NCBI RefSeq assembly: GCF_029436685.1
Contig: NZ_JAROCY010000006.1
Span: forward strand, 62,001 to 126,000
Direction: 5' to 3'
Source of the DNA: Novosphingobium cyanobacteriorum
GTDB lineage: Bacteria; Pseudomonadota; Alphaproteobacteria; Sphingomonadales; Sphingomonadaceae
DNA: 64,000 nt
In this document: positions 1-64,000 of the stretch, one piece after another
Position numbering within the stretch: position 1 is the first letter of the stretch
How the letters are laid out: each line of letters starts with the position of its first letter
Position numbers and translations under genes: made by a program
Notes under the pieces: generated by a model
Database searches by the model: none
What the model was told of the DNA's origin: nothing
Seen by the model: only the letters and a program-made list of their open reading frames with translations

Positions 1-82
1 CCCCGCAACACCGGCCGCGCACTCGCTGCATCTTTGCCAACCCCTTGAAGCGGGTTGCAGCCGCCGTAGGTTGAGCGCAGTT

Positions 83-127
83 GAGAGGGGGTTGAGATCG
101 ACTGAGAGCGATCGAGAGGGGGTTGAG
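83..127. repeat. Direct repeat in the leader of the MaoC gene
   Basis: A 14-nt unit GAGAGGGGGTTGAG occurs twice (83-96 and 114-127), 31 nt apart, and the shorter GTTGAG also occurs at about 70-75 and 80-85. The second copy ends just before the ATG at 130 and carries the purine-rich stretch that serves as Shine-Dalgarno sequence. It may be a recent duplication of the ribosome-binding region. Positions 1-82 show nothing else recognisable. Confidence 0.5.
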
Positions 128-129
128 CG

Positions 130-591
130 ATGCAGAAGACCATGCAGGCGGCCGATATCGCGAAGCTGGCCGGGCAGCAGATCGGCACGTCCGAATGGAT
201 CGAGGTGACCCAGGAAAGGATCGACCGCTTTGCCGAGGCGACGGGCGATTTCCAGTTCATCCACGTCGATCCGGTCCGTGCGGCGCAGACCCCGTTCGGC
301 GGCACCATCGCCCACGGTTTCCTCACCCTCTCACTTCTGCCGCTGCTGACCGAACGCAGCGATTGCCCTGTGGCCGAGGGCACCAATATGTGCGTCAACT
401 ATGGCAGCAACAAGCTGCGTTTCCTGGCCCCGGTCCGCGCCGGAAAGCGGGTGCGGGGTGTGTTCAAGCTTCTGGAACTCGAGGAAAAACGCCCCGGCCA
501 ATGGCAGCAGGTGATGGAAGTGGCCATCGAGATCGAGGGCGAGGACAAGCCCGCCCTGATCTGCGAATGGATTTCCCAGTTTTTCGTCTGA
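130..591 (+). CDS. MaoC/NodN-like (R)-specific enoyl-CoA hydratase
   Basis: This 153-residue protein is a single hotdog-fold MaoC domain of the NodN subtype. Family members hydrate trans-2-enoyl-CoA to (R)-3-hydroxyacyl-CoA. The conserved Asp-His dyad is visible as D40 and H45 in GDFQFIHVDP, followed by the GGTIAHGFLTLSL helix that lines the active site. Length is normal for a one-domain member. The start at 130 is preceded by a purine-rich GAGAGGGGG; a second ATG four codons in is a weaker alternative. The gene converges on a PHA depolymerase 10 nt away, which suggests a role linking beta-oxidation and polyhydroxyalkanoate metabolism, but that link is inferred from position only. Confidence 0.88.
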   Translation: MQKTMQAADIAKLAGQQIGTSEWIEVTQERIDRFAEATGDFQFIHVDPVRAAQTPFGGTIAHGFLTLSLLPLLTERSDCPVAEGTNMCVNYGSNKLRFLAPVRAGKRVRGVFKLLELEEKRPGQWQQVMEVAIEIEGEDKPALICEWISQFFV

Positions 592-601
592 CCCAGCCGG
601 A

Positions 602-1861
602 TCAGGCGACGACCGAGAGGTTCTTGCGCTTCTTCGCCAGCCGGTCGTGGCGCAGCACCCATTCATCGACGACCGGGGCGATCGACGTGCGCCAGCGGGT
701 GCCGTTGAAGATGCCATAGTGGCCCACTTCGGGAGCGAGGTGGTACTTCTTCAGCTTTTCCGGCAGGTTGGGCGTGACCTTCAGCGCGGCCTTGGTCTGG
801 CCGATGCCGGAGATGTCATCGCGTTCGCCCTCGATGCACAGGATCGCGGTGTCGGTGATGTCGCCCAGGTCCACCGCCGTGCCGCGATGGACCAGCTCGC
901 CCTTGGGCAGGGCGTGGGTCTGGAACACGACGTCCACCGTCTGCAGGTAGAATTCAGCGGTCATGTCGCAGACCGCGCGGTATTCGTCATAGAACTTCTT
1001 GGTGGCGTCGGCGCTTTCGCCATCGCCCTGCACCATGTGCTTGAACAGGCCATAGTGGCTCATCATGTGGCTGCCGAGGTTCATCGACATGAACGAGGCG
1101 AGCTGCACGAAGCCGGGATAGACCTGCCGCCCCGCGCCCGGATAGTTCTGCGGCACGGTGGTGATCACGTTGTGCTTGAACCACACATAGGGCTTGGTGA
1201 TCGCGTGGTCGTTCACCGCAGTGGGGCTTTCACGCGTGTCGATCGGCCCGCCCATCATGGTCAGCGTGACCGGGCGGCAGGGGTGGCCGGCCTTGGCCAT
1301 GACCGCCGTTGCAGCAAAGGTGGGCACCGAAGGCTGGCACACCGCCATCGCGTGGGCGCCGGGGCCGATGTATTCCAGGAAGCCGACGATGTAATCGATG
1401 TAGTCGTCGAGGTTGAAGCTGCCCTCTTCAAGGGGGACGTACTTCGCATCGGCCCAATCGGTGATGTAGACCACGCAGCGTTCCAGCATGCGCTCCACCG
1501 TGCCGCGCAGCAGCGTGGCGTAGTGTCCGCTCATGGGCGCGACGATCAGCAGGCGGGGCGCGTCCTCGGGCAGGCCGGTGTGGGTGAACTTCTTGAGATC
1601 ACCGAACGGACGCGTCACCGCGGTCGTCTCGCTGACCGCATGGGCGTGGCCATCGACCGTCACCGTCTTGATGCCGAAGGCGGGCTTTGCGCGCGGCGCG
1701 GCGGCGTGGGCGAAGACATCAAGCGCGGACGCCATCATCTGGCTGAAGCCCGTGTTGGCGAGGGGATAGCGCGGATCGGAGAACAGTTCCGACGTGAGCG
1801 AGGCCATGGCGCTGCCCGCATTCAGGAACGAGCGCTGGATCTCGTGGATCTTGTAAAGCAC
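602..1861 (-). CDS. phaZ: Intracellular polyhydroxyalkanoate depolymerase
   Basis: The 419-residue product matches intracellular PHB depolymerases, alpha/beta hydrolases that release 3-hydroxybutyrate from storage granules. Unlike most lipases it uses a cysteine nucleophile: C175 lies in HAMAVCQPSVP. The other triad residues are an Asp in GERDDISG and a His in APEVGHYGIFNG near the C terminus. The GTG at 1861 is chosen because VLYKIHEIQR matches the usual family start (MLYxxxE) and AAAGG sits about 10 nt upstream. The open frame continues about 100 codons further, but that stretch is low-complexity and overlaps the divergent ABC gene. The family assignment is firm; the exact polymer is inferred. 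Confidence 0.93.
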   Translation of the reverse strand: MLYKIHEIQRSFLNAGSAMASLTSELFSDPRYPLANTGFSQMMASALDVFAHAAAPRAKPAFGIKTVTVDGHAHAVSETTAVTRPFGDLKKFTHTGLPEDAPRLLIVAPMSGHYATLLRGTVERMLERCVVYITDWADAKYVPLEEGSFNLDDYIDYIVGFLEYIGPGAHAMAVCQPSVPTFAATAVMAKAGHPCRPVTLTMMGGPIDTRESPTAVNDHAITKPYVWFKHNVITTVPQNYPGAGRQVYPGFVQLASFMSMNLGSHMMSHYGLFKHMVQGDGESADATKKFYDEYRAVCDMTAEFYLQTVDVVFQTHALPKGELVHRGTAVDLGDITDTAILCIEGERDDISGIGQTKAALKVTPNLPEKLKKYHLAPEVGHYGIFNGTRWRTSIAPVVDEWVLRHDRLAKKRKNLSVVA

Positions 1862-2033
1862 CTGCGAACACCTTTTGTTGTTGCCCGGCAGCGCCGGACT
1901 CGATTGCGGCGCAGTCTGCCGTGGTTTCAAGCCTTGTGCAACGCAACAATTTGCGAGGTCCGGGGGTGCCCGTTCCACCGCTTGCCCGCATGCCCCCTTC
2001 CGGCCATGCCCGCCATCGGCTAGGCGGGCGGCC
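1862..2033. promoter_or_regulatory. Divergent intergenic region between phaZ and the ABC transporter
   Basis: This 172-nt stretch separates divergent genes and should hold both promoters. It contains the TGC/GCA-rich segment TTGTGCAACGCAACAA at about 1934-1949. PhaR regulators of PHA genes are known to favour TGC-rich imperfect palindromes, so this is a possible site. No convincing -35/-10 pair was assigned. Confidence 0.3.
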
Positions 2034-3884
2034 ATGGACGCGCAAACCCCGCCCGAAATGGCCCAGCCCGAAATGGCCCAGCCCGAAAAGGCCCGCCCCG
2101 AACAGGCCCAGCCCGAACTGGTGCCGCCGACGGCGCGCAACCTGACCCCGCTGCGCATGATCCTGCGCCAGGCGCTGAACTATCCGGCGCAAGTGGGGGC
2201 CGCGCTGGCCGCGCTGGTGGTGACATCGGGCGCGACCATCGCCATTCCGGCGCGGTTCAAGACGATCATCGACCAGGCGTTCGGCCCCGGCGCCAACCCC
2301 GAAACGATCAACGGGGCGTTTCGCCTGCTGCTGGTGATCGTGGTGGTCCTTGGCATCGGCACGGCGACGCGGTTCTACTTCGTTTCATGGATCGGCGAAC
2401 GCGTGGTGGCGGACATACGCCTGCGCGTGCAGAAGAACCTGCTGCGGATGCCCCCCAGCTTCTTCGAGAGCAACAGCCCGAAGGAGATCTCCAGCCGGAT
2501 GACGTCGGACACGTCGATCATCGAGCAGGTGGTGGGCACGACGGTTTCGGTCGCGCTGCGCAATTCGCTGACCGCGGTGGGTGGCCTTGCCTATCTGTTC
2601 TACCTGGCGCCGGCGCTGACCGCTGGTGTGCTGGTGGGCATTCCGGTGATCCTGGGGCCGATCTTCTTCTTTGGCCGCCGCCTGCGCAGTGCATCACGAT
2701 CAAGCCAGGACCGCGTGGCCGATATCGGCGTGCAGATTTCCGAAGTGCTGGGCGCGATGAAGGTGGTCCAGGCCTTTGGCCAGGAATCGCGCGAGGCGCA
2801 GCGCTTTGGCGCGACGGTGGAACGCACTTTCGCCACCGCGGAACGGCGCATCCGCATCCGTTCGGTGATGACCGCCATCGTCATCTTCCTGATCTTTGGC
2901 GGGATCACCGCGCTGATGTGGGAAGGCGCGATGGGCGTGGCCCAAGGGCGGATCAGCGGTGGCACGATCGCCGCCTTCGTGCTGACCGGGGGCCTTGTCG
3001 CCGGTGCATTCGGTTCGCTGATGGAAGTCTATGGCGACCTGGTGCGCGGGGCTGGCGCGGCGAGCCGGCTGAACGAGCTGCTGCTGGAACAGCCGGACAT
3101 CGCGCCCCCGGCCCGGCCGATCACCCTGCCGCAGCCGCCACGCGGGCAGATCGCGTTCCAGAACGTATCGTTCCGCTATCCCAGCCGGCCCGAGATTGCG
3201 GCGCTGGAGGACTTTTCGCTGGCGGTGGAGCCAGGCGAGACGGTGGCCATCGTCGGCCCTTCGGGCGCGGGCAAATCCACCCTCTTCCTGCTGGCCGAGC
3301 GGTTCTATGACCCGCAGGCGGGCACCGTGCGGATCGATGGGGTGCCGCTGCCGCAGGCGGACCCGGCGGAAGTCCGCGCGCGCATGGCGCTGGTGCCGCA
3401 GGACGGCACGCTGTTTGCCGCCAGCGCGCGCGACAACCTGCGTTATGGCAACTGGAGCGCGAGCGACGACCAGATCTGGGAAGCAGCCCGCGCCGCCAAT
3501 GCCGAAACGTTCCTGCGTGCGCTGCCGCAGGGGCTGGACACGTTCCTGGGCGAGGATGGCGCGCGCCTTTCCGGCGGGCAGCGCCAGCGCATCGCCATTG
3601 CCCGCGCGCTGCTGCGCGATGCGCCGATCCTGCTGCTGGACGAAGCGACGAGCGCCCTGGACGCCGAAAGCGAGCGGCTGGTGCAGGATGCGCTGGACCG
3701 GCTGATGGCGCAGCGCACCACGCTGGTGATCGCGCATCGCCTTGCCACCGTGCGCCAGGCCGACCGCATCGTGGTGATGGAAAACGGGCGCATCGTGGAG
3801 CAGGGCAAGCATGCCGAGCTGACGGCGGCGAACGGGCTCTATGCCCGGCTGGCGCGGCTGCAGTTCGATACGGCGGCGGCCTGA
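2034..3884 (+). CDS. ABC exporter, fused membrane and ATPase domains (MsbA/LmrA type)
   Basis: This 616-residue protein is a half-transporter with a type I exporter membrane domain (about residues 45-345, several hydrophobic helices) and one nucleotide-binding domain (about 370-610). Walker A is GPSGAGKST at 408-416, the signature LSGGQRQR starts at 512, Walker B ILLLDEATSALD starts at 532, and the switch histidine is H568 in VIAHRLAT. It should work as a homodimer in the inner membrane. The substrate cannot be read from sequence; lipid-like or drug-like cargo is usual. The start at 2034 is the first ATG that avoids a long nonsense leader. The N terminus is odd: five PExxx pentapeptide repeats precede the first helix. 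Confidence 0.9.
   Translation: MDAQTPPEMAQPEMAQPEKARPEQAQPELVPPTARNLTPLRMILRQALNYPAQVGAALAALVVTSGATIAIPARFKTIIDQAFGPGANPETINGAFRLLLVIVVVLGIGTATRFYFVSWIGERVVADIRLRVQKNLLRMPPSFFESNSPKEISSRMTSDTSIIEQVVGTTVSVALRNSLTAVGGLAYLFYLAPALTAGVLVGIPVILGPIFFFGRRLRSASRSSQDRVADIGVQISEVLGAMKVVQAFGQESREAQRFGATVERTFATAERRIRIRSVMTAIVIFLIFGGITALMWEGAMGVAQGRISGGTIAAFVLTGGLVAGAFGSLMEVYGDLVRGAGAASRLNELLLEQPDIAPPARPITLPQPPRGQIAFQNVSFRYPSRPEIAALEDFSLAVEPGETVAIVGPSGAGKSTLFLLAERFYDPQAGTVRIDGVPLPQADPAEVRARMALVPQDGTLFAASARDNLRYGNWSASDDQIWEAARAANAETFLRALPQGLDTFLGEDGARLSGGQRQRIAIARALLRDAPILLLDEATSALDAESERLVQDALDRLMAQRTTLVIAHRLATVRQADRIVVMENGRIVEQGKHAELTAANGLYARLARLQFDTAAA
2052..2126 (+). repeat. 15-nt tandem repeat encoding PEMAQ-type pentapeptides
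   Basis: About five head-to-tail 15-nt units begin at 2052 (CCCGAAATGGCCCAG). The first two are identical and the next three are degenerate, encoding PEMAQ, PEMAQ, PEKAR, PEQAQ and PELVP. The array lies inside the ABC transporter's cytoplasmic N-terminal extension and could change length by slippage. Confidence 0.85.
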
Positions 3885-3942
3885 GGCCATTGCGTCGCCC
3901 GAAAGGGTGGGGGGTGTTCACCACAGCGCAAGGCGGCTAGAG

Positions 3943-3970
3943 CCATCCGGTCACCATTGAAACCGGATGG
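3943..3970 (+). other. Inverted repeat just upstream of the M13 peptidase gene
   Basis: CCATCCGGT (3943-3951) and ACCGGATGG (3962-3970) form a perfect 9-bp stem with a 10-nt loop. It ends 12 nt before the ATG at 3983. No T-run follows, so it is either an operator or a leader hairpin rather than a standard terminator. Confidence 0.45.
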
Positions 3971-3982
3971 ACCCGACTGCCC

Positions 3983-6109
3983 ATGCGTTTGCGCCTGTTG
4001 CTTGCCTGCACTGCCGCCCTTGCCCTGCCCGCCACCGCCCTTGCCGAGGGGCCTGCCGCCGCCCCGTCCGCGCAGGTGGACTACCCGGTGCCGACCTTTC
4101 CGGGCTGGGGCTTCAATCCGGCCGACATCGACCGGTCAATCAAGCCGGGTGACGATTTCTTCGCCTATGTGAACGGCAAGTGGGACAAGGCCGAGGTCAT
4201 CCCGCCGCAATACCCATACAGCGGCAATGCGCTGGCGCTGCGGCTGGCTTCGGACCGGGCGGTGCGCGACATCGTGACCGGCCTTGCCGCAACGCCCCAT
4301 GCCGCCGGAACGGGCGAACAGCGCATCGCCGACAGCTATCGCGCGTTCATGGACCGCCCCGCCATTGACGCGGCAGGACTGGCTCCGGCCAAGCCCTATC
4401 TCGACCGCATCCGCGGCGCCGCCACGCGCGAGGCGCTGTCCGCGTTGATGGCGCAGCCGGGCATGCCATCGCCGGTGGCGTTCTATGTGAGCATCGACCG
4501 CACCGATCCGGCGCGCAATGCGGTCTATGCCGGGGTCGGCGGGCTGGGCCTGCCCGACCGCGATTATTACCTTGTCGACAACGAGCGCAACCGCGAGATC
4601 CAGGCGAAGTATCGCGCCTATCTGGCGTTCCTGCTGGGCAAGGCCGGGCAGGCCGATGCGGCTGCGATGGCCGACAAGGTCTATGCCTTCGAATACGCCA
4701 TCGCCCAGGCGGACTGGGACCGCGCGGTGGCGCGCAACCCGCTGCTGACCACCAACGTGGTGCCGCGCGCGGATTTTGCAGCGCTGGGCAGCGCCTTTCC
4801 ACTGCAGCCACTCTTGCAGGGTCGCGGGCTGGGCGAGGTCGGTTCGCTGATCGTGACCGAACTGCCGCCATCGACCGAGAAGGCGGCGAAGCTGGCGCTT
4901 TCGGCAGAGGACCGCGCCAAGCTTGGCGGCGGGATGCCCGCGCTGGTGAAGCTGCTGGGCGAGACCGACATCGGCACGATCCAGGCGTGGATGGCGGCGC
5001 GTTTCCTCTCTTCAAACGCATCGGTGCTGCCATCGGACATCGATGCGGCGACGTTCGAACTCTATGGCCGCACCCTGTCGGGCCGCACGGCGGAGCGCGA
5101 GCGCTGGCAGCGGGCGATGGCCACGCTGGAGGGCCAGATGGGCGAGGCGCTGGGCGCGCTCTATGTGAAGGAACACTTCCCGCCTTCGAGCAAGGCGGCG
5201 ATGATCGAACTGGTCGGCAACCTGCGCGCGGCGCTGGCGCACAACCTGAAGACGCTGCCGTGGATGACGCCGGCCACCCGCGTGGCGGCGCAGGCGAAGC
5301 TCGACGCGTTCAACGTGAAGATCGGCTATCCGGAAAAGTTCAAGAGCTATGACGGCATGGCCATCCGCCCCGATGCGCCACTGGACAATGCGGTGGAATC
5401 GGCGCGCTGGCACTGGCAGGACGACCTGAAGGAGCTGGCGGCGCCGGTGGACAAGGGCAAGTGGCTGATGACCCCGCCGACGGTCAACGCCTATTACATG
5501 CCGCCTGCGAACGAGATCGTGTTCCCGGCCGCGTTCCTGCAGCCGCCGTATTTCAACCCCCGGGCGGATGCGGCAGTGAACTATGGCGCGGTGGGCGCGA
5601 CCATCGGGCACGAGATCGGCCACGGCTTCGACGATTCGGGTTCACGCTATGACGGGACCGGCGCGCTGAAGGACTGGTGGACCGAAGAGGACCGCAAGAC
5701 CTTTGACGCGCTGGGCAAGAAGCTGGCCGCGCAATACGACAGGGAATGCCCGCTGGACGGGGGCAAGACCTGCCACAACGGGCTGCTGACGCTGGGCGAG
5801 AACATCGGCGACCTTGGCGGGCTGTCGATGGCATACCAGGCCTACAGGCTTTCGCTGAAGGGCAAGCCCGCGCCGGTGATCGACGGGCTGACCGGGGACC
5901 AGCGCTTCTTCCTGTCCTATGCCCAGGCGTGGCGGTGGAAGTACCGCGACGCCTTCGCCCGGCAGCTGTTGAAGACGGACCCGCATGCGCTGGCCGAGGC
6001 GCGGGTGAACGCCGTGCTGCGCAACTTCGACCCGTGGTACAAGGCGTTCAACGTGAAGCCGGGCGACAAGCTTTACCTGCCGCCCGAGCAGCGCGTGCGC
6101 ATCTGGTGA
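3983..6109 (+). CDS. M13 family zinc metallopeptidase (neprilysin/PepO type)
   Basis: The 708-residue precursor has an N-terminal signal peptide (hydrophobic residues 4-20, ending near ALAEG), so it acts in the periplasm or at the envelope. The N-terminal M13 domain holds the helical lid and the C-terminal domain holds the active site. Zinc ligands are H543 and H547 of HEIGH and E606 of ENIGD, with D610 the conserved aspartate. NAYYMPPANEIVFPAA matches the family's substrate-binding stretch (NAYY). Length is typical. Sphingomonads often carry several M13 paralogues; the substrates are probably small or misfolded peptides, which is inferred. An alternative in-frame start was not favoured because this ATG opens directly on the signal peptide. 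Confidence 0.95.
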   Translation: MRLRLLLACTAALALPATALAEGPAAAPSAQVDYPVPTFPGWGFNPADIDRSIKPGDDFFAYVNGKWDKAEVIPPQYPYSGNALALRLASDRAVRDIVTGLAATPHAAGTGEQRIADSYRAFMDRPAIDAAGLAPAKPYLDRIRGAATREALSALMAQPGMPSPVAFYVSIDRTDPARNAVYAGVGGLGLPDRDYYLVDNERNREIQAKYRAYLAFLLGKAGQADAAAMADKVYAFEYAIAQADWDRAVARNPLLTTNVVPRADFAALGSAFPLQPLLQGRGLGEVGSLIVTELPPSTEKAAKLALSAEDRAKLGGGMPALVKLLGETDIGTIQAWMAARFLSSNASVLPSDIDAATFELYGRTLSGRTAERERWQRAMATLEGQMGEALGALYVKEHFPPSSKAAMIELVGNLRAALAHNLKTLPWMTPATRVAAQAKLDAFNVKIGYPEKFKSYDGMAIRPDAPLDNAVESARWHWQDDLKELAAPVDKGKWLMTPPTVNAYYMPPANEIVFPAAFLQPPYFNPRADAAVNYGAVGATIGHEIGHGFDDSGSRYDGTGALKDWWTEEDRKTFDALGKKLAAQYDRECPLDGGKTCHNGLLTLGENIGDLGGLSMAYQAYRLSLKGKPAPVIDGLTGDQRFFLSYAQAWRWKYRDAFARQLLKTDPHALAEARVNAVLRNFDPWYKAFNVKPGDKLYLPPEQRVRIW

Positions 6110-6118
6110 GGGGCGAAA

Positions 6119-6149
6119 GGGCGGGCATTGCCATAATTTAAGCCCGCCC
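6119..6149 (+). terminator. Possible terminator hairpin after the M13 peptidase
   Basis: GGGCGGGC (6119-6126) pairs with GCCCGCCC (6142-6149) around a 15-nt AT-rich loop, 10 nt after the stop codon. There is no clear T-run, so factor-independent termination is uncertain. Confidence 0.4.
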
Positions 6150-6191
6150 CACCCTTGACACTTTGCTGCACTGCGGCGACGCCTGCGCGCC

Positions 6192-7007
6192 ATGGACAGC
6201 CTGACGATCACCGCCATCCTCTTGGGCATCGTGGAGGGACTTACCGAGTTCCTGCCGGTGTCCTCCACCGGCCACCTCGTGCTCGCGACCGAGGTGTTCG
6301 GGTATGACCCAGGCCAGTGGGAAGTGTTCAACGTGGTGATCCAGCTGCCAGCGATCATGGCGGTGGTGGTGCTTTACTGGAGCAAGTTCATGGAGGTGGC
6401 GAAGGGCCTGTTCGCGGGCAGCCGCGACGCCATCGCCTTCGTGCGCAACATCATCGTCGCCTTCATCCCCTCGGCCATCCTGGGCGTGCTGCTGAAGAAG
6501 AAGATCGACGCGATGCTGGAAACCCCGGTGATCGTGGCCTGGGCGCTGATTCTGGGGGGCGTGGCCATCCTGCTAATCGAGCGGGTGGCGAAGCAGGGCG
6601 AATATCGCCCGGTGGAGAATGTCTCGGTCGGCAAGTCCTTCGCCATCGGGGTGATGCAGTGCATCTCGATGATCCCGGGGGTTTCGCGATCAGGTGCGAC
6701 GATCATGGGGGCGTTGTCGATGGGCGTGAACCGCCGGACCGCCGCCGAATTCAGCTTCTTCCTGGCGGTGCCGACGATGTTCGGGGCAACCGCCAAGCAG
6801 CTGTGGGACCATCGCGAGGAACTGGCCGCGCAGTCAGGCCCGGTGGGCTGGAGCCACATCGCCGTCGGCTCGGCCGTGTCGTTCGTGGTGGCGCTGGTGG
6901 TGATCAAGCTGTTCGTCGGCTTCGTCAGCCGCCGTGGCTTCACCCCTTTCGCGATATACCGCATCGCCGCCGGCGCGCTCGCGCTGGTGTGGCTGATGCG
7001 GGGGTAA
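6192..7007 (+). CDS. uppP: Undecaprenyl-diphosphatase UppP (BacA)
   Basis: The 271-residue integral membrane protein removes a phosphate from undecaprenyl diphosphate, recycling the lipid carrier for peptidoglycan and other envelope polymers. The two diagnostic motifs are present: EGLTEFLPVSSTGH at 15-28 and PGVSRSGAT at 162-170, which carries the catalytic arginine. Several hydrophobic helices fill the rest, and length is normal. It stands alone between two short intergenic regions. High expression of this family confers bacitracin resistance. Confidence 0.96.
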   Translation: MDSLTITAILLGIVEGLTEFLPVSSTGHLVLATEVFGYDPGQWEVFNVVIQLPAIMAVVVLYWSKFMEVAKGLFAGSRDAIAFVRNIIVAFIPSAILGVLLKKKIDAMLETPVIVAWALILGGVAILLIERVAKQGEYRPVENVSVGKSFAIGVMQCISMIPGVSRSGATIMGALSMGVNRRTAAEFSFFLAVPTMFGATAKQLWDHREELAAQSGPVGWSHIAVGSAVSFVVALVVIKLFVGFVSRRGFTPFAIYRIAAGALALVWLMRG

Positions 7008-7021
7008 ATTCTTTGCCGCAA

Positions 7022-7043
7022 GCCTTGGGCCGATGCCCAAGGC
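7022..7043 (+). terminator. Hairpin downstream of uppP
   Basis: GCCTTGGGC (7022-7030) and GCCCAAGGC (7035-7043) form a perfect 9-bp stem with a 4-nt loop, 15 nt after the uppP stop. The flanks lack a T-run, so its strength as a terminator is unclear. Confidence 0.45.
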
Positions 7044-7134
7044 GCATCGATCAAAAACGCCTCGTCGCACTATCGGAACCAAATGCCTCGGCCCGGATTT
7101 TTCCGGGCAGACAGCATTTCAAGGGATTAGCGAT

Positions 7135-7401
7135 ATGGGCCTCATCATTCTTCTTGTCGTCGGTGGCATTCTTGGCTGGCTGGCCAGCATCGTGATGCGC
7201 ACCGATGCCCAGCAGGGCATCTTCCTCAACATCGTCGTCGGCATTGTCGGCGCGCTGCTTGGCGGCTTCCTGCTTGCGCCGCTGATCGGCGGTGGTTCGA
7301 TCACCAACGGCATCTCGGCCGGCACGCTGATCGTGTCGTTCCTGGGCGCCCTGATCCTGCTCGCGATCGTCAACCTCGTCCGTCGCGGCGCGGTGCGCTG
7401 A
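7135..7401 (+). CDS. GlsB/YeaQ/YmgE family stress-response membrane protein
   Basis: This 88-residue protein is almost entirely hydrophobic, with three transmembrane segments: LIILLVVGGILGWLASIVM, the GIFLNIVVGIVGALLGGFLL region, and a C-terminal LIVSFLGALILLAIVNLV. The glycine-rich GxxGAxxGG pattern is the hallmark of the GlsB/YeaQ/YmgE (transglycosylase-associated) family, whose members are induced by stress. Their biochemical role is not established. The start at 7135 is used because it opens on the first helix; an upstream in-frame ATG at 7033 would add a charged leader not seen in the family. A small lipoprotein gene follows 71 nt later. Confidence 0.88.
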   Translation: MGLIILLVVGGILGWLASIVMRTDAQQGIFLNIVVGIVGALLGGFLLAPLIGGGSITNGISAGTLIVSFLGALILLAIVNLVRRGAVR

Positions 7402-7427
7402 ACCGGACTTCCAGACATTACCAACCC

Positions 7428-7451
7428 GAGGCGGTCCTTTGCGGCCGCCTC
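7428..7451. other. GC-rich hairpin between the stress membrane protein and the lipoprotein gene
   Basis: GAGGCGG (7428-7434) pairs with CCGCCTC (7445-7451) around a 10-nt loop. It sits 22 nt before the lipoprotein start. It may be a weak terminator or an mRNA-stabilising leader hairpin. Confidence 0.4.
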
Positions 7452-7472
7452 AACCATAAAGGGGACAAAGGC

Positions 7473-7745
7473 ATGAAGACCTTCACCAAAGGCGCGATGA
7501 TCGCCATGACCGCAGCGCTGGGCCTGAGCCTGGCCGCGTGCGACAGCAAGAAGGAAGACGCGGCCGAGAACACCGCCGACGCCGTGCAGAACGCCAGCGA
7601 TGCCGCTGCCGACGCCATGGACACCCAGGCCGCCAACATGAGCGGCGCTGCGGCCGACACCATGAACGACAAGGCGGATGCGGTTCGCGCCTCGGGCAAC
7701 ACCAAGGCCGAAGCGATCGAAGAGAACGCGGAGAAGAAGCAGTAA
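7473..7745 (+). CDS. Small alanine-rich lipoprotein
   Basis: The 90-residue product has a lipoprotein signal peptide with lipobox LSLAAC, cysteine about residue 23, so it should be lipidated and anchored to an envelope membrane. The mature part is polar, alanine-rich and helical (AADAMD, AAADTMND, AEAIEENAEKK) with no enzymatic motif. It resembles entericidin-like or hypothetical sphingomonad lipoproteins, but no named family is claimed. AAAGGGGACAAAGGC gives a good ribosome-binding site, and a strong terminator follows. Confidence 0.75.
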   Translation: MKTFTKGAMIAMTAALGLSLAACDSKKEDAAENTADAVQNASDAAADAMDTQAANMSGAAADTMNDKADAVRASGNTKAEAIEENAEKKQ

Positions 7746-7772
7746 TCCTGCCTGCAGGGGACTGTTTCAGGT

Positions 7773-7807
7773 CGGCGCCCGGGCTTTCCCGGGCGCCGTT
7801 CTGCTTT
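7773..7807 (+). terminator. Intrinsic terminator after the lipoprotein gene
   Basis: CGGCGCCCGGG (7773-7783) and CCCGGGCGCCG (7788-7798) form an 11-bp stem with a CTTT loop, followed by T-rich TTCTGCTTT. It lies 28 nt after the stop. The phhA gene on the other strand ends at 7819, so it may serve both transcripts. Confidence 0.85.
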
Positions 7808-7818
7808 GGTCGTGCCGG

Positions 7819-8754
7819 TCAGACCGGCTCTGCCCCGCTGCCTCTGCCGCCGCGCAGGTGATATTCCAGCGTGCCCTTGTGGATCACGTCGTCCACGTCG
7901 ATCACGGCCGTATTGGCATAGGTGAACCCTGCGCCCAGCCCGCGATAGAGCCGGTCGAAATCTCGCTCCACCGTCTGATGGTAAAGCTGGGCAAAGCTTT
8001 CGATCACGAAGTAGGTCGGCTGCAGGTCGCTGATCACGTAATCGGTGCGCATGGCGCGATCGACATTGAGCATGATGCGGTTGGGCGAGCGGGCCTCGAG
8101 CGCGAAGACCGCTTCGGCCGGGCCGGAGAGAATGCCCGCGCCATAGGCGCGCAGGCCGTCCGCTTCCTGCACGAGGCCGAATTCCACCGTGTACCAGTAG
8201 AGCGCGCCCAGCGCCTTCAGCCGGTTGTAGCGCATCGCCTTCCACCCGGCGCGGCCATATTCCTGCATGTAATCGGCATAGACCGGATCGGCGAGCAGGG
8301 GCACGTGGCCGAACACATCGTGGAACACGTCAGGTTCCTCGATATAGTCGAACCGATCAGGGCTGCGGATGAAATTGCCCGCGGGAAAGCGGCGGTTGGC
8401 GAGGTGCCAGAAGAACACGTGATCCGGGATCAGCATGGGCACCGGCACCACGCTCCACCCGGTCAAGGCGGTGAGTTCGCGCGACAGGCGGGCGAGTTCC
8501 GGCACGCCGCCGCGGCCAAGGTCCAGCCGTTCCAGCCCCGCCATGAAGGCGCTGGCGGCGCGGCCCGGCAGCACTTCCATCTGCCGCGCGAACAGGCGAT
8601 CCCAGGTGGCGTGGTCCTGTGCGCCATAATCCGCCTGGGACGGCTCCACCCAGTCTTCACCCAAGTGGGTGGGCCGGCGCAGCGGCGCGGTGAACACATC
8701 CGCCGGAAGATCGGGCAGACGGGTGAAATCGGTGGGGGCGGTGATCGTCGACAT
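7819..8754 (-). CDS. phhA: Phenylalanine 4-monooxygenase
   Basis: The 311-residue protein is a bacterial, monomeric-type aromatic amino acid hydroxylase that converts phenylalanine to tyrosine with tetrahydropterin and O2. The non-haem iron triad is present: H145 and H150 in FHDVFGHVPLL and E191 in YTVEFGL. The pterin-binding and active-site stretch PDHVFFWHLANRRFP at about 110-124 is also conserved. No N-terminal ACT regulatory domain is present, as usual in bacteria. The gene is divergent from ppk2; the shared upstream region contains a perfect palindrome close to ppk2. The operon context for tyrosine catabolism is not visible here. Confidence 0.95.
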   Translation of the reverse strand: MSTITAPTDFTRLPDLPADVFTAPLRRPTHLGEDWVEPSQADYGAQDHATWDRLFARQMEVLPGRAASAFMAGLERLDLGRGGVPELARLSRELTALTGWSVVPVPMLIPDHVFFWHLANRRFPAGNFIRSPDRFDYIEEPDVFHDVFGHVPLLADPVYADYMQEYGRAGWKAMRYNRLKALGALYWYTVEFGLVQEADGLRAYGAGILSGPAEAVFALEARSPNRIMLNVDRAMRTDYVISDLQPTYFVIESFAQLYHQTVERDFDRLYRGLGAGFTYANTAVIDVDDVIHKGTLEYHLRGGRGSGAEPV

Positions 8755-8836
8755 GGTTTCAACTGCAACCTCTAACAGTTCACGTCCGCTTCCGCAAACT
8801 TGCTTGCCGCGCCAACTCCACGCAGGGTGGCCCGCG

Positions 8837-8850
8837 CAGGTTGCAACCTG
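8837..8850. promoter_or_regulatory. 14-bp palindrome CAGGTTGCAACCTG between phhA and ppk2
   Basis: The sequence CAGGTTGCAACCTG is a perfect palindrome that ends 13 nt before the ppk2 ATG, directly upstream of the AAAGGA ribosome-binding site. A related half-site, TGCAACCT, occurs at about 8767-8774 near the phhA start. It looks like a dimeric repressor operator; the regulator is unknown. Its GTTGCAAC core also occurs in the HxlR-linked palindrome at 48997-49018. Confidence 0.45.
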
Positions 8851-8863
8851 AAAGGATCCACCG

Positions 8864-9643
8864 ATGGGCGAGCTGAAGAAGAAGGACTACGAGGACCTGC
8901 TCGAACCACTGCAGGAAGAGCTGAACGCCATGGCGCGCTGGGCGGCAAAGGTTGGCGCGCGGGTGCTGGTGATCCTGGAAGGGCGCGACACGGCGGGCAA
9001 GACCGGTGTGATCAACGCCCTGTCCGACAAGCTCAATCCCCGACAGGTGCGCACGGTGGCCCTGTCCAAGCCGACCGAGCGCGAACAGGGGCAGTGGTAT
9101 CTCCAGCGCTACGTGCCGCACCTGCCGGCGGCGGGCGAGATCGTGCTGTTCGATCGCAGCTGGTACAACCGCGCCGGGGTGGAACGGGTAATGGGCTACG
9201 CCACCGAGGAGCAGGTGCGGGCGTTCCTCGCTGCCGCGCCTGCGTTCGAGAAGATGCTGGTCGACGATGGCATCCTGCTGTTCAAGTACTGGCTGACCTG
9301 TGACCAGTCCGAACAGGAAAAGCGCTTTGCCGAGCGGCGCGGCGATCCGATGAAGCGGTGGAAGCTGTCACCCGTGGATATCGAGGCGCGCGGCAAGTAT
9401 GCCGACTACACCGCCGCGCGCGAGGCGATGCTGGCGGCGACCCACACGGCGCATGCACCGTGGACGCTGGTGGATTTCAACGACCAGCGGCGCGGACGGC
9501 TGACGCTGATTCGCAACCTGCTTGACCGGCTGCCCGATACCATGGTTGAGACCCCGCCGCTGGAGCTGCCACCGCTGCCTGGCAAGCCCGAGGAAGAGCA
9601 TTTCGGCGTGCTGAAGCCGATTCATCCCTTCCCCGCCCCTTGA
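8864..9643 (+). CDS. ppk2: Polyphosphate kinase 2
   Basis: This 259-residue single-domain PPK2 enzyme uses polyphosphate to phosphorylate nucleotides (ADP or GDP for class I; AMP for class II). Visible motifs are Walker A EGRDTAGKTG at 39-48, and the Walker B/lid stretch FDRSWYNRAGVERVMG at 96-111. Length fits a single-domain class I or III enzyme; the substrate nucleotide cannot be decided from sequence alone. The AAAGGA ribosome-binding site precedes the ATG. It is a cytoplasmic enzyme of energy and polyphosphate balance under stress, standing alone between phhA and rpmG. Confidence 0.92.
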   Translation: MGELKKKDYEDLLEPLQEELNAMARWAAKVGARVLVILEGRDTAGKTGVINALSDKLNPRQVRTVALSKPTEREQGQWYLQRYVPHLPAAGEIVLFDRSWYNRAGVERVMGYATEEQVRAFLAAAPAFEKMLVDDGILLFKYWLTCDQSEQEKRFAERRGDPMKRWKLSPVDIEARGKYADYTAAREAMLAATHTAHAPWTLVDFNDQRRGRLTLIRNLLDRLPDTMVETPPLELPPLPGKPEEEHFGVLKPIHPFPAP

Positions 9644-9727
9644 CTTTGCCCTGATTCTCCCCCAACGCCCGCGCCCTGTGAAGGCGGCGTGGCGACGCGC
9701 CGCCGCTTGCGTTTTCAGGATAGAGCA

Positions 9728-9895
9728 ATGGCCAAGCCCACCACCGTCAAGATCCGTCTGGTCTCGACCGCAGACACCGGTTTCTTCTATGTCACCAAGA
9801 AGAACCCGCGCAACACGACCGAGAAGATGAGCTTCCGCAAGTATGACCCGGTGGTGCGCAAGCACGTCGAGTTCAAGGAAGCCAAGATCAAGTAA
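9728..9895 (+). CDS. rpmG: 50S ribosomal protein L33
   Basis: The 55-residue basic protein [20 protein letters not shown] and onward matches alphaproteobacterial L33 over its full length, including the central [12 protein letters not shown] segment. The cysteine pairs of the zinc-binding L33 form are absent, so this is the zinc-free paralogue type. The start at 9728 is the standard L33 N terminus; a longer frame from 9689 is not used. A GC-rich hairpin (9683-9704) lies in its leader and may terminate ppk2. Confidence 0.96.
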
Positions 9896-9971
9896 GCGGG
9901 CGCTTGCCGCGCCGCACCCGGAACCGGAACGGTTCACGGGAAGTTCAACGCCGACACTGCAAGGAACGGCG

Positions 9972-10637
9972 ATGAACACGATCTTGAAGACCCTTCGCAC
10001 CCCGGTTCTTGCCGCTTCGGCCCTCGCGCTTGCCGCGACGGGCCTTTCGGTGCTTCCGACACCGGCAACCGCCCAATCCGCCACAGACCGTGCGCAGATC
10101 GATACGGCGGTGGGCGCGCTGCGCGCCATTTCCTCCATGCGGGCCGACTTCGTGCAGACCGATCGCAACGGCCAGCGCGTGGGCGGCGTGATGACGCTGA
10201 AGCGCCCGGGCAAGATCCGCTTTCAATATCAGAAGGGCGTGCCCTTCCTGATCGTGGCCGATGGATCATCGCTGACCATGATCGATTACGAAGTGCGGCA
10301 GGTACAGCGCTGGCCCATCCGCAACAGCCCGCTGGGCGCACTGCTCGATCCCAACAAGGACGTGGCGCGCTTTGCCAGGCTGAACCCCACGGCCAATCCT
10401 TCGGTGCTGAGCATCGACGTGAAGGATCCTCGCCACCCGGAATACGGCACGATCACGCTGATCATGGTGCGCAAGGCTTCGGCACCGGGCGGCTGGGAGC
10501 TCGATTCGTGGGTGGCGCTCGATTCGCAAGCCAAGCGCACCACGGTGCGGCTGACCAACCACCAGTATGGCATCGCCGTGCCGGACAACACCTTCCGCTT
10601 TAACGACCCGCGCACCCAGAATCGCCGCGCGGGGTGA
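9972..10637 (+). CDS. LolA-family outer-membrane lipoprotein carrier protein
   Basis: The 221-residue precursor has a signal peptide (hydrophobic to about residue 30, cleaved after ATAQ), so it is periplasmic. The mature part reads as a LolA/LolB beta-barrel half: MRADFVQTDRNGQRVGGVMTLKRPGKIRFQY is the typical opening, and PDNTFRFNDP close to the C terminus is also typical. LolA takes lipoproteins from the inner-membrane LolCDE complex and passes them to the outer membrane. The ATG at 9972 is preceded by AAGGAACGGCG. It follows rpmG by 76 nt. A paralogue without transport function cannot be excluded. Confidence 0.85.
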   Translation: MNTILKTLRTPVLAASALALAATGLSVLPTPATAQSATDRAQIDTAVGALRAISSMRADFVQTDRNGQRVGGVMTLKRPGKIRFQYQKGVPFLIVADGSSLTMIDYEVRQVQRWPIRNSPLGALLDPNKDVARFARLNPTANPSVLSIDVKDPRHPEYGTITLIMVRKASAPGGWELDSWVALDSQAKRTTVRLTNHQYGIAVPDNTFRFNDPRTQNRRAG

Positions 10638-10724
10638 TTCTTTCAGAGTCTGGTCCAGGCGGAGAACCCGAATTGCGGTTCACCGGCACCAGCCCACGAC
10701 TCGTCCTGAGATCGCCCTCCGGCT

Positions 10725-10743
10725 GCGACAAATTGCGACAAGG
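10725..10743 (+). promoter_or_regulatory. Direct-repeat operator GCGACAA, 10-bp period
   Basis: GCGACAAATT (10725-10734) is followed at once by GCGACAAGG (10735-10743), giving two GCGACAA units exactly one helical turn apart. The same arrangement occurs at 28131-28147 upstream of an EF-hand gene and a two-component system. Direct repeats with 10-11 bp period are characteristic of OmpR/PhoB-class response regulators. The element lies upstream of the structured RNA candidate at 10793-10912. Confidence 0.5.
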
Positions 10744-10792
10744 CTGAAAGCAGCGTTCATCCGGGCGAAAGGGGCGGGGTCCTAGAAAGACA

Positions 10793-10912
10793 TCAGACGG
10801 AGCGGTCGAGGCGGGTTTCCCCCCTGTTGCCCAGCTTCCATCCAGCCGCCCGTCTAGCGTGACGAACGCACATGGAACCCTCGGACCAATGCCCCCGGTC
10901 CGAGGGTTTTCT
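10793..10912 (+). ncRNA. Candidate structured small RNA with intrinsic terminator
   Basis: The 477-nt gap between lolA and xthA has no convincing gene but has ordered structure. AGACGG-A-GCGG (10795-10805) pairs with CCGC-CCGTCT (10846-10855), and the C-rich loop contains GGGTTTCCCCCC. A perfect 11-bp terminator stem follows (10877-10887 with 10897-10907), ending in TTTTCT. A shorter GCGTTC/GAACGC pair (10753-10758 and 10864-10869) could instead close a larger structure. A possible -10 TAGAAA lies at about 10783-10788. The exact 5' end is a guess. It could also be a long xthA leader with an attenuator. Confidence 0.45.
10877..10912 (+). terminator. Intrinsic terminator upstream of xthA
   Basis: ACCCTCGGACC (10877-10887) and GGTCCGAGGGT (10897-10907) form an 11-bp perfect stem around a 9-nt loop, followed by TTTT and CT. 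It lies 240 nt beyond the lolA stop, so it probably ends a separate short transcript or attenuates xthA. Confidence 0.8.
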
Positions 10913-11114
10913 GTTGGGACAGGCCGTGTTTGCCGGTGGCCGGGCTGCGAACGGCACTGCCCTGCGCTGCGGGTGCTCGCGACCAGAAAGGTCGCTGCGC
11001 GCCGCTTCTCGGACAGCACCATTCTCGCTACGGCCATCGCCAAATCCAGCCCATCCCAATGCGCGGCAGGCCCCGGCCTTGCTCCCTTCGGCACACGCTC
11101 CTAAAGCCACCACC

Positions 11115-11906
11115 ATGATCTCGATCGCCACCTGGAACATCAATTCCGTCCGTCTTCGCGCCGATCAGGTGGAACGCTTCCTTGCGCAGGAAGCGCCCGA
11201 CGTGCTGTGCCTGCAGGAGATCAAGTGCGCCGAGCACCTGTTCCCGCACGAGGTGTTCGAGAAGGCCGGATACGTGCATCGCGCGGTGCGTGGGCAGAAG
11301 GGCTATCACGGTGTCGCCACGGTGAGCCGCATTCCGCTGCGCGAGATCGGCCGGCACGACTGGCAGGACAATGGCGAGGCCCGGCATGTGGGCGTGGAAC
11401 TGCTCGGCCCCGGACAGGGGCTGGTGCTGGAGAACGTCTATATCCCGGCGGGCGGCGATATTCCGGACCGCGAGGCGAACCTGAAGTTCGGCCAGAAGCT
11501 AGATTTCCTGGAGCGGATGACGCGCTGGGCCGATGTGCTGGACAAGCCCACGCTGATCGTGGGGGACTTCAACATCGCGCCGCTGGACTGCGACGTCTAT
11601 GACCACAAGGCGCTGCTGAAGGTGGTGAGCCACACCCCGGTGGAGGTGGAGACGCTGCAGCGTTTCGCCGATGCGCATGGCTGGGTGGACCTGGGCCGCA
11701 AGCACATTCCGGCGCCCGAGCGCAATTACTCGTGGTGGTCGTATCGCTCCTATTGGCGCAACAAGGACCAGGGCCGACGGCTGGACCATATGTGGGCATC
11801 GCCGCAGGTGGCGGCGCAGTCGGTCTCGCACCGCTTTGTCGAGGAGACCCGCCGCTGGGAACAGCCTTCGGACCACGTGCCATTGGTGACGGTCCTGGAC
11901 CTGTGA
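11115..11906 (+). CDS. xthA: Exodeoxyribonuclease III
   Basis: The 263-residue enzyme is an EEP-family AP endonuclease and 3'-5' exonuclease of base excision repair. Catalytic motifs are visible: N8 in ATWNINS, E35 in LCLQEIK, the VGDFNIAP loop, and D253-H254 in SDHVPL at the C terminus. The ATG at 11115 opens the standard MISIATWNINSVR start. Its stop overlaps a GTG that could start ribA, so the two genes are likely cotranscribed. The fold, length and active site are all complete. Confidence 0.96.
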   Translation: MISIATWNINSVRLRADQVERFLAQEAPDVLCLQEIKCAEHLFPHEVFEKAGYVHRAVRGQKGYHGVATVSRIPLREIGRHDWQDNGEARHVGVELLGPGQGLVLENVYIPAGGDIPDREANLKFGQKLDFLERMTRWADVLDKPTLIVGDFNIAPLDCDVYDHKALLKVVSHTPVEVETLQRFADAHGWVDLGRKHIPAPERNYSWWSYRSYWRNKDQGRRLDHMWASPQVAAQSVSHRFVEETRRWEQPSDHVPLVTVLDL

Positions 11907-11923
11907 GCGCGGCAGGCGGCAGC

Positions 11924-12985
11924 ATGCAAGGCGGCAGCCGCGCCGTCGCCCTCGCGCTCGATGCGTTGCGGCACGGCTGGGCGATCCGCGTGAACGGCGA
12001 AGGCGGCGCGCTGGACCTGCTGCCGGCGGAAACCGGCTTTGCCCAGCCGGGCCTTTATGCCGCGCGCATGCTGATTTCCGCAGCGCGCGCGGCCACGCTG
12101 AAGCTGGCCAACAGCCGGGAATACCGGCCCGAGGCGCCCGTGCTGATCCACGGGGCCGAACCCTTTGCGCTGCGCGATGCGCGTGAGCTGGCCGACCCTG
12201 CGCTCGATCTTGCCCGACCCCTGCGCGGGCCGTTCCGCGCCGAGCCGATCGCGGCCGGGGCAGCGGCGGTGGCGGCGATGGAACTGGCGCGGCTGGCCGG
12301 CATCCTGCCCGCGTTCCTGGTATCCACCGGCGTGGAGCCGGCGGCGGCGGTGACGGTGGCTGACCTTGCCGCGTTCAAGGACCCGCTGGACCTGACCATC
12401 CAGGCCCGTGCGCGCCTGCCGGTGGCGGCGTGCGAATCGGCAGAGATCGTGGCGTTTCGCGCACGGGATGACCTGCGTGAGCATGTGGCGCTGGTGATCG
12501 GCAGCCAGAACGGCGACGTGCCGCCGCTGGTGCGGCTGCACAGCGAATGCCTGACCGGCGACATCCTTGGCAGCCTGAAGTGCGATTGCGGCCCGCAGCT
12601 GGACGCCGCGCTGCGCCGCATGGCGGAGGAGACGACAACCGGCGGCTGGGGCGTGCTGCTCTACCTGCGGCAGGAAGGGCGCGGCATCGGCCTGATCAAC
12701 AAGCTGCGCGCCTATGAACTGCAGGACCAGGGCTTTGACACGGTGGACGCCAACGAACGGCTTGGCCTGCCCAGCGAGGCGCGTGATTTCCCCGTGGCGG
12801 CACGGATGCTCGATCTGCTGGGCGTTTCTGCGATACGGCTGATGACCAACAACCCGGCCAAGGTGGCGGCGCTGGAAGGCGTAGGGGTGACGGTGTTGGA
12901 ACGCGTAGCGCACCAGCTGCCCGCCAATCCGCATAACGCCCGCTATCTCGACACCAAGCGCGACCGCACGGGGCATATCCTGTGA
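11924..12985 (+). CDS. ribA: GTP cyclohydrolase II
   Basis: The 353-residue protein catalyses the first step of riboflavin synthesis, opening GTP to the diaminopyrimidine. The C-terminal cyclohydrolase domain carries the zinc cysteines C209, C220 and C222 in CLTGDILGSLKCDCG, the QEGRGIGL catalytic loop, and RLMTNNPAK near the end. Residues 1-140 form an N-terminal extension resembling a degenerate partner domain, common in alphaproteobacterial RibA. The alternative GTG at 11903 overlaps the xthA stop (GTGA) and would add seven residues; neither start has a strong Shine-Dalgarno sequence. Translational coupling with xthA is plausible. Confidence 0.93.
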   Translation: MQGGSRAVALALDALRHGWAIRVNGEGGALDLLPAETGFAQPGLYAARMLISAARAATLKLANSREYRPEAPVLIHGAEPFALRDARELADPALDLARPLRGPFRAEPIAAGAAAVAAMELARLAGILPAFLVSTGVEPAAAVTVADLAAFKDPLDLTIQARARLPVAACESAEIVAFRARDDLREHVALVIGSQNGDVPPLVRLHSECLTGDILGSLKCDCGPQLDAALRRMAEETTTGGWGVLLYLRQEGRGIGLINKLRAYELQDQGFDTVDANERLGLPSEARDFPVAARMLDLLGVSAIRLMTNNPAKVAALEGVGVTVLERVAHQLPANPHNARYLDTKRDRTGHIL

Positions 12986-13019
12986 TAGGCGGGGAGCCGC
13001 AGCCCCCCGCCATCGTGCA

Positions 13020-13319
13020 TCACCAGGCGCGCCACATGATCGCCGCGACGATGGCGACAAGCACGGCGGCGCCGGCGATGCCCTTCAGCACATCAGCCCA
13101 CGAGAAGCGATCGATGTGTTCGGCGCGGAAGCGGGCATAGCCGCGGGCGATGCCCGGCTCGCTGGCCAGCAGCGCCACATCCATGGCAGTGGCTTCGCGG
13201 CGGAACCAGCGCACCAGCAGGTCGCGCTCCTCAACATTGACATCGGGATAGGCCGCCAGCAGCGCTTCCACATGCGCGCGGCGGGCGAGCGCGGAGGCGC
13301 TCTCGGTAAGGGTGTTCAT
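13020..13319 (-). CDS. Small C-terminally anchored membrane protein
   Basis: This 99-residue protein is not recognised by family. It is acidic-basic and helical over residues 1-75 (SASALARRAHVEALLAAYPD, VEERDLLVRWFRREATAMD) and ends in one hydrophobic helix, GIAGAAVLVAIVAAIMW, so it is probably tail-anchored in the inner membrane facing the cytoplasm. The ATG at 13319 is used; an upstream ATG at 13355 would add 12 residues. A second small minus-strand gene with a signal or membrane segment lies just upstream. The ribA stop is 34 nt beyond its end. Confidence 0.65.
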   Translation of the reverse strand: MNTLTESASALARRAHVEALLAAYPDVNVEERDLLVRWFRREATAMDVALLASEPGIARGYARFRAEHIDRFSWADVLKGIAGAAVLVAIVAAIMWRAW

Positions 13320-13373
13320 GATGGGTAATCCTGAATTGCTTGGAAACAGCGCCAAGGGGCGCGCGTCGACAAT

Positions 13374-13721
13374 TCAGGCGTGAGGAGGGCCCCGCGGCGC
13401 TTCCTTGCGCGCCAGGGCAGGCGCGGCGGGTGGTGGGCCGGTGGAATCCGGCCGCACATGATCGAACACGGCAATGGCGGGCTGGACCACAGGTGTGGCC
13501 GCCGTGGGCACGGGCGGCAAGGGCAACGGCGCAATCCGCACCGCCGCCACATCGCGCCGTGCGGGCGCAACCACCATTTCCACCGTATCTGCGCTGAAGG
13601 CCGATCCGCTGCGCTGTTCAAAGGCGGCCGCCACCGGTGTTCCGGCGTGGAACGCGATGGTCAGCACCAGCAGCACGGCCCAGAGCCGCCCTGCCAGCCG
13701 CAGGGGAAACCGGCTCAGCAT
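13374..13721 (-). CDS. Hypothetical proline-rich secreted or membrane protein
   Basis: The 115-residue product begins MLSRFPLRLAGRLWAVLLVL, a good signal peptide or signal anchor ending near PVAAAFE. The remainder is alanine/proline-rich (PLPLPPVPTAATP, GPPPAAPALARK), without known motifs. The frame is open further upstream into the beta-helix gene, but residues there are its shadow, so the start at 13721 is chosen. It lies between two minus-strand genes and could be cotranscribed with them. No function is proposed. Confidence 0.5.
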   Translation of the reverse strand: MLSRFPLRLAGRLWAVLLVLTIAFHAGTPVAAAFEQRSGSAFSADTVEMVVAPARRDVAAVRIAPLPLPPVPTAATPVVQPAIAVFDHVRPDSTGPPPAAPALARKEAPRGPPHA

Positions 13722-13759
13722 CCCGACAAGGTAGGGACCGAAGCCCCGAGAGGCAAGTT

Positions 13760-14701
13760 TCAGCGGCGCTCGAACTTCTTCAGCCCCGGCCCCGTCTGGT
13801 TCGCGCCGAGCCGGATCGCATCGCCGCTCCAGTCCGCAACAAAGGCCGTGGTGCGGTCCACGCCGGGGGCGAGGCGGGCGACGTTGGCTTCGATCACCAG
13901 CCCGTCGGCGCTGTGCACGCGACCTTCGGCGGCATTGGTAATGAAGGCGCTGTAGTTCTCCTTGTCCTGCCCCTGCACCATCCAGTTGCCACGGATCGCG
14001 CCGGTGGCCCCGGCGCTGAGATCGATCATGTAGTTGGTTGCGCGCCCCTGCGAATCGTCGAAGCTCGAATCGCTGACCTCGATGCGCGCGGCGCGGCTCT
14101 TTACATAGTGACCGCCACGGCCCTGCTCGAACCGCACGTTGCGGATGGTCACGCTGCCATAGTCGCCGAAGTAGACCGAGTGCGCGCAGGACAGGCCACG
14201 GTCGCAGCGGCCGAGGCGGCTGAAGGTGGATTTCTCGATCAGCACCTGCCCGTTCGGGTCGTCGGCCGAGAGGATGCCTTGGTCGCTGTCGCGAAACCAC
14301 GACTGTCGCACGGTAAGGTCGCCCTTTTCCAGACGGATGCCCGCGCCGTTGCCTTCGCCGATGCGCAGGTTCTGGAACACCAGCCCTTCAACGCGGGCTG
14401 AGCGCCCGCGCACGACCAGCGTCGCCTTGCCTTCGCAGATCGCGCCGTCAAACACTGTCTGCCCAGGCTCCTGCGCCACGAAGGCGACTTGGCCCGCCGT
14501 CTGCACGGCGCAATCGCGATAGGCGCCGGGTGCGATCAGGATGGTGCCGGCACGGTCACCGATGAAGTTCACCGCCTCCTGCAAGGCGCCGAAGCGCTGG
14601 CCGGTCTCAGCCACGGTATAAGGCGCGCGGTCGGGCTGGGCCGAAACCGTGCCGGCAAGCAACAGGACCGGGAGGGCGAGCAGGCAGGTCGCTTTGATCA
14701 T
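13760..14701 (-). CDS. Secreted right-handed parallel beta-helix protein
   Basis: The 313-residue precursor has a clear signal peptide (MIKATCLLALPVLLLAGTVSA). The mature chain shows short, regularly spaced beta-strand repeats with asparagine and glycine turns (FQNLRIGEGNGAGIRLE, VTIRNVRFEQ, IEVSDSSFDDSQG), typical of pectate-lyase-like beta-helix (NosD/PbH1) proteins. An N-terminal VAETGQRFGALQEAVNFIGD segment matches the start of pectinesterase-like folds. The usual pectinesterase catalytic aspartates are not obvious, so carbohydrate binding or isomerase activity is as likely as lysis. It is exported to the periplasm or outside. Confidence 0.7.
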   Translation of the reverse strand: MIKATCLLALPVLLLAGTVSAQPDRAPYTVAETGQRFGALQEAVNFIGDRAGTILIAPGAYRDCAVQTAGQVAFVAQEPGQTVFDGAICEGKATLVVRGRSARVEGLVFQNLRIGEGNGAGIRLEKGDLTVRQSWFRDSDQGILSADDPNGQVLIEKSTFSRLGRCDRGLSCAHSVYFGDYGSVTIRNVRFEQGRGGHYVKSRAARIEVSDSSFDDSQGRATNYMIDLSAGATGAIRGNWMVQGQDKENYSAFITNAAEGRVHSADGLVIEANVARLAPGVDRTTAFVADWSGDAIRLGANQTGPGLKKFERR

Positions 14702-15000
14702 GGAGCCGGCTTACCCCGCCAGCCCAATCCTGTCAGGCGGCGCGTAACGTCCGTGCCATAACGGATCAGGACGGGCAGAACCGATTGCGCTTGCGAATCA
14801 GACCATATTGATCCACTATTGCTTCTGCGGGACCGGGCCCCTCTGGCGCGGCGGTGCGATCATGGATTGCACGCCACGTGATGTCGGACCGCATCGGGTG
14901 TTTGCCGATGCTGCCGGTCCGGGTCCTCTCCCCCCACTCCCCGGCACGGACCAGAGCATTAGCGCACCCGATCGAACGCAACGTTCTGATCGAGGAGCAT
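14702..15000. other. Gene-free region upstream of the YdcH-type gene
   Basis: No convincing coding frame is seen in these 299 nt. GGTCCG (about 14917-14922) and CGGACC (about 14947-14952) can pair around a very C-rich loop containing CCTCTCCCCCCACTCC. That gives a possible structured 5' leader for the gene at 15001. No T-run follows. Confidence 0.35.
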
Positions 15001-15192
15001 ATGATGTCGAACAAGACCTTCCGCCTGCTGGAACGCCACCAGAAGCTGGACGCCCTGCTGCGCATGGCGCAGGGGCGGCGCTGGGCCGATCCCTATGAGA
15101 TCGCGCGGATCAAGAAGCTGAAACTGATGGTCAAGGACCGGCTGGCGCAGCTTGCCCGCGGCGGACGCCGCGCGGCTAGAACTGCCGGATGA
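15001..15192 (+). CDS. YdcH/DUF465 family small protein
   Basis: The 63-residue basic protein has the DUF465 pattern: a long helix with LLERHQKLDALLRMA followed by IARIKKLKLMVKDRLAQL. Such proteins form helical hairpins or coiled coils; their role is unknown. GAGGAGC sits six nt before the first ATG (15001); the next codon is also ATG. Its last 17 nt overlap the 3' end of recQ on the opposite strand. Confidence 0.85.
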   Translation: MMSNKTFRLLERHQKLDALLRMAQGRRWADPYEIARIKKLKLMVKDRLAQLARGGRRAARTAG

Positions 15193-16993
15193 CCGCCAGG
15201 AACTGGTCGCCATAGGCGTCCAGCTTGCGCGCACCGACCCCGCCGATCGCGGCCAGATCGCCGCGACTGGCGGGGCGGACCGCCGCCATTTCACGCAGCA
15301 CGGCATCGTGGAAGATGACATAGGGCGGCACTCCCGCCTCCTGCGCCAGTTCGCGCCGCAGCGCGCGCAACGCATCGAACAAGGGATCGCCCACCGGATT
15401 GGGCGCACCGCCCCCGCCCTTGCGCCGCCGACCGCCGCTGCGTTCTGCCCGCTCGGCAATCACCAGGTCGAGCCGCGCCTCTCCCTTCAGCAACGCCCGT
15501 GCATCGCCGCCCAGCATCAGGCCGCCATGTTCGTTGGCGACCAGCGCGCCGCGCGCCTGCAGGGCCCGGCTCACCTGCTTCAGCAGCGGCGCTTCCTCGG
15601 CCGGAACAATGCCAAACACAGTCAATTGATCGTGCCCGCGCTGCATCACGCGTTCGTCGGCAACGCCGGTCAGCACTTTTTCCACGTGGCCGAAGCCGAA
15701 CGCCTGCCCGGTACGATAGACCGCGCTGAGCAGCTTGCGCGCCAGCTCGGTGGCGTCGGTCACGCCCGGCGCGTTCAGGCAGTTGTCGCAGTTGCCGCAT
15801 TGGGTGGGCGGGTTCTCGCCAAAGTGGCGCAGCAGCACGGCGCGGCGGCATTCGGCGGTTTCGACCAGCCCGGCCAGCGCATCCAGCCGCGCGCGTTCGC
15901 TCGCGCGGCGGTGCTCTTCCACTTCGCCCAGCCGCGCCCGTGCGCGCACGAAATCGTCCGGCCCCCACAGCATGATGGCCACCGAAGGATCGCCATCGCG
16001 CCCGGCGCGGCCGGTTTCCTGATAGTATCCCTCGATCGACTTGGGCAGCGCCGCGTGGGCGACGAAGCGCACATCGGGCTTGTCGATACCCATGCCGAAG
16101 GCGACGGTCGCCACCATCACCATGTCCTCGCTCGCCACGAAGGCGGCCTGGTTGCCCGCGCGCACTTCGGGCGCCAGCCCGGCGTGATAGGGCAGCACGG
16201 TGCGCCCCTCGCCCGCAAGCTGATCGGCCAGCCGCTCCACCTGCGCGCGTGTGGGCGCATAGACGATGCCGGGACCGGGGTTTTCGGCGAGCACCTGCTT
16301 CAGCTGGCGCAGCGGGTTGTCCCGCCCGCGAATGGCATAGCGGATGTTCGGCCGATCAAACCCGGCCACGATCAGACCATCATCGGGAATGCCGAGCTGC
16401 GCGAGGATGTCTGCCCGGGTGTGCCGGTCCGCCGTGGCCGTCAGCGCCAGCCGCGGAACATCCGGAAAGGCATCCATCAACGGGCGCAGCAGGCGGTAAT
16501 CGGGGCGGAAATCGTGGCCCCATTCCGAGACGCAGTGCGCCTCGTCGATGGCAAACAGGCCGACCCGCCCCTGCGACAGCAGATCGCGGAAATGCGGCTG
16601 GCTGGCGCGTTCGGGCGCCACGTAGAGCAGGTCCAGCTCGCCGCGCAGGAAGCGTTCGATGGTCTGGCCGCGATCGGCATCGACGCTGGTCAGCGTGGCG
16701 GCGGCGATGCCGTTGGCTGTCGCCCCGCGCAGCTGGTCATGCATCAGCGCGATCAGGGGGGAGACGACGATGCAGGTGCCATCGAGCATCGTGGCTGGCA
16801 ACTGGTAGGTCAGCGATTTGCCCGCGCCGGTCGGCATCACCGCCAGCGTGGACTGCCCTGCCAGCACACGCGCCACCACCTGTTCCTGCACGCCGCGGAA
16901 GGCGGGAAAACCGAACACCCGCGCCAGCGCGGCGCGCGCCTCGTCCATGTTCGCAAGCATATCGAAATCGGCCATCGCCTTTGCCCATGCCAC
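15176..16993 (-). CDS. recQ: ATP-dependent DNA helicase RecQ
   Basis: The 605-residue protein has the full RecQ layout. A helicase core carries Walker A MPTGAGKS at 53-60, DEAH at 149-152 and the aromatic-rich loop CVSEWGHDFRPDYR. A second RecA domain follows (YYQETGRAGRDG), then a RecQ-C zinc module with cysteines in ECRRAVLLRHFG and QCGNCDNC. An HRDC domain (about 525-605, ending DAYGDQFLAVIRQF) closes the protein. It unwinds DNA in recombination and fork repair. The start at 16993 could be replaced by ATG at 16975 (MADFDML). The 3' ends of recQ and the DUF465 gene overlap by 17 nt. Confidence 0.96.
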   Translation of the reverse strand: MAWAKAMADFDMLANMDEARAALARVFGFPAFRGVQEQVVARVLAGQSTLAVMPTGAGKSLTYQLPATMLDGTCIVVSPLIALMHDQLRGATANGIAAATLTSVDADRGQTIERFLRGELDLLYVAPERASQPHFRDLLSQGRVGLFAIDEAHCVSEWGHDFRPDYRLLRPLMDAFPDVPRLALTATADRHTRADILAQLGIPDDGLIVAGFDRPNIRYAIRGRDNPLRQLKQVLAENPGPGIVYAPTRAQVERLADQLAGEGRTVLPYHAGLAPEVRAGNQAAFVASEDMVMVATVAFGMGIDKPDVRFVAHAALPKSIEGYYQETGRAGRDGDPSVAIMLWGPDDFVRARARLGEVEEHRRASERARLDALAGLVETAECRRAVLLRHFGENPPTQCGNCDNCLNAPGVTDATELARKLLSAVYRTGQAFGFGHVEKVLTGVADERVMQRGHDQLTVFGIVPAEEAPLLKQVSRALQARGALVANEHGGLMLGGDARALLKGEARLDLVIAERAERSGGRRRKGGGGAPNPVGDPLFDALRALRRELAQEAGVPPYVIFHDAVLREMAAVRPASRGDLAAIGGVGARKLDAYGDQFLAVIRQF

Positions 16994-17018
16994 ACATGGG
17001 CGGCGGGTTACACCCGCC

Positions 17019-17477
17019 TTATCCGGTGATCACGTGCAGCCGGCTGATCCGGCTGGTCACGATCTTCCAGCCGTCCGCCTCCTTGCGGTAGGTTTCGTGA
17101 TAGTGGCCCATGCCGTGCAGCGTCATCGTCTCGCCCGCCAGGTCCCAGATCTGGTCTTCCATGGCGATCACGCCGCGCGCCTCGGTATCGGACAGGATCT
17201 CGATCTCGTGGCAATGGCCGTGGTGCACGGTGCGCAGCGTCTCCACCGCCGCCTGCACGAAGGCGGCGATCTGATCGCCGCCACTGTGTGTCCACTGGTC
17301 TGCATCCGGGCCGGGTTCGAGGCTGAGCGAACAGCTGGCGTCAAAGCGCGCATCATCGGCAAAGACCTGGCGCAGCCCGACGAAGTCCTTGGTGTCCATG
17401 CAGCGGAAATAGCGTGCCTTCAGCTGCTTGATCTCCTCGATCGCGATCAGCCGCTGGATGGGGTCGATATCAGGCAT
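17019..17477 (-). CDS. SnoaL-like (NTF2-fold) protein
   Basis: The 152-residue protein begins with a helix typical of SnoaL-4 domains (RLIAIEEIKQLKARYFRCMDTKD) and has DDARFDASC, HHGHCHEIEI and HYHETYRKEADGWKI strands of the cone-shaped NTF2 fold. Members include hydroxysteroid isomerases, dehydratases and dioxygenase small subunits; here the histidines H110-H113 could be catalytic, but no substrate can be inferred. It is cytoplasmic. The gene is minus-strand, 25 nt from recQ's start, in a run of unrelated minus genes. Confidence 0.85.
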   Translation of the reverse strand: MPDIDPIQRLIAIEEIKQLKARYFRCMDTKDFVGLRQVFADDARFDASCSLSLEPGPDADQWTHSGGDQIAAFVQAAVETLRTVHHGHCHEIEILSDTEARGVIAMEDQIWDLAGETMTLHGMGHYHETYRKEADGWKIVTSRISRLHVITG

Positions 17478-17548
17478 GTCAGGCTCTCCCGGAGATGTTT
17501 GCCCGGAAGGCTAGCACGGCGATGCCGCCCCGCGCCCTCTGCTTTCGT

Positions 17549-18019
17549 TCAGGCGAGCAGCGACGCGAGCACGCCCGATGCCGCAGCCGTGCGTGCCAGC
17601 ATCACGGTGAGCACGAGGGCCAGCACCGCCATCAGGCCCCAGAACCACGGGCCGAGAACCGTCACCCGCGCCGGATCGGCAGTGTCATACCACACTGGAT
17701 AATAAAGGCTGGGCCGCCAGCCGCGATGCACCTGCCGCCGCACCACCGCGCGCTGCAGAAGCCCGTCGGCGGTGGTGAACTCCACGTCATCCTCGATCAG
17801 GCGGCTGTCCTCGCCATCGCGCCAGTTCCACCCGCGGGAGGTGAACATCGTCATGCCGAACGACCAGAAATCCTCGCGCTGCTGGCTTTCGGTATAATCG
17901 CTGCGCAGCACCCGCGCGGTGGCAGGGCGCCAACCGCCCAGCAGCCGCAGCGACTGCCATACGCAGAACACGAAGAACAGCCACGCCGCGAGCGTCGCCA
18001 CGAGGATCAGATCAGCCAT
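17549..18019 (-). CDS. DUF3592-type membrane protein
   Basis: The 156-residue protein has a transmembrane helix at each end (LILVATLAAWLFFVFCVWQSL and a C-terminal WGLMAVLALVLTVMLARTA) flanking a beta-rich segment of about 90 residues. The segment has the DUF3592 pattern: GWRPATARVLRSDY at the start, a central VEFTTADG strand, and YYPVWYDTADPARVTVLGPW before the second helix. The function of the family is unknown. It is an inner-membrane protein with the middle domain probably periplasmic. Confidence 0.8.
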   Translation of the reverse strand: MADLILVATLAAWLFFVFCVWQSLRLLGGWRPATARVLRSDYTESQQREDFWSFGMTMFTSRGWNWRDGEDSRLIEDDVEFTTADGLLQRAVVRRQVHRGWRPSLYYPVWYDTADPARVTVLGPWFWGLMAVLALVLTVMLARTAAASGVLASLLA

Positions 18020-18044
18020 GGATGCGTGCTATCGCAGGCCGGGC

Positions 18045-19244
18045 TTAATTTTCCGCAAGCGCCGCCAGCTTCTCCTCAACGGCGGTGAAGGCGCTGTGCG
18101 CACCCTTGGGCGCAGCATCGGGCACGGCGGTGGTGAAGAAGGCCACGCCCTTGCCCGTCTTCGGATCGACCCACAGGCCCGAACGCAGGCCATAGGCTTC
18201 GCCCGAATGGCCGATACGCAGGCGGCCATCGCCGAACAGGTTGTCTGCACAGGGCGGCGGACCGCCTGCCAGCACATGCACCGCCAGGCCATAGGCGCAG
18301 TTCACCCCGCCCTGCCCGCCGCCTTCGTCCACGCCATTGGTGCCCGAGAAGCGCCATGCGGGCTGCACCAGTTCGGCAAAGCTGCGGCGCGAGAGGAAGC
18401 CTTTGCCGCCCCGCCCCAGCAGTTGCCCGATCCGCGCCAGGTCCCGCATCGAAATGCGCAGGCCACCCTGCGGGGAGAACAGGCCACCATTCCAGCCGGA
18501 CACATAGGTGGACAGATCACAACCGCCGTCCCTGCCGGGCTGCACCGGGCAGGCGGGGACTGCACCTTTCAGGTCATCGCGCGCCACGCTGCCATCCGCA
18601 CGATGGAGCACCACCGCGTGCGCCGCGCGCCCGGCACTGCACCCGCTCCAGTTGAAGCAGGCGTCCAGCCTCAGCGGCCGCAGCACGATGCGCTGCATAA
18701 GTGCATCGAACCGCTCGCCTGTCGCCGCCTCCATCACCGAGGCGATCACCGGGAAATTGAGATTGGTGTAGTGGAACCAGTCGCTGCCGGGGGCATGGGC
18801 CCTGTCCCACGCCCGGGGATCGGAAAGCCTTGCACGGACCGTGTCCCCCAACGGGATCAGGTAATCGGCATCGTCCACCAGGCTCGACCGGTGAGACAGC
18901 AACTGGCGCAGCGTGATCGGCACATCGGGAAAGGCGGGGTTGCGCAATCGCCAGCCGAGATAACCAGACACGTCACGATCCAGGTCCAGCACGCCCGCAT
19001 CCACCAGCCGCATCACCCCCAGCGCGGTGACCAGTTTGGAGATCGAGGCGATGCGCACCGGATCGTCTGCGTTCACCTTGCGCCCGGTGGTACGGTCGGC
19101 CTCACCCTCGGCCAGGACGGTGCAGATATGGTGGCGATCGAACGCGATGGCCACCGATGCCGGCACGGCCTGCGCGCTGACCATTGCGGACGCGCAGGAG
19201 AGAATCCCAACCATTGCAACACTATACCATCGCGCCATCGGCAT
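18045..19244 (-). CDS. Serine hydrolase, class C beta-lactamase-like
   Basis: The 399-residue protein has an N-terminal signal segment ending near SAQA and a beta-lactamase/transpeptidase-like fold. Catalytic motifs are S67-I-S-K70, the Tyr motif Y159-T-N161, and HSGEAYG near residue 345, which replaces the KTG motif as in many esterase or peptidase relatives. It acts in the periplasm. True beta-lactamase activity is doubtful because of the HSG motif; esterase EstB-like or D-aminopeptidase activity is more likely. It is transcribed away from the small CxxC gene at 19446. Confidence 0.85.
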   Translation of the reverse strand: MPMARWYSVAMVGILSCASAMVSAQAVPASVAIAFDRHHICTVLAEGEADRTTGRKVNADDPVRIASISKLVTALGVMRLVDAGVLDLDRDVSGYLGWRLRNPAFPDVPITLRQLLSHRSSLVDDADYLIPLGDTVRARLSDPRAWDRAHAPGSDWFHYTNLNFPVIASVMEAATGERFDALMQRIVLRPLRLDACFNWSGCSAGRAAHAVVLHRADGSVARDDLKGAVPACPVQPGRDGGCDLSTYVSGWNGGLFSPQGGLRISMRDLARIGQLLGRGGKGFLSRRSFAELVQPAWRFSGTNGVDEGGGQGGVNCAYGLAVHVLAGGPPPCADNLFGDGRLRIGHSGEAYGLRSGLWVDPKTGKGVAFFTTAVPDAAPKGAHSAFTAVEEKLAALAEN

Positions 19245-19445
19245 CAGTCTCCGGCCAGCAACCGCCCGCCGAGACTAGCAGGTTCCGCCCCGCTGTCGCC
19301 TGCCTTCAACGGATGCGAAACCGCCGGAATCCGCCACCCCTTAACCAAGGCAGGCCGCCGCCGTCCTCAGGTTACAGACCGGCGAGCCGTACCTCCTCCA
19401 TCCACCTTGGACGGCCCGTCGGTCGCCCCGCCCTGTCCGTGGAGG

Positions 19446-19919
19446 ATGACTTTGACCGAAGCCCTGACCCAGTGCTGGTTCACCCGCATCCACCTGCCCG
19501 AAAGGCACCGGCACAAGGAAGCCGACGGCTCCACCAGCAGCACCTGCCGCTATTGCCACAGGCCGATCGTCAGCTGGAGCAAGGACGCCTGGTCACTGGC
19601 CACGGGACTCGACGTCTCGCGCCTCGCCGCCACTGCTTCGGGCCGCTACCTCTGGCTGCATGATCGCGAGGCGGACTACGTCATCCATCGCTACACCGTG
19701 AAGCACCTGAACGACGAGGAAGCCATCGAGGCGTTCAAGGAACGGCTGCGCGCCGAATACAACCTTGACGATCCGGACACCACGCTGGTGCTGATGGACA
19801 GCCACCCGCCCAAGCGGAAGCGCCCTGTGCGCAAGGCCGGCGCCAAGGCGGGCAGATCGGGCCGCGGGATGTCAGACGCTTTCAGCTTCGTGTTACCGGG
19901 TAACCGTCAAATCGCTTGA
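19446..19919 (+). CDS. Hypothetical protein with CxxC zinc-finger-like motif
   Basis: This 157-residue protein is not recognised. It holds C34-RY-C37 followed by H38, a knuckle of the rubredoxin or zinc-ribbon type, and no second CxxC. The middle is acidic and helical (LNDEEAIEAFKERLRAEYN), and the C terminus is strongly basic (PPKRKRPVRKAGAKAGRSGR), which suggests nucleic acid contact. The GGAGG immediately before ATG 19446 marks the start; the open frame reaches back into the opposite hydrolase gene but is not coding there. The last 38 nt overlap the end of the lrp-type gene on the other strand. Confidence 0.7.
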   Translation: MTLTEALTQCWFTRIHLPERHRHKEADGSTSSTCRYCHRPIVSWSKDAWSLATGLDVSRLAATASGRYLWLHDREADYVIHRYTVKHLNDEEAIEAFKERLRAEYNLDDPDTTLVLMDSHPPKRKRPVRKAGAKAGRSGRGMSDAFSFVLPGNRQIA

Positions 19920-20343
19920 TCCGGCGCAGCGAGAAGCTGGATCGCATCGAGGAGACGCCCGGCAGCCGGGCCAGGCAATCGCGATGGATGCGGTCGTACT
20001 GGTCAAGGTCCCGCGCCGCCACGCGCAGGATATAATCCGCACTGCCGCTCATCAGGTGGCATTCCAGGATATCGTCGAAATCACCCACCGCACGCTCGAA
20101 CCGGTCCATTGCCTCGCGGCTCTGGCTGGTCAGCGTGATCTCCACGAAAACCTCCACCGCCAGTCCCACCGCGCGGGGATCGATCCGTGCGGCATAGCCC
20201 GAGATCACCCCTTGTTCCTCAAGCGCACGGATGCGGCGGTGGCAGGCACTGGGCGACAGCGCCACCTTTTCCGCCACCTGTGCAATCGGCTGCGCCGAAT
20301 CACGCTGCAGCGCTTCGATGATGGCGGCATCCGTGCGGTTCAT
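19882..20343 (-). CDS. Lrp/AsnC family transcriptional regulator
   Basis: The 153-residue protein has an N-terminal winged helix (DAAIIEALQRDSAQPIAQVA, recognition helix SPSACHRRIRALEEQGVI) and a C-terminal RAM/AsnC ligand-binding domain (residues 65-150). It is divergent from alanine dehydrogenase with 136 bp between the starts, a pairing seen in other proteobacteria where the regulator (AldR type) activates ald in response to alanine. The start MNRTDAAI at 20343 fits the family; a longer frame to 20412 would have an unusual leader. Control of ald is inferred. Confidence 0.92.
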   Translation of the reverse strand: MNRTDAAIIEALQRDSAQPIAQVAEKVALSPSACHRRIRALEEQGVISGYAARIDPRAVGLAVEVFVEITLTSQSREAMDRFERAVGDFDDILECHLMSGSADYILRVAARDLDQYDRIHRDCLARLPGVSSMRSSFSLRRIKRFDGYPVTRS

Positions 20344-20479
20344 GCAATTTTTTCCGATAAACTTGGTATTGATCAGGAAATATCGCCATTTTGGGCAATG
20401 GCAAAGCCCCATTTAGGTGAAACAGTGCACCCCATCGCGCGTATTCTGCATGGCATCACAGTTTGACGGGAGCAAAGCC
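20344..20479. promoter_or_regulatory. Divergent lrp-ald control region
   Basis: This AT-richer 136-bp stretch separates the Lrp-type gene from ald. It contains several A/T patches (ATAAACTTGG, GGAAATATCG, CATTTTGGG) consistent with Lrp-type octamer wrapping, but no single sharp palindrome. GGGAGC lies 9 nt before the ald start. Confidence 0.5.
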
Positions 20480-21595
20480 ATGCGTGTCGGTACAGTTCGC
20501 GAAATCAAGAACCACGAATACCGGGTCGGCCTGACCCCTGAATCCGCGCGCGAACTGGTCGCGCATGGCCATGAAGTGTGGGTGGAAAGCGGCGCCGGCA
20601 ACGGCATCGGCGCAGGCGATGCGGACTATGAAGCCGCAGGTGCCACGATCAAGCCCGATGCCGCCACGATCTTCGCCGGGTGCGAGATGATCGTGAAGGT
20701 GAAGGAGCCGCAGGCTGTCGAACGCGCCCAGCTGCGCGAGGGCCAGGTTCTCTACACCTACCTCCACCTCGCGCCGGATCCGGAACAGACCGCCGACCTC
20801 GTGAAGAGCGGCGTGACCGCCATCGCCTATGAAACCGTCACCGGGCCGGGCAATGCCCTGCCGCTGCTCAAGCCGATGAGCCAGGTTGCCGGACGCATGT
20901 CGATCCAGGCCGGCGCCACCGCGCTGGAAAAGGCGAACGGCGGACGCGGCGTGCTGCTGGGCGGCGTGCCCGGCGTGCTGCCGGGCAAGGTCGTGGTGAT
21001 CGGCGGCGGCGTGGTCGGCTTCAACGCCGCACAGATGGCGGTGGGCCTTGGCGCCGATGTGACGATCCTTGATCGTGATCCCAACGTGCTGGAACGGCTC
21101 GACAATCACTTTGAAGGCCGCGCCCGCACCCTGCATGCCGGCAAGGCCGCGCTGGCCGCGCTGGTGGCCGATGCGGACCTGGTGATCGGCGCGGTGCTGA
21201 TCCCCGGCGCTGCCGCCCCCAAGCTGGTCACGCGGGACATGCTGGCCACGATGAACCCCGGCTCGGTGCTGGTGGACGTGGCGATCGACCAGGGTGGCTG
21301 CTTCGAGACCAGCCGGGCGACCACCCATGCCGAACCGACCTATGTGGTCGATGGCGTGGTCCACTATTGCGTGGCCAACATGCCGGGCGCAGTTGCGCGC
21401 ACCAGCACCTATGCGCTCAACAACGTGACCCTGCCCCACGCGCTGCGCATTGCCGACCTGGGCTGGAAGGCCGCGCTTGCGGCCGATGCGCATCTCGCCG
21501 CAGGGCTCAACGTCCACGCCGGCAAGGTCGCCTATGAAGCCGTGGCCCGTGAACTCGGTTATGAATTTACGCCACTGGGGCAAATACTTGGCTGA
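20480..21595 (+). CDS. ald: Alanine dehydrogenase
   Basis: The 371-residue NAD-dependent enzyme interconverts L-alanine and pyruvate plus ammonia. The N-terminal start [20 protein letters not shown] is diagnostic, with the substrate-binding arginine in HEYRVG. The Rossmann motif is [24 protein letters not shown] (about 170-193), split here by the conserved glycines, and the [11 protein letters not shown]-type loop reads [11 protein letters not shown]. Length matches the family exactly. The upstream ATG at 20417 is ignored because it adds a leader absent from homologues. Regulation by the divergent Lrp-type protein is likely. Confidence 0.97.
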
Positions 21596-21635
21596 GTTTA
21601 CCCGACGCTAAACAGGCGGGGGATAGTCAGGATTC

Positions 21636-23333
21636 ATGACTGCCCCCGTGCGCATGGTTCTGATGCTGCTCGTGGCGCTTGCCGGATTGATGCCGGCAGG
21701 CGCCCTTGCGCATCCGTTGACGGTGCGCGAGCAATGCCATGCCGAAGCCTCCGCCCAGGAATCCTACGCCTCGGTCAGCCTCGATCCACGCCGCTGGACC
21801 TGCTCCGCCGACAACTACAGCATCGATTCAGAGGTGGTCTTCATCCGGTTCCGCCTGGATCAGACCAGCCCCTTGCCGGCCAGCTTCGTCACCCATGCCG
21901 CCACCTTCGCCCGCGTGGACCTCGCCGTGCTGGACCGCGACGGTACCATGCGCAGCCTCAGCTATCCTGAACGAGAGGCGCGCCACCTCGGCTCCGGGCC
22001 GGTCGTATCGGTGCAGTTGCCGCCGGTTACCAGGAACAGCGAATGGGTGGTCGCCCGCATCACCGGGCCGTGGTCGAAGACCGTGGTCAGTCAGGCCCGG
22101 CTGGACGACGACCCCGAAGGCACCGGCTGGGACCTGGGCGAGATCGTCGCCATGGCGATGATTTGCGGGATGCTGGTGCTGCCCCTGCTGTTCAACGGCG
22201 GCTTCTATGTGATCCTGCGCCAGCAATACGTGCTCTGGCACCTCGTGCTGATCACGGCCATGCTGCTGCAGGCGCTGGTCGGCACCGGCTTCATCCACCT
22301 GATCGCGGACCTGCCGACCTTTGCCGAAGGGGCCGTATCCACGTTCTGCTACGGCACGATCGGAGCGAGCGCGCTGATGTTCACGGGCACGTTCCTTGAA
22401 CCGCATGCGCTTGACCGCGCGGTCCAGCGCGGGCTGCGGCTGACAGCGGCTGCCGTCTTCGGCATCGGCGCGTTCACGATGCTGCCGTTCAATGCGCTGC
22501 GCCTGTGGTCCACGCTGGCGATCTACCTTGCCATGATCGCCACCATCGTGATGCTGGTGACGGCGCAGGTCCACGCATGGCGGCGCGGCAGCAACCTCGT
22601 CTGGTTCCAGATCGCGGGCTGGACGCCTACAGTCCTCGTCGGGGTGTGGCGCATCGGGTGCTATCTGTTCCCCGCAGGGCATCCGACCGATTCCATCGTC
22701 CCCTATGAACTCTCGCTCGCGGTGGAAGTCGTCGCCAGTTCGATCGGCATCATCAGCCGCATCGTGGTGCTGCGCCGCGAACGCGACGACGCCACCGCGC
22801 TGGCGCAGGAGCTTGAGGGCGAGGCCCGGCGCGACCCCCTTACCGGGCTGTGGAACCGCCACGCAATCGAAGCGCGTTTCCGCGATCTGGTGCGCGATGG
22901 CTTCCGCACCATGGCGGTGATCGATCTCGATCACTTCAAGGCGGTGAACGACAGCCACGGGCACGACGTGGGCGACAAGGTGCTGAAGGCAGCCGCCGGC
23001 GCGCTGGTGTTCGATGCCGATACCCGCGCCATCCGCATGGGCGGCGAGGAATTCCTGCTGCTGCTGCGTGGCCCCGATTCGGCGGAGCGCGCCGAGCGCT
23101 GCCGCCGCGCCATAACCACCCGCGTCGCCGCCGGCGTTCCGGGGCTGGACCGCATGGTCACCGCCAGCATGGGGCTGGTCGAACATGATCCGCGCGGGGC
23201 GCTGCAGGCGGATTTCGCCACGCTTTATCGCCAGTGCGACAAGCTGCTCTATGAAGCCAAGCGCCTGGGCCGAAACCGCACAATGCGCGAAAAGATGACC
23301 AGCTTCGCCCCGGACGCAGCGTTGGCGATCTAG
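21636..23333 (+). CDS. Membrane diguanylate cyclase (7TMR-DISM plus GGDEF)
   Basis: The 565-residue protein has a signal peptide (to about residue 25), a periplasmic 7TMR-DISMED2-like beta domain (about 30-165), seven transmembrane helices (about 170-370), a short linker helix and a GGDEF domain (about 400-560). The active-site motif is intact as G469-G470-E471-E472-F473, so it should make cyclic di-GMP from two GTP. The sensory domain probably binds a sugar-like ligand. It signals for biofilm or motility choice. Its TAG stop shares the tetranucleotide CTAG with the convergent thioesterase stop. Confidence 0.93.
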   Translation: MTAPVRMVLMLLVALAGLMPAGALAHPLTVREQCHAEASAQESYASVSLDPRRWTCSADNYSIDSEVVFIRFRLDQTSPLPASFVTHAATFARVDLAVLDRDGTMRSLSYPEREARHLGSGPVVSVQLPPVTRNSEWVVARITGPWSKTVVSQARLDDDPEGTGWDLGEIVAMAMICGMLVLPLLFNGGFYVILRQQYVLWHLVLITAMLLQALVGTGFIHLIADLPTFAEGAVSTFCYGTIGASALMFTGTFLEPHALDRAVQRGLRLTAAAVFGIGAFTMLPFNALRLWSTLAIYLAMIATIVMLVTAQVHAWRRGSNLVWFQIAGWTPTVLVGVWRIGCYLFPAGHPTDSIVPYELSLAVEVVASSIGIISRIVVLRRERDDATALAQELEGEARRDPLTGLWNRHAIEARFRDLVRDGFRTMAVIDLDHFKAVNDSHGHDVGDKVLKAAAGALVFDADTRAIRMGGEEFLLLLRGPDSAERAERCRRAITTRVAAGVPGLDRMVTASMGLVEHDPRGALQADFATLYRQCDKLLYEAKRLGRNRTMREKMTSFAPDAALAI

Positions 23334-23725
23334 GGCAGGAAAGGCGCCGCGATCTCGGGCGTCACCCGCTGCAGCCGTCCGCTCGCCCGGTCGATCAAAG
23401 CCCAGGTGGTGCGTGCGCTGACGATCGCCTTGCCGCCGGTATCGCGGAAATCCACCCGCCGGTCGAACCGCGCGCCGATCGGCCCTTCGGGAATGAAAGT
23501 CTCGGCGGTCACACTCTCGCCCTCGCGGATGTTGCCGCGGTAATCGATCTCGTGCCGCGTCACCACCCAGACATAGGCCGCCTTGTGCGCCTCGCTCGCC
23601 ACCGCCTCCCAATGCGCGACGGCGATCGCCTCCATCCACTGCACCCACACGGCGTTGTTCACATGGCCCAGCTCGTCGATGTGCTCGGGGCCTGCGGTGA
23701 AGGTCAACGAATGGCGGTTGGTCAA
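23330..23725 (-). CDS. Acyl-CoA thioesterase, hotdog fold (YbgC/FadM type)
   Basis: The 131-residue single hotdog domain has the 4-hydroxybenzoyl-CoA thioesterase pattern: EHIDELGHVNNAVWVQWMEAIA (Asp and His-Val-Asn-Asn near the start) and RHEIDYRGNIREGESV in the second strand. It hydrolyses acyl-CoA in the cytoplasm; chain length is not predictable. It lies 10 nt beyond the ptrB start-side end in the same direction as ptrB (ptrB stops at 23736), so the two may be cotranscribed. Confidence 0.88.
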   Translation of the reverse strand: MTNRHSLTFTAGPEHIDELGHVNNAVWVQWMEAIAVAHWEAVASEAHKAAYVWVVTRHEIDYRGNIREGESVTAETFIPEGPIGARFDRRVDFRDTGGKAIVSARTTWALIDRASGRLQRVTPEIAAPFLP

Positions 23726-23735
23726 AGCCTGTTCC

Positions 23736-25829
23736 TCACGCCGGCACGCCCAGCTGCCACAGGATGAAGGCGAATTCCTCGGCGGTTTCCTTCAGCGATT
23801 CGAACCGGCCTGACTTGCCGCCATGCCCTGCGCCCATGTTGGTCTTGAGCAGCAGCTCGCTGTCGCAGGTCTTCACTTCGCGCAGCTTCGCCACCCATTT
23901 GGCCGGCTCCCAATAGGTCACGCGCGGATCGTTCAGGCCTGCGGTCACCAGCATCGGCGGATAGGCCTGCGGCTTGACCTGGTCATAGGGCGAATAGGAC
24001 CGAATCAGCTCGAATGCCGCCGCATCCTCGATCGGGTTGCCCCATTCGGGCCACTCTCCGGGGGTCAGCGGCAGGCTCTCGTCCAGCATGGTGTTGAGCA
24101 CGTCGACAAAGGGCACGTGCGCCGCCACTGCGCCCCACAGGCCTGGATCGGAATTGACCACCGCGCCCATCAGCTCGCCTCCTGCCGATCCGCCCGCGAT
24201 GGCGATCTTGCCCTCTGCGGTGAAGCCGCGCTCCACCAGCCCCTTCGCCACATCGACGAAATCGTTAAAGGTGTTGGTGCGCTTTTCCAGCTTGCCGTCC
24301 TTGTACCAGCGGCGGCCCATGTCGTCGCCACCACGAATATGCGCGATGGCATAGGCGAAGCCGCGGTCGACAAGACTCAGCCGCGTGGTGGAAAAGCCCG
24401 GCCCGATGGCGATGCCATAGGCACCATAGCCATAGAGATAGAGCGGCCCACCCTGCTCGCGGCCCTTGCGCCACACCACCGAGACCGGGATGGCCGTGCC
24501 ATCGCGTGCAGTGATCTCAAGCCGCGCGGATTCATAAAGCGAAGCATCATACCCGCTGGGGATTTCCTGCGTCTTCAGCAGCTCCAGCCGCCGCTCCGCC
24601 ACGTGATAGTCATAGGTAGACGCGGGGCTGACCATCGATTCATAGCTGATGCGCAGCTTTTCCATCGCCCATTCGGGGTTGTCCCCCAGCGAGGCTTCGT
24701 AACTCGCTTCCGGGAAGGCGATGGGCTCCACCCGCGCAGGCTCGTCGTAGTATCGCACCTCGATCCGGTCGAGCCCGCGCACCCGGCCTTCCACCACATA
24801 GAAATCGCGAAACAGATCGAACCCCGTCAGGTAGAAATCGTCGCTGCCCTCGATCAGGGTGGACCATTCGCCGGGCTGCGCCAGCGGTGCGGTCGCCAGC
24901 CGGAAGTTCTCATGGCTGTCGTTGGTATGGATGTAGAGCACGCCCTCGCGCTCATCGACGTCATACTCCACGCCCACCTGCCGTTCCCGCACCAGGATGG
25001 GCGTGGCAAGCGGATCGGCGGCGGGAATCAGCCGCACTTCACTGGTCTCGTGATCGCCGGTGGAGATCACCACCCACTTCTCGTTGGCAGAAAGCCCGGC
25101 AGACACGCGGAAGCCCTCGTCGTCCTCGTGATAGAGTTCGACGTCGTCCGACAGCGGCTTGCCCAGCCAGTGCAGCCGGGCATTGTCGGTCCGCCAGTTC
25201 TCGTTGGCGAGGCTGTAGATCAGCGCGCTGTCGTCCGCGACCCATACGAGACCCGAGAGCGTGCCCGGAATCTCGTCGGCCAGCACTTCGCCTGTGGCGA
25301 TCACCTTTACCCGCGCGGTGAAGCGTTCCGATCCGTTGTCATCCACCGACCACGCCAGCAGCTTGCCATTGGCGGAAACAGAGATCGCGCCCAGCCGGAA
25401 ATATTCCTTGCCCTCGGCCAGCGCCACTTCGTCAAGGATCAGTTCGTCCGCGCTGCCATCATCGGGGGTGCCCACCGGGCGGCGCCACCACTTCTTGTAT
25501 TCCGCCCCTTCCTCGTACTCGATCCAGTAGAGGAACGCGCCGTCCTTCTGCGGCACCGACTTGTCCGCTTCCTTGATCCGTGCACGCATTTCCTTGAACA
25601 GCGCATCGATCGTCGGCTGCTGCGGCTTCATCCGCGCCTCGAACCAGGCGTTCTCGGCTTCCAGGTGCGCCAGCACCGCCTTGTCGGTCACTTCCGGGTA
25701 ACCGGGATCGCGCAACCAGGCGTAATCATCGGTCACGGTCACGCCATGACGGGTGAAGCTGTGCGGCTTCTTCGCGGCGAGCGGAGGTGTTGCGGGGACG
25801 GGAGCGACAGGAGGGGTGTTATCGGCCAT
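23736..25829 (-). CDS. ptrB: Oligopeptidase B (S9A prolyl oligopeptidase family)
   Basis: The protein of about 697 residues has an N-terminal beta-propeller (about 70-420) and a C-terminal alpha/beta-hydrolase domain. The nucleophile is S548 in AGGSAGGELMG, the Asp lies in VTAGLNDPRV and the His in MGAGHGGKSGR. It cleaves short peptides after basic residues. GYGAYGIAIGPGFS is the usual oxyanion region. No signal peptide is evident, so it is cytoplasmic or exported by an unclear route. The start at 25829 is chosen over 25838. The gene diverges from the M24 peptidase with about 50 bp between them. Confidence 0.94.
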   Translation of the reverse strand: MADNTPPVAPVPATPPLAAKKPHSFTRHGVTVTDDYAWLRDPGYPEVTDKAVLAHLEAENAWFEARMKPQQPTIDALFKEMRARIKEADKSVPQKDGAFLYWIEYEEGAEYKKWWRRPVGTPDDGSADELILDEVALAEGKEYFRLGAISVSANGKLLAWSVDDNGSERFTARVKVIATGEVLADEIPGTLSGLVWVADDSALIYSLANENWRTDNARLHWLGKPLSDDVELYHEDDEGFRVSAGLSANEKWVVISTGDHETSEVRLIPAADPLATPILVRERQVGVEYDVDEREGVLYIHTNDSHENFRLATAPLAQPGEWSTLIEGSDDFYLTGFDLFRDFYVVEGRVRGLDRIEVRYYDEPARVEPIAFPEASYEASLGDNPEWAMEKLRISYESMVSPASTYDYHVAERRLELLKTQEIPSGYDASLYESARLEITARDGTAIPVSVVWRKGREQGGPLYLYGYGAYGIAIGPGFSTTRLSLVDRGFAYAIAHIRGGDDMGRRWYKDGKLEKRTNTFNDFVDVAKGLVERGFTAEGKIAIAGGSAGGELMGAVVNSDPGLWGAVAAHVPFVDVLNTMLDESLPLTPGEWPEWGNPIEDAAAFELIRSYSPYDQVKPQAYPPMLVTAGLNDPRVTYWEPAKWVAKLREVKTCDSELLLKTNMGAGHGGKSGRFESLKETAEEFAFILWQLGVPA

Positions 25830-25882
25830 CACCCGCATCTATGTTGCAGCTGTAACCACCGCAACCCGGACTCGCAGATCCC

Positions 25883-27688
25883 ATGCTGATGAACACGCAC
25901 GAAGCCCGCGTCGACGCCCTGCGAAAGGAGCTGGCCCGCCAGAACCTCGACGGCTTCGTCATCCCCATCTCCGACGAGCACATGAGCGAATATGTCGGCG
26001 CCTATGCCCAGCGGCTCGAATGGCTGACCGGCTTCGGCGGATCGGCCGGCAGCGCCGTGGTGCTGAAGGATGAGGCGGCGATCTTCGTCGACGGGCGCTA
26101 TACCCTGCAGGTGCGCGAACAGGTCGATGGCCGGCTCTTCGCCTACGAATCCGTACCGCAGACCAGCGTGGCCGCATGGCTGGGCGAACATGCGCCCGAA
26201 GGCGCGCGCATCGGCTACGACGCATGGCTGCATTCCAAGGGCTGGGCCGAAAGCGCGGCCCGCGCCTTGGCCGCCCGCAACGCCACGCTGGTGGCGGTGG
26301 AGCGCAACCCCATCGACGCGATCTGGCAGGACCGGCCGCAGCCCTCGCTCGCCCCCGCCGTCCCCCACGCCAGCGAGGTCGCGGGCCGGAGCGCGACCGA
26401 CAAGCGCGCCGAAGTGGCCGAATGGCTCGCCACCAAGGGCCATGACGCCGCCGTCATCTCCGCGCTCGATTCGGTGGCGTGGCTGCTCAACATCCGGGGC
26501 GAGGACGTCTCGCGCACGCCGGTCGCGCTCTCGTTCGTGCTCGCCCATGCCGATGGCACCGCAGACCTGTTCATCGCCCCCGAAAAGGTCACGCCTGACC
26601 TTGTCGCGCACCTCGGCAACGCGGTGCGGGTGCAGCCGCGCGAGGCCTTCGTCCCCATGCTTCAGGGCCTGGCCGGCAAGACCGTGGCGGTCGACCCGGA
26701 ACGCGCCGTCGCCGCGATCTGGAAGGCGCTGGAGGATGCCGGCGCGAAGACCGTGGCGGTCACCGATCCCACGGTGCTGCCCAAGGCGATCAAGAACCCG
26801 GTCGAACAGGCCGGCCACCGCGCCGCGCAGGCGCGTGACGGGGCGGCCATCTCGCGCTTCCTTCACTGGCTGTCGGTCGCCGCGCCCAAGGGTGGCGAGA
26901 CCGAACTCTCCGCCGCCGCCGCCCTGCAGGCGGAGCGCGAGAAGACCGGCCAGCTGCGCGATCTGTCGTTCGACACCATCTCCGCCGCCGGGCCCAACGG
27001 GGCCAGCCCGCACTACAAGGTGGACGAGCACACCAACCGCCCGATCGAGCCGAACAGCGTCTACCTCGTCGATTCGGGCGGCCAGTATCTCGATGGCACC
27101 ACCGACATCACCCGCACCGTGTGGATCGGCCCCGATGCGCCGCCAGCCGAAGTGAAGGACCGCTTCACCCGCGTGCTGAAGGGCCACATCGCGCTGGCCC
27201 GCGCCGTGTTCCCGCGCGGCACCAACGGCAGCCAGCTCGATACCCTCGCGCGCCAGTTCCTTTGGTCCGCCGGGCTCGATTACGCGCACGGCACCGGCCA
27301 TGGCGTGGGCAGCTTCCTCGCGGTGCACGAAGGGCCGCAGCGCATCGCCAAGGCCAGCGGCGGGCAGGCTGGCACCGGGCAGGAGCTGCTGCCCGGCATG
27401 ATTCTCTCCAACGAGCCGGGCTATTACAAGGCCGGCGAATACGGCATCCGCATCGAAAACCTGATCCTGGTCGAGGACCGCCGGATCGAAGGCGCGGACG
27501 GCGCGTACATGGGCTTCGAAACGCTCACCTTCGCTCCCATCGATCGCACTCTGGTGGACCTGTCCCTGCTCACCGGCGAGGAGCGTGGATGGTGGAACGA
27601 CTATCATGCGCAAGTCCGGGCCCTGCTCGCGCCCCAGCTTGCGGGCGATGACCTGGCCTGGCTGGAGACGGCCTGCGCCCCGCTTTGA
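25883..27688 (+). CDS. M24B aminopeptidase P family protein
   Basis: The 601-residue protein has three domains, as in long-form aminopeptidase P: two creatinase-N-like domains (1-310) and a pita-bread catalytic domain (about 320-540). Metal ligands are D397 and D408 in VDSGGQYLDGTTDITRT, the His in GTGHGVGSFLAVHE, and Glu in SNEPGYY and RIENL. It releases N-terminal residues before proline. It is cytoplasmic. The start could be 25883 or 25889 (two ATGs). It is divergent from ptrB, so a shared promoter region serves two peptidases. Confidence 0.95.
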   Translation: MLMNTHEARVDALRKELARQNLDGFVIPISDEHMSEYVGAYAQRLEWLTGFGGSAGSAVVLKDEAAIFVDGRYTLQVREQVDGRLFAYESVPQTSVAAWLGEHAPEGARIGYDAWLHSKGWAESAARALAARNATLVAVERNPIDAIWQDRPQPSLAPAVPHASEVAGRSATDKRAEVAEWLATKGHDAAVISALDSVAWLLNIRGEDVSRTPVALSFVLAHADGTADLFIAPEKVTPDLVAHLGNAVRVQPREAFVPMLQGLAGKTVAVDPERAVAAIWKALEDAGAKTVAVTDPTVLPKAIKNPVEQAGHRAAQARDGAAISRFLHWLSVAAPKGGETELSAAAALQAEREKTGQLRDLSFDTISAAGPNGASPHYKVDEHTNRPIEPNSVYLVDSGGQYLDGTTDITRTVWIGPDAPPAEVKDRFTRVLKGHIALARAVFPRGTNGSQLDTLARQFLWSAGLDYAHGTGHGVGSFLAVHEGPQRIAKASGGQAGTGQELLPGMILSNEPGYYKAGEYGIRIENLILVEDRRIEGADGAYMGFETLTFAPIDRTLVDLSLLTGEERGWWNDYHAQVRALLAPQLAGDDLAWLETACAPL

Positions 27689-27698
27689 CGGCACATTT

Positions 27699-27713
27699 GT
27701 TCATGATATGTTC
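27699..27713 (+). promoter_or_regulatory. LexA-type SOS box upstream of the VOC gene
   Basis: GTTC-ATGATAT-GTTC (27699-27713) is an exact match to the alphaproteobacterial LexA direct repeat GTTC-N7-GTTC. Its flanks also match (TTT before, AT-rich spacer ending TG). It lies 31 nt before the ATG of the VOC gene and overlaps a possible -35 TTGTTC. Confidence 0.7.
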
Positions 27714-27744
27714 CGTAGATCGACTCGGATGAAAGGAACACGTC

Positions 27745-28119
27745 ATGATCGGATACATCACGCTCGGCACCAATGATCTCGCTCGCGGGGCCGCCTTCTA
27801 TGACGCCCTGGCCGCTGAACTCGGCGTGGGGCGCATGATGGAATGGGACCACGCAATTGCCTGGGGCACGCCCGGCGGCAGCGCGGGCATCGGGCTGACG
27901 CGCCCATTCGATAGCGGCCCTGCCACGGTCGGCAACGGCGTGATGGTCGCGCTCGAGGCAAAGGATGCCGAACAGGTGCAGCGGCTCCATGCCATCGCGC
28001 TGGCCCATGGTGGCGTGTGTGAAGGTGCGCCCGGTCCGCGCGGCGAGGGCGGCGGGTTCTACGCCGCCTATTTCCGTGATCCGGACGGCAACAAGCTCAA
28101 CGCCTTCGTCATGGGCTGA
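27745..28119 (+). CDS. VOC (glyoxalase/bleomycin-resistance) family protein
   Basis: The 124-residue protein has the two beta-alpha-beta-beta-beta modules of the VOC superfamily: IGYITLGTNDLARGAAFYDALAAELG at the start and FYAAYFRDPDGNKLNAFV at the end. The glyoxalase metal pattern is not fully conserved: no histidine occupies the usual first position, so this is probably not a true lactoylglutathione lyase. AAAGGAACACGTC precedes the ATG. The upstream LexA-type box suggests induction by DNA damage, which is inferred. Confidence 0.88.
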   Translation: MIGYITLGTNDLARGAAFYDALAAELGVGRMMEWDHAIAWGTPGGSAGIGLTRPFDSGPATVGNGVMVALEAKDAEQVQRLHAIALAHGGVCEGAPGPRGEGGGFYAAYFRDPDGNKLNAFVMG

Positions 28120-28130
28120 TGCAAAGGTTC

Positions 28131-28180
28131 GCGACAAACTGCGACAAAGTTTCACCCCTCGCGGCATAGTTGCGCGACAA
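28131..28180 (+). promoter_or_regulatory. GCGACAA repeat operator and putative promoter of the EF-hand gene
   Basis: GCGACAAACT (28131-28140) and GCGACAAAGT (28141-28150) are tandem with a 10-bp period, and a third GCGACAA occurs at 28174-28180. Seventeen nt after the second unit lies CATAGT (28165-28170), a passable -10, so the second repeat replaces the -35 as in PhoB-class activation. The same tandem pair occurs at 10725-10743. An OmpR-type regulator is encoded 0.9 kb downstream. Confidence 0.5.
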
Positions 28181-28336
28181 TCGGCACCTATATCGTTGGT
28201 CAAGGAAGTCGCGGGGCGGCCTGATCCAGTCCCCCCTTGAAATCTGGCCACCAAACCGGCGGGTCATTCCCCTCCCCCTGTGCCCGCCGGGGCAGCTCCG
28301 CGGCTTTCTCCCCCCTTTCCCCGAGGACTGACCACG

Positions 28337-29020
28337 ATGAGGAAGTTCACACTCGCCGCCACTGCCGCGATCCTGGCAACGGCAGGCACCGCCGCTTATG
28401 TCGCCTCCCCCGCCTATGCCCAGATGGCGGGCGGAAAGGGTTGGGATCGCAACGCCACGATCACCTGGGCCGATGCCAAGGCCAAGGCCGATGCGGCATG
28501 GACGCGCCTTGACGTCAACGGCGATGGCAAGCTCGACCAGGCCGACCGCGACTCCAGGATGGGCCAGATGTTCGACCGGATCGACACAAACCACGATGGT
28601 TCGATCAGCCGCAACGAGTTCATGGCCCATCACAAGGGCATGATGGACCATGGCAAGCCGGGCGCGATGCCGCCCCCGCCCCCGGGCGAAGGACCGATGG
28701 CGGGCAAGGGCCATGGCTGGCGTCATGGCGGCCCCGGCGGAATGGGGCCAGACCACGGCGCGATGGCCATGCTCGGGATGGCCGATACGAACCACGATGG
28801 CGCCGTCAGCCGCGCCGAATACGACGATTCGATAAAGGCCATGTTCGACAAGGCTGATGCCAACCATGATGGCAAGGTCACACCCGAGGAACGGCGTGCC
28901 GCGATGATGCAGATGCACGGCCGCATGGGCGGCCCGGGCGGGCAGATGAACGGCGGCATGGGTCGCGGCCTTGGCGGCGACATGATTCCACCCCCGCCTC
29001 CGGGCGATGACGGCGAGTGA
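28337..29020 (+). CDS. Secreted EF-hand calcium-binding protein
   Basis: The 227-residue precursor has a signal peptide (to about ASPAYA, residue 28). Four canonical EF-hand loops follow: DVNGDGKLDQAD (59-70), DTNHDGSISRNE (83-94), DTNHDGAVSRAE (150-161) and DANHDGKVTPEE (174-185), each with acidic residues at 1, 3, 5 and 12 positions or near equivalents. A Pro/Gly/Met/His-rich linker joins the pairs (PPPPPGEGP, GGPGGMG) and a Met-Gly-rich tail ends the protein. It should bind calcium in the periplasm. It precedes an OmpR-type response regulator and sensor kinase, so it may be their target or a co-sensor. Confidence 0.9.
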   Translation: MRKFTLAATAAILATAGTAAYVASPAYAQMAGGKGWDRNATITWADAKAKADAAWTRLDVNGDGKLDQADRDSRMGQMFDRIDTNHDGSISRNEFMAHHKGMMDHGKPGAMPPPPPGEGPMAGKGHGWRHGGPGGMGPDHGAMAMLGMADTNHDGAVSRAEYDDSIKAMFDKADANHDGKVTPEERRAAMMQMHGRMGGPGGQMNGGMGRGLGGDMIPPPPPGDDGE

Positions 29021-29077
29021 GCCGAAGCGCCTGCGTGATTTGAAACCCAGCGCCATTTTCGGCTAGGACCGGGGCCG

Positions 29078-29809
29078 ATGACCGAAACCACTGCCACCCG
29101 CATCCTGCTTGTCGACGACGAAGCTGCGCTGCGCGAACCCCTGGCGGACTACCTCGTCCGCCAGGGGTTCGGCGTGACCCAGGCCGGCAGCGCGGCGGAA
29201 GCCCGCGGCCTCATCGCCGAGGAGAGCTTCGACCTCGTGCTGCTCGACATCATGATGCCGGGCGAAGATGGCCTGTCGCTGTGCCGGCACCTTGCGGAAA
29301 CGCGCCACCTCCCGGTCATCTTCATCACCGCAAAGGGTGAAGCGACCGACCGCATCGTCGGGCTGGAAATCGGCGGCGACGACTATGTGGTAAAGCCCTT
29401 CGATCCGCGCGAACTGGTTGCCCGTATCCGCAGTGTGCTGCGCCGTGCCGGTCGCGCCGTGCCCGATGAGGGCGAGGCGGTGTGCTTCGAATTTGAAGGC
29501 TGGCGGCTCGATCCGCTCAAGCGCCGCCTGACCGATGGCGAAGGTGCGGTCGTGGCCATTTCCTCGGCCGAGTTTCGCCTGCTCATGGCCTTCCTTGAAC
29601 ATCCACGCCAGGTGCTCGACCGCGACCGTCTGCTCGACATGGTGCAGGGCCGCGAGGCGCACCTGTTCGACCGCGCGGTGGACAACCAGATCAGCCGCCT
29701 GCGTCGCAAGATCGAGGTGGACAGCCGCAACCCGCAGATGATCCAGACCGTCTGGGGTGGCGGCTACATGCTTGCTGCCGAAGTCCGCAAGGTGCCGGCG
29801 CGCGCGTGA
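29078..29809 (+). CDS. OmpR/PhoB-family response regulator
   Basis: The 243-residue protein has a receiver domain with phospho-acceptor D57 (LVLLDIMMPGEDG), acidic pair D13-D14 and K87 (ITAKGE). A C-terminal winged-helix domain follows (about 135-235; FRLLMAFLEHPRQVLDRDRLL, NQISRLRRKIE). It binds DNA as a dimer at direct repeats. Its stop overlaps the histidine kinase start (TGATG). It lies 57 nt after the EF-hand gene. The tandem GCGACAA repeats upstream of that gene are candidate targets. Confidence 0.95.
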   Translation: MTETTATRILLVDDEAALREPLADYLVRQGFGVTQAGSAAEARGLIAEESFDLVLLDIMMPGEDGLSLCRHLAETRHLPVIFITAKGEATDRIVGLEIGGDDYVVKPFDPRELVARIRSVLRRAGRAVPDEGEAVCFEFEGWRLDPLKRRLTDGEGAVVAISSAEFRLLMAFLEHPRQVLDRDRLLDMVQGREAHLFDRAVDNQISRLRRKIEVDSRNPQMIQTVWGGGYMLAAEVRKVPARA

Positions 29810-31248
29810 TGGCCACGCCGCCCCATTCCTCGCGCATGCCGCAGGTTCCGCGCAGCCTGCAGGGCCAGATCATGCTGGCCATCGCCGTCGCGCTGCTTGT
29901 GGCGCAGGGCATTTCCGCCGCGCTGATCTGGCGGGCCCAGCATGAACGGCACATGATGGGGCTGGTCAACGCCGCCGCCTTCCGTCTGATCGGTGATCGC
30001 ATGCTGCCGGCCACGCCGGCAGAAGGGCGCGGTCGGCGCCGCCCTCCACTGCCTGACGACGGCTTTCGCCTGCCGCGCCCGCTGCGGCTCCAGATCACCT
30101 CCGCCTCGCCATGGCAGGATGGGGACCGCCGGCGCGAGGACATCGAATCCGAACTGCACGAGGTATTCGAGGCGCAGGGCGTGGCCTCGGGCGAACTGCT
30201 GGTGATCCAGCGCGATCCGCATCGCGATCCTGTGATCGACGATTGGCTGGAACAGACGCGCCGTCGCTTCGAACGGCTCGGCTGGTGGGAAGGCCAGCCG
30301 ACTTTGGTGATCGCCGCCGTCCGCCGTGGCGATGGTCAATGGCTGGCGGCGCGCTTGATCGTGCCTGCAACCGAACGACACGTCCTGCTCTCGCTCATGG
30401 GGCAGACGATCCTGCTCTACTTCGTGCTTATCGGTGCGGTGGCGCTGATCCTGCGCCGCATCGTTCGCCCGCTCAAGGCGTTGACCCGGCGGGTCGAGGT
30501 CTTCGCCCGCGAACGCAGCCTCGATGGTCAGCTCGTGCCTGAAGGTCCGGAGGACGTGCGCCACCTGGTGGAGGCGCACAACCAGATGGAAGGCCGCATC
30601 GCCGCGCTGCTCGATGAAAAGGACGTGATGCTCGGCGCCATCGGGCATGACCTGAAGACCCCGCTCGCCGCCCTGCGCGTGCGCATCGAGGCGGTGGACG
30701 ACGACGCCGAGCGCGGGAAGATGGCCGCCACCATCGAGGACATCAACCGCTCGCTCGACGACATCCTCTCGCTTGCTCGCGTCGGCCGCCCCACCGACCC
30801 GGTCGAAGCCACCGAGCTTTCCGCGCTCATCTCTGACGTGGTTGGCGAATACGAGGACATGGGCGACGACGTCACCCTGCTTGATACCCAGCGCATGGTC
30901 GGCCGCGTCCGCGCCACCTGGCTGCGCCGCGCGCTGCGCAACCTTGTCTCCAACGCCCTGCGCTATGGCACTCGCGCCCGCGTGGCCCTCGTCCGACAAG
31001 GCGATTGGGCGGTGCTGACCGTGGAAGATGATGGCCCCGGCATCCCGGAAAGCGAGATCGCGCGGATGATGGAGCCGTTCAACCGGCTCGAGAGCTCGCG
31101 CAACAGCGGCACCGGCGGTGCCGGCCTTGGCCTTACCCTCGCGCGCGCCATTGCCGATCAGCACGGCGGCGCGCTGATCGTGGCCAACCGCATCGAAGGC
31201 GGCGCGGTGCGCGGCCTCGTCGCCACGCTGCGCCTGCCGCTCGCCTGA
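29809..31248 (+). CDS. Sensor histidine kinase
   Basis: The protein of about 479 residues has a first transmembrane helix (about 20-42), a periplasmic domain of about 140 residues, a second helix (LLSLMGQTILLYFVLIGAVALIL), HAMP, HisKA and HATPase. The phospho-accepting H280 lies in AIGHDLKTPL. ATPase boxes are RALRNLVSNALRYG, DDGPGIPESE and GTGGAGLGLTLARAIADQHGG. It should autophosphorylate and pass phosphate to the preceding regulator. The sensor domain is Arg-rich with an ARRPPLPDDGF-type loop; the signal is unknown, but the neighbouring EF-hand protein hints at divalent cations or envelope stress. An alternative GTG start is at 29806. Confidence 0.94.
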   Translation: MATPPHSSRMPQVPRSLQGQIMLAIAVALLVAQGISAALIWRAQHERHMMGLVNAAAFRLIGDRMLPATPAEGRGRRRPPLPDDGFRLPRPLRLQITSASPWQDGDRRREDIESELHEVFEAQGVASGELLVIQRDPHRDPVIDDWLEQTRRRFERLGWWEGQPTLVIAAVRRGDGQWLAARLIVPATERHVLLSLMGQTILLYFVLIGAVALILRRIVRPLKALTRRVEVFARERSLDGQLVPEGPEDVRHLVEAHNQMEGRIAALLDEKDVMLGAIGHDLKTPLAALRVRIEAVDDDAERGKMAATIEDINRSLDDILSLARVGRPTDPVEATELSALISDVVGEYEDMGDDVTLLDTQRMVGRVRATWLRRALRNLVSNALRYGTRARVALVRQGDWAVLTVEDDGPGIPESEIARMMEPFNRLESSRNSGTGGAGLGLTLARAIADQHGGALIVANRIEGGAVRGLVATLRLPLA

Positions 31249-31358
31249 ACCTTCCCGCCCGCGCCCTCCCGCAAAGGCTCTCGCCACGCCCGGGATTGGT
31301 TGCTAGTGCAACCGCCTTCGCCGCATGCGCGGCCCAGTCTCCGGGAGAATCCCTGCCC

Positions 31359-34040
<2,682 letters not shown>

Positions 34041-34061
34041 GGCCTGAAGGCCGGTCTTAAG

Positions 34062-34084
34062 CTGTTTCGGTTACACCGAAACAG
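34062..34084 (+). terminator. Hairpin immediately after the M1 peptidase gene
   Basis: CTGTTTCGGT (34062-34071) and ACCGAAACAG (34075-34084) form a perfect 10-bp stem with a 3-nt loop, 21 nt after the stop. There is no T-run. It may act with the larger inverted repeat at 34089-34168 to separate the convergent genes. Confidence 0.5.
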
Positions 34085-34088
34085 GGAC

Positions 34089-34168
34089 GGCACCGGCCCG
34101 CTCCCACGCCCGGCCACCCAACGAGATTGTATGCCCTGGGTGGCCGGGCGGAGGGGCGGGCCGGTGCC
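34089..34168. repeat. Long inverted repeat (two 32-nt arms) between convergent genes
   Basis: The arms 34089-34120 and 34137-34168 are complementary at 29 of 32 positions, with one further G-U pair possible, around a 16-nt loop (34121-34136). The outer ends are GGCACCGGCCCGC and GCGGGCCGGTGCC. The element ends 24 nt before the stop of the minus-strand ATPase gene. It can form a very stable hairpin in either transcript, so it may be a bidirectional terminator or a degenerate mobile palindrome. Confidence 0.85.
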
Positions 34169-34192
34169 GCCTCCCACGTCAGTGGACCAAAT

Positions 34193-35767
34193 TCAGCGAA
34201 GCAGCCCGCCCAACAGCCCGCGCGCAAAGCGCCCGAACGCGGCCCCGCCGATCGAGGTCGCCACCGTGCCCACCACGGCAGACAGGCCCGAACTTACCGG
34301 CGATGCGCGGGATTTCTTGCCGGTCAGCTCGGCCGCGATCACCGATCCGGCTGAAGCGGCGATGGCGCCTACCGCGGCCTTGCCTGCCTTGCCCCACAGG
34401 CTCGGGCTCTGGCGGGCAGAGTTGCGCTGCGCAACTTCGCCTTCCTGCTCCACCTGCGCGGCAGCGGCTGCGGCATCGGCGGCCTTCTGCGCCAGCACTT
34501 CGGCCGCGCTCTCGCGGTTGACCGCCGCGTCATACTTGCCGTCGAACGGGCTGACCGACTGGATCACCGCGCGCTCCTTGTCGCTCAACGGACCCAGCCG
34601 TGATCGCGGCGGCGCCACCAGCGTGCGCTGCACCACCCCCGGCGCGCCATCGGCATCCAGCGTGGAAACCAGCGCCTCGCCCACCTTCAGTTCGGTAATC
34701 ACCGTCGCCACGTCCAGGTCCGGGTTGATGCGAAACGTTTCCGCCGCCGCCTTGATCGCCTTCTGGTCGCGCGGAGTGAAGGCGCGCAGCGCGTGCTGCA
34801 CGCGGTTGCCCAGCTGCCCGGCGATCTTTTCTGGTATGTCGATCGGGTTCTGGCTGACGAAATAGACGCCCACACCCTTCGACCGGATCAGGCGCACCAC
34901 CTGCTCCACCTTGTCAAACAGCGCCGCCGGCGCGTCGTCGAACAGCAGGTGCGCCTCGTCAAAGAAGAACACCAGCCGGGGCTTGTCCGGGTCGCCCACC
35001 TCGGGCAGCGCCTCGAACAGCTCGCTCAGCAGCCACAGCAGGAACGTGGCGTAGAGCTTGGGGCTCTGCATCAGCTTCTGCGCCGCCAGCACGTTGACGA
35101 TGCCGCGCCCCTGCTCGTCGGCCTTGATGAAGTCGTTGATCTCGAACGCCGGCTCGCCAAAGAACCTGTCCGCCCCCTGGCTTTCGAAGGCCAGCAGCTG
35201 GCGTTGGATCGTGCCGACGCTGGCCTTGGAAACGTTGCCGTACTTCGTCGCCAGTTCGCTCGCCTGTTCGGCGCAGGCCGCCAGCGTCGCCTGCAGGTCT
35301 GCCATGTCGATCAGCAGCAGGCCGTTGTCGTCGGCATAGCGGAAGGCGACGTTCAGCACGCCCTCCTGCGTCTCGTTCAATCCCATAAGCCGCGCCAGCA
35401 GCAGCGGCCCCATTTCCGATATCGTCGTGCGGATCGGATGCCCCGCCTCGCCATACAGGTCCCAGAACACCGCCGGATTGTCGGCATAGGCATAGTCCGT
35501 GATGCCCAGGTCCTTCGCCCGCTGCTCCAGCGTGGCCGCGTGCTTGAAGGTCGGGCTGCCCGGCATCGCCACGCCCGAAAGGTCACCCTTCACGTCGGCC
35601 ATGAACACCGGCACGCCTTCGCGGCTGAACTGTTCGGCGATGGTCTGCAGTGTCACCGTCTTGCCCGTGCCCGTGGCCCCGGCCACCAGCCCGTGGCGGT
35701 TGGCGCGGTCCAGCCGCAGCACCTGGCGCTCGCCGTTCGCGCCCAGTCCGATCAGGATATCGCCCAT
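34193..35767 (-). CDS. HerA/YjgR-like P-loop ATPase (DUF853)
   Basis: The 524-residue protein is a YjgR/DUF853 member: N-terminal ATPase with Walker A GATGTGKT at 30-37, [10 protein letters not shown]-like [13 protein letters not shown], and [14 protein letters not shown] (Walker B with DEAH). The C-terminal part has an Ala-rich coiled stretch ([21 protein letters not shown]) and a glycine-rich tail with a hydrophobic patch. Relatives are HerA-type helicase/translocase ATPases of unknown role. The start [19 protein letters not shown] at 35767 matches homologues; the longer frame to 35914 is rejected. It converges on the M1 gene. Confidence 0.9.
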
Positions 35768-35894
35768 CTTTTCGCCTTCTCGCCCATGCCCGGTTGTCAG
35801 TGCCCCTGCAGGCAGGAACCTATGCGGAGCCGCCTTGGGGCGGAAGCGGTTTTTGCATCCTGATCGGTGTGCGGCTATGCGCACTCGCAATCCC

Positions 35895-37682
35895 ATGGAC
35901 GCCACCCCCTTCATCCTGCTCGACGATGCCCGTCACGATGGCACGGCCAGCGCGCGCCTCTATCGCGCGCCGCGCCGGATCGTCGTCGCGCGGCGTCCCG
36001 AAGAGGTCATGCCCGCGCTCGCCCGCATCGGCGAAGGCGGCGGCGATTGGGCAGGTTACATCGCCTATGAAGCTGGACTCGCGCTTGAACCGCGCCTTGC
36101 CGGGCGCGCGCCTGCCCGCACCGGCGCCTGCGGCCCGCTGGTATGGTTTGCCCGGTTCGATGAAGTGACCGAGCTGGATGGCGAGGCCGCCCAGCGCTGG
36201 ATCGCCAGCCATGCGCAGGGCAACGGCCGCCTCGGCCCGCTTGGCGCGCAGCTCTCCGCCGGCGGCTATGCCCGCACCTTCGCCGCCATGCGCGATGCCA
36301 TCCACGCGGGTGACATCTACCAGGCCAATCTCACCTTCCAGCTCGGCGGCAGCTGGAGCGGCGATCCGCTGGCGATCTATGCCGCCCTGCGGCAAGACAG
36401 CCGCGCCGGCCATGGTGGCGTGGTCTGGGATGGCTCGCACTGGCACCTCTCGCTTTCGCCCGAACTGTTCCTCGAACTGGCCGACGGCATGGCCACCGTC
36501 CGCCCGATGAAGGGCACCGCCCCGCGCGGGCGCACGCCGGAAGAGGACGAAGCCTCGAAGGCCCTGCTGGCGCAGAGCGTGAAGGACCGCGCCGAAAACC
36601 TGATGATCGTTGACCTCATGCGCAACGATCTGTCACGCGTGGCGGAACCCGGAAGCGTGCGCGTGGAACGGCCCTTTGCGGTGGAAACCTATCCCACTCT
36701 GCACACCATGGTCACCACTGTGCGGGCGCAGCTGAAGCCGGGCGAGGACGTGCGCAGCCTGATGCGCGCCATCTTTCCCTGCGGATCGATCACCGGCGCG
36801 CCCAAGATCCGCGCGATGGAGCTCATCGACGAAGTGGAGCGCGATGCCCGCGGGCTCTATTGCGGTGCGATCGGCCGTGTCGATGCGTCTGGCGATGCCG
36901 CGTTCAATGTGGCAATCCGCACCTTGCGCCTTGCCCCCGATCATCCCGGTGCCAGCGGGGGGCGCGCCAGCATGGGGGTGGGCTCGGCGGTCGTGGCCGA
37001 TTCTTCCGCGCTGGGCGAATGGCGCGAATGCATGGTGAAGGGGAATTTCTTGCGTCTGTCCGCCGGCAATGCCGACTTGATCGAAACGATGGCCTTCGAT
37101 CCGGCCACGGGCATCGCCCTGCTCGAACTGCATCTTGAACGGATGAAGGCCAGCGCCGCCGAACTCGGCTTCGAATTCGATCGCCACGCCGTGCGCAATG
37201 CCATCCACGCGCTGTGCTTCGATCTCGATGCGCCCTCGCGCGTGCGCCTCGTCGCCTCGCGCGCCGGCGCCCATGCGCTTGAAGCCGGGCCGATGCCCGC
37301 GCCGGTGGCGGGCCTCGCCTGCGCCATCCTGCCCCTGCCGGTTGCGGAAAATGACTGGCGCCTGCGCCACAAGACCTCTGACCGCGCCTTCTACGAAGAG
37401 GGGTTGAAGGCCGCACAGGCCGCCGGCGCGGGTGAGGCGCTGTTCCTGCGTGACGATGGCCTGCTTACCGAAGGCACTTTCACCAACCTTTTCGTCGAAC
37501 GCGATGGCATGCTGCTCACCCCGCCCGCCACGCTCGGCCTGCTGCCCGGCGTGCTGCGCCGCAGCCTGATCGAATCCGGCCGCGCGCGCGAAGCCGATCT
37601 GCGGATCGACGATCTCGCCGGGGGCTTCTTCTGCGGCAATGCGCTGCGCGGCCTCGTGCCCGCCCGCCTGCTCGGCGTCTGA
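35895..37682 (+). CDS. pabBC: Aminodeoxychorismate synthase component I fused to aminodeoxychorismate lyase
   Basis: The 595-residue fusion joins PabB (about 1-370) and PabC (about 375-595). PabB makes 4-amino-4-deoxychorismate using ammonia from PabA; motifs are [30 protein letters not shown] and [16 protein letters not shown]. PabC is a PLP fold-type IV lyase giving p-aminobenzoate; it shows [16 protein letters not shown] and [13 protein letters not shown], and its lysine is in RLRHKTSDR. The fusion supplies folate. Both halves look intact. The start could also be ATG 35877 (adding MRTRNP). An aminotransferase gene follows 5 nt later. No PabA is in the window. Confidence 0.93.
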
Positions 37683-37687
37683 CCATC

Positions 37688-38857
37688 ATGCAAAACCTCA
37701 GCACCGCGCTCTCGCGCATCCAGCCCTCGCGCACCAATGCGATGACCGACCGCGCCATCGAACTGCGCGCCCAAGGGCGTGACATCATCTCGCTTTCAGT
37801 GGGTGAGCCCGATTTCCCCACGCCCGATCACGTCAAGCAGGCTGCCAAGGACGCGCTCGACGCCAATGACACGCGGTACACCGCCGTGGTCGGCACAGCA
37901 GCGCTGCGCGATGCGGCGGCGCTGCACTTCCGCCGCGATCTCGGCCTCGTGGTCGATCCCGCCAACGTGATCGTCAGCGCGGGTGGCAAGCAGGCGATCT
38001 TCCTCGCGCTCTGCGCCACGCTCGATCCGGGTGACGAGGTGCTGGTCCCATCGCCCTGGTGGGTCAGCTACCCCGAGATCGTGCGCTTCGCCGGCGGCAC
38101 GGTGGTGGATCTGCCCACCACCGCCGAGGGCGGCTTCCGCCTCTCCGCCACCCAGCTCGAAGCGGCGATCACCCCCGCCACCCGCTGGCTCCTGCTCAAC
38201 AGCCCGGGCAACCCCACCGGCGCGACCTATCCAGCGGAAGAACTGCGCGCCTTGGGCGAAGTGCTGCGTCGCCACCCCCGCGTGCTGGTGCTCAGCGACG
38301 ATATCTACGCGCCGCTGCGCTATACCCCCGGCACCCACGCCACACTGGCGGTGGAATGCCCGGATCTTGCCGACCGCATACTCACCGTCTCGGGCGTATC
38401 GAAAAGCCACGCGATGACCGGCTTCCGCATCGGCGTCTCCGCGGGCCCCGCCTGGCTGGTGGGCGCCATGGGCAAGCTGCAGAGCCACGCCTCGGGCAAT
38501 CCCTGCTCTATCAGCCAGGCCGCCGCCGTCGCCGCCTTCACCGGCCCGCAGGAATTCCTGGCCGATTGGCGTGAACGCTTCCGCGTTCGGCGTGATCTCT
38601 GCGTCGATGCGGTGCGGGCCATCCCCGGCCTGTCCACCCCGGTGCCCGATGGCGCGTTCTACCTGATGATCGACGCCGCGCCGTTGATGCCGCGCTTCGG
38701 CGATGACGAGGCGCTCGCGCTGCACCTGCTCGAACATGGCGTCGCCGTCGTCGCCGCTTCGGCCTTCGGCGGGCGCGATGGCTTCCGCATTTCCTTCGCC
38801 GCCGACGATGCCCGGCTGACCGAAGCCTTCCATCGCATCGCCAAGGCGCTCACATGA
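37688..38857 (+). CDS. Class I pyridoxal-phosphate aminotransferase (aspartate type)
   Basis: The 389-residue protein belongs to fold-type I aminotransferase subgroup I-gamma. It has LSVGEPDFPTPDHV near the start, SAGGKQAIFLALCATLDPGDEVLVPSPWWVSYPE, NSPGNPTGATYP, and the PLP lysine K239 in SGVSKSHAMTGFRIG; the C-terminal arginine lies in GRDGFRISFA. Aspartate or prephenate is the usual substrate. It lies between pabBC and an RluA-type gene, overlapping the latter by 4 nt (ATGA), so the three form an operon. Confidence 0.93.
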   Translation: MQNLSTALSRIQPSRTNAMTDRAIELRAQGRDIISLSVGEPDFPTPDHVKQAAKDALDANDTRYTAVVGTAALRDAAALHFRRDLGLVVDPANVIVSAGGKQAIFLALCATLDPGDEVLVPSPWWVSYPEIVRFAGGTVVDLPTTAEGGFRLSATQLEAAITPATRWLLLNSPGNPTGATYPAEELRALGEVLRRHPRVLVLSDDIYAPLRYTPGTHATLAVECPDLADRILTVSGVSKSHAMTGFRIGVSAGPAWLVGAMGKLQSHASGNPCSISQAAAVAAFTGPQEFLADWRERFRVRRDLCVDAVRAIPGLSTPVPDGAFYLMIDAAPLMPRFGDDEALALHLLEHGVAVVAASAFGGRDGFRISFAADDARLTEAFHRIAKALT

Positions 38858-39528
38858 TCGATTTCGACATCCTGTTCGAAGATGGCGAGGCTCTGGTGAT
38901 AGACAAGCCCGCCGGCCTGCCGCTCGACCAGCCTCGCGCGGGTGGCCCCTCGCTCGAAGACTGGCTCGACGAACTGCGCTTCGGCTTTCAGCGTCCGCCT
39001 GCCCCGGTCCACCGGCTCGACCGCGACACTTCGGGCTGCCTGCTCCTCGCCCGCAATCCCAAGGCGCTGAAGCGCTTTTCGGGAGCGTTTGAGGCGCGGG
39101 AGGTGACCAAGGTCTATCTCGGCGTCGTCGCGGGCGATGTGGCCGGTGAATCCGGCACGATCGACCTCGCGCTCAGCAAGATCAGCAGCGCCGAAGCGGG
39201 CTGGCGGATGATCCCGGCCAAGAAGGGCAAGCCCGCCCTCACCCGCTGGAAAGTCCTCGATCGCAAGGACGGCCTCACCCTTGTCGAGTTTCGCCCCGAA
39301 ACCGGTCGCACCCACCAGATTCGCATCCACGCCCTCGCCGGCCTCGGCCACGCGCTGATGGGCGATCCCATCTACGGCGACGGCAAGGGCGCCCAAAATG
39401 GCAAAATGGGGCGGACGATGCTCCACGCCTCGGCGCTCACCGTCCCCCGCGAAGGCAAGGCCCCGATCACCGCCACCGCCGCGCTGCCGGCAGACATCGC
39501 CGCTCTTGGGTTCGATCTGCCCGCCTGA
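38854..39528 (+). CDS. RluA-family RNA pseudouridine synthase
   Basis: The 224-residue protein has the RluA/RluC catalytic fold without an S4 domain. The catalytic aspartate is D56 in VHRLDRDTSGCLLLARN, followed by KVYLGVVAGDV and EFRPETGRTHQIRIHALAGLGHALMGDPIYG. It isomerises uridines in rRNA or tRNA; the target is not predictable, but its size fits RluA rather than RluD. It overlaps the aminotransferase by four nt. After its stop lies a palindromic repeat and a minus-strand sRNA candidate. Confidence 0.92.
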   Translation: MIDFDILFEDGEALVIDKPAGLPLDQPRAGGPSLEDWLDELRFGFQRPPAPVHRLDRDTSGCLLLARNPKALKRFSGAFEAREVTKVYLGVVAGDVAGESGTIDLALSKISSAEAGWRMIPAKKGKPALTRWKVLDRKDGLTLVEFRPETGRTHQIRIHALAGLGHALMGDPIYGDGKGAQNGKMGRTMLHASALTVPREGKAPITATAALPADIAALGFDLPA

Positions 39529-39538
39529 TCTTGCGTAC

Positions 39539-39612
39539 ACCCCCATCCCCAGCGGGGAGGGGCGCGAGACTTGCCGAACCGCAGGTTCGCTAGTCGCAGC
39601 GGGGTGGGGGTT
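39539..39612. repeat. Nested palindromic intergenic repeat
   Basis: ACCCCCATCCCC (39539-39550) pairs imperfectly with GGGGTGGGGGTT (39601-39612). Between them GAACC (39576-39580) and GGTTC (39584-39588) form an inner hairpin. This two-level palindrome is typical of small intergenic repeats common in sphingomonad genomes; it may terminate the pabBC operon. Confidence 0.7.
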
Positions 39613-39654
39613 CTACGCCAGCAGGCAAACGACCCACCTGGCCCCCACACCCGC

Positions 39655-39683
39655 AAAAAAAGGGCCGGTCCGAAGACCAGCCC
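39655..39683 (-). terminator. UUCG intrinsic terminator, minus strand
   Basis: GGGCTGGTC, loop TTCG and GACCGGCCC form a 9-bp stem (one G-U pair) directly followed by seven T on the minus strand. It is the best intrinsic terminator in the window and has no annotated minus-strand gene to terminate other than the sRNA candidate. Confidence 0.85.
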
Positions 39684-39751
39684 TGGAAAGTTTGGGAGAG
39701 GATGCCTGAAAGGCCCGTCCCTTGTGCACTGCATCATGAGATTGTGCAAGT
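39655..39751 (-). ncRNA. Candidate trans-acting small RNA, minus strand
   Basis: On the minus strand a promoter-like pair (TTGTGC, 17 nt, TACTAT) ends at 39757 and a transcript of about 97 nt would run to a textbook terminator. The terminator stem GGGCTGGTC/GACCGGCCC with a UUCG loop (39683-39662) is followed by seven U (39661-39655). A 5' hairpin can form from CTTGCAC and GTGCACAAG (39750-39721 region), and an unpaired CCTCTCCC (39701-39694) resembles the anti-Shine-Dalgarno loops of alphaproteobacterial sRNAs. No open frame of note overlaps it. The 5' end is approximate. Confidence 0.6.
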
Positions 39752-39756
39752 GCGAA

Positions 39757-39785
39757 ATAGTACGATCCGGTTGCATCTGGCACAA
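39757..39785 (-). promoter_or_regulatory. Minus-strand sigma-70-like promoter of the sRNA candidate
   Basis: Read on the minus strand, -35 TTGTGC (39785-39780) and -10 TACTAT (39762-39757) are separated by exactly 17 nt. The -10 matches 5 of 6 consensus bases and the -35 matches 3 of 6 (TTG). It points into the UUCG-terminated region. Confidence 0.55.
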
Positions 39786-39837
39786 TTGACAGGTCTCACC
39801 CTTCCACAGGCCCCCTCCTGCGGTTAGAAGCGCCGGC

Positions 39838-40263
39838 ATGGTCGCGATCCCCGTCACCCGCTCGATCTTTATTGACAGCGACGAGCTGGTGGAGAGTTTC
39901 GCGCGCGCTTCAGGCGCCGGTGGCCAGCATGTGAACACCACAGACAGCGCCGTCATGCTCCGCTTCGATGTCGCCGCCTCGCCCGGCCTGCCCGATCCGG
40001 TCAAGCATCGCCTCGCCCAACTCGCCGGCTCACGCATGACGCGCGAAGGGGTCCTTGTCCTGCGCAGCGAAGGCTCGCGTTCGCAGCTGCTCAATCGCCA
40101 GGAAGTGCGCGATCGCCTGTTCGAGCTGATCCGCGAGGCGACCGTGGTGCCCAAGAAGCGCAAGCCCACGCGCCCCACCAAGGCCTCGCAAGCCCGCCGC
40201 GTCGACGCCAAGGCCCGCCGTGGCTCCGTCAAGGCCGGCCGCGGCAAGGTGAAGCTGGACTAA
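39838..40263 (+). CDS. arfB: Alternative ribosome-rescue factor ArfB (peptidyl-tRNA hydrolase)
   Basis: The 141-residue protein frees stalled ribosomes by hydrolysing peptidyl-tRNA. The catalytic G28-G29-Q30 lies in ASGAGGQHVNTTDSAVML, with flanks like release factor domain 3. The C-terminal tail is strongly basic (KKRKPTRPTKASQARRVDAK), as needed to enter the empty mRNA channel. Length matches YaeJ/ArfB. It is monocistronic. No strong Shine-Dalgarno sequence precedes ATG 39838. Confidence 0.95.
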   Translation: MVAIPVTRSIFIDSDELVESFARASGAGGQHVNTTDSAVMLRFDVAASPGLPDPVKHRLAQLAGSRMTREGVLVLRSEGSRSQLLNRQEVRDRLFELIREATVVPKKRKPTRPTKASQARRVDAKARRGSVKAGRGKVKLD

Positions 40264-40289
40264 GCCAGCCCGACGCCCAATCTCCGTTC

Positions 40290-40311
40290 GTGTCGAGCGA
40301 AGTCGAGACAC
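40290..40311. repeat. Small palindrome GTGTC...GACAC
   Basis: GTGTC (40290-40294) and GACAC (40307-40311) bracket GAGCGAAGTCGA, giving the familiar intergenic unit seen across sphingomonads. It lies between the ends of arfB and a minus-strand lipoprotein gene and may act as a terminator hairpin. Confidence 0.6.
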
Positions 40312-40331
40312 CCCACCCGCCCGGCAGGTTG

Positions 40332-40556
40332 CTATTCCGGCGTTCCCGAAGCTTCGGGCGCCAGCAGGTCGGCCGGCACGGTCGCATCCACCAGCGGCGG
40401 CGCGGGGCGCGATTCCAGCATCTGCGCCGCGTCATCCAGCGCCTTGGCCTCGCCCTGGGTCACCCCGCCGGGGCCGGGATCGCTGTCGCGCGAACAGCCT
40501 GCCACTGCGGCGGCCAGCATGAGCGCGAGCGCAGGGCCAGCGATCAGCCCCCGCAT
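40332..40556 (-). CDS. Small lipoprotein
   Basis: The 74-residue product has a signal peptide ending in lipobox VAGC (C21), so it is a predicted lipoprotein. The mature part is short, with GEAKALDDAAQMLESRPAPP and an acidic-Pro tail (LLAPEASGTPE). No family is recognised. It follows a second small lipoprotein gene by two nt on the same strand, so they form one transcript. It is probably a narrowly distributed sphingomonad protein. Confidence 0.7.
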   Translation of the reverse strand: MRGLIAGPALALMLAAAVAGCSRDSDPGPGGVTQGEAKALDDAAQMLESRPAPPLVDATVPADLLAPEASGTPE

Positions 40557-40558
40557 CG

Positions 40559-40876
40559 TTACTGCTGCGGCTCGGTCTTGGGCTGGGCCTGTTCGGCTTC
40601 GGCGGCAGCAGCCTTGGCGGCTTCGGCGGCGCTCATCGCGGCGTCGGCGTTGCTGCGCGCGGCCTGCTCGGCACTCATCGCCGCTTCCGAAGCGTCGGCG
40701 GCAGGATCGGCAACGGGCGGCGGGGCGGCCAGCGAAGGCGCGGCGGCAGGCAGTTCGTCCGCCGGCATCTCCACGTTGTCGGGCGTGGCCTGATCGGCCG
40801 CATCGTCCGACTTGCCGCAGCCCGCCAGCGAAAGGGCGGCAGCGGCAGCGAAGGCGGTCAGGGCGAACTTCTTCAT
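40559..40876 (-). CDS. Alanine-rich lipoprotein
   Basis: The 105-residue product has a lipoprotein signal with lipobox LAGC (C20). The mature chain is Ala/Pro/Glu-rich with AAMSAEQAARSNADAAMSAAEAAKAAAAEAEQ, a long helix with heptad-like alanines, ending PKTEPQQ. It could be a helical spacer attached to the envelope. GGGATCCCC-type sequence lies near the start. The two-nt gap to the next lipoprotein gene indicates an operon. No function is claimed. Confidence 0.7.
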   Translation of the reverse strand: MKKFALTAFAAAAALSLAGCGKSDDAADQATPDNVEMPADELPAAAPSLAAPPPVADPAADASEAAMSAEQAARSNADAAMSAAEAAKAAAAEAEQAQPKTEPQQ

Positions 40877-41005
40877 GGGGATCCCTCTCGGTTCTTTCGG
40901 CTGCCAACATGCGCGGGCAGCGTATCGCGCGGTTCTATCCGTCAGCCTGCCCGCAAAACAACCCCCAAGACGTCATATGCGTCGAGTTGCGGCTTTCTAC
41001 CACAT

Positions 41006-41057
41006 GATATAAAGAAATCCTTATATCCCTTGCCACATATAAAGGATACTTTATATG
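41006..41057. promoter_or_regulatory. Two tandem palindromic operators of the methionine operon
   Basis: Two 22-bp sites lie at 41006-41027 and 41036-41057. Site 1 has arms GATATAA/TTATATC; site 2 has arms CATATAAAG/CTTTATATG. Both share ATATAAAG and TTATAT in register and their centres are 30 bp apart, about three helical turns. Site 1 contains TATAAA, a likely -10 element, and site 2 contains the AAAGGA ribosome-binding site and ends in the ATG of the regulator gene. They are probably bound by the ArsR-type product itself. Confidence 0.75.
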
Positions 41058-42038
41058 GCGATCACAATGACCCTGCTCGACTCCCTCCGGGCCCTTGCCG
41101 ACCCAACCCGCGTGCGCATCATGCGGCTGCTCGCCAGCATGGAGCTGGCGGTGGGAGAGCTTGCGCAGGTCCTCGGGCAAAGCCAGCCCCGCGTCTCGCG
41201 CCACGTGAAGATCCTGTGCGATGCCGGCCTTGCCGAACGGCGCAAGGAAGGCGGCTGGGTCTTCCTGCGCAGCGCCCTGGGTGAAGCGGGGGACGGACTG
41301 GCTCCCGCTCTCGCCGCGCTGCTCGCCGCCGCTGAACAGGGCGATCCCGCCTTCGCCCGCCAGTGCGCGGAAGACCGCCAGCATCTCGAAGCCATCCGCA
41401 CCGCGCGCCACGCCCATGCCGAAGACTATTTCGCGCGCCACGCCGCCGAATGGGACAGCCTGCGCAGCCTGCACATCGCCGATGGCCCGGTGGAATCCGC
41501 GCTGGAGGCCATGCTGGCCGATCTTGCCGGCAACAAGACGCTCGGCCGCCTGTTCGATGTCGGCACCGGCACCGGCCGCATGGCAGAACTCTTCGCCGAC
41601 AAGGCCGATCACATCACCGCGCTCGATCGCAGCCCGGAAATGCTCCGCCTCGCCCGCACCCGGCTGCAGCACCTGCCTGCGGGCAAGGTCGAGCTGGTCC
41701 AGGGCGATTTCGCCCAGCTGCCCTTCGCCGCCGCCAGCTTCGATACCGTGCTGTTCCACCAGGTCCTGCACTATGCGCTCGCGCCCGAAGCCGTGCTGGC
41801 CGAGGCCGCCCGCGTCACCGTGCCGGGCGGGCGCATCGCCATCGTCGATTTCGCCGCGCATGATCGTGAAGAGCTGCGCGAGCGCCACGCCCACGCCCGC
41901 CTCGGCTTTTCCGACGCGCAGATTCACGATCTGCTCGCCGATGCCGGGTTCGATCTCGCCGCCGAACGCGCCCTTCCGGGGCACGAACTGATCGTCAAGC
42001 TATGGACCGGGGTCCGCCGCCCCGCGCAAAAGACATGA
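41055..42038 (+). CDS. ArsR-family regulator fused to SAM-dependent methyltransferase (SahR-like)
   Basis: The 327-residue protein has an N-terminal ArsR winged helix (about 1-90; ALADPTRVRIMRLLASMELAVGELAQVL, SQPRVSRHVKIL) and a C-terminal class I methyltransferase domain (about 150-320; motif I LFDVGTGTGRMAELF). ArsR proteins of this kind, known as SahR, are reported to sense S-adenosylhomocysteine and control methionine-cycle genes. Here metF and metH follow with 4-nt overlaps, which supports that role. The methyltransferase domain probably serves as the SAH/SAM sensor. The ATG at 41055 lies inside an operator and is preceded by AAAGGA. Confidence 0.85.
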   Translation: MAITMTLLDSLRALADPTRVRIMRLLASMELAVGELAQVLGQSQPRVSRHVKILCDAGLAERRKEGGWVFLRSALGEAGDGLAPALAALLAAAEQGDPAFARQCAEDRQHLEAIRTARHAHAEDYFARHAAEWDSLRSLHIADGPVESALEAMLADLAGNKTLGRLFDVGTGTGRMAELFADKADHITALDRSPEMLRLARTRLQHLPAGKVELVQGDFAQLPFAAASFDTVLFHQVLHYALAPEAVLAEAARVTVPGGRIAIVDFAAHDREELRERHAHARLGFSDAQIHDLLADAGFDLAAERALPGHELIVKLWTGVRRPAQKT

Positions 42039-42985
42039 ACAGCACCAATCCCACTTTCGACCAGCTGCGCGAAGCCCGCACCGCGCTCGATACGCCCCTG
42101 TTCGCCGGCCTGCCGGGCGATATCCGGGTCAGCTTCGAATTCTTCCCGCCCAGGACAGACGCCCTGATGGAGCAGCTGTGGTCGGTGGTCGAAGTGCTCG
42201 CCCCGCTCGATCCCGCCTTCGTCTCGGTCACCTATGGCGCGGGTGGTTCCACCCGCGATCGCACCCACGGCACCGTGGCACGCATCATCCGAGAGGCACG
42301 GCTGCCCACCGCCGCGCACCTCACCTGTGTCGACGCCACCAAGGCCGAGATCCGCGAAGTGGCCGAATCCTATTGGGAAGCGGGCGTGCGCCACATCGTC
42401 GCGCTGCGTGGCGACATGGGGGCTCCCGGCGTGCCCTTCACCCCGCATCCCGATGGCTATGCCAATGCTGCCGATCTGGTCGCGGGCCTCAAGGATATCG
42501 CCCCCTTCGAGATCTCCGTCGCCGCCTATCCGGAAAGCCACCCGGATTCGCCCAGCCGCGCCGCCGATATCGACAACCTGAAGCGCAAGCTTGATGCCGG
42601 GGCCACCCGCGCCATCACCCAGTTCTTCTTCGAGCCCGAAACCTTCTTCCGCTTCCGCGACGATCTTGCCGCCGCCGGCATCGATGCGCCGGTCCTGCCC
42701 GGCATACTGCCCGTGTCCAACGTGGCGCAGACGCGCAAGTTCGCGCAGGCCTGCGGCGCGGCGATCCCGGCGTGGATGGACGGCCTGTTCGAAGGGCTCG
42801 ATACCCACCCCGCCTCGCGCCAGCTCGTCGCCGCCACCATCGCCGCCGAATTCTGCCGCCGCCTCTATGCCGGCGGGGTCCGCGATTTCCACTTCTACAC
42901 CCTAAACCGCGCCGAACTGTCCTACGCGATCTGCCACCTCCTCGGCCGTCGCCCCAAGGCCTCGCCGCTGGAGAAGGCCGCATGA
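42035..42985 (+). CDS. metF: Methylenetetrahydrofolate reductase
   Basis: The 316-residue flavoenzyme reduces 5,10-methylene-THF to 5-methyl-THF for methionine synthesis. Visible features are SFEFFPPRTDALMEQLW (catalytic Glu), VSVTYGAGGSTRDRT, AHLTCVDATK, ALRGDM and AITQFFFEPETFFRF. Length is typical of bacterial MetF. ATG 42035 overlaps the regulator's stop as ATGA, and its own stop overlaps the metH start in the same manner, so the operon is tightly coupled. Confidence 0.97.
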   Translation: MNSTNPTFDQLREARTALDTPLFAGLPGDIRVSFEFFPPRTDALMEQLWSVVEVLAPLDPAFVSVTYGAGGSTRDRTHGTVARIIREARLPTAAHLTCVDATKAEIREVAESYWEAGVRHIVALRGDMGAPGVPFTPHPDGYANAADLVAGLKDIAPFEISVAAYPESHPDSPSRAADIDNLKRKLDAGATRAITQFFFEPETFFRFRDDLAAAGIDAPVLPGILPVSNVAQTRKFAQACGAAIPAWMDGLFEGLDTHPASRQLVAATIAAEFCRRLYAGGVRDFHFYTLNRAELSYAICHLLGRRPKASPLEKAA

Positions 42986-44043
42986 CGCTGATTCCCTCCG
43001 CCGCCCGCACTGCCTTGGTCGAACAGGCGCGCCAGCGCATCCTGATCACCGATGGCGCCTTCGGCACCGAGATCCAGAATTACCGCCTGTCCGAGGCCGA
43101 CTATGCCGGCACCCTCGGCCTCACGAAGGACCAGAAGGGCAACAACGACATCCTCGCGCTGACCAAGCCGGAGGTGCCCGAGGCGATCCACCGCGCCTAC
43201 TTCGCCGCCGGAGCGGACATCGCCGAAACCAACACCTTCAGCGCCAACCGCATCAGCCAGGCCGACTATGCCGCCGAGCATCTGGTGCGCGAGATCAACG
43301 TGGAAAGCGCCCGGCTGGCCCGCAGCGTGGCCGATGAATTCGCCGCCAGGGATGGCCGCCCCCGCTTCGTCGCCGGCGCCATCGGCCCCACCAACAAGAC
43401 CCTGTCGCTTTCGCCCGACGTCAACGATCCGGGTTATCGCGAAGTGGACTGGGACCTGATGGTTGATGTCTATGCCGAACAGGTGCGCGCGCTGGTCGAA
43501 GGCGGCAGCGACTTCATCCTGATCGAAACCGTGTTCGATACGCTCAACGCCAAGGCTGGCGTCATGGCGGTGCGGCGGGTGGAACAGGAGCTCGGCCGCG
43601 AAGTGCCGATCATGCTGTCGATGACGCTTACGGACCTCTCGGGCCGCAATCTGTCGGGCCATACGGTCGAGGCGTTCTGGTACGCCATCCGCCATGCCAA
43701 GCCCGTCACCGTCGGGCTCAACTGCTCGTTTGGCGCCACCCAGCTGCGCCCCCATGTGCGCGCGCTGTCGCAGATCGCCGATACGCTGATCATGGTCTAT
43801 CCCAACGCCGGCCTGCCCAACGAACTGGGCGAGTACGACGAAGCACCGCAGACCACCGCCGCCCTCGTCAAGGAATGGGCCGACCACGGCCAGGTCAACA
43901 TACTCGGCGGCTGCTGCGGCTCCACCCCGGACCACATCGCCGCCATGGCGTCAGCCGTACAGGGCCTCCCCGCGCGCACCCTGCCCACGCCGGAAACCGT
44001 AACCCGCCTCGCCGGCCTCGAACCTTTCGTGATGGCTGGCTGA
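42982..44043 (+). CDS. metH: Methionine synthase, N-terminal homocysteine-binding half
   Basis: The 353-residue protein is the homocysteine S-methyltransferase module of cobalamin-dependent MetH, encoded as a separate gene. Zinc cysteines are C248 (GLNCSFGA) and C311-C312 ([10 protein letters not shown]). [20 protein letters not shown] is the usual opening. The remaining modules are encoded by the gene at 44189. Both halves have complete domain ends and own starts, so this is a genuine gene split known in alphaproteobacteria, not a frameshift. It starts by ATGA overlap with metF. Confidence 0.95.
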
Positions 44044-44079
44044 CGCCTGCCCCCGCCGCAAGGCCGGGGGTCCACATTC

Positions 44080-44175
44080 TCCCCTCCCGCTTGCGGGAGG
44101 GGCAGGGGGAGGGCCTGTTACCCTCCACCTGGATGAACCCGCCCTCCCCTACCCCCTCCCGCAAGCGGGAGGGGA
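44080..44175. repeat. Cruciform repeat between the two metH genes
   Basis: Arms 44080-44114 and 44141-44175 match as inverted repeats at 32 of 35 positions around a 26-nt spacer. Each arm itself contains a perfect palindrome: CCCCTCCCGC-TT-GCGGGAGGGG on the left and its counterpart on the right. The right arm ends 13 nt before the start of the second metH gene. This is a typical nested intergenic repeat; here it interrupts an operon. Confidence 0.85.
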
Positions 44176-44188
44176 ACTGGAATCGACA

Positions 44189-46810
44189 ATGACCACCTCC
44201 ACCACCACCCCTGCCAATGCCGGTTCCCGCTTCGTCAATGTCGGCGAACGCACCAACGTCACCGGCTCGGCCGCGTTCAAGAAGCTGATCCTTGCCGGCG
44301 ACTATGCCAAGGCGGTGGAAGTGGCGCGCCAGCAGGTGGAAAACGGTGCGCAGGTGATCGACGTCAACATGGACGAAGGCCTGCTCGATGCGGTCGAGGC
44401 CATGACCACCTTCCTCAAGCTGATCGCCGCCGAGCCCGACATCGCCCGCGTGCCAGTGATGATCGACAGTTCGAAGTGGGAAGTGATCGAGGCTGGCCTC
44501 AAGTGCGTCTCGGGCAAGCCCATCGTCAATTCCATCAGCATGAAGGAAGGCGAGGAGGCATTCCTCACCCACGCGCGCAAGTGCATGGACTATGGCGCCG
44601 CCGTGGTCGTGATGGCCTTTGACGAGAAGGGCCAGGCCGACACGAAGGATCGCAAGGTAGAAATCTGCGAGCGCGCCTACAAGCTGCTGATGGGCATCGG
44701 CTTCCCGCCCGAGGACGTGATCTTCGATCCCAACGTCTTCGCCGTCGCCACCGGCATCGAGGAGCACGATCGCTACGCCCTGGATTTCATCGAGGCGACG
44801 CGCGAGATCAAGGCGCGTTGCCCGCACGTCCACATCTCGGGCGGCCTGTCCAACCTCTCGTTCAGCTTCCGCGGCAACGAAACGGTGCGCCGCGCCATGC
44901 ACTCGGTGTTCCTCTACCACGCCATTCCGGCAGGCATGGACATGGCCATCGTCAACGCCGGACAGCTTGACGTCTATGCCCAGATCGATCCCGTGCTGCG
45001 CGAAGCCTGCGAGGACGTGCTGCTCATGCGCCGCGCGGATGCGACAGAGCGGCTGATCGAGCTGGCCGAAAGCTTCAAGGGCAAGGACGCGGTTGCCGAA
45101 AAGCAGGCCGAGGAATGGCGCAGCTGGGACGTTGTTCGCCGGCTGGAGCACGCGCTGGTCAAGGGCATCGACGCCTACATCGTCGAGGATACCGAGGAAG
45201 CCCGCCTGCTCCACGCCCGCCCGATCGAGGTGATCGAAGGCCCGCTGATGGCCGGCATGAACACCGTGGGCGACCTGTTCGGATCGGGCCAGATGTTCCT
45301 GCCGCAGGTGGTGAAATCCGCCCGCGTGATGAAGAAGGCGGTGGCCCACCTCATCCCCTTCATCGAAGCGGCGAAAGAAGAGGGCGCCAAGGCCAAGGGC
45401 AAGATCGTGATGGCCACGGTGAAGGGCGACGTCCACGATATCGGCAAGAACATCGTCGGCGTGGTCCTGCAGTGCAACGGCTACGAAGTGATCGACCTTG
45501 GCGTCATGGTGCCGTGGGCCACGATCCTCGACACTGCGAAGAAGGAAGGCGCCGACATCATCGGCCTTTCCGGCCTGATCACCCCCTCGCTGGACGAGAT
45601 GGTGACCGTGGCCGAGGAAATGCAGCGCGCCGGCTTCACCATCCCGCTGCTGATCGGCGGGGCCACCACCAGCAAGGTCCACACCGCGCTCAAGATCGAC
45701 CCGGCCTATGATGGCCCGGTGGTCCACGTGCTTGACGCCAGCCGCGCCGTCGGCGTCGCCAGCCAGCTGCTGTCCGACACCCAGGCGCTTGGCTTCATCA
45801 AGGCGACGGCCGCCGATTACCAGCACGTGCGCGATGCCCGCGCCGGCAAGGGCGGGTCCAAGCTGCTGCCGTTGCAGGATGCGCGCGACAACGCCTTTGC
45901 GCCCGACATGTCGGAAAAGGCGCCGCCGCCCGAACAGCCCGGCCTGCATGTGTTTCCCGATTGGGATCTTGCCGATCTGGTCGAAACCTTTGATTGGACG
46001 CCCTTCTTCCGAGCCTGGGAACTCGCCGGCACCTATCCCGCGATCCTGACCGATCCTGTCGTGGGTGAAAGCGCCACCAGCCTGTTTGCGGATGCCAGGG
46101 CCATGCTCGAGAAGATCGTCTCGGAGAAGTGGCTGACGGCCAAGGGCGTCGCCGGCTTCTGGCCCTGCGCCCGCCACGGTGATGACGTGGTGCTGCATCC
46201 CGATGATGACGAGCTGTCGGTCCGCCTGCCCTTCCTGCGCCAGCAATTCATCAAGAGCCGGGGCCGCGCCAACTTCTGCCTGGCCGATTTCATCGATCCG
46301 GCGGGCGACTGGCTGGGCGGCTTCGCCGTGGGCATCCATGGCATCGAACCGCACCTCGCCCGGTTCCAGGCCGCCAACGACGACTATTCGGACATCCTGC
46401 TGAAGGCCTTGGCCGACCGTTTTGCCGAAGCCTTTGCCGAGCGCCTGCACCAGCACGTGCGCACCACGCTGTGGGCCTATGCACCGGGGGAGCAGCTGAC
46501 CAACGAGGCACTGATCCGCGAACAGTATCGCGGCATCCGCCCCGCGCCGGGCTATCCCGCCTGCCCGGATCACAGCCTGAAGCCGGTGCTGTTCGATCTG
46601 CTGCGCGCGCAGGACAACGCCGGCATCACGCTCACCGAATCGCAGGCGATGCTGCCCACCGCAGCGGTCAGCGGGTTCTACTTCGCCCACCCGGAAAGCC
46701 AGTACTTCGGCGTCGCCACCATCGGCCGCGACCAGCTGGAAGACTATGCGGCGCGGCGGGGGGTGGACCTTGCGACGGCAGAGCGGTGGCTGCGCCCCAA
46801 TCTCGACTGA
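44189..46810 (+). CDS. metH: Methionine synthase, folate/B12/activation half
   Basis: The 873-residue protein carries the pterin-binding domain (about 5-280; [13 protein letters not shown] at the start), the helical cap, the cobalamin domain with D414-V-H416-D-I-G419 supplying the lower-axial histidine, and the AdoMet reactivation domain (about 540-870; [16 protein letters not shown]). Together with the gene at 42982 it forms cobalamin-dependent methionine synthase. Nothing is missing across the two halves. Codon use matches neighbours. The 145-nt spacer between halves is filled by a cruciform repeat that could modulate their ratio. Confidence 0.96.
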
Positions 46811-46834
46811 GGCAAGCGCTGCGTGTGCGGAGAG

Positions 46835-46892
46835 CCCCCACCCCCAACCCCCTCCCTTGTCCTTCGACAAGCTCAGGATGAGCGGGGAAGGG
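46835..46892. repeat. Palindromic intergenic repeat after metH
   Basis: A C-rich stretch (CCCCCACCCCCAACCCCCTCCC) is split by the hairpin TTGTC-CTTC-GACAA (46857-46870) and is followed by CAGGATGAGCGGGGAAGGGG. The motif CTTCGACAAGCTCAGGATGA belongs to a widespread class of sphingomonad intergenic repeats. It probably helps end the methionine operon. Confidence 0.6.
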
Positions 46893-47139
46893 GCATGGAG
46901 AGCATCCGGCGGCGAGCCCGGACTTTTGCCTGAGGATCAAGACGGACCTGCGCGACCGGTGCGGGCGCCATGCGTGGCGCCGCAAGGGAGGGCGGGCAGC
47001 GCGCATTTGCGAGTGGCCGGGCGGGGCGTTGCAGCCGCTTCGGCGCAGCCTGTGACCGGACGGAAGCTCGATGCCGGGTGGCGGCTCGCGTGCCAGCCCG
47101 GTCCGTAGCGCCATTGGCAAGGGGAAGAGGCCGGGAGCG
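46893..47139. other. GC-rich region without a convincing gene
   Basis: This stretch follows the metH repeat. A minus-strand frame from GTG 47143 to 46937 (68 residues, Pro/Ala/Arg-rich) overlaps the stop of the 90-residue frame upstream, as a coupled gene would, but its composition is unlike a folded protein. GGCGCC palindromes occur near 46967-46983. No RNA family could be assigned. Confidence 0.35.
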
Positions 47140-47412
47140 TCACACGGATAGGTCACCGTAGGTCCGCCGGGAAGCGGGATGCCGTTTCGTGCCGGAGGCC
47201 CGACCCGGGCCCTTGTCCGACGCATGCACGCGGCTGAACCACCGCCCCACATCCGCCGTCCGTTGCTTTGGCTTGGGATTTGCCCGGGGCTGGGGCTTTA
47301 CGCCCTCGTGCTGGCAAGGCTGCCAGTTCCCCGCGATGCCGAACCCGCGCCGGTCGCGTCGGGCTTCGGCCTGAGGGGCCTGACCCGAAGGAGCGAGGGC
47401 GAAGCCGGCCAT
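47140..47412 (-). CDS. Hypothetical small basic protein with its own promoter
   Basis: The 90-residue product (MAGFALAPSGQAPQAEARRD at the start) is basic, rich in Arg, Gln and Pro, with two cysteines at most and no signal or membrane segment. A promoter with consensus -35 lies 26 nt upstream, and GGGAG sits 5 nt before the ATG, which argues that this region is transcribed and perhaps translated. Third-position GC is lower than in neighbouring genes. It may instead be an untranslated RNA or a horizontally acquired piece. No function can be named. Confidence 0.35.
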   Translation of the reverse strand: MAGFALAPSGQAPQAEARRDRRGFGIAGNWQPCQHEGVKPQPRANPKPKQRTADVGRWFSRVHASDKGPGRASGTKRHPASRRTYGDLSV

Positions 47413-47437
47413 GCCCGCTCCCGGTCCAAGGCTGGGG

Positions 47438-47466
47438 CATATAACCTATTTGGTTATAATTGTCAA
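47438..47466 (-). promoter_or_regulatory. Strong minus-strand promoter with palindromic operator in the spacer
   Basis: On the minus strand -35 TTGACA (47466-47461) and -10 TATATG (47443-47438) are 17 nt apart. The spacer and -10 contain the palindrome ATAACC-N5-GGTTAT (47457-47441), placed as a repressor site would be. ArsR-family operators often have the TAACC-N-GGTTA form. The expected start is near 47431. Confidence 0.65.
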
Positions 47467-47492
47467 GTTCATGCGTATAGCTGTGCCACGCA

Positions 47493-47759
47493 CTAGACCC
47501 GTCGCGTCAGGATCAGCCAGCCCGCCACGCCATTCAGCGCGGAATAGGCGATGTAGCCCAGCAGGCCCCACACTTCGCCCTGCGCGGCCAGCAGCATGCC
47601 GGCGAACAGCATGAGGAACTCCACCGCCAGCGAAAGGCGCCGGCTCATCGCGTGGTAGAACCACGGCATCCGTCCGATCAGCGGGTGCCCGCATTCCATC
47701 ACCGCGCCGTGCAGCGCGAAGTTGGCCACGCCAAGGATGAAGGTGAGGAGAATCGCCAT
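47493..47759 (-). CDS. Small multi-pass membrane protein
   Basis: The 88-residue protein has three hydrophobic helices: AILLTFILGVANFALHGAVM, LAVEFLMLFAGMLLAA and YIAYSALNGVAGWLIL. Between the first two is a conserved-looking GHPLIGRMPWFYHAMSRR loop. No family is recognised; it resembles sphingomonad hypothetical membrane proteins. It is transcribed from the minus strand, upstream of the repressible-looking promoter at 47466, and is divergent from the urcA-type gene. Confidence 0.7.
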   Translation of the reverse strand: MAILLTFILGVANFALHGAVMECGHPLIGRMPWFYHAMSRRLSLAVEFLMLFAGMLLAAQGEVWGLLGYIAYSALNGVAGWLILTRRV

Positions 47760-48015
47760 GTTTGGCGCAGCCTACACCACCGTGGCGGGGCGGGAAGAAG
47801 CCTTTCCTGTCGTTCGCCGGATGCACCATGTCGTTCGTCGGGCGACCGTGCCGCTGGTCGGGTGCATTCGCGGGATTGTCGAGCCTGCCGCGCATCGCCC
47901 CGCGGCCGGGGGTATCAGGATGGCATGCGGCGGCGGTCCCTTGCGAACCCCACCCCCCGAACCCCCAAGGGGCCCCGTCGCGACCGAGTTGAACCCCATG
48001 CCAAGGAGCCCCGCC

Positions 48016-48333
48016 ATGACCTTCACCAAGACCCTGATCGCCGCTGCCGCCGCCAGCACCATCGCCTTCGCCGCAGCCCCTGCCGCCTTTGCGGAAGAGC
48101 CGGTCACCGTGACCCGCCTGGTGCGCTACAGCGATCTCGACCTCGCCAGCCCCGAAGGGCAGGCAAAGCTCGACGCCCGCCTGCGCTATGCCGCCGCCCG
48201 GGTGTGCGAAACCAGCAGCGGTCCGCACCCGCTGTCCGAAGAGATCTCCAGCCGCCGCTGCTACACCCGCGCCCTCAACGGTGCGCGCCAGAGCTTTGCC
48301 GCGGTGATGACCAGCAAGTCGCTTAGCCGCTGA
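48016..48333 (+). CDS. UrcA family protein, secreted
   Basis: The 105-residue precursor has a signal peptide (to about AAFAEE). The mature part shows the UrcA pattern: VRYSDLDLASPEGQAKLDARLRYAAARVCE and a second cysteine in SRRCYTRALNGA, likely forming a disulphide. UrcA proteins are periplasmic and of unknown function, common in Sphingomonadales and Caulobacterales. AAGGAG lies 8 nt before ATG 48016, which fixes the start. Confidence 0.88.
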   Translation: MTFTKTLIAAAAASTIAFAAAPAAFAEEPVTVTRLVRYSDLDLASPEGQAKLDARLRYAAARVCETSSGPHPLSEEISSRRCYTRALNGARQSFAAVMTSKSLSR

Positions 48334-48335
48334 TG

Positions 48336-48385
48336 GACCGGCGGCCCCGCGAGCCGGTCGGGAAGCACTCCAGCCCCGCTTCCCG
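48336..48385. terminator. Two tandem GC hairpins between urcA-type gene and hxlR
   Basis: GACCGGC (48336-48342) pairs with GCCGGTC (48353-48359), and CGGGAAGC (48359-48366) pairs with GCTTCCCG (48378-48385). They begin two nt after the stop. No T-run is present; they probably protect or end the urcA-type mRNA. Confidence 0.45.
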
Positions 48386-48465
48386 GCCGGTTCGTGGAAT
48401 GCTTTTGCCTGTTGCGGCACAAACCTTCGATGGATGTCGAAGGCGCACCAAACGAAGGCCCTTTG

Positions 48466-48957
48466 CTATTTCACCGCCCGAACCGGCGACCTGCCTTCGG
48501 CCTCGATGTCGGCACGTTCGCGCCAGGTGAGATCCGCCGGGCCCAGCACCCGGTCATCATGCGCGCGGATGGTGATGGGCAGGATCGGCTGGCCGTCGCG
48601 CGCGTCGCACAGCACGGGATTGGCCGGCACGCCCAGCGCCCACTTCTCCCCCCACTGGCGCAGCGCCAGCATGGCGGGCAGCAGATCAAACCCCTTTGGC
48701 GTGAGCCGATATTCGATGCGCCGGCGATCGTCGGCGCACGGTTCGCGCTTCAGGATGCCGGATTCGACCAGGCGCGACAGGCGGTTGGAAAGGATGTTGC
48801 GTGCAATGCCGAGCTGATCGAGGAATTCCTCGAAGTGACGCACCCCGTTGAACGCGGCGCGCAGGATCATGAACGACCAGCGCTCCCCCATCGCCTCAAG
48901 CGCGCAGGGCAGGCCGCAGGCGGCCAGATCGGACAAGGGTTCGCGCAGTTTTTCCAT
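48466..48957 (-). CDS. HxlR-family transcriptional regulator
   Basis: The 163-residue protein has the HxlR winged helix: CGLPCALEAMGERWSFMILRAAFNGVRHFEEFLDQLGIARNILSNRLSRLVESGIL. It is followed by RRIEYRLTPKGFDLLPAMLAL and a C-terminal extension of about 60 residues. HxlR proteins bind as dimers and respond to aldehydes, quinones or redox change; this one keeps one Cys near the helix. ATG 48957 is used because GGCGGGAA precedes it; ATG 48972 is possible. A 22-bp palindrome lies 40 bp upstream and is the probable autoregulatory operator. Confidence 0.9.
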   Translation of the reverse strand: MEKLREPLSDLAACGLPCALEAMGERWSFMILRAAFNGVRHFEEFLDQLGIARNILSNRLSRLVESGILKREPCADDRRRIEYRLTPKGFDLLPAMLALRQWGEKWALGVPANPVLCDARDGQPILPITIRAHDDRVLGPADLTWRERADIEAEGRSPVRAVK

Positions 48958-48996
48958 ATCGGTTCCCGCCATAGCGCAAAGGCGCAAGCGATGTAA

Positions 48997-49018
48997 GTTT
49001 TTAGTTGCAACTTAAAAC
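48997..49018. promoter_or_regulatory. 22-bp palindrome upstream of hxlR
   Basis: The site reads GTTTT-T-AGTTGCAACT-T-AAAAC, an almost perfect 22-bp palindrome (only the T/T pair at positions 6 and 17 breaks it). The perfect core is AGTTGCAACT. A half-site GCAACTGAAA follows at about 49039-49048. It lies between divergent hxlR and the CC_3452-type gene, about 125 bp from the latter. Confidence 0.7.
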
Positions 49019-49143
49019 CTAGATATGTAGGTATCGATTCGCAACTGAAATCCGCATCCTCTCCAGGACGCTCCGCACGGCGGCTGGTTCCGTCAGCGGC
49101 GCCCCAGCGCCGGGTTTCATGCACGGACATAAGGGGAAGAGAC

Positions 49144-49482
49144 ATGACTGCAACCGTTGACGGTGGCCTGCGCCGCCTGCTGCCCGCCCTCGCCGCGCTG
49201 GCGTTTTCGGCCGGATCGTTCGCCATAACCGCCCAGCCCGCCCGGGCCGAAGGCGGATACTACACCGCCGCGCTGGCGGCCCCGCTGGCCGCGCCGCAGA
49301 AGGTGATCGAAGGCGGAGTGTTGTGGAACTGCGCCGGCACCGCCTGCACCGCGGCCCGCGACACCTCTCGCCCGGCCATCGTCTGCGCCCGTCTGGCGCG
49401 CAAGGTGGGCGAAGTGACCCGCTTTGCCACGCCCAAGGGCGAACTGGCCGCAGAAGACCTGGCCAAGTGCAACAGCAAGTGA
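49144..49482 (+). CDS. CC_3452 family secreted protein
   Basis: The 112-residue precursor has a signal peptide (ALAALAFSAGSFAITAQPARA) and a short mature part with YYTAALAAPLAAPQKVIEGGVLWNCAGTAC. That core, together with RPAIVCARLARKVGEVTRF and two further cysteines, is the signature of the CC_3452 family found in Caulobacter and sphingomonads. Function is unknown; two disulphides are likely. A strong terminator follows the stop. Confidence 0.88.
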   Translation: MTATVDGGLRRLLPALAALAFSAGSFAITAQPARAEGGYYTAALAAPLAAPQKVIEGGVLWNCAGTACTAARDTSRPAIVCARLARKVGEVTRFATPKGELAAEDLAKCNSK

Positions 49483-49548
49483 GTTTTCCAGCCTGACCTG
49501 CTCCAGCGCGTGCCCGCCCCGACCCTGCCGGGCGCGCCAAACCTGACA

Positions 49549-49589
49549 GGCCGTGGAGCGAACGCATGCCGCTCCACGGCCTTCTTTTT
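49549..49589 (+). terminator. Intrinsic terminator after the CC_3452-type gene
   Basis: GGCCGTGGAGCG (49549-49560) and CGCTCCACGGCC (49570-49581) form a perfect 12-bp stem with a 9-nt loop, followed by TTCTTTTT. This is a textbook factor-independent terminator. Confidence 0.92.
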
Positions 49590-49641
49590 GGCATGGATTT
49601 GTCCGTGACCGTTCAGGTTGCGGTTCCTATAGCATGGCGCC

Positions 49642-50328
49642 ATGCGCCCCCTTGCACTTGTCGCCGCCCTGTCGGCCGCCCTGCCCGCACCCGCCTTCGC
49701 TGCGGACGCGCCCGCGCAAGCGCTGACCGACGTGCACCGCACCGAACTGCGCTGCGCCGCCGCATTCGCGCTGGCCGCCAATGCGCAGGCGCAGGGGGAC
49801 GAGGCGGCGCAGGGCCTGCCGCCACTGGCGGTAAGGGGCAAGCGCTACTTCACGATGGTGGGGCAGCAGGTGATGGAGCAGGCCGGCATGACCCGTGAAC
49901 AGGTGCGTGACCTGCTGACCGCCGACGCCACGGCGATCCAGCAGGCGGCCGCAACCGATCCCGCTTCCGCGCTGACTTCCGCCGTAAAGCCTTGCCTCGC
50001 CAGCCTGGAAGCCAAGGTGCCGCCGCTCAAGACGCCGGACCTGCTGCAATGCTCTGCGATCCTCAGCCTCGCCTTCGACGAAGTCCATGCACGAGAGGGC
50101 ATGAGCGACGCGGCCAAGGACATGAAGACCCTGGCCACCGTTCTGGCCGCGCGCGAGCACGAGGCGCTGGTGGCGCAAGGGCGCAGCAACGACGAGGCGG
50201 ATGCCACGCTGGCCAAGGCGCACGACGCCATGCTGGCCGAGGCGACGGACAGCGCCGGCGGGGTGGAGAAGTACGATATCGACCATTGCTACGACCTCGC
50301 CAGGCCGGATGCCAAATCGCACTACTGA
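49642..50328 (+). CDS. Hypothetical periplasmic helical protein
   Basis: The 228-residue precursor has a signal peptide (MRPLALVAALSAALPAPAFA). The mature chain is helical and Ala-rich with four cysteines (RCAAAFAL, KPCLAS, QCSAIL, DHCYDLA) that could pair. No named family is recognised, but the pattern is typical of sphingomonad hypotheticals. A -10-like TATAGC ends 8 nt before ATG 49642, so the mRNA may be leaderless. A SPFH-NfeD pair follows. Confidence 0.7.
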   Translation: MRPLALVAALSAALPAPAFAADAPAQALTDVHRTELRCAAAFALAANAQAQGDEAAQGLPPLAVRGKRYFTMVGQQVMEQAGMTREQVRDLLTADATAIQQAAATDPASALTSAVKPCLASLEAKVPPLKTPDLLQCSAILSLAFDEVHAREGMSDAAKDMKTLATVLAAREHEALVAQGRSNDEADATLAKAHDAMLAEATDSAGGVEKYDIDHCYDLARPDAKSHY

Positions 50329-50388
50329 ACCGGCTCGCGATGCGGTATTGCTCCACCGACGCCGGATAGTCCGGCCGGAGGGGGCAAG

Positions 50389-51363
50389 ATGGAAGCGGTA
50401 CTGCTGCTGCTGATCGTTCTGGTGGTCGTTTACGTGCTGATGGGCGTGCGCGTGGTGCGGCAGGGCCATGTCTATACCATCGAGCGGCTGGGCCGCTTCA
50501 CCCTGGCAGCGCGGCCGGGGCTGCATTTCCTGATGCCGTTCGTCGACCGGGTGGGCCACAAGGTCAACATGATGGAGCAGGTGCTCGACATCCCCGGACA
50601 GGAAATCATCACGCGCGACAACGCCATGGTCGGCGTGGACGCGGTGGTGTTCTTCCAGGTGCTGGACGCGGGGAAGGCGGCCTATGAGGTGTCAGACCTC
50701 TATGTGGCGATCATGCAGCTGACGACCACCAACCTGCGCACGGTTATGGGTTCGATGGACCTGGACGAGACGCTGTCCAAGCGCGACGAGATCAACGCGC
50801 GGCTGCTGTCGGTGGTGGACCACGCCACATCGCCATGGGGGGTGAAGATCACCCGGGTGGAGATCAAGGATATCCGCCCGCCGGTGGACATTTCCAACGC
50901 CATGGCCCGCCAGATGAAGGCGGAGCGCGAAAAGCGCGCCCAGATCCTTGAGGCAGAGGGTTCGCGCGCATCGGAGATCCTGAAGGCGGAAGGGCAGAAA
51001 CAGGCGCAGATCCTTGAGGCCGAGGGGCGCAAGGAGGCCGCGTTCCGCGATGCCGAGGCGCGTGAACGATCGGCCGAGGCCGAAGCGAAGGCGACCATGG
51101 TGGTGTCCGAAGCGATTGCCGCATCGGGCACGCAGGCCCTGAATTACTTCGTGGCGCAGAAATATGTCGAAGCGGTGCAGCAGTTTGCCACATCGCCCAA
51201 CGCCAAGACCATCCTGTTCCCGGTGGAGGCGACGCAGCTGATCGGAACGCTGGGCGGAATTGGCGAGCTGATCGGAGATGCGGTGAAGGGTCCGCCGCCG
51301 GCCCCGCAGCCGCCGCGTTCACCGCGCCCGTCGGTGCCGACGATCACGCCCGGACAGGGGTGA
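50389..51363 (+). CDS. SPFH/Band 7 membrane protein (QmcA/stomatin type)
   Basis: The 324-residue protein has an N-terminal membrane anchor (about 1-22), a Band 7 domain (about 25-190; GLHFLMPFVDRVGHKVNMMEQVLDIPGQE), and an Ala/Glu coiled coil (EAEGSRASEILKAEGQKQAQ and onward). It ends in a Pro-rich tail. Such proteins form oligomeric cages in membrane microdomains. Its pairing with NfeD, 5 nt downstream, is a conserved partnership. It is distinct from the HflK/HflC pair at 56.6-58.7 kb. Confidence 0.93.
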   Translation: MEAVLLLLIVLVVVYVLMGVRVVRQGHVYTIERLGRFTLAARPGLHFLMPFVDRVGHKVNMMEQVLDIPGQEIITRDNAMVGVDAVVFFQVLDAGKAAYEVSDLYVAIMQLTTTNLRTVMGSMDLDETLSKRDEINARLLSVVDHATSPWGVKITRVEIKDIRPPVDISNAMARQMKAEREKRAQILEAEGSRASEILKAEGQKQAQILEAEGRKEAAFRDAEARERSAEAEAKATMVVSEAIAASGTQALNYFVAQKYVEAVQQFATSPNAKTILFPVEATQLIGTLGGIGELIGDAVKGPPPAPQPPRSPRPSVPTITPGQG

Positions 51364-51368
51364 GCGCC

Positions 51369-51806
51369 ATGACGGTCCTGCTGGAATCGCCGTGGGCCTG
51401 GGTGGCGCTGGGCGTGGTGCTGGCCATCGCCGAGCTGCTGGTGCCGGGCTATTTCCTGATCTGGATTGCGGCGGCGGCCTTGCTCACCGGCCTTGCCGGG
51501 CTCGCGCTGCCCCTGCCCTTTGCCGTGCTGGCGCTGCTGTTCGTGGCGATGGCGGGTGTGGCGGTGCTGGCCGGACGGCGCTGGTATGCACGCAACCCGG
51601 GGGTGGATGCGGACCCCGCGCTGAACGATCGCGGCGGCCAATTGGTGGGCCAGGGCGCCGTGGTGGCCTGCGCGATCAGCGGCGGCAGTGGCCGGGTGCG
51701 CCATGGCGACACCGAGTGGTTGGCGCGCGGGCCAGACCTGCCTGCGGGCGCGCGGGTGCGTGTGGTTGGCCATGAGGGCACCGTGCTTGTTGTGGAACCC
51801 GCCTGA
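51369..51806 (+). CDS. NfeD family protein
   Basis: The 145-residue protein has two or three transmembrane helices ([34 protein letters not shown] and [17 protein letters not shown], each interrupted here by family glycines) and a C-terminal OB-fold ([33 protein letters not shown]). It is the short NfeD1b class partner of SPFH proteins. The GTG at 51360 overlaps the SPFH stop and would add three residues. Both proteins act in the inner membrane. Confidence 0.9.
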
Positions 51807-51837
51807 TCCCATATCGCTGCGCGAAGGAGATCCCCAG

Positions 51838-52239
51838 ATGGTCGACAAGCTGAATCTGACCGAAGCCGAATGGCGCGAACGACTGACCCCCGAGCAATAC
51901 CAGATCCTGCGCCAGCATGGCACGGAGCGCGCCTTCACCGGCAAGTATGAAAAGAACAAGGCCGCGGGCGATTACACCTGCGCCGGGTGCGGTGCGCCGC
52001 TGTTCGAGTCCGACGCCAAGTATGACAGCGGATCGGGCTGGCCCAGCTTCTATGCCCCGGTGGATGACGAGATGGTCGACGAGATCACCGACCGCAGCCA
52101 TGGCATGGTCCGCACCGAAGTGCGCTGTGCCCGCTGTGACGGGCATCTTGGCCACGTGTTTCCCGATGGTCCCGCACCCACCGGCCTGCGCTATTGCATC
52201 AACAGCGCATCGCTGGATTTCAAGCCGAAGGAAGACTGA
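51838..52239 (+). CDS. msrB: Peptide-methionine (R)-S-oxide reductase
   Basis: The 133-residue enzyme reduces methionine-R-sulfoxide. Zinc cysteines C48, C51, C97 and C100 and catalytic C120 in RYCINSASL are in place, as is [11 protein letters not shown]. No signal peptide is present, so it acts in the cytoplasm. AAGGAGA precedes ATG 51838. It lies between nfeD and the penicillin-binding protein gene. Confidence 0.97.
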
Positions 52240-52366
52240 ACTGCGACGCTTTCGCCACTCGTGAAACTTCCCATTAACCCTGCGTTATATTTGCCCTATG
52301 CATGAGGCGCCCGTCAGGGCGGGCAAGCATGCCTGTGCACGATAACGAGGGAAGCAATCAAAGCTG

Positions 52367-54517
52367 ATGGCCAGGCGGGACATTCCCCGGCGACGTCCGG
52401 AGCCCGAAGACGAACCGCGCGGCCGGTCAGGCCGTGGCAGCTCCTTCATCGGAAGGCTGCTGCGCCGGATCGTGGTATGGGGCGGCGCGCTGACCCTGCT
52501 GGGCGCGATGGCGCTGACCGCCGCGGTGCTGATCACCGCGCGGTCGCTGCCGAGCTATGACCGGCTGAAATCGAGCCAGGCGGGCCAGACCATCGTGGTG
52601 CGCGCGGCCGATGGTTCGGAAATCGTCACGCTCGGGCCCAGCTATGGCAAGTGGATTCCCATCCGCGCCGTGCCCGGTGTGATGCAGGATGCCATGGTGG
52701 CGGTGGAAGACCGCCGCTTTCGCAGCCATTGGGGCGTGGACCCCATCGGCATCGCCCGTTCGGTGTGGGTGCGTATCCAGAGCGGCCATTGGCGGCAGGG
52801 CGCGTCCACCATCACCCAGCAGCTGGCCCGCAACGTTTTCCTGAACAACAGCCGCACCTTCGACCGCAAGATCCGCGAGGCGGTGCTGGCGCTGGCGCTT
52901 GAGACCCGCTTCAGCAAGGACCAGATCCTCGAACTCTATCTCAACAAGGTCTATTTCGGCGGCGGCGCCTATGGCGTGGATTCGGCTGCGCGCAAGTTCT
53001 TCGGCCATTCGGGCGAGCAGCTGAACCTGTCGGAAGCGGCGATCATCGCCGGGCTGGTGAAGGCGCCATCGCACTATTCGCCCACGGCGGACAAGGATGC
53101 CGCCGTCGAACGCGCGAAAACGGTGCTGGGCACCATGGTGAAGGCCGACAAGATCACGCCTGCCGAGGCCGATGGCGTCGATTTCAAGGCGGTCAGGTTC
53201 GCTTCGGAGCAGGGCCAGAACTCCGCGCGCTATTTCACCGACTGGGTGCTGCCGCAGCTGGACCTGCTGCTGCCCGACAACGACCAGCCGATCGAGGTGT
53301 GGACCACGCTGGACCCCACGGCCCAGCGCGCCGCAACCGACGCGATCCAGGCCTTCGCGCCCAAGGGTGCACAGGGCGCGCTGGTGAGCGTGGACCGCGA
53401 TGGCGCAGTGCTGGCCATGGTGGGCGGCACCGACTACGTCACCAGCAACTACAACCGCGCCGTCAACGCCGTGCGCCAGCCGGGATCGGCGTGGAAGCTG
53501 TTTGTCTATCTCGCCGCGCTGGAAGCGGGCTACAAGCCCGAGGACAAGGTGCGTGACGAGCCGGTGACGATCGACGGGTGGAGCCCGCGCAATTCCGGCG
53601 GCACCTATGCCGGCGAGATCGACGTGCGCACCGCCTTCGCCTATTCCAAGAACACCGTGGCGGCGCAGCTGGGCAACGAGGTGGGCTTCGGCGCGGTGGC
53701 CAACATGGCGCGCCGCTTTGGCATCACCACCCCGATCAACACGATGCCTTCGATGGTGCTGGGCACCAGCGAAGTGCGCGTGATCGACATGGTGCGCGCC
53801 TTTGCCGAAGTGCAGGCCAAGGGCACCAACGTGATGCCCTATGGCATCCGCAAGGTGACCACCACCGATGGCGAGGTGCTCTACAGCCACCGGCCCGACA
53901 ACCCGCAGCAGCTGGTGCCCAACTATGTGGCGGCGGGCATTACCGACCTGATGCAGACCGCCGTCAGCACCGGCACCGGCCGCGCGGCGCAGATCGGCCG
54001 CCCCGTGGCGGGCAAGACCGGCACCACCAGTTCCAACAAGGATGGCTGGTTCCTGGGCTTTTCCAGCGGGATCACCACCGGCGTGTGGATGGGCCGCGAC
54101 GATGCGCGCGCGGTGCCCGGCCTGCAGGGCGGCACCGCCCCGGCGCGGGCTTTTGCGTCATACATGAAGGTCGTCACCGCCAAGCGCCCGGTGGAGCAGT
54201 TCGAGACGCAGCTGACCCTGCCGCAGTGGCAGCTGGAGCCCGATGACGAGGCGATGCAGTCCAATCCGGACGACTACTTCTATGTCGACCCGAACGGCGA
54301 TGTGGTGAACGGTGCGGGCCAGCGCGGCCCGCAGGCGCCGGATGAAGCTGTGCCTGTGCCCGAGGACGGGGTGGAGCAGGATGCGCCGGCTGCGGCCAAC
54401 GACGATTTCCTCAACCGCGCCACGGGCCGTGACGCGCCACGGCAGCGCGTTCCCGCCGGAAGGCCCACCACCAGCGCCGGGCCGCAGCGGCAACAAGCCA
54501 ACCCCGCGAACTTTTAG
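52367..54517 (+). CDS. Penicillin-binding protein 1A family (class A)
   Basis: The 716-residue bifunctional enzyme polymerises and crosslinks peptidoglycan. A basic cytoplasmic N terminus and one transmembrane helix (about 38-58) precede the glycosyltransferase domain with E114 in AVEDRRFRSHWG, and GASTITQQLARN. The transpeptidase domain has S374 in GSAWKLF, SKN in the YSKNTVAAQ stretch, and K550-T-G-T. The C-terminal tail is acidic and Pro-rich. The upstream region contains TTAA-N7-TTAT (52274-52288), one base from a CtrA site. Length is on the short side for PBP1A but complete. Confidence 0.95.
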   Translation: MARRDIPRRRPEPEDEPRGRSGRGSSFIGRLLRRIVVWGGALTLLGAMALTAAVLITARSLPSYDRLKSSQAGQTIVVRAADGSEIVTLGPSYGKWIPIRAVPGVMQDAMVAVEDRRFRSHWGVDPIGIARSVWVRIQSGHWRQGASTITQQLARNVFLNNSRTFDRKIREAVLALALETRFSKDQILELYLNKVYFGGGAYGVDSAARKFFGHSGEQLNLSEAAIIAGLVKAPSHYSPTADKDAAVERAKTVLGTMVKADKITPAEADGVDFKAVRFASEQGQNSARYFTDWVLPQLDLLLPDNDQPIEVWTTLDPTAQRAATDAIQAFAPKGAQGALVSVDRDGAVLAMVGGTDYVTSNYNRAVNAVRQPGSAWKLFVYLAALEAGYKPEDKVRDEPVTIDGWSPRNSGGTYAGEIDVRTAFAYSKNTVAAQLGNEVGFGAVANMARRFGITTPINTMPSMVLGTSEVRVIDMVRAFAEVQAKGTNVMPYGIRKVTTTDGEVLYSHRPDNPQQLVPNYVAAGITDLMQTAVSTGTGRAAQIGRPVAGKTGTTSSNKDGWFLGFSSGITTGVWMGRDDARAVPGLQGGTAPARAFASYMKVVTAKRPVEQFETQLTLPQWQLEPDDEAMQSNPDDYFYVDPNGDVVNGAGQRGPQAPDEAVPVPEDGVEQDAPAAANDDFLNRATGRDAPRQRVPAGRPTTSAGPQRQQANPANF

Positions 54518-54579
54518 GCCACACGTTCGTTGTGCGGTGGATGGGTCCTGCCGGACCCGATACCGACAGGAGACGAACA

Positions 54580-54822
54580 ATGGCTCTGTTCAAGCTCGCC
54601 GCCGCTGCGACGGTCGGCTATTTCATCTGGAAGGCGTCGAAACAGACCGCTTCCAACGCGGAACCGGCGGCCTTCGCCACGGGCGAGGGATCGGGCGAAA
54701 ACTTCTCCAAGGTGCGCTCGGCCGGCACCGAGGGCATGCGTTCGGACCCGCCCAAGTGGGACAAGGTGGACCAAGCCGGGGACGAAAGCTTCCCGGCGAG
54801 CGATCCGCCGTCAACGTACTGA
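54580..54822 (+). CDS. Small protein with C-terminal FPASDPP motif
   Basis: The 80-residue protein starts with a hydrophobic helix (ALFKLAAAATVGYFIWKASKQ), then a polar stretch and the ending GDESFPASDPPSTY. The motif DE-x-FPASDPP is shared by a family of small alphaproteobacterial proteins of unknown function. ACAGGAGACGAACA gives a strong ribosome-binding site for ATG 54580. It is likely membrane-anchored. A bidirectional terminator follows. Confidence 0.75.
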   Translation: MALFKLAAAATVGYFIWKASKQTASNAEPAAFATGEGSGENFSKVRSAGTEGMRSDPPKWDKVDQAGDESFPASDPPSTY

Positions 54823-54908
54823 TTGTGGTACGATGGGGGCAGGCAGGCTGACATTATGGCAGCCGAGAGCCCCCGGCCATCGCCCGTCGCCCGAAGGGGA
54901 GACATAAA

Positions 54909-54946
54909 AAAGGGGCGGCGTTGCCAGATGGCAGCGCCGCCCCTTT
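54909..54946. terminator. Bidirectional intrinsic terminator
   Basis: AAAGGGGCGGCG (54909-54920) pairs with CGCCGCCCCTTT (54935-54946), with an inner TGCC/GGCA extension, a 17-bp stem in all. A-tract before it and TTTC after it let it work on both strands, between the small protein gene and degP. Confidence 0.88.
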
Positions 54947-54966
54947 CTGCTTGAGTCTGATGCCGA

Positions 54967-56514
54967 TCAGCGCAGGCGGATCGGCACGTAGATGGCGGGC
55001 TGGCCGCGGCGCTGGATGCGCAGCAGCACGGCTTCGCGGTTCTCCGCCTTGGCCTGCCTGACCACGGCTTCCAGCTCCGCCGCGGTGGTCACCGGCTTGT
55101 AGTTGGCCGAGAGGACGATGTCGCCACGCTGCAGGCCCTTGGCCCCGGCGTCGGCGGAATCGTCGACCGCGGTGATGACCACGCCCTTCACATCCTCGCC
55201 CACGCCGAGCTGGCGGGCGATGGTGGCGGTCATCGGGATCACCGCCACGCCCAGCGACTGCTGCACCACCGGCCCGGCGGGGGCCTTCTGCGCGGAGCCG
55301 CCATTGGGGCCGAAGCCGCCATCGTCGTCGCCATTGTCGGGGTCGAAGCTCTGCTTGGCGAGTTCCTCGTCGCTCGGCCGCTTGCCCACCACGGCCTGCA
55401 CGGTCAGGCGCTGGCCATTGCGGATCAGCTCGATCGGGATGCGCTTGCCCGGAGGGGTGTTGGCAACGATGAACGACAGCGTCTGGTCCGGCGTCACTTC
55501 CTTGCCATCCACGGCCACGACCACGTCGCCCGGCTGCATCCCGGCCTTGGCCGCGCCCTGGCCAGGCTCGACCGACTGGATGAATTCGCCACGCTTCTTG
55601 GCGATGCCGAGCGAGGCGGCCAGATCGTCGGACAGCTGCTGGATGCGCACGCCGAGGTAGCCGCGATCGATCGCCTGCCCATTGCGCAGCTTGTCCACGA
55701 TGGGCGCAGCGATTTCGGCGGGAATGGCGAAGCCGATGCCGACGCTGCCGCCGGTGGGCGAGAAGATGGCGTTGTTGATGCCGATGACGTTGCCGTTCAT
55801 GTCGAACATCGGGCCGCCCGAGTTGCCCCGGTTGATCGAGGCGTCGGTCTGCAGGTAGCGGTCATAGGCCGAGCCCGAGCCGGTGTTGCGATAGACCGCC
55901 GAGATGATCCCGCTGGTCACCGTGCCGCCCAGGCCGAAGGGGTTGCCGATGGCGATCACCCAGTCACCCACGCGGGCATGGCGCGAATCGCCAAATTTCA
56001 CGAAGGGGAACGGCTTTGTGCCGCTGATCTTCAGCACCGCAAGGTCCGAGGCGGCATCGCGGCCGACCAGCTTGGCCGGATAGTCGGTGCCGTCGGTCAT
56101 GGTGACGGTGATCGATTCAACCTCTCCCTGCCCGTCGGCGGTGATCACGTGGTTGTTGGTGACCACATAGCCATCGGCAGAGATGATGAAGCCCGAACCG
56201 AGTGACTGCGCCTCGCGCGTCTGCGGTCCGCCATTGCCCTGCCCGCCGCCGAACAGATCGCCAAAGGGCGTTCCGGCAAACGGGTTCTGGTTCTGCACCT
56301 TCACCCGCTGGCGCGTGGAGATGTTGACCACTGCCGGCTGCAATTGCTGGGTCAGGTCCGCAAAGCTGGCGGGCGCCCCGGCGCGGGGCACCACAGACTG
56401 CATCTGGCTGCTGTCATTCTGGGCGACCTGCGCCCCTGCCGGAAAGCCGGTAGCCAGCGTCAGCGCGCTGCCGGCGAGGAGCAGCGCCGTAGTCACTCCA
56501 TAAGCGTATCGCAC
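54967..56514 (-). CDS. degP: Do-family periplasmic serine endoprotease (DegP/MucD)
   Basis: The 515-residue precursor has a signal peptide (to about PAGAQ). A trypsin-like domain follows with H122 (TNNHVI), D157 (DAASDLAV) and S232 (GNSGGPMF), then two PDZ domains (about 290-385 and 420-510). It degrades or refolds misfolded envelope proteins. The GTG at 56514 is the start, with AAGG upstream. It follows hflC on the same strand after 122 nt, giving the hflK-hflC-degP order common in alphaproteobacteria. Confidence 0.96.
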   Translation of the reverse strand: MRYAYGVTTALLLAGSALTLATGFPAGAQVAQNDSSQMQSVVPRAGAPASFADLTQQLQPAVVNISTRQRVKVQNQNPFAGTPFGDLFGGGQGNGGPQTREAQSLGSGFIISADGYVVTNNHVITADGQGEVESITVTMTDGTDYPAKLVGRDAASDLAVLKISGTKPFPFVKFGDSRHARVGDWVIAIGNPFGLGGTVTSGIISAVYRNTGSGSAYDRYLQTDASINRGNSGGPMFDMNGNVIGINNAIFSPTGGSVGIGFAIPAEIAAPIVDKLRNGQAIDRGYLGVRIQQLSDDLAASLGIAKKRGEFIQSVEPGQGAAKAGMQPGDVVVAVDGKEVTPDQTLSFIVANTPPGKRIPIELIRNGQRLTVQAVVGKRPSDEELAKQSFDPDNGDDDGGFGPNGGSAQKAPAGPVVQQSLGVAVIPMTATIARQLGVGEDVKGVVITAVDDSADAGAKGLQRGDIVLSANYKPVTTAAELEAVVRQAKAENREAVLLRIQRRGQPAIYVPIRLR

Positions 56515-56636
56515 GTGGCCTTGTCCTCTTTGTCTAATCCTGGTCGCGGAACGGTGATTCCGCTGCCGATCCCCGAACGGGATTCACGCTTCGTCGCATG
56601 AACGAAATTTGAATGGCAGCGGTTTCACCAGCGAAG

Positions 56637-57488
56637 TCACTTTCCGCGGAACTGGCGCAGATATTCGTTGTCGGGCGAGAGCACGATCGAGGTGCTCGAC
56701 TGCTTTTGCGCGAAGGTGGTGTCATAGCTCTGCATCGCGCGGTAGAAATCATAGAACTGCGGATCCTTGCCGAAGCTCTCGGCATAGGTCTTGGCAGCCT
56801 GCGCTTCCGCTTCGGCCCGGATGATCTGCCCGGCCTTCTGGCCCTGTGCGCGGATCGTCGCGGCTTCCTGCTGGCGTGCGCTGATCATGCGGGTGAAGGC
56901 GCTTTCCAGCGGCGCTCCGTCGGGCAGGTCCGCCCGCTTGATGCGCACGTCGATCACCTGCGCGCCATATTCGCGCGCTTCAGCGTCCAGCCCCTTGCGG
57001 ATGTTCTCCATCGCCTGCCCGCGCTCGGCGGTGAGCAGCGAGGCGAACGTGCGCTTGCCCAGTTCCTGGCGCAGCACCGAGTTGAGGATGGGCTGCAGCT
57101 GTTCCGCCACGCGGTCCACCGTTCCGGCCGTCTGGTACATCTTGACCGGATCGATCACGCGGAAGCGGGCATAGGCGTCCACTTCCAGCCGCTGCTGGTC
57201 GGCGCTGGTCACCTGCTGGCGCTCCATGCTCACGTCCAGCACGCGCTTGTCGATGGTGATCACCTGTTCAAAGAACGGGATGCGCCAGGTAAGGCCTGCC
57301 CCGGTCTGGCCGAAATCGGCATTGGGGCGGAAGCGGTTGACCACGCGCACCGGTTCACCCAGCCGCACGATCACCGCCTGTTCGGTCTCGTCCACTTCCT
57401 TGAGACAGGACAGCAGGCCGATGATGGCGATGATCACCGCGACCAGCGCAAGCTTCTGTTCGGCCCAGATCCGTTCGAGCGCGTTCAT
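56637..57488 (-). CDS. hflC: HflC, FtsH-associated SPFH protein
   Basis: The 283-residue protein has an N-terminal membrane anchor (LALVAVIIAIIGLLSC) and a Band 7 domain (VNRFRPNADFGQTGAGLTWRIPFFEQVITIDKRVLD). A coiled coil with RQQEAATIRAQGQKAGQIIR and onward follows. HflC with HflK forms a periplasmic cage that restrains the FtsH protease. ATG 57488 overlaps the hflK stop by 4 nt (ATGA). FtsH itself is not in this window. Confidence 0.96.
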   Translation of the reverse strand: MNALERIWAEQKLALVAVIIAIIGLLSCLKEVDETEQAVIVRLGEPVRVVNRFRPNADFGQTGAGLTWRIPFFEQVITIDKRVLDVSMERQQVTSADQQRLEVDAYARFRVIDPVKMYQTAGTVDRVAEQLQPILNSVLRQELGKRTFASLLTAERGQAMENIRKGLDAEAREYGAQVIDVRIKRADLPDGAPLESAFTRMISARQQEAATIRAQGQKAGQIIRAEAEAQAAKTYAESFGKDPQFYDFYRAMQSYDTTFAQKQSSTSIVLSPDNEYLRQFRGK

Positions 57489-58675
57489 GGCTTGGCCTCC
57501 GACACGGGGGCAGGCGGCGGCGTCTGCTTCATCGCCGGCAACGGCAGGTAGGGCACCGTGCCGGGCGCCTCGACGATGACCTTGTCGGTCTGGCTCAGCA
57601 CACGCTCCATCGTTTCGTAATACATGCGGCGGCGGGTCACCTCGGGCGCCAGCTTGTACTGCGCATAGACCTTGTCGAAAGCCGCGGCCTCACCCTGCGC
57701 ACGCGCGGTCAGCTGCTGGGCCCAGGCGTTGGCGCGATTGATCTCGCTCTGTGCATCCTGCTGCGCGGCCAGCACTTCCTTGAACGCGTCCACCACCTTG
57801 GTCGGCGGGTCGGTCTTCTTGATGTCCACGCCCTGGATGGTCACACCCGCGCGATAGGCGTCGAGCACCCGCTGCATCCGGTCCCGCACGCTGGTTTCGA
57901 TCGCGGCGCGGCCCGATCCCATCACCTGCCCCAGCGAGACTTCGGAAATGGACTGGCGCATCGCCGCCTCGGCCACTTCGCGAACGGTCTGGTCGGGATC
58001 GGCCAGCTGGTAGGAATAGAGCTTCAGGTCCTTGATGTTCCAGCGCACGATATAGCTGAGGTCGACAAGGTTCTGGTCGCTCGTCAGCATCAGCTTCTCG
58101 GCATCGCCCTCGGGGATCGATTCCCGGCGGATCTGGGTGACGTTCTCGGTCGTCACCGCCTGGAACGGCCAGGGCGCGGTCAGCGCCATGCCCGGCTTGA
58201 GCGTGCGGGAATAGGAGCCGAAGGTCGTGACCACACCCTCTTCCTGCGCGGAAACGCGGTGGACCATCGAGGTGCCGAGCCACAACAGCAGCACGGCCGC
58301 CACCACCAGCGGCGTCCACGATTTGCCATCGGGCCGCTGTGGCAGGCGGAACTGCGGGTTTGGCCCGCCGCGCCCGCCGTTGTTGCCACCACCACCTCCA
58401 CCGCGCTTGCGGAAGATGTCCTCCAGGCTGGGACGCCGGTTGTCACCACCGGCAGAGGGCGGCAGCCAGGGGTTGCGCGGGCCGCCGGACTTGTCACCCG
58501 GCTTGCCGCCGGGCTGATCGGCCGCGGGCGGAGGGGATGCGGGAGGGCTCTCGCCATCGGGGGTGGACGGCTCTTCCGGGCCGGAACCGCCTTCTCCGCC
58601 TGACCCGCCCCAGGGACTGTTCTTGCCGGCCATCGCCCAGCCGCTGTGCTTCGCACGCTCACCAAAACTGCTCAT
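57485..58675 (-). CDS. hflK: HflK, FtsH-associated SPFH protein
   Basis: The 396-residue protein begins with a Gly/Pro-rich cytoplasmic stretch (about 1-125; [24 protein letters not shown]), then a membrane helix (LVVAAVLLLWLGTSM), the Band 7 domain (RTLKPGMALTAPWPFQAV) and a coiled coil (NRANAWAQQLTARAQGEAAAFDK). It partners HflC. ATG 58675 has only a close GGGG and follows a -10-like TATAAC by 7 nt, so the true start may be 58633 (MAGKNSPWGG). The Gly-rich head is normal for alphaproteobacterial HflK. Confidence 0.95.
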   Translation of the reverse strand: MSSFGERAKHSGWAMAGKNSPWGGSGGEGGSGPEEPSTPDGESPPASPPPAADQPGGKPGDKSGGPRNPWLPPSAGGDNRRPSLEDIFRKRGGGGGGNNGGRGGPNPQFRLPQRPDGKSWTPLVVAAVLLLWLGTSMVHRVSAQEEGVVTTFGSYSRTLKPGMALTAPWPFQAVTTENVTQIRRESIPEGDAEKLMLTSDQNLVDLSYIVRWNIKDLKLYSYQLADPDQTVREVAEAAMRQSISEVSLGQVMGSGRAAIETSVRDRMQRVLDAYRAGVTIQGVDIKKTDPPTKVVDAFKEVLAAQQDAQSEINRANAWAQQLTARAQGEAAAFDKVYAQYKLAPEVTRRRMYYETMERVLSQTDKVIVEAPGTVPYLPLPAMKQTPPPAPVSEAKP

Positions 58676-58784
58676 GTCCCCGGTTATAGGGACGTTGCCT
58701 GCGAAAAACAGTGTCTCCTCCTCAAATTTCCTTGCTAGGGGAATGCCCGAAAGGACGGGCTTCGGCCCGGAGCGGGAACGGAAC

Positions 58785-59759
58785 GTGGCAATCGAAGAGG
58801 CGGGTGACGAAACGGCGCTGGCACAGGCGCTGAAGCAGGTGGACCCGGCGCGCGTTCAGGCGGCGCGGGTGAAGGATGGCGTGGCCAGCGTTGTGCTCGA
58901 CGTGGGCGGGCTGGAACGGCTGGAGCGCGACAAACTGGAAATGGCCGTGCGCGACGCGGCGCGAAAGGGCGGCGCCACCGACGTGCGCGTGGCGATGACC
59001 GCGGAAAAACGCGCCCGGCGGATCATCGCGGTGGGTTCTGGCAAGGGCGGCGTGGGCAAGTCCACGCTTTCGGCCAACCTTGCCGTGGCCATGGCACGGC
59101 TGGGGCGCAAGGTGGGGCTGGTCGATGCCGACATCTATGGCCCATCGCAGGCGCGGCTGCTTTCCACCGAAGGGCGCACGCCCGAAGCCAGCGACAGCAA
59201 GATGCACCCGGTGCAGAGCCCGTTCGGCGTGCCGCTGCTGTCCATGGGCCATCTGGTGCAGCCGGGGCAGGCCATCGCCTGGCGCGGGCCGATGGTGGGC
59301 AATGCGCTGAACCAGCTGATGGACGCGCACTGGGGCGATGCCGAGATCATCGTGGTCGACCTGCCGCCCGGCACCGGCGACATCCAGCTGACCATGCTGC
59401 AGAAGCACAAGCCGGCCGGAGCGGTGATCGTCTCAACCCCGCAGGATCTGGCGCTGATGGATGCGACCCGCGCGATAAGCCTGTTCGAGCAGGGGCAGAT
59501 CCCGCTGATCGGCATGGTCGAGAACATGGCCGGCTATATCTGCCCGCATTGCGGCGAGGAAAGCGACCCCTTCGGCGTCGGCGGGGCGCAGGCTGCGGCG
59601 ATGACCATGAACCTGCCGTTCCTGGGCCGCGTGCCGCTGGACATCCAGATCCGGCGGGAAAGCGACGCAGGCCATCCCGTGGCCGCAGGCGACGGACCGC
59701 AGGCCGAAGCATACCTGAATATCGCGCGCGCCGTGCTGGCGTGGCTGGACACGCACTAA
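58785..59759 (+). CDS. Mrp/ApbC iron-sulfur cluster carrier ATPase
   Basis: The protein of about 324 residues has an N-terminal MIP18-like (DUF59) domain (about 8-70) and a ParA/MinD-type P-loop ATPase with GSGKGGVGKST at 84-94 and DADIYGPSQ. A CxxC (GYICPHCGEES), about residue 255, holds the transferred cluster. It delivers Fe-S clusters to target enzymes. The GTG start is favoured because GGGAACGGAAC precedes it; ATG 58743 would add 14 residues. It is divergent from hflK. A molybdoenzyme gene follows after 4 nt. Confidence 0.92.
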   Translation: MAIEEAGDETALAQALKQVDPARVQAARVKDGVASVVLDVGGLERLERDKLEMAVRDAARKGGATDVRVAMTAEKRARRIIAVGSGKGGVGKSTLSANLAVAMARLGRKVGLVDADIYGPSQARLLSTEGRTPEASDSKMHPVQSPFGVPLLSMGHLVQPGQAIAWRGPMVGNALNQLMDAHWGDAEIIVVDLPPGTGDIQLTMLQKHKPAGAVIVSTPQDLALMDATRAISLFEQGQIPLIGMVENMAGYICPHCGEESDPFGVGGAQAAAMTMNLPFLGRVPLDIQIRRESDAGHPVAAGDGPQAEAYLNIARAVLAWLDTH

Positions 59760-59763
59760 GGTC

Positions 59764-62049
59764 ATGCGGCTCAGCCGGCGCGGGCTGCTGATCGGCGCAG
59801 GGGCAGGCGGCGGCCTGTTGCTGGCGTTCGGGCTGCTGCCGCGCCGCTATGCCAGTGCGCTGGTGGCGGGCGAGGGCGAACGCGTGTTCGACAGCCTGCT
59901 GCGCATCGGCAAGGATGGCACGGTCAGCGTGGCAGTGCCGCTGTGCGAGATGGGCCAGGGCATCACCACGCTGGCGGCGCAGATCGTGGCGGTTGAGCTG
60001 GGTGCGGACTGGAAGCGCGTGGGCGTGGAGCCCGCGCCGGTCAGCCCGCATTATGGCGATCCGGTGCTGGCGGCGCGCTGGGCCTCGCTGTGGATGCCGC
60101 TGGCCGCAGGGCTGGCGGATTCGCCGGGCGACACGCTGGCCCAAGTCCATTCCGAGCGCGGGCCGATGATGATCACTGCCGAAGGCACTGCGCTGGCCGC
60201 ATTCGAGGCGCCCCTGCGCGCCGCAGCGGCATCCGCCCGCGCCTGCCTGGCGCAGGCGGCGGCGGCGAAGTGGGGAGTCGGTTGGGAAACGCTGGAGGTG
60301 CGCGACCACGCCGTGATCAACGGCAGGCAGCGGCTGGGCTTTGCCGAACTGGCCGGACCCGCAGCCGACTATGACCCGCCATCGGTGCCCGTGCTGCGCG
60401 CGGAACCAGCGCGCGAAAAGCCGGGCGCCTTCCCCGAAGGCGGGCGCCTGCACTTCCCCCGGCTGGACCTGCCGGCCAAGGTGGACGGCAGCTTCGTGTT
60501 TGCGGGCGACGTACGCCTGCCCGGCATGGTCCATGCCGCAATCGCCCACGGCCCGCAGGGCGATGCGGTGCTGGCGAGCTATGACCGCAAGGCGGCGGCC
60601 GATGTGCCTGGCCTGGTCGGCGTGGTGAAGGCCAGGCGCTGGCTGGCGGCGGTGGGCGCGACCTGGCACGCCGCGGACAAGGCGCTGAAGGCGATGGACC
60701 CGCGCTTCAAGGCGGCGGGGCGGGTGGTCGATTCGGGCGCGCTGGACAGCCGGCTGGACCGCGCGCTGCGCAAGGGCGAGGCCACGGTGATCGCCGCCGA
60801 GGGCGACCCCACCGCGCTGCTGGCCAAGCCGAACCTGACCGCGCGCTATGACGTGGAGGCGGCGCTGCACGCCCCGCTGGAAACGCCCACCGCCACCGCG
60901 CGGATCGAGAACGGGCGGCTGGAGCTGTGGATCGCCACGCAGGCGCCCGAACAGGCCGCGCGGGCGGCGGCGCGTGGGGCGGGCATCGCCCGGCGCAACG
61001 TGGTGGTCTATCCCATGCACGCGGGCGGCAGCTTCGATGCGAAGCTTGACACGCGCATCGCGGCAGAGGCGGCGGCGATCTGCAAGGCGGTGAACCGCCC
61101 GGTGCAGCTGGTATGGTCACGTTGGCAGGATCTGCTCGCCACGTTCCCCCGCGCGCCCGCTTCGGCGCAGCTTTCCGCCGCAATGGGGCCCGATCGAAGG
61201 CAGCTGCTCGGCTGGCGCACCCGGCTGGCAATGCCCGCCACCGCGATCGAGGCGGGTGCGCGCCTGTTGGGCGAGGAAAGCGTGCCCGCTGCGCTGGCTG
61301 CCGCGAAGGACAGGGCTGACCCCCTCGCCTGCGAAGGCGCACTGCCGCTTTACGCCATTCCCGAAAAGGCGGTGGAGCATGTGCCGGTCAACCTGTCGCT
61401 GCCCACTGCGCGCCAGCGCGGCAATTCCCACGGCATTGCCGCTTTCCTGACCGAGAGCTTCATCGACGAGTGCGCGCATTTTGCCCGGGCGGAACCACTG
61501 TCTTTCCGCGTGGGCATGCTGGGCGGGCAACCCCGGCTGGTGGCCTGCCTGCAGGGCGTGGCGCGCATGGCGATGTGGGGCGGCGGTGCCGACGCATCGG
61601 GCCAGGGCATCGCCTGCCACCGCATGGACCTGAACGCGCCAGAGGGGCAGCGCAGCGGCTTCATCGCCGTGGTAGCCACCGCCCGGCAGGAAAACGGCGC
61701 CGTGCGGGTGGACCGCCTGTCCGCCTATGCCGATATCGGCCGCGTGGTGAATGTGGACGTGGCGCGCCAGCAGATCGAAGGCGGCATGGTCTTCGGGCTG
61801 GCGCAGGCCATCGGCGGCGCCACCGCATGGGCGCACGGGCTGCCGCAGGCCGGGCGGCTGGCGCAGCTGGGCCTGCCCCTGCTGGCCGATTGCCCGAAGA
61901 TGGATGTTGCATTTGCCGATTCGAACGCCGAACCGTTCGATCCCGGCGAACTCGGCATGGTCGCAGTTGCGCCGGCCATCGCCAATGCCCTGTTTTCCGC
62001 AACCGGACTGCGTTTCCGCCGGTTGCCGCTGCTTTCCGAAGGAATCTGA
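59764..62049 (+). CDS. Tat-exported xanthine dehydrogenase-family molybdopterin subunit (IorB-like)
   Basis: The 761-residue protein has a twin-arginine signal (SRRGLLIGAGAG) and the molybdopterin-binding fold of aldehyde/isoquinoline oxidoreductases. Features include VSVAVPLCEMGQGITT, a mid-protein FVFAGDVRLPGMVHAAIAHG and the C-terminal catalytic E729 in DPGELGMVAVAPAIANALF. It should oxidise an aldehyde or N-heterocycle in the periplasm. The usual small 2Fe-2S (IorA) and cytochrome partners are not adjacent. It is 4 nt after mrp and its stop overlaps the hemH start, so a metal-cofactor operon is likely. Confidence 0.88.
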   Translation: MRLSRRGLLIGAGAGGGLLLAFGLLPRRYASALVAGEGERVFDSLLRIGKDGTVSVAVPLCEMGQGITTLAAQIVAVELGADWKRVGVEPAPVSPHYGDPVLAARWASLWMPLAAGLADSPGDTLAQVHSERGPMMITAEGTALAAFEAPLRAAAASARACLAQAAAAKWGVGWETLEVRDHAVINGRQRLGFAELAGPAADYDPPSVPVLRAEPAREKPGAFPEGGRLHFPRLDLPAKVDGSFVFAGDVRLPGMVHAAIAHGPQGDAVLASYDRKAAADVPGLVGVVKARRWLAAVGATWHAADKALKAMDPRFKAAGRVVDSGALDSRLDRALRKGEATVIAAEGDPTALLAKPNLTARYDVEAALHAPLETPTATARIENGRLELWIATQAPEQAARAAARGAGIARRNVVVYPMHAGGSFDAKLDTRIAAEAAAICKAVNRPVQLVWSRWQDLLATFPRAPASAQLSAAMGPDRRQLLGWRTRLAMPATAIEAGARLLGEESVPAALAAAKDRADPLACEGALPLYAIPEKAVEHVPVNLSLPTARQRGNSHGIAAFLTESFIDECAHFARAEPLSFRVGMLGGQPRLVACLQGVARMAMWGGGADASGQGIACHRMDLNAPEGQRSGFIAVVATARQENGAVRVDRLSAYADIGRVVNVDVARQQIEGGMVFGLAQAIGGATAWAHGLPQAGRLAQLGLPLLADCPKMDVAFADSNAEPFDPGELGMVAVAPAIANALFSATGLRFRRLPLLSEGI

Positions 62050-63074
62050 TGTCCTCTTCCGCCATCCTGCCGGCCGACCACCCGACCATCGCCACCGGCA
62101 AGGTCGGGGTGCTGCTGGTCAACCTCGGTACGCCCGATGCGCCCGATGCCGGCGCGGTGCGGCGCTATCTCGCCGAGTTCCTGTCAGACAAGCGGGTGGT
62201 GGAGATTCCTTCGCTGGTGTGGCAGCCGATCCTTCGCGGCATCATCCTGCGCACACGCCCGCAGAAATCGGCCCATGCCTATCAGCAGGTGTGGACCCCG
62301 GAAGGCTCGCCGCTGGCCGCGATCACGGCAGCGCAGGCCCGCGCACTGCAGGGGCGGCTGGGCGATGCGGCAATCGTCCGCCACGCCATGCGCTATGGCA
62401 AGCCGGCCGTGGCGGGGGAGCTTGACGCGCTGATCGAAGCCGGATGCGAGCGCATCCTCGTCGCGCCGCTCTATCCGCAATATTGCGCCGCCACCACCGC
62501 CAGCGTGCTCGACGCGATGGCCGACTGGATCAAGGCGCGCCGCCGCCTGCCCGCGCTGCGCACGCTGCCCCCCTATGGCGACGATGCGCAGACCATCGCC
62601 ACGCTTCACACCGACCTTTCGCGCCAGATCGCCGCACTGGACTTCGATCCGGAGGTGCTGCTGCTTAGCTACCACGGCATGCCTGAGCGTACGCTGTTCC
62701 TGGGCGATCCCTATCACTGCCACTGCCGCAAGATGTCACGCCTGCTGGGCGATGCCTTTGCCACAAGCCATCCCGGCATGCGGCTGGTCACCAGCTTCCA
62801 GTCGCGCTTCGGCCGGGCCAAGTGGCTGGAACCGGCAACCGATACGGTGCTTCTGGAAGAAGCCGGCAGGGGCACGAAGAAGGTGGCCATCGCCGCGCCG
62901 GGCTTTTCCGCCGATTGCCTGGAAACGCTCGAAGAACTGGCGATTCGCGGCAAGGAGGACTTCATCGGCGCGGGCGGAACGCACTTCGCCGCGCTGGCCT
63001 GCCTCAATGCCGGGGATGCCGGCATGGACCTGCTGGAAAGCCTGGTGCGGCGCGAGCTTGCAGGCTGGATTTGA
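62049..63074 (+). CDS. hemH: Ferrochelatase
   Basis: The 341-residue enzyme inserts Fe2+ into protoporphyrin IX. It has VGVLLVNLGTPDAPDAGAVRRYLAEFL at the start, YPQYCAATTAS, the catalytic His in LLSYHGMPERTLFLGDPYHCHC, and a terminal FIGAGGTHFAALACLN. Length fits alphaproteobacterial HemH; it lacks the eukaryotic C-terminal cluster. ATG 62049 overlaps the previous TGA by one base. The adjacent P450 downstream needs haem, which fits the context. Confidence 0.96.
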   Translation: MSSSAILPADHPTIATGKVGVLLVNLGTPDAPDAGAVRRYLAEFLSDKRVVEIPSLVWQPILRGIILRTRPQKSAHAYQQVWTPEGSPLAAITAAQARALQGRLGDAAIVRHAMRYGKPAVAGELDALIEAGCERILVAPLYPQYCAATTASVLDAMADWIKARRRLPALRTLPPYGDDAQTIATLHTDLSRQIAALDFDPEVLLLSYHGMPERTLFLGDPYHCHCRKMSRLLGDAFATSHPGMRLVTSFQSRFGRAKWLEPATDTVLLEEAGRGTKKVAIAAPGFSADCLETLEELAIRGKEDFIGAGGTHFAALACLNAGDAGMDLLESLVRRELAGWI

Positions 63075-63099
63075 CTTTGCTGACATGAATGTCATTAAT
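63071..63099 (+). promoter_or_regulatory. P450 promoter with TetR-like palindrome in the spacer
   Basis: -35 TTGACT (63071-63076) overlaps the hemH stop and -10 ATTAAT (63094-63099) is 17 nt downstream. The spacer holds TGACAT-GA-ATGTCA (63081-63094), a perfect 14-bp palindrome. TetR-family operators commonly have this kind of short palindrome. Confidence 0.7.
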
Positions 63100-63101
63100 T
63101 G

Positions 63102-63122
63102 CCCGGTTAAAGCTTAACCGGG
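63102..63122 (+). promoter_or_regulatory. Leader hairpin overlapping the P450 ribosome-binding site
   Basis: CCCGGTTAA (63102-63110) and TTAACCGGG (63114-63122) are perfect arms around a 3-nt loop. The right arm includes the first bases of GGGAGAG, the ribosome-binding site of the gene starting at 63135. It could be a second operator or an SD-masking hairpin. Confidence 0.6.
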
Positions 63123-63134
63123 AGAGACGAAGCC

Positions 63135-64000
63135 ATGGCAAGCCTGGCGCCTTCGCAGGTTCACCTTGTCCAGACCGATCACGGCAACCCGCACTGGACC
63201 CGCCACCCCGGCGACAGTGCGCTGGACCACATCCCGGGCGAAGACGGCTGGCCTTTCGTGGGAACCACGCTGATGCAGCTGGCCGATCCGCTCGGCTTCG
63301 GGCAGCGCATGCTGGAAACATACGGCCCGGTCTATCGCACGCGCAGCTTCGGCCGGCGGCAGGTTGCGCTGATCGGCCCCGACGCCAACGAACTGGTGCT
63401 GTTCGATCGTGACAGGCTGTTTTCCAATGAGCAGGGCTGGGGCCCGATCCTCAACCTGCTGTTTCCGCGCGGTCTGATGCTGATGGACCACGAAGCGCAC
63501 CGCATCGACCGGCGCGCGCTTTCGATCGCCTTCAAGCCCGACCCGATGCGCGCCTATTGCGGGCAGCTGAACGCCGACATCGCCCGCATGGCAGGTGCAT
63601 GGGGCGCGGGCCCAATCCGCTTCTACGATGCGATCAAGGCGCTGACGCTGCAGACTGCGGCCACCAGCTTCATGGGTCTGCCGTTCGGTCCCGAGGCGGA
63701 CAGGCTGAACAAGGCCTTCGTCAACATGGTGCAAGCCTCGATCGCGCCGGTGAGGCGCCCCCTGCCCTTCACCCGCATGGGCCGGGGTGTGGCGGGGCGG
63801 CGGATGATGGTGGACTTCTTCACGCCTCTGGTGCGGGAACGCCGCGCCCGCCCGGGGCAGGACATGTTCAGCCAGTTCGCGCTGGCCACGCGCGAGGACG
63901 GCAGCCTGCTGGCCGAAGATGTGGTGGTGGACCACATGATCTTCCTGATGATGGCGGCGCATGACACCATCACCAGTTCCTTCACCACGCTGGCATGGCA
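63135..64000 (+). CDS. Cytochrome P450, cut by the window end
   Basis: The visible 288 residues are the N-terminal two-thirds of a soluble bacterial P450. There is no membrane anchor. Recognisable parts are PGEDGWPFVGTTLMQLADPLGFGQRMLETYGPVYRTR (typical P450 opening, broken by family prolines), the C-helix DHEAHRIDRRALSIAFKP, and the I-helix MMAAHDTITSS, where AAHDT replaces the usual AGxDT oxygen-binding sequence. The haem cysteine lies beyond position 64000. Substrate is unknown. It follows hemH but has its own promoter with a palindrome and a leader hairpin, so induced expression is likely. Confidence 0.9.
   Translation, partial: MASLAPSQVHLVQTDHGNPHWTRHPGDSALDHIPGEDGWPFVGTTLMQLADPLGFGQRMLETYGPVYRTRSFGRRQVALIGPDANELVLFDRDRLFSNEQGWGPILNLLFPRGLMLMDHEAHRIDRRALSIAFKPDPMRAYCGQLNADIARMAGAWGAGPIRFYDAIKALTLQTAATSFMGLPFGPEADRLNKAFVNMVQASIAPVRRPLPFTRMGRGVAGRRMMVDFFTPLVRERRARPGQDMFSQFALATREDGSLLAEDVVVDHMIFLMMAAHDTITSSFTTLAW

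Follow-up and report, generated by a model that had tools for sequence, protein, structure and literature searches.

The first description of the RF00519 element presented it as a non-coding RNA in several copies, with a putative promoter and terminator of its own and without fixed neighbours (PMC1273637), and three suhB RNAs are listed in a published Novosphingobium genome (PMC4059872). Among sphingomonads, SuhB of Sphingopyxis granuli TFA has the same name and probably belongs to the same family. It is a trans-acting, Hfq-dependent RNA tied to carbon status and polyhydroxybutyrate (PHB), PHB granules have a positive effect on its transcription, and thnR is its target; a promoter dyad, a LysR regulator, a PhaR box and an antisense leader go unmentioned in the available text of that source (PMC6563040). 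MmgR of Sinorhizobium meliloti is likewise an RF00519 RNA and has a PhaR/AniA site in its promoter (PMC8401924, PMC12542648). PhaR of S. meliloti was shown by EMSA to bind the promoter of mmgR (PMC12542648), a gene that it represses (PMC12542648, PMC8401924), and NtrC also takes part (PMC8401924, PMC12542648).

Several sibling alphaR8 sRNAs, SisA-D, are found in Caulobacter crescentus, and the G/A-rich sponge RNA CrfA pairs with the alphaR8 core, which is quoted as the 10-mer UUUCCUCCCU (PMC12559287). Covering of ribosome-binding sites has been reported for SuhB and SisA and is thought to apply to MmgR (PMC6563040, PMC12559287, PMC8401924). A functional parallel is the LysR-type regulator VtlR/LsrB, which activates AbcR sRNA and small-protein genes and whose gene, lsrB, adjoins abcR1/2; AbcR is a different sRNA family (PMC7486931, PMC8844928). 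In this study, we analysed an sRNA gene on the minus strand of a 64,000-nucleotide stretch of Novosphingobium cyanobacteriorum DNA, hereafter the window.

Results

Family Membership and Fold

An Rfam scan of the window gave two curated matches in all, one of which was RF00519 (suhB, now MmgR; alphaR8) on the minus strand at 39721-39647. Its score of 45.2 bits exceeded the curated gathering cut-off of 41. From the match, the fold and the reported 61-nt SuhB, the SuhB/MmgR (alphaR8) sRNA was placed at 39655-39721 (minus strand). A first-pass annotation had proposed a minus-strand sRNA gene of alphaproteobacterial kind here without naming the family, and the RF00519 match and the terminator covariation described below agree with that proposal. 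Its statement that this strand has no protein gene also held, as only mechanical ORFs overlap, for example a 291-aa frame that extends antisense across both neighbours. Elsewhere in the window, the terC RNA (RF03067) matched at 14825-14896 on the plus strand with 54.3 bits. Two minus-strand ORFs about 0.47 kb apart flank this match, and since the next ORF is RecQ-like by reading, it is not obviously placed before a terC gene.

Five RF00519 matches were found in the same genome (E <= 0.001), four over the cut-off and one below it (36.7 bits). The window sRNA is therefore one of five copies, in contrast to SuhB of S. granuli and to MmgR, the sole copy in S. meliloti (PMC12559287), and the presence of several siblings resembles SisA-D. 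The match under the cut-off is on a 17.7-kb contig (L005, G000:C32) beside a single-strand binding protein gene (PF00436) and is possibly plasmid- or element-borne. With the Rfam model, RF00519 was present in 117 of 119 genus genomes, with up to 12 matches per genome, and in 135 of 147 genomes of the order (over the cut-off in 120). Two of 14 control genomes, Caulobacter vibrioides and Thermus composti, had a match, which was over the cut-off in one. Judged by its sequence, the window sRNA is real and not new in kind, a further member of a known family.

Sibling copies were collected from 142 loci of the bacterial family (94 from the genus and 48 from other genera), which were the best-scoring rows and not a random sample. 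Searched with a motif that tolerated five substitutions, 140 of the 142 loci (all but L260 and L261) yielded one copy or more, for a total of 156 copies, 154 of them distinct. Three parts of the RNA were recognized by comparing these copies and by predicted folding. The 5' hairpin GCCU-UUC-AGGC (39704-39714, minus) is near-invariant in the 154 distinct copies. It is followed on the minus strand by the unpaired, anti-Shine-Dalgarno-like pairing core AUCCUCUCCC (39694-39703, minus), and the RNA ends in an intrinsic terminator (39655-39684, minus) with a 10-pair stem and UUCG loop at 39684-39661 and a U tract, T to 39655. A 5' hairpin, an unpaired core and a Rho-independent terminator are the structural marks of alphaR8, and the window sRNA has them by predicted fold and terminator covariation. 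The first-pass annotation had given the letters CCTCTCCC at 39701-39694, which are as it claimed, and a UUCG-capped terminator of nine pairs, which is present with ten. Its overall picture of a 5' hairpin, an unpaired CCUCUCCC of anti-Shine-Dalgarno type and an own terminator is in line with the predicted fold and the RF00519 alignment.

The fold of the 62-nt core RNA (39716-39655) reached a z-score of -3.1, with one of 200 shuffles as good, and left the core unpaired. The fold of an 88-nt form barely beat its shuffles (z -1.3, 21 of 200 as good), and the terminator by itself was ordinary (one found against a shuffle mean of 0.5, sd 0.8). For covariation, 60 copies picked for diversity out of 147 distinct sRNA segments were aligned and analysed with RNAalifold. 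The consensus had three hairpin pairs and ten terminator pairs. Two-sided changes that keep pairing were found in 9 of these 13 predicted pairs, all within the terminator (9 of its 10 pairs), and broken or gapped rows reached up to 17 of 60 at the innermost terminator pair. Two of the hairpin pairs were invariant over the 60 rows and the third was U-G in five. Because the hairpin hardly varies, covariation is silent on it, for or against. The compensatory stem changes that the first-pass annotation named as support are present in the terminator.

AUCCUCUCC was found in 154 of 154 distinct copies and the last C of the core in 134 of 154, a conservation of hairpin and core that is partly by construction, since the copies were picked by the motif. 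The core of the window sRNA is AUCCUCUCCC and not the alphaR8 10-mer. Loci of the order outside the bacterial family carried UUUCCUCCCU in 21 of 22 cases by script, and in the 22nd (L123, other strand) by eye. As the exact 10-mer is not required for an RF00519 score over the cut-off, the difference in the core marks a sub-type.

A Promoter Common to Sibling Copies

Across the 156 copies, three upstream blocks were conserved, each with constant spacing to the hairpin: TTGC-N7-GCAA at -71 to -57, TTTCGCACTTGCACAA at -43 to -28 and CATA at -12 to -9. The sequence in between and outside was poorly conserved. With two mismatches or fewer, the dyad was present in 147 of 156 copies, the box (TTTCGCACTTGC) in 144 and both in 138. 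In the window, all on the minus strand, the distal dyad is TTGTGCCAGATGCAA (39771-39785; family form TTGC-N7-GCAA), a candidate LysR-type (T-N11-A) site with one mismatch whose centre lies 64 nt before the hairpin. The proximal box TTTCGCACTTGCACAA (39742-39757) overlaps the -35 element TTGCAC (39744-39749; footprint columns -35 to -30), which is 17 nt from the -10 element CACAAG (39721-39726; columns -12 to -7). The family form of the latter is CATA followed by C or T, and in the window its third letter is C instead of T, a variant seen in 26 of 154 copies. With one dyad mismatch and CACAAG for CATA, the elements of the window copy are weaker than in most siblings.

The better promoter for the window sRNA would be TTGCAC (39749-39744)-N17-CACAAG (39726-39721), and the predicted start from this conserved pair is about 30-35 nt further in than that of the first-pass annotation. 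We predict a mature RNA of about 62-67 nt, with its 5' end at 39721-39716 and its 3' end in the U tract. The length of S. granuli SuhB, 61 nt (PMC6563040), agrees with a start near the hairpin. A strict sigma-70 consensus scan had no match, even at this accepted promoter, and is therefore uninformative.

The dyad and box at fixed spacing, with three mismatches or fewer, occurred at six places in the own genome, compared with none for a reversed-pattern control; five are the sRNA copies and one is another place, described below. Among order loci outside the bacterial family, 21 of 22 could be scored by script, with the box in none and an exact dyad within 120 nt in one. Since the box is absent and the dyad rare outside the bacterial family, its copies form a sub-type with their own promoter. 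According to the text available (PMC12559287), the sisA-D promoters have no common motif, unlike the promoters sampled in this family.

PhaR-Type Box over the -10 Element

A PhaR/AniA-type box, TGCAGTGCACAA (39722-39733, minus), lies over the -10 element and follows the motif TGCRNYGCA. Within it, TGCAGTGCA at 39733-39725 is a palindrome of the YGCRNYGCR type that characterizes the PhaR/AniA regulon, an assignment based on positional enrichment. TGCRNYGCA had 34 matches in 31 of 156 promoters, compared with a mean of 2.0 and a maximum of 7 in 500 column-composition shuffles. The motif covers the -10 element in 25 of the 156, counting the window's own. The copies are related by kinship and not independent events; their inner letters differ and the palindrome stays. 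All four siblings in the own genome lack a strict PhaR-type box over the -10 element. The genome has a PhaR gene (PF07879 and PF05233), and the same motif occurs once upstream of this phaR. Two PhaR-type boxes were also observed between phaC (PF07167) and a phasin gene (PF09361; L295 1504-1565, G000:C12). The box over the -10 element suggests that a carbon-storage sensor controls the window copy: PhaR would repress it, and stored PHB granules would draw PhaR away and release it.

The phasin mRNA was also considered as a target. Its pairing with the sRNA core was -19.6 kcal/mol, compared with a mean of -20.2 kcal/mol for 70 ORF starts. As this is no better than ordinary ORF starts, the link between MmgR and phasin known from S. 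meliloti (PMC8401924, PMC12542648) is unsupported in this genome.

History of the Window Copy and Alternative Readings

Two plus-strand genes flank the sRNA gene without being part of it: one encodes a pseudouridine synthase of the RluA type (38854-39528; PF00849), the other (39838-40263; PF00472) an ArfB-like protein with an RF-1 domain, which we take to be ArfB. The ArfB protein was found in 13 of 154 genus genomes (E <= 1e-40), own included, and in the 12 others no sRNA copy was present at the arfB locus, taken as about 1.5 kb to either side or as far as the contig reached. Closer inspection of seven of the 12 showed the RluA-ArfB order, separated by a short gap, in three. A further ArfB scan of genome contigs gave few close matches and was kept out of the synteny comparison. 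Because the 12 ArfB relatives lack a copy, the window copy is lineage-specific at this place. The conservation that the first-pass annotation expected among relatives keeping the flanking genes thus fails at the site itself; elsewhere in relatives, promoter, hairpin and terminator are conserved in the sRNA copies. The closest relative in the sample was L208, from another genome, which has a similarly altered dyad (left half) and a PhaR-type box. Beside the sRNA gene, at 39538-39615, is a GC-rich inverted-repeat element (CCCCCATCCCC ... GGGGTGGGGG), possibly REP-like; the inverted-repeat pattern tried had no second copy within the window.

A lineage-specific site, a mismatched dyad, a CACAAG -10 element and the sibling copies elsewhere in the genome could also mean that the window copy is a duplicate in decay with hardly any transcription, and that the siblings alone act. 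We consider this unlikely, because hairpin, core and terminator are intact, the box, the spacing and the PhaR-type box are kept, and L208 has the changed left dyad half as well as the PhaR-type box, so that the sub-type persists.

Very improbable is the transcript of about 97 nt that the first-pass annotation had derived from a promoter TTGTGC-N17-TACTAT. Both hexamers are present as it gave them (39785-39780 and 39762-39757, 17 nt apart), but a TACTAT-like hexamer (at least five of six letters) occupies that position in only 2 of 156 copies, the window's included. TTGTGC is the left half of the conserved dyad, the two hexamers fall at -71 and -48, and a 97-nt transcript would contain the conserved -35, box and -10 (39751-39722). 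The length has to be revised to the 62-67 nt predicted from the conserved promoter. That the RNA belongs to SorY, SorX or a similar CU-rich family and not to alphaR8 is scarcely credible, since SorY (21.4 bits) and SorX (14 bits) do score on the same stretch but stay far under their gathering cut-offs of 111 and 46.6 while RF00519 exceeds its own, and sbrA and a betaproteobacterial family also scored under theirs.

The best explanation overall is, with good probability, a lineage-specific extra copy of the trans-acting sRNA SuhB/MmgR (alphaR8), whose control we infer in part. Family membership, terminator, 5' hairpin and unpaired anti-Shine-Dalgarno-like core are backed by the letters themselves, and so are the promoter architecture common to the siblings and the PhaR-type box over the -10 element.

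Candidate LysR-Type Activator

The promoter of this SuhB/MmgR copy has a T-N11-A dyad near -65 and a box near -35, as in LysR-regulated promoters, in which -65 is the usual place of the site. A LysR gene adjoins the sRNA in 12 loci, all of other genera (12 of 48), and in all 12 it is divergent from the sRNA with the dyad region between them. On a plasmid of Sphingomonas parapaucimobilis (NZ_CP155751.1), the gene order is CDC48, RF00519 RNA and LysR gene. Shared ancestry of one locus could explain the arrangement, and the divergent LysR gene is therefore a lead and not proof.

None of the 94 genus loci had a LysR gene beside the sRNA (1.5-2 kb flanks). One LysR match was found in each of the 100 genus genomes searched (E <= 1e-45; 48-58% identical). 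The match of the own genome is at G000:C34:70004-70870 (L356 1501-2367), and no dyad was present in the 114 nt before this gene. The protein is GcvA-like yet under the GcvA cut-off (181.8 vs 288 bits), and one solved chain was found for it at E <= 1e-10, that of GcvA (8y6u). Comparison with relatives suggests that a GcvA-like LysR-type activator controls the sRNA. The housekeeping sigma factor would transcribe from TTGCAC-N17-CACAAG, and the GcvA-like LysR would activate at the upstream dyad.

In enterobacteria, a GcvA-type LysR gene is transcribed divergently from the sRNA gene GcvB. The likeness to GcvA/GcvB lies in the divergent LysR-sRNA arrangement; GcvB is not known to be an RF00519 RNA, and the LysR here stays under the GcvA cut-off. 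Compared with the VtlR/LsrB system, the site also differs, the VtlR box being GCAT-N3-TG-N3-T and the dyad here TTGC-N7-GCAA (PMC7486931, PMC8844928).

An Antisense Leader under the Same Promoter

The sixth place with dyad and box in the own genome (G000:C56:26167 onward; L041 1500-1748) lies about 36 kb before the window. Here the promoter is followed by a leader, near-antisense to the sRNA core, and then by a 27-codon ORF with an AGGAGG site. Rfam found nothing on the leader up to E = 1, and this place is not an sRNA copy. Leader-like DNA was present in 33 of 60 genus genomes, own included. The set analysed had 31 leaders, 30 of the 33 and L338 from a protein search; L339-L341 were left out. 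An exact TTGC-N7-GCAA was upstream in 30 of the 31 and the full dyad and box (strict pattern) in 20.

Pairing of the leader with the sRNA core reached -26.8 kcal/mol or lower in 21 of 31 and -32 kcal/mol or lower in 15. The full promoter accompanied 18 of the 21 pairing leaders vs 2 of the 10 non-pairing ones, and 12 of 25 leaders reached a shuffle z-score of -3. As background, random 115-nt pieces of the window reached -32 kcal/mol in 15 of 1997 cases, and among 70 ORF starts of the window, some surely spurious, one reached -32 and six reached -27. Since the background reaches the same energies, a single leader makes a weak case. The weight of the pairing would lie in the fact that it recurs, immediately before the ribosome-binding site and in several versions of the sequence, among 31 leaders that are kin by descent.

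A search of the own genome for ungapped antisense sites (three mismatches or fewer in 20) returned the five sRNA genes and nothing else; the antisense site of the leader needs a gap. The leader's own fold was ordinary (z -0.5). The 27-aa ORF had no NCBIfam match and was matched in 5 of 119 genomes of the family, own included (E <= 0.01), with a short query that makes the search insensitive. The leader could be the strongest target of the sRNA, a titrating sponge, or both. In pairing with the alphaR8 core it is like the G/A-rich CrfA of Caulobacter (PMC12559287). Unlike CrfA, the candidate sponge is an mRNA leader under an sRNA-type promoter and pairs over about 20 nt, 5' hairpin included.

Discussion

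Like its described relatives, the window sRNA would mask ribosome-binding sites through AUCCUCUCCC and with the help of Hfq. In the own genome, GGGAGAGG occurred 2-12 nt before an ATG at 37 places, compared with 4 for the reversed pattern. Purine-rich Shine-Dalgarno sequences alone give such an excess, and for this reason no target list is claimed.

In the literature, surveyed at the level of titles and abstract openings and without the primary SuhB paper, we found no description of a shared promoter, a LysR link or the leader. On comparative grounds, we regard three things as new leads: the regulon suggested by the promoter, the sub-class with the PhaR-type box and the antisense leader. It is possible, though rather doubtful as a whole, that the SuhB/MmgR siblings of the bacterial family make up one GcvA-like LysR regulon with a leader titration circuit and a PhaR-box sub-class. 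If this is true, the LysR protein in the genus also drives the mRNA of a 27-residue hydrophobic protein with a leader near-antisense to the invariant sibling core, and a titration circuit is built in, made up of the regulator, the sRNAs and the sponge (or super-target). The PhaR-box sub-class, window copy included, would then report stored carbon.

In alphaproteobacteria, including sphingomonads that degrade pollutants, SuhB/MmgR-type RNAs connect translation with carbon storage and catabolite repression. The Caulobacter siblings have unrelated promoters, whereas the copies sampled here have a common promoter, together with a putative activator, a possible sponge and, in a sub-class, an operator linked to PHB. 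Together, these features would be relevant to the question of why as many as a dozen RF00519 matches are retained in some of these genomes.
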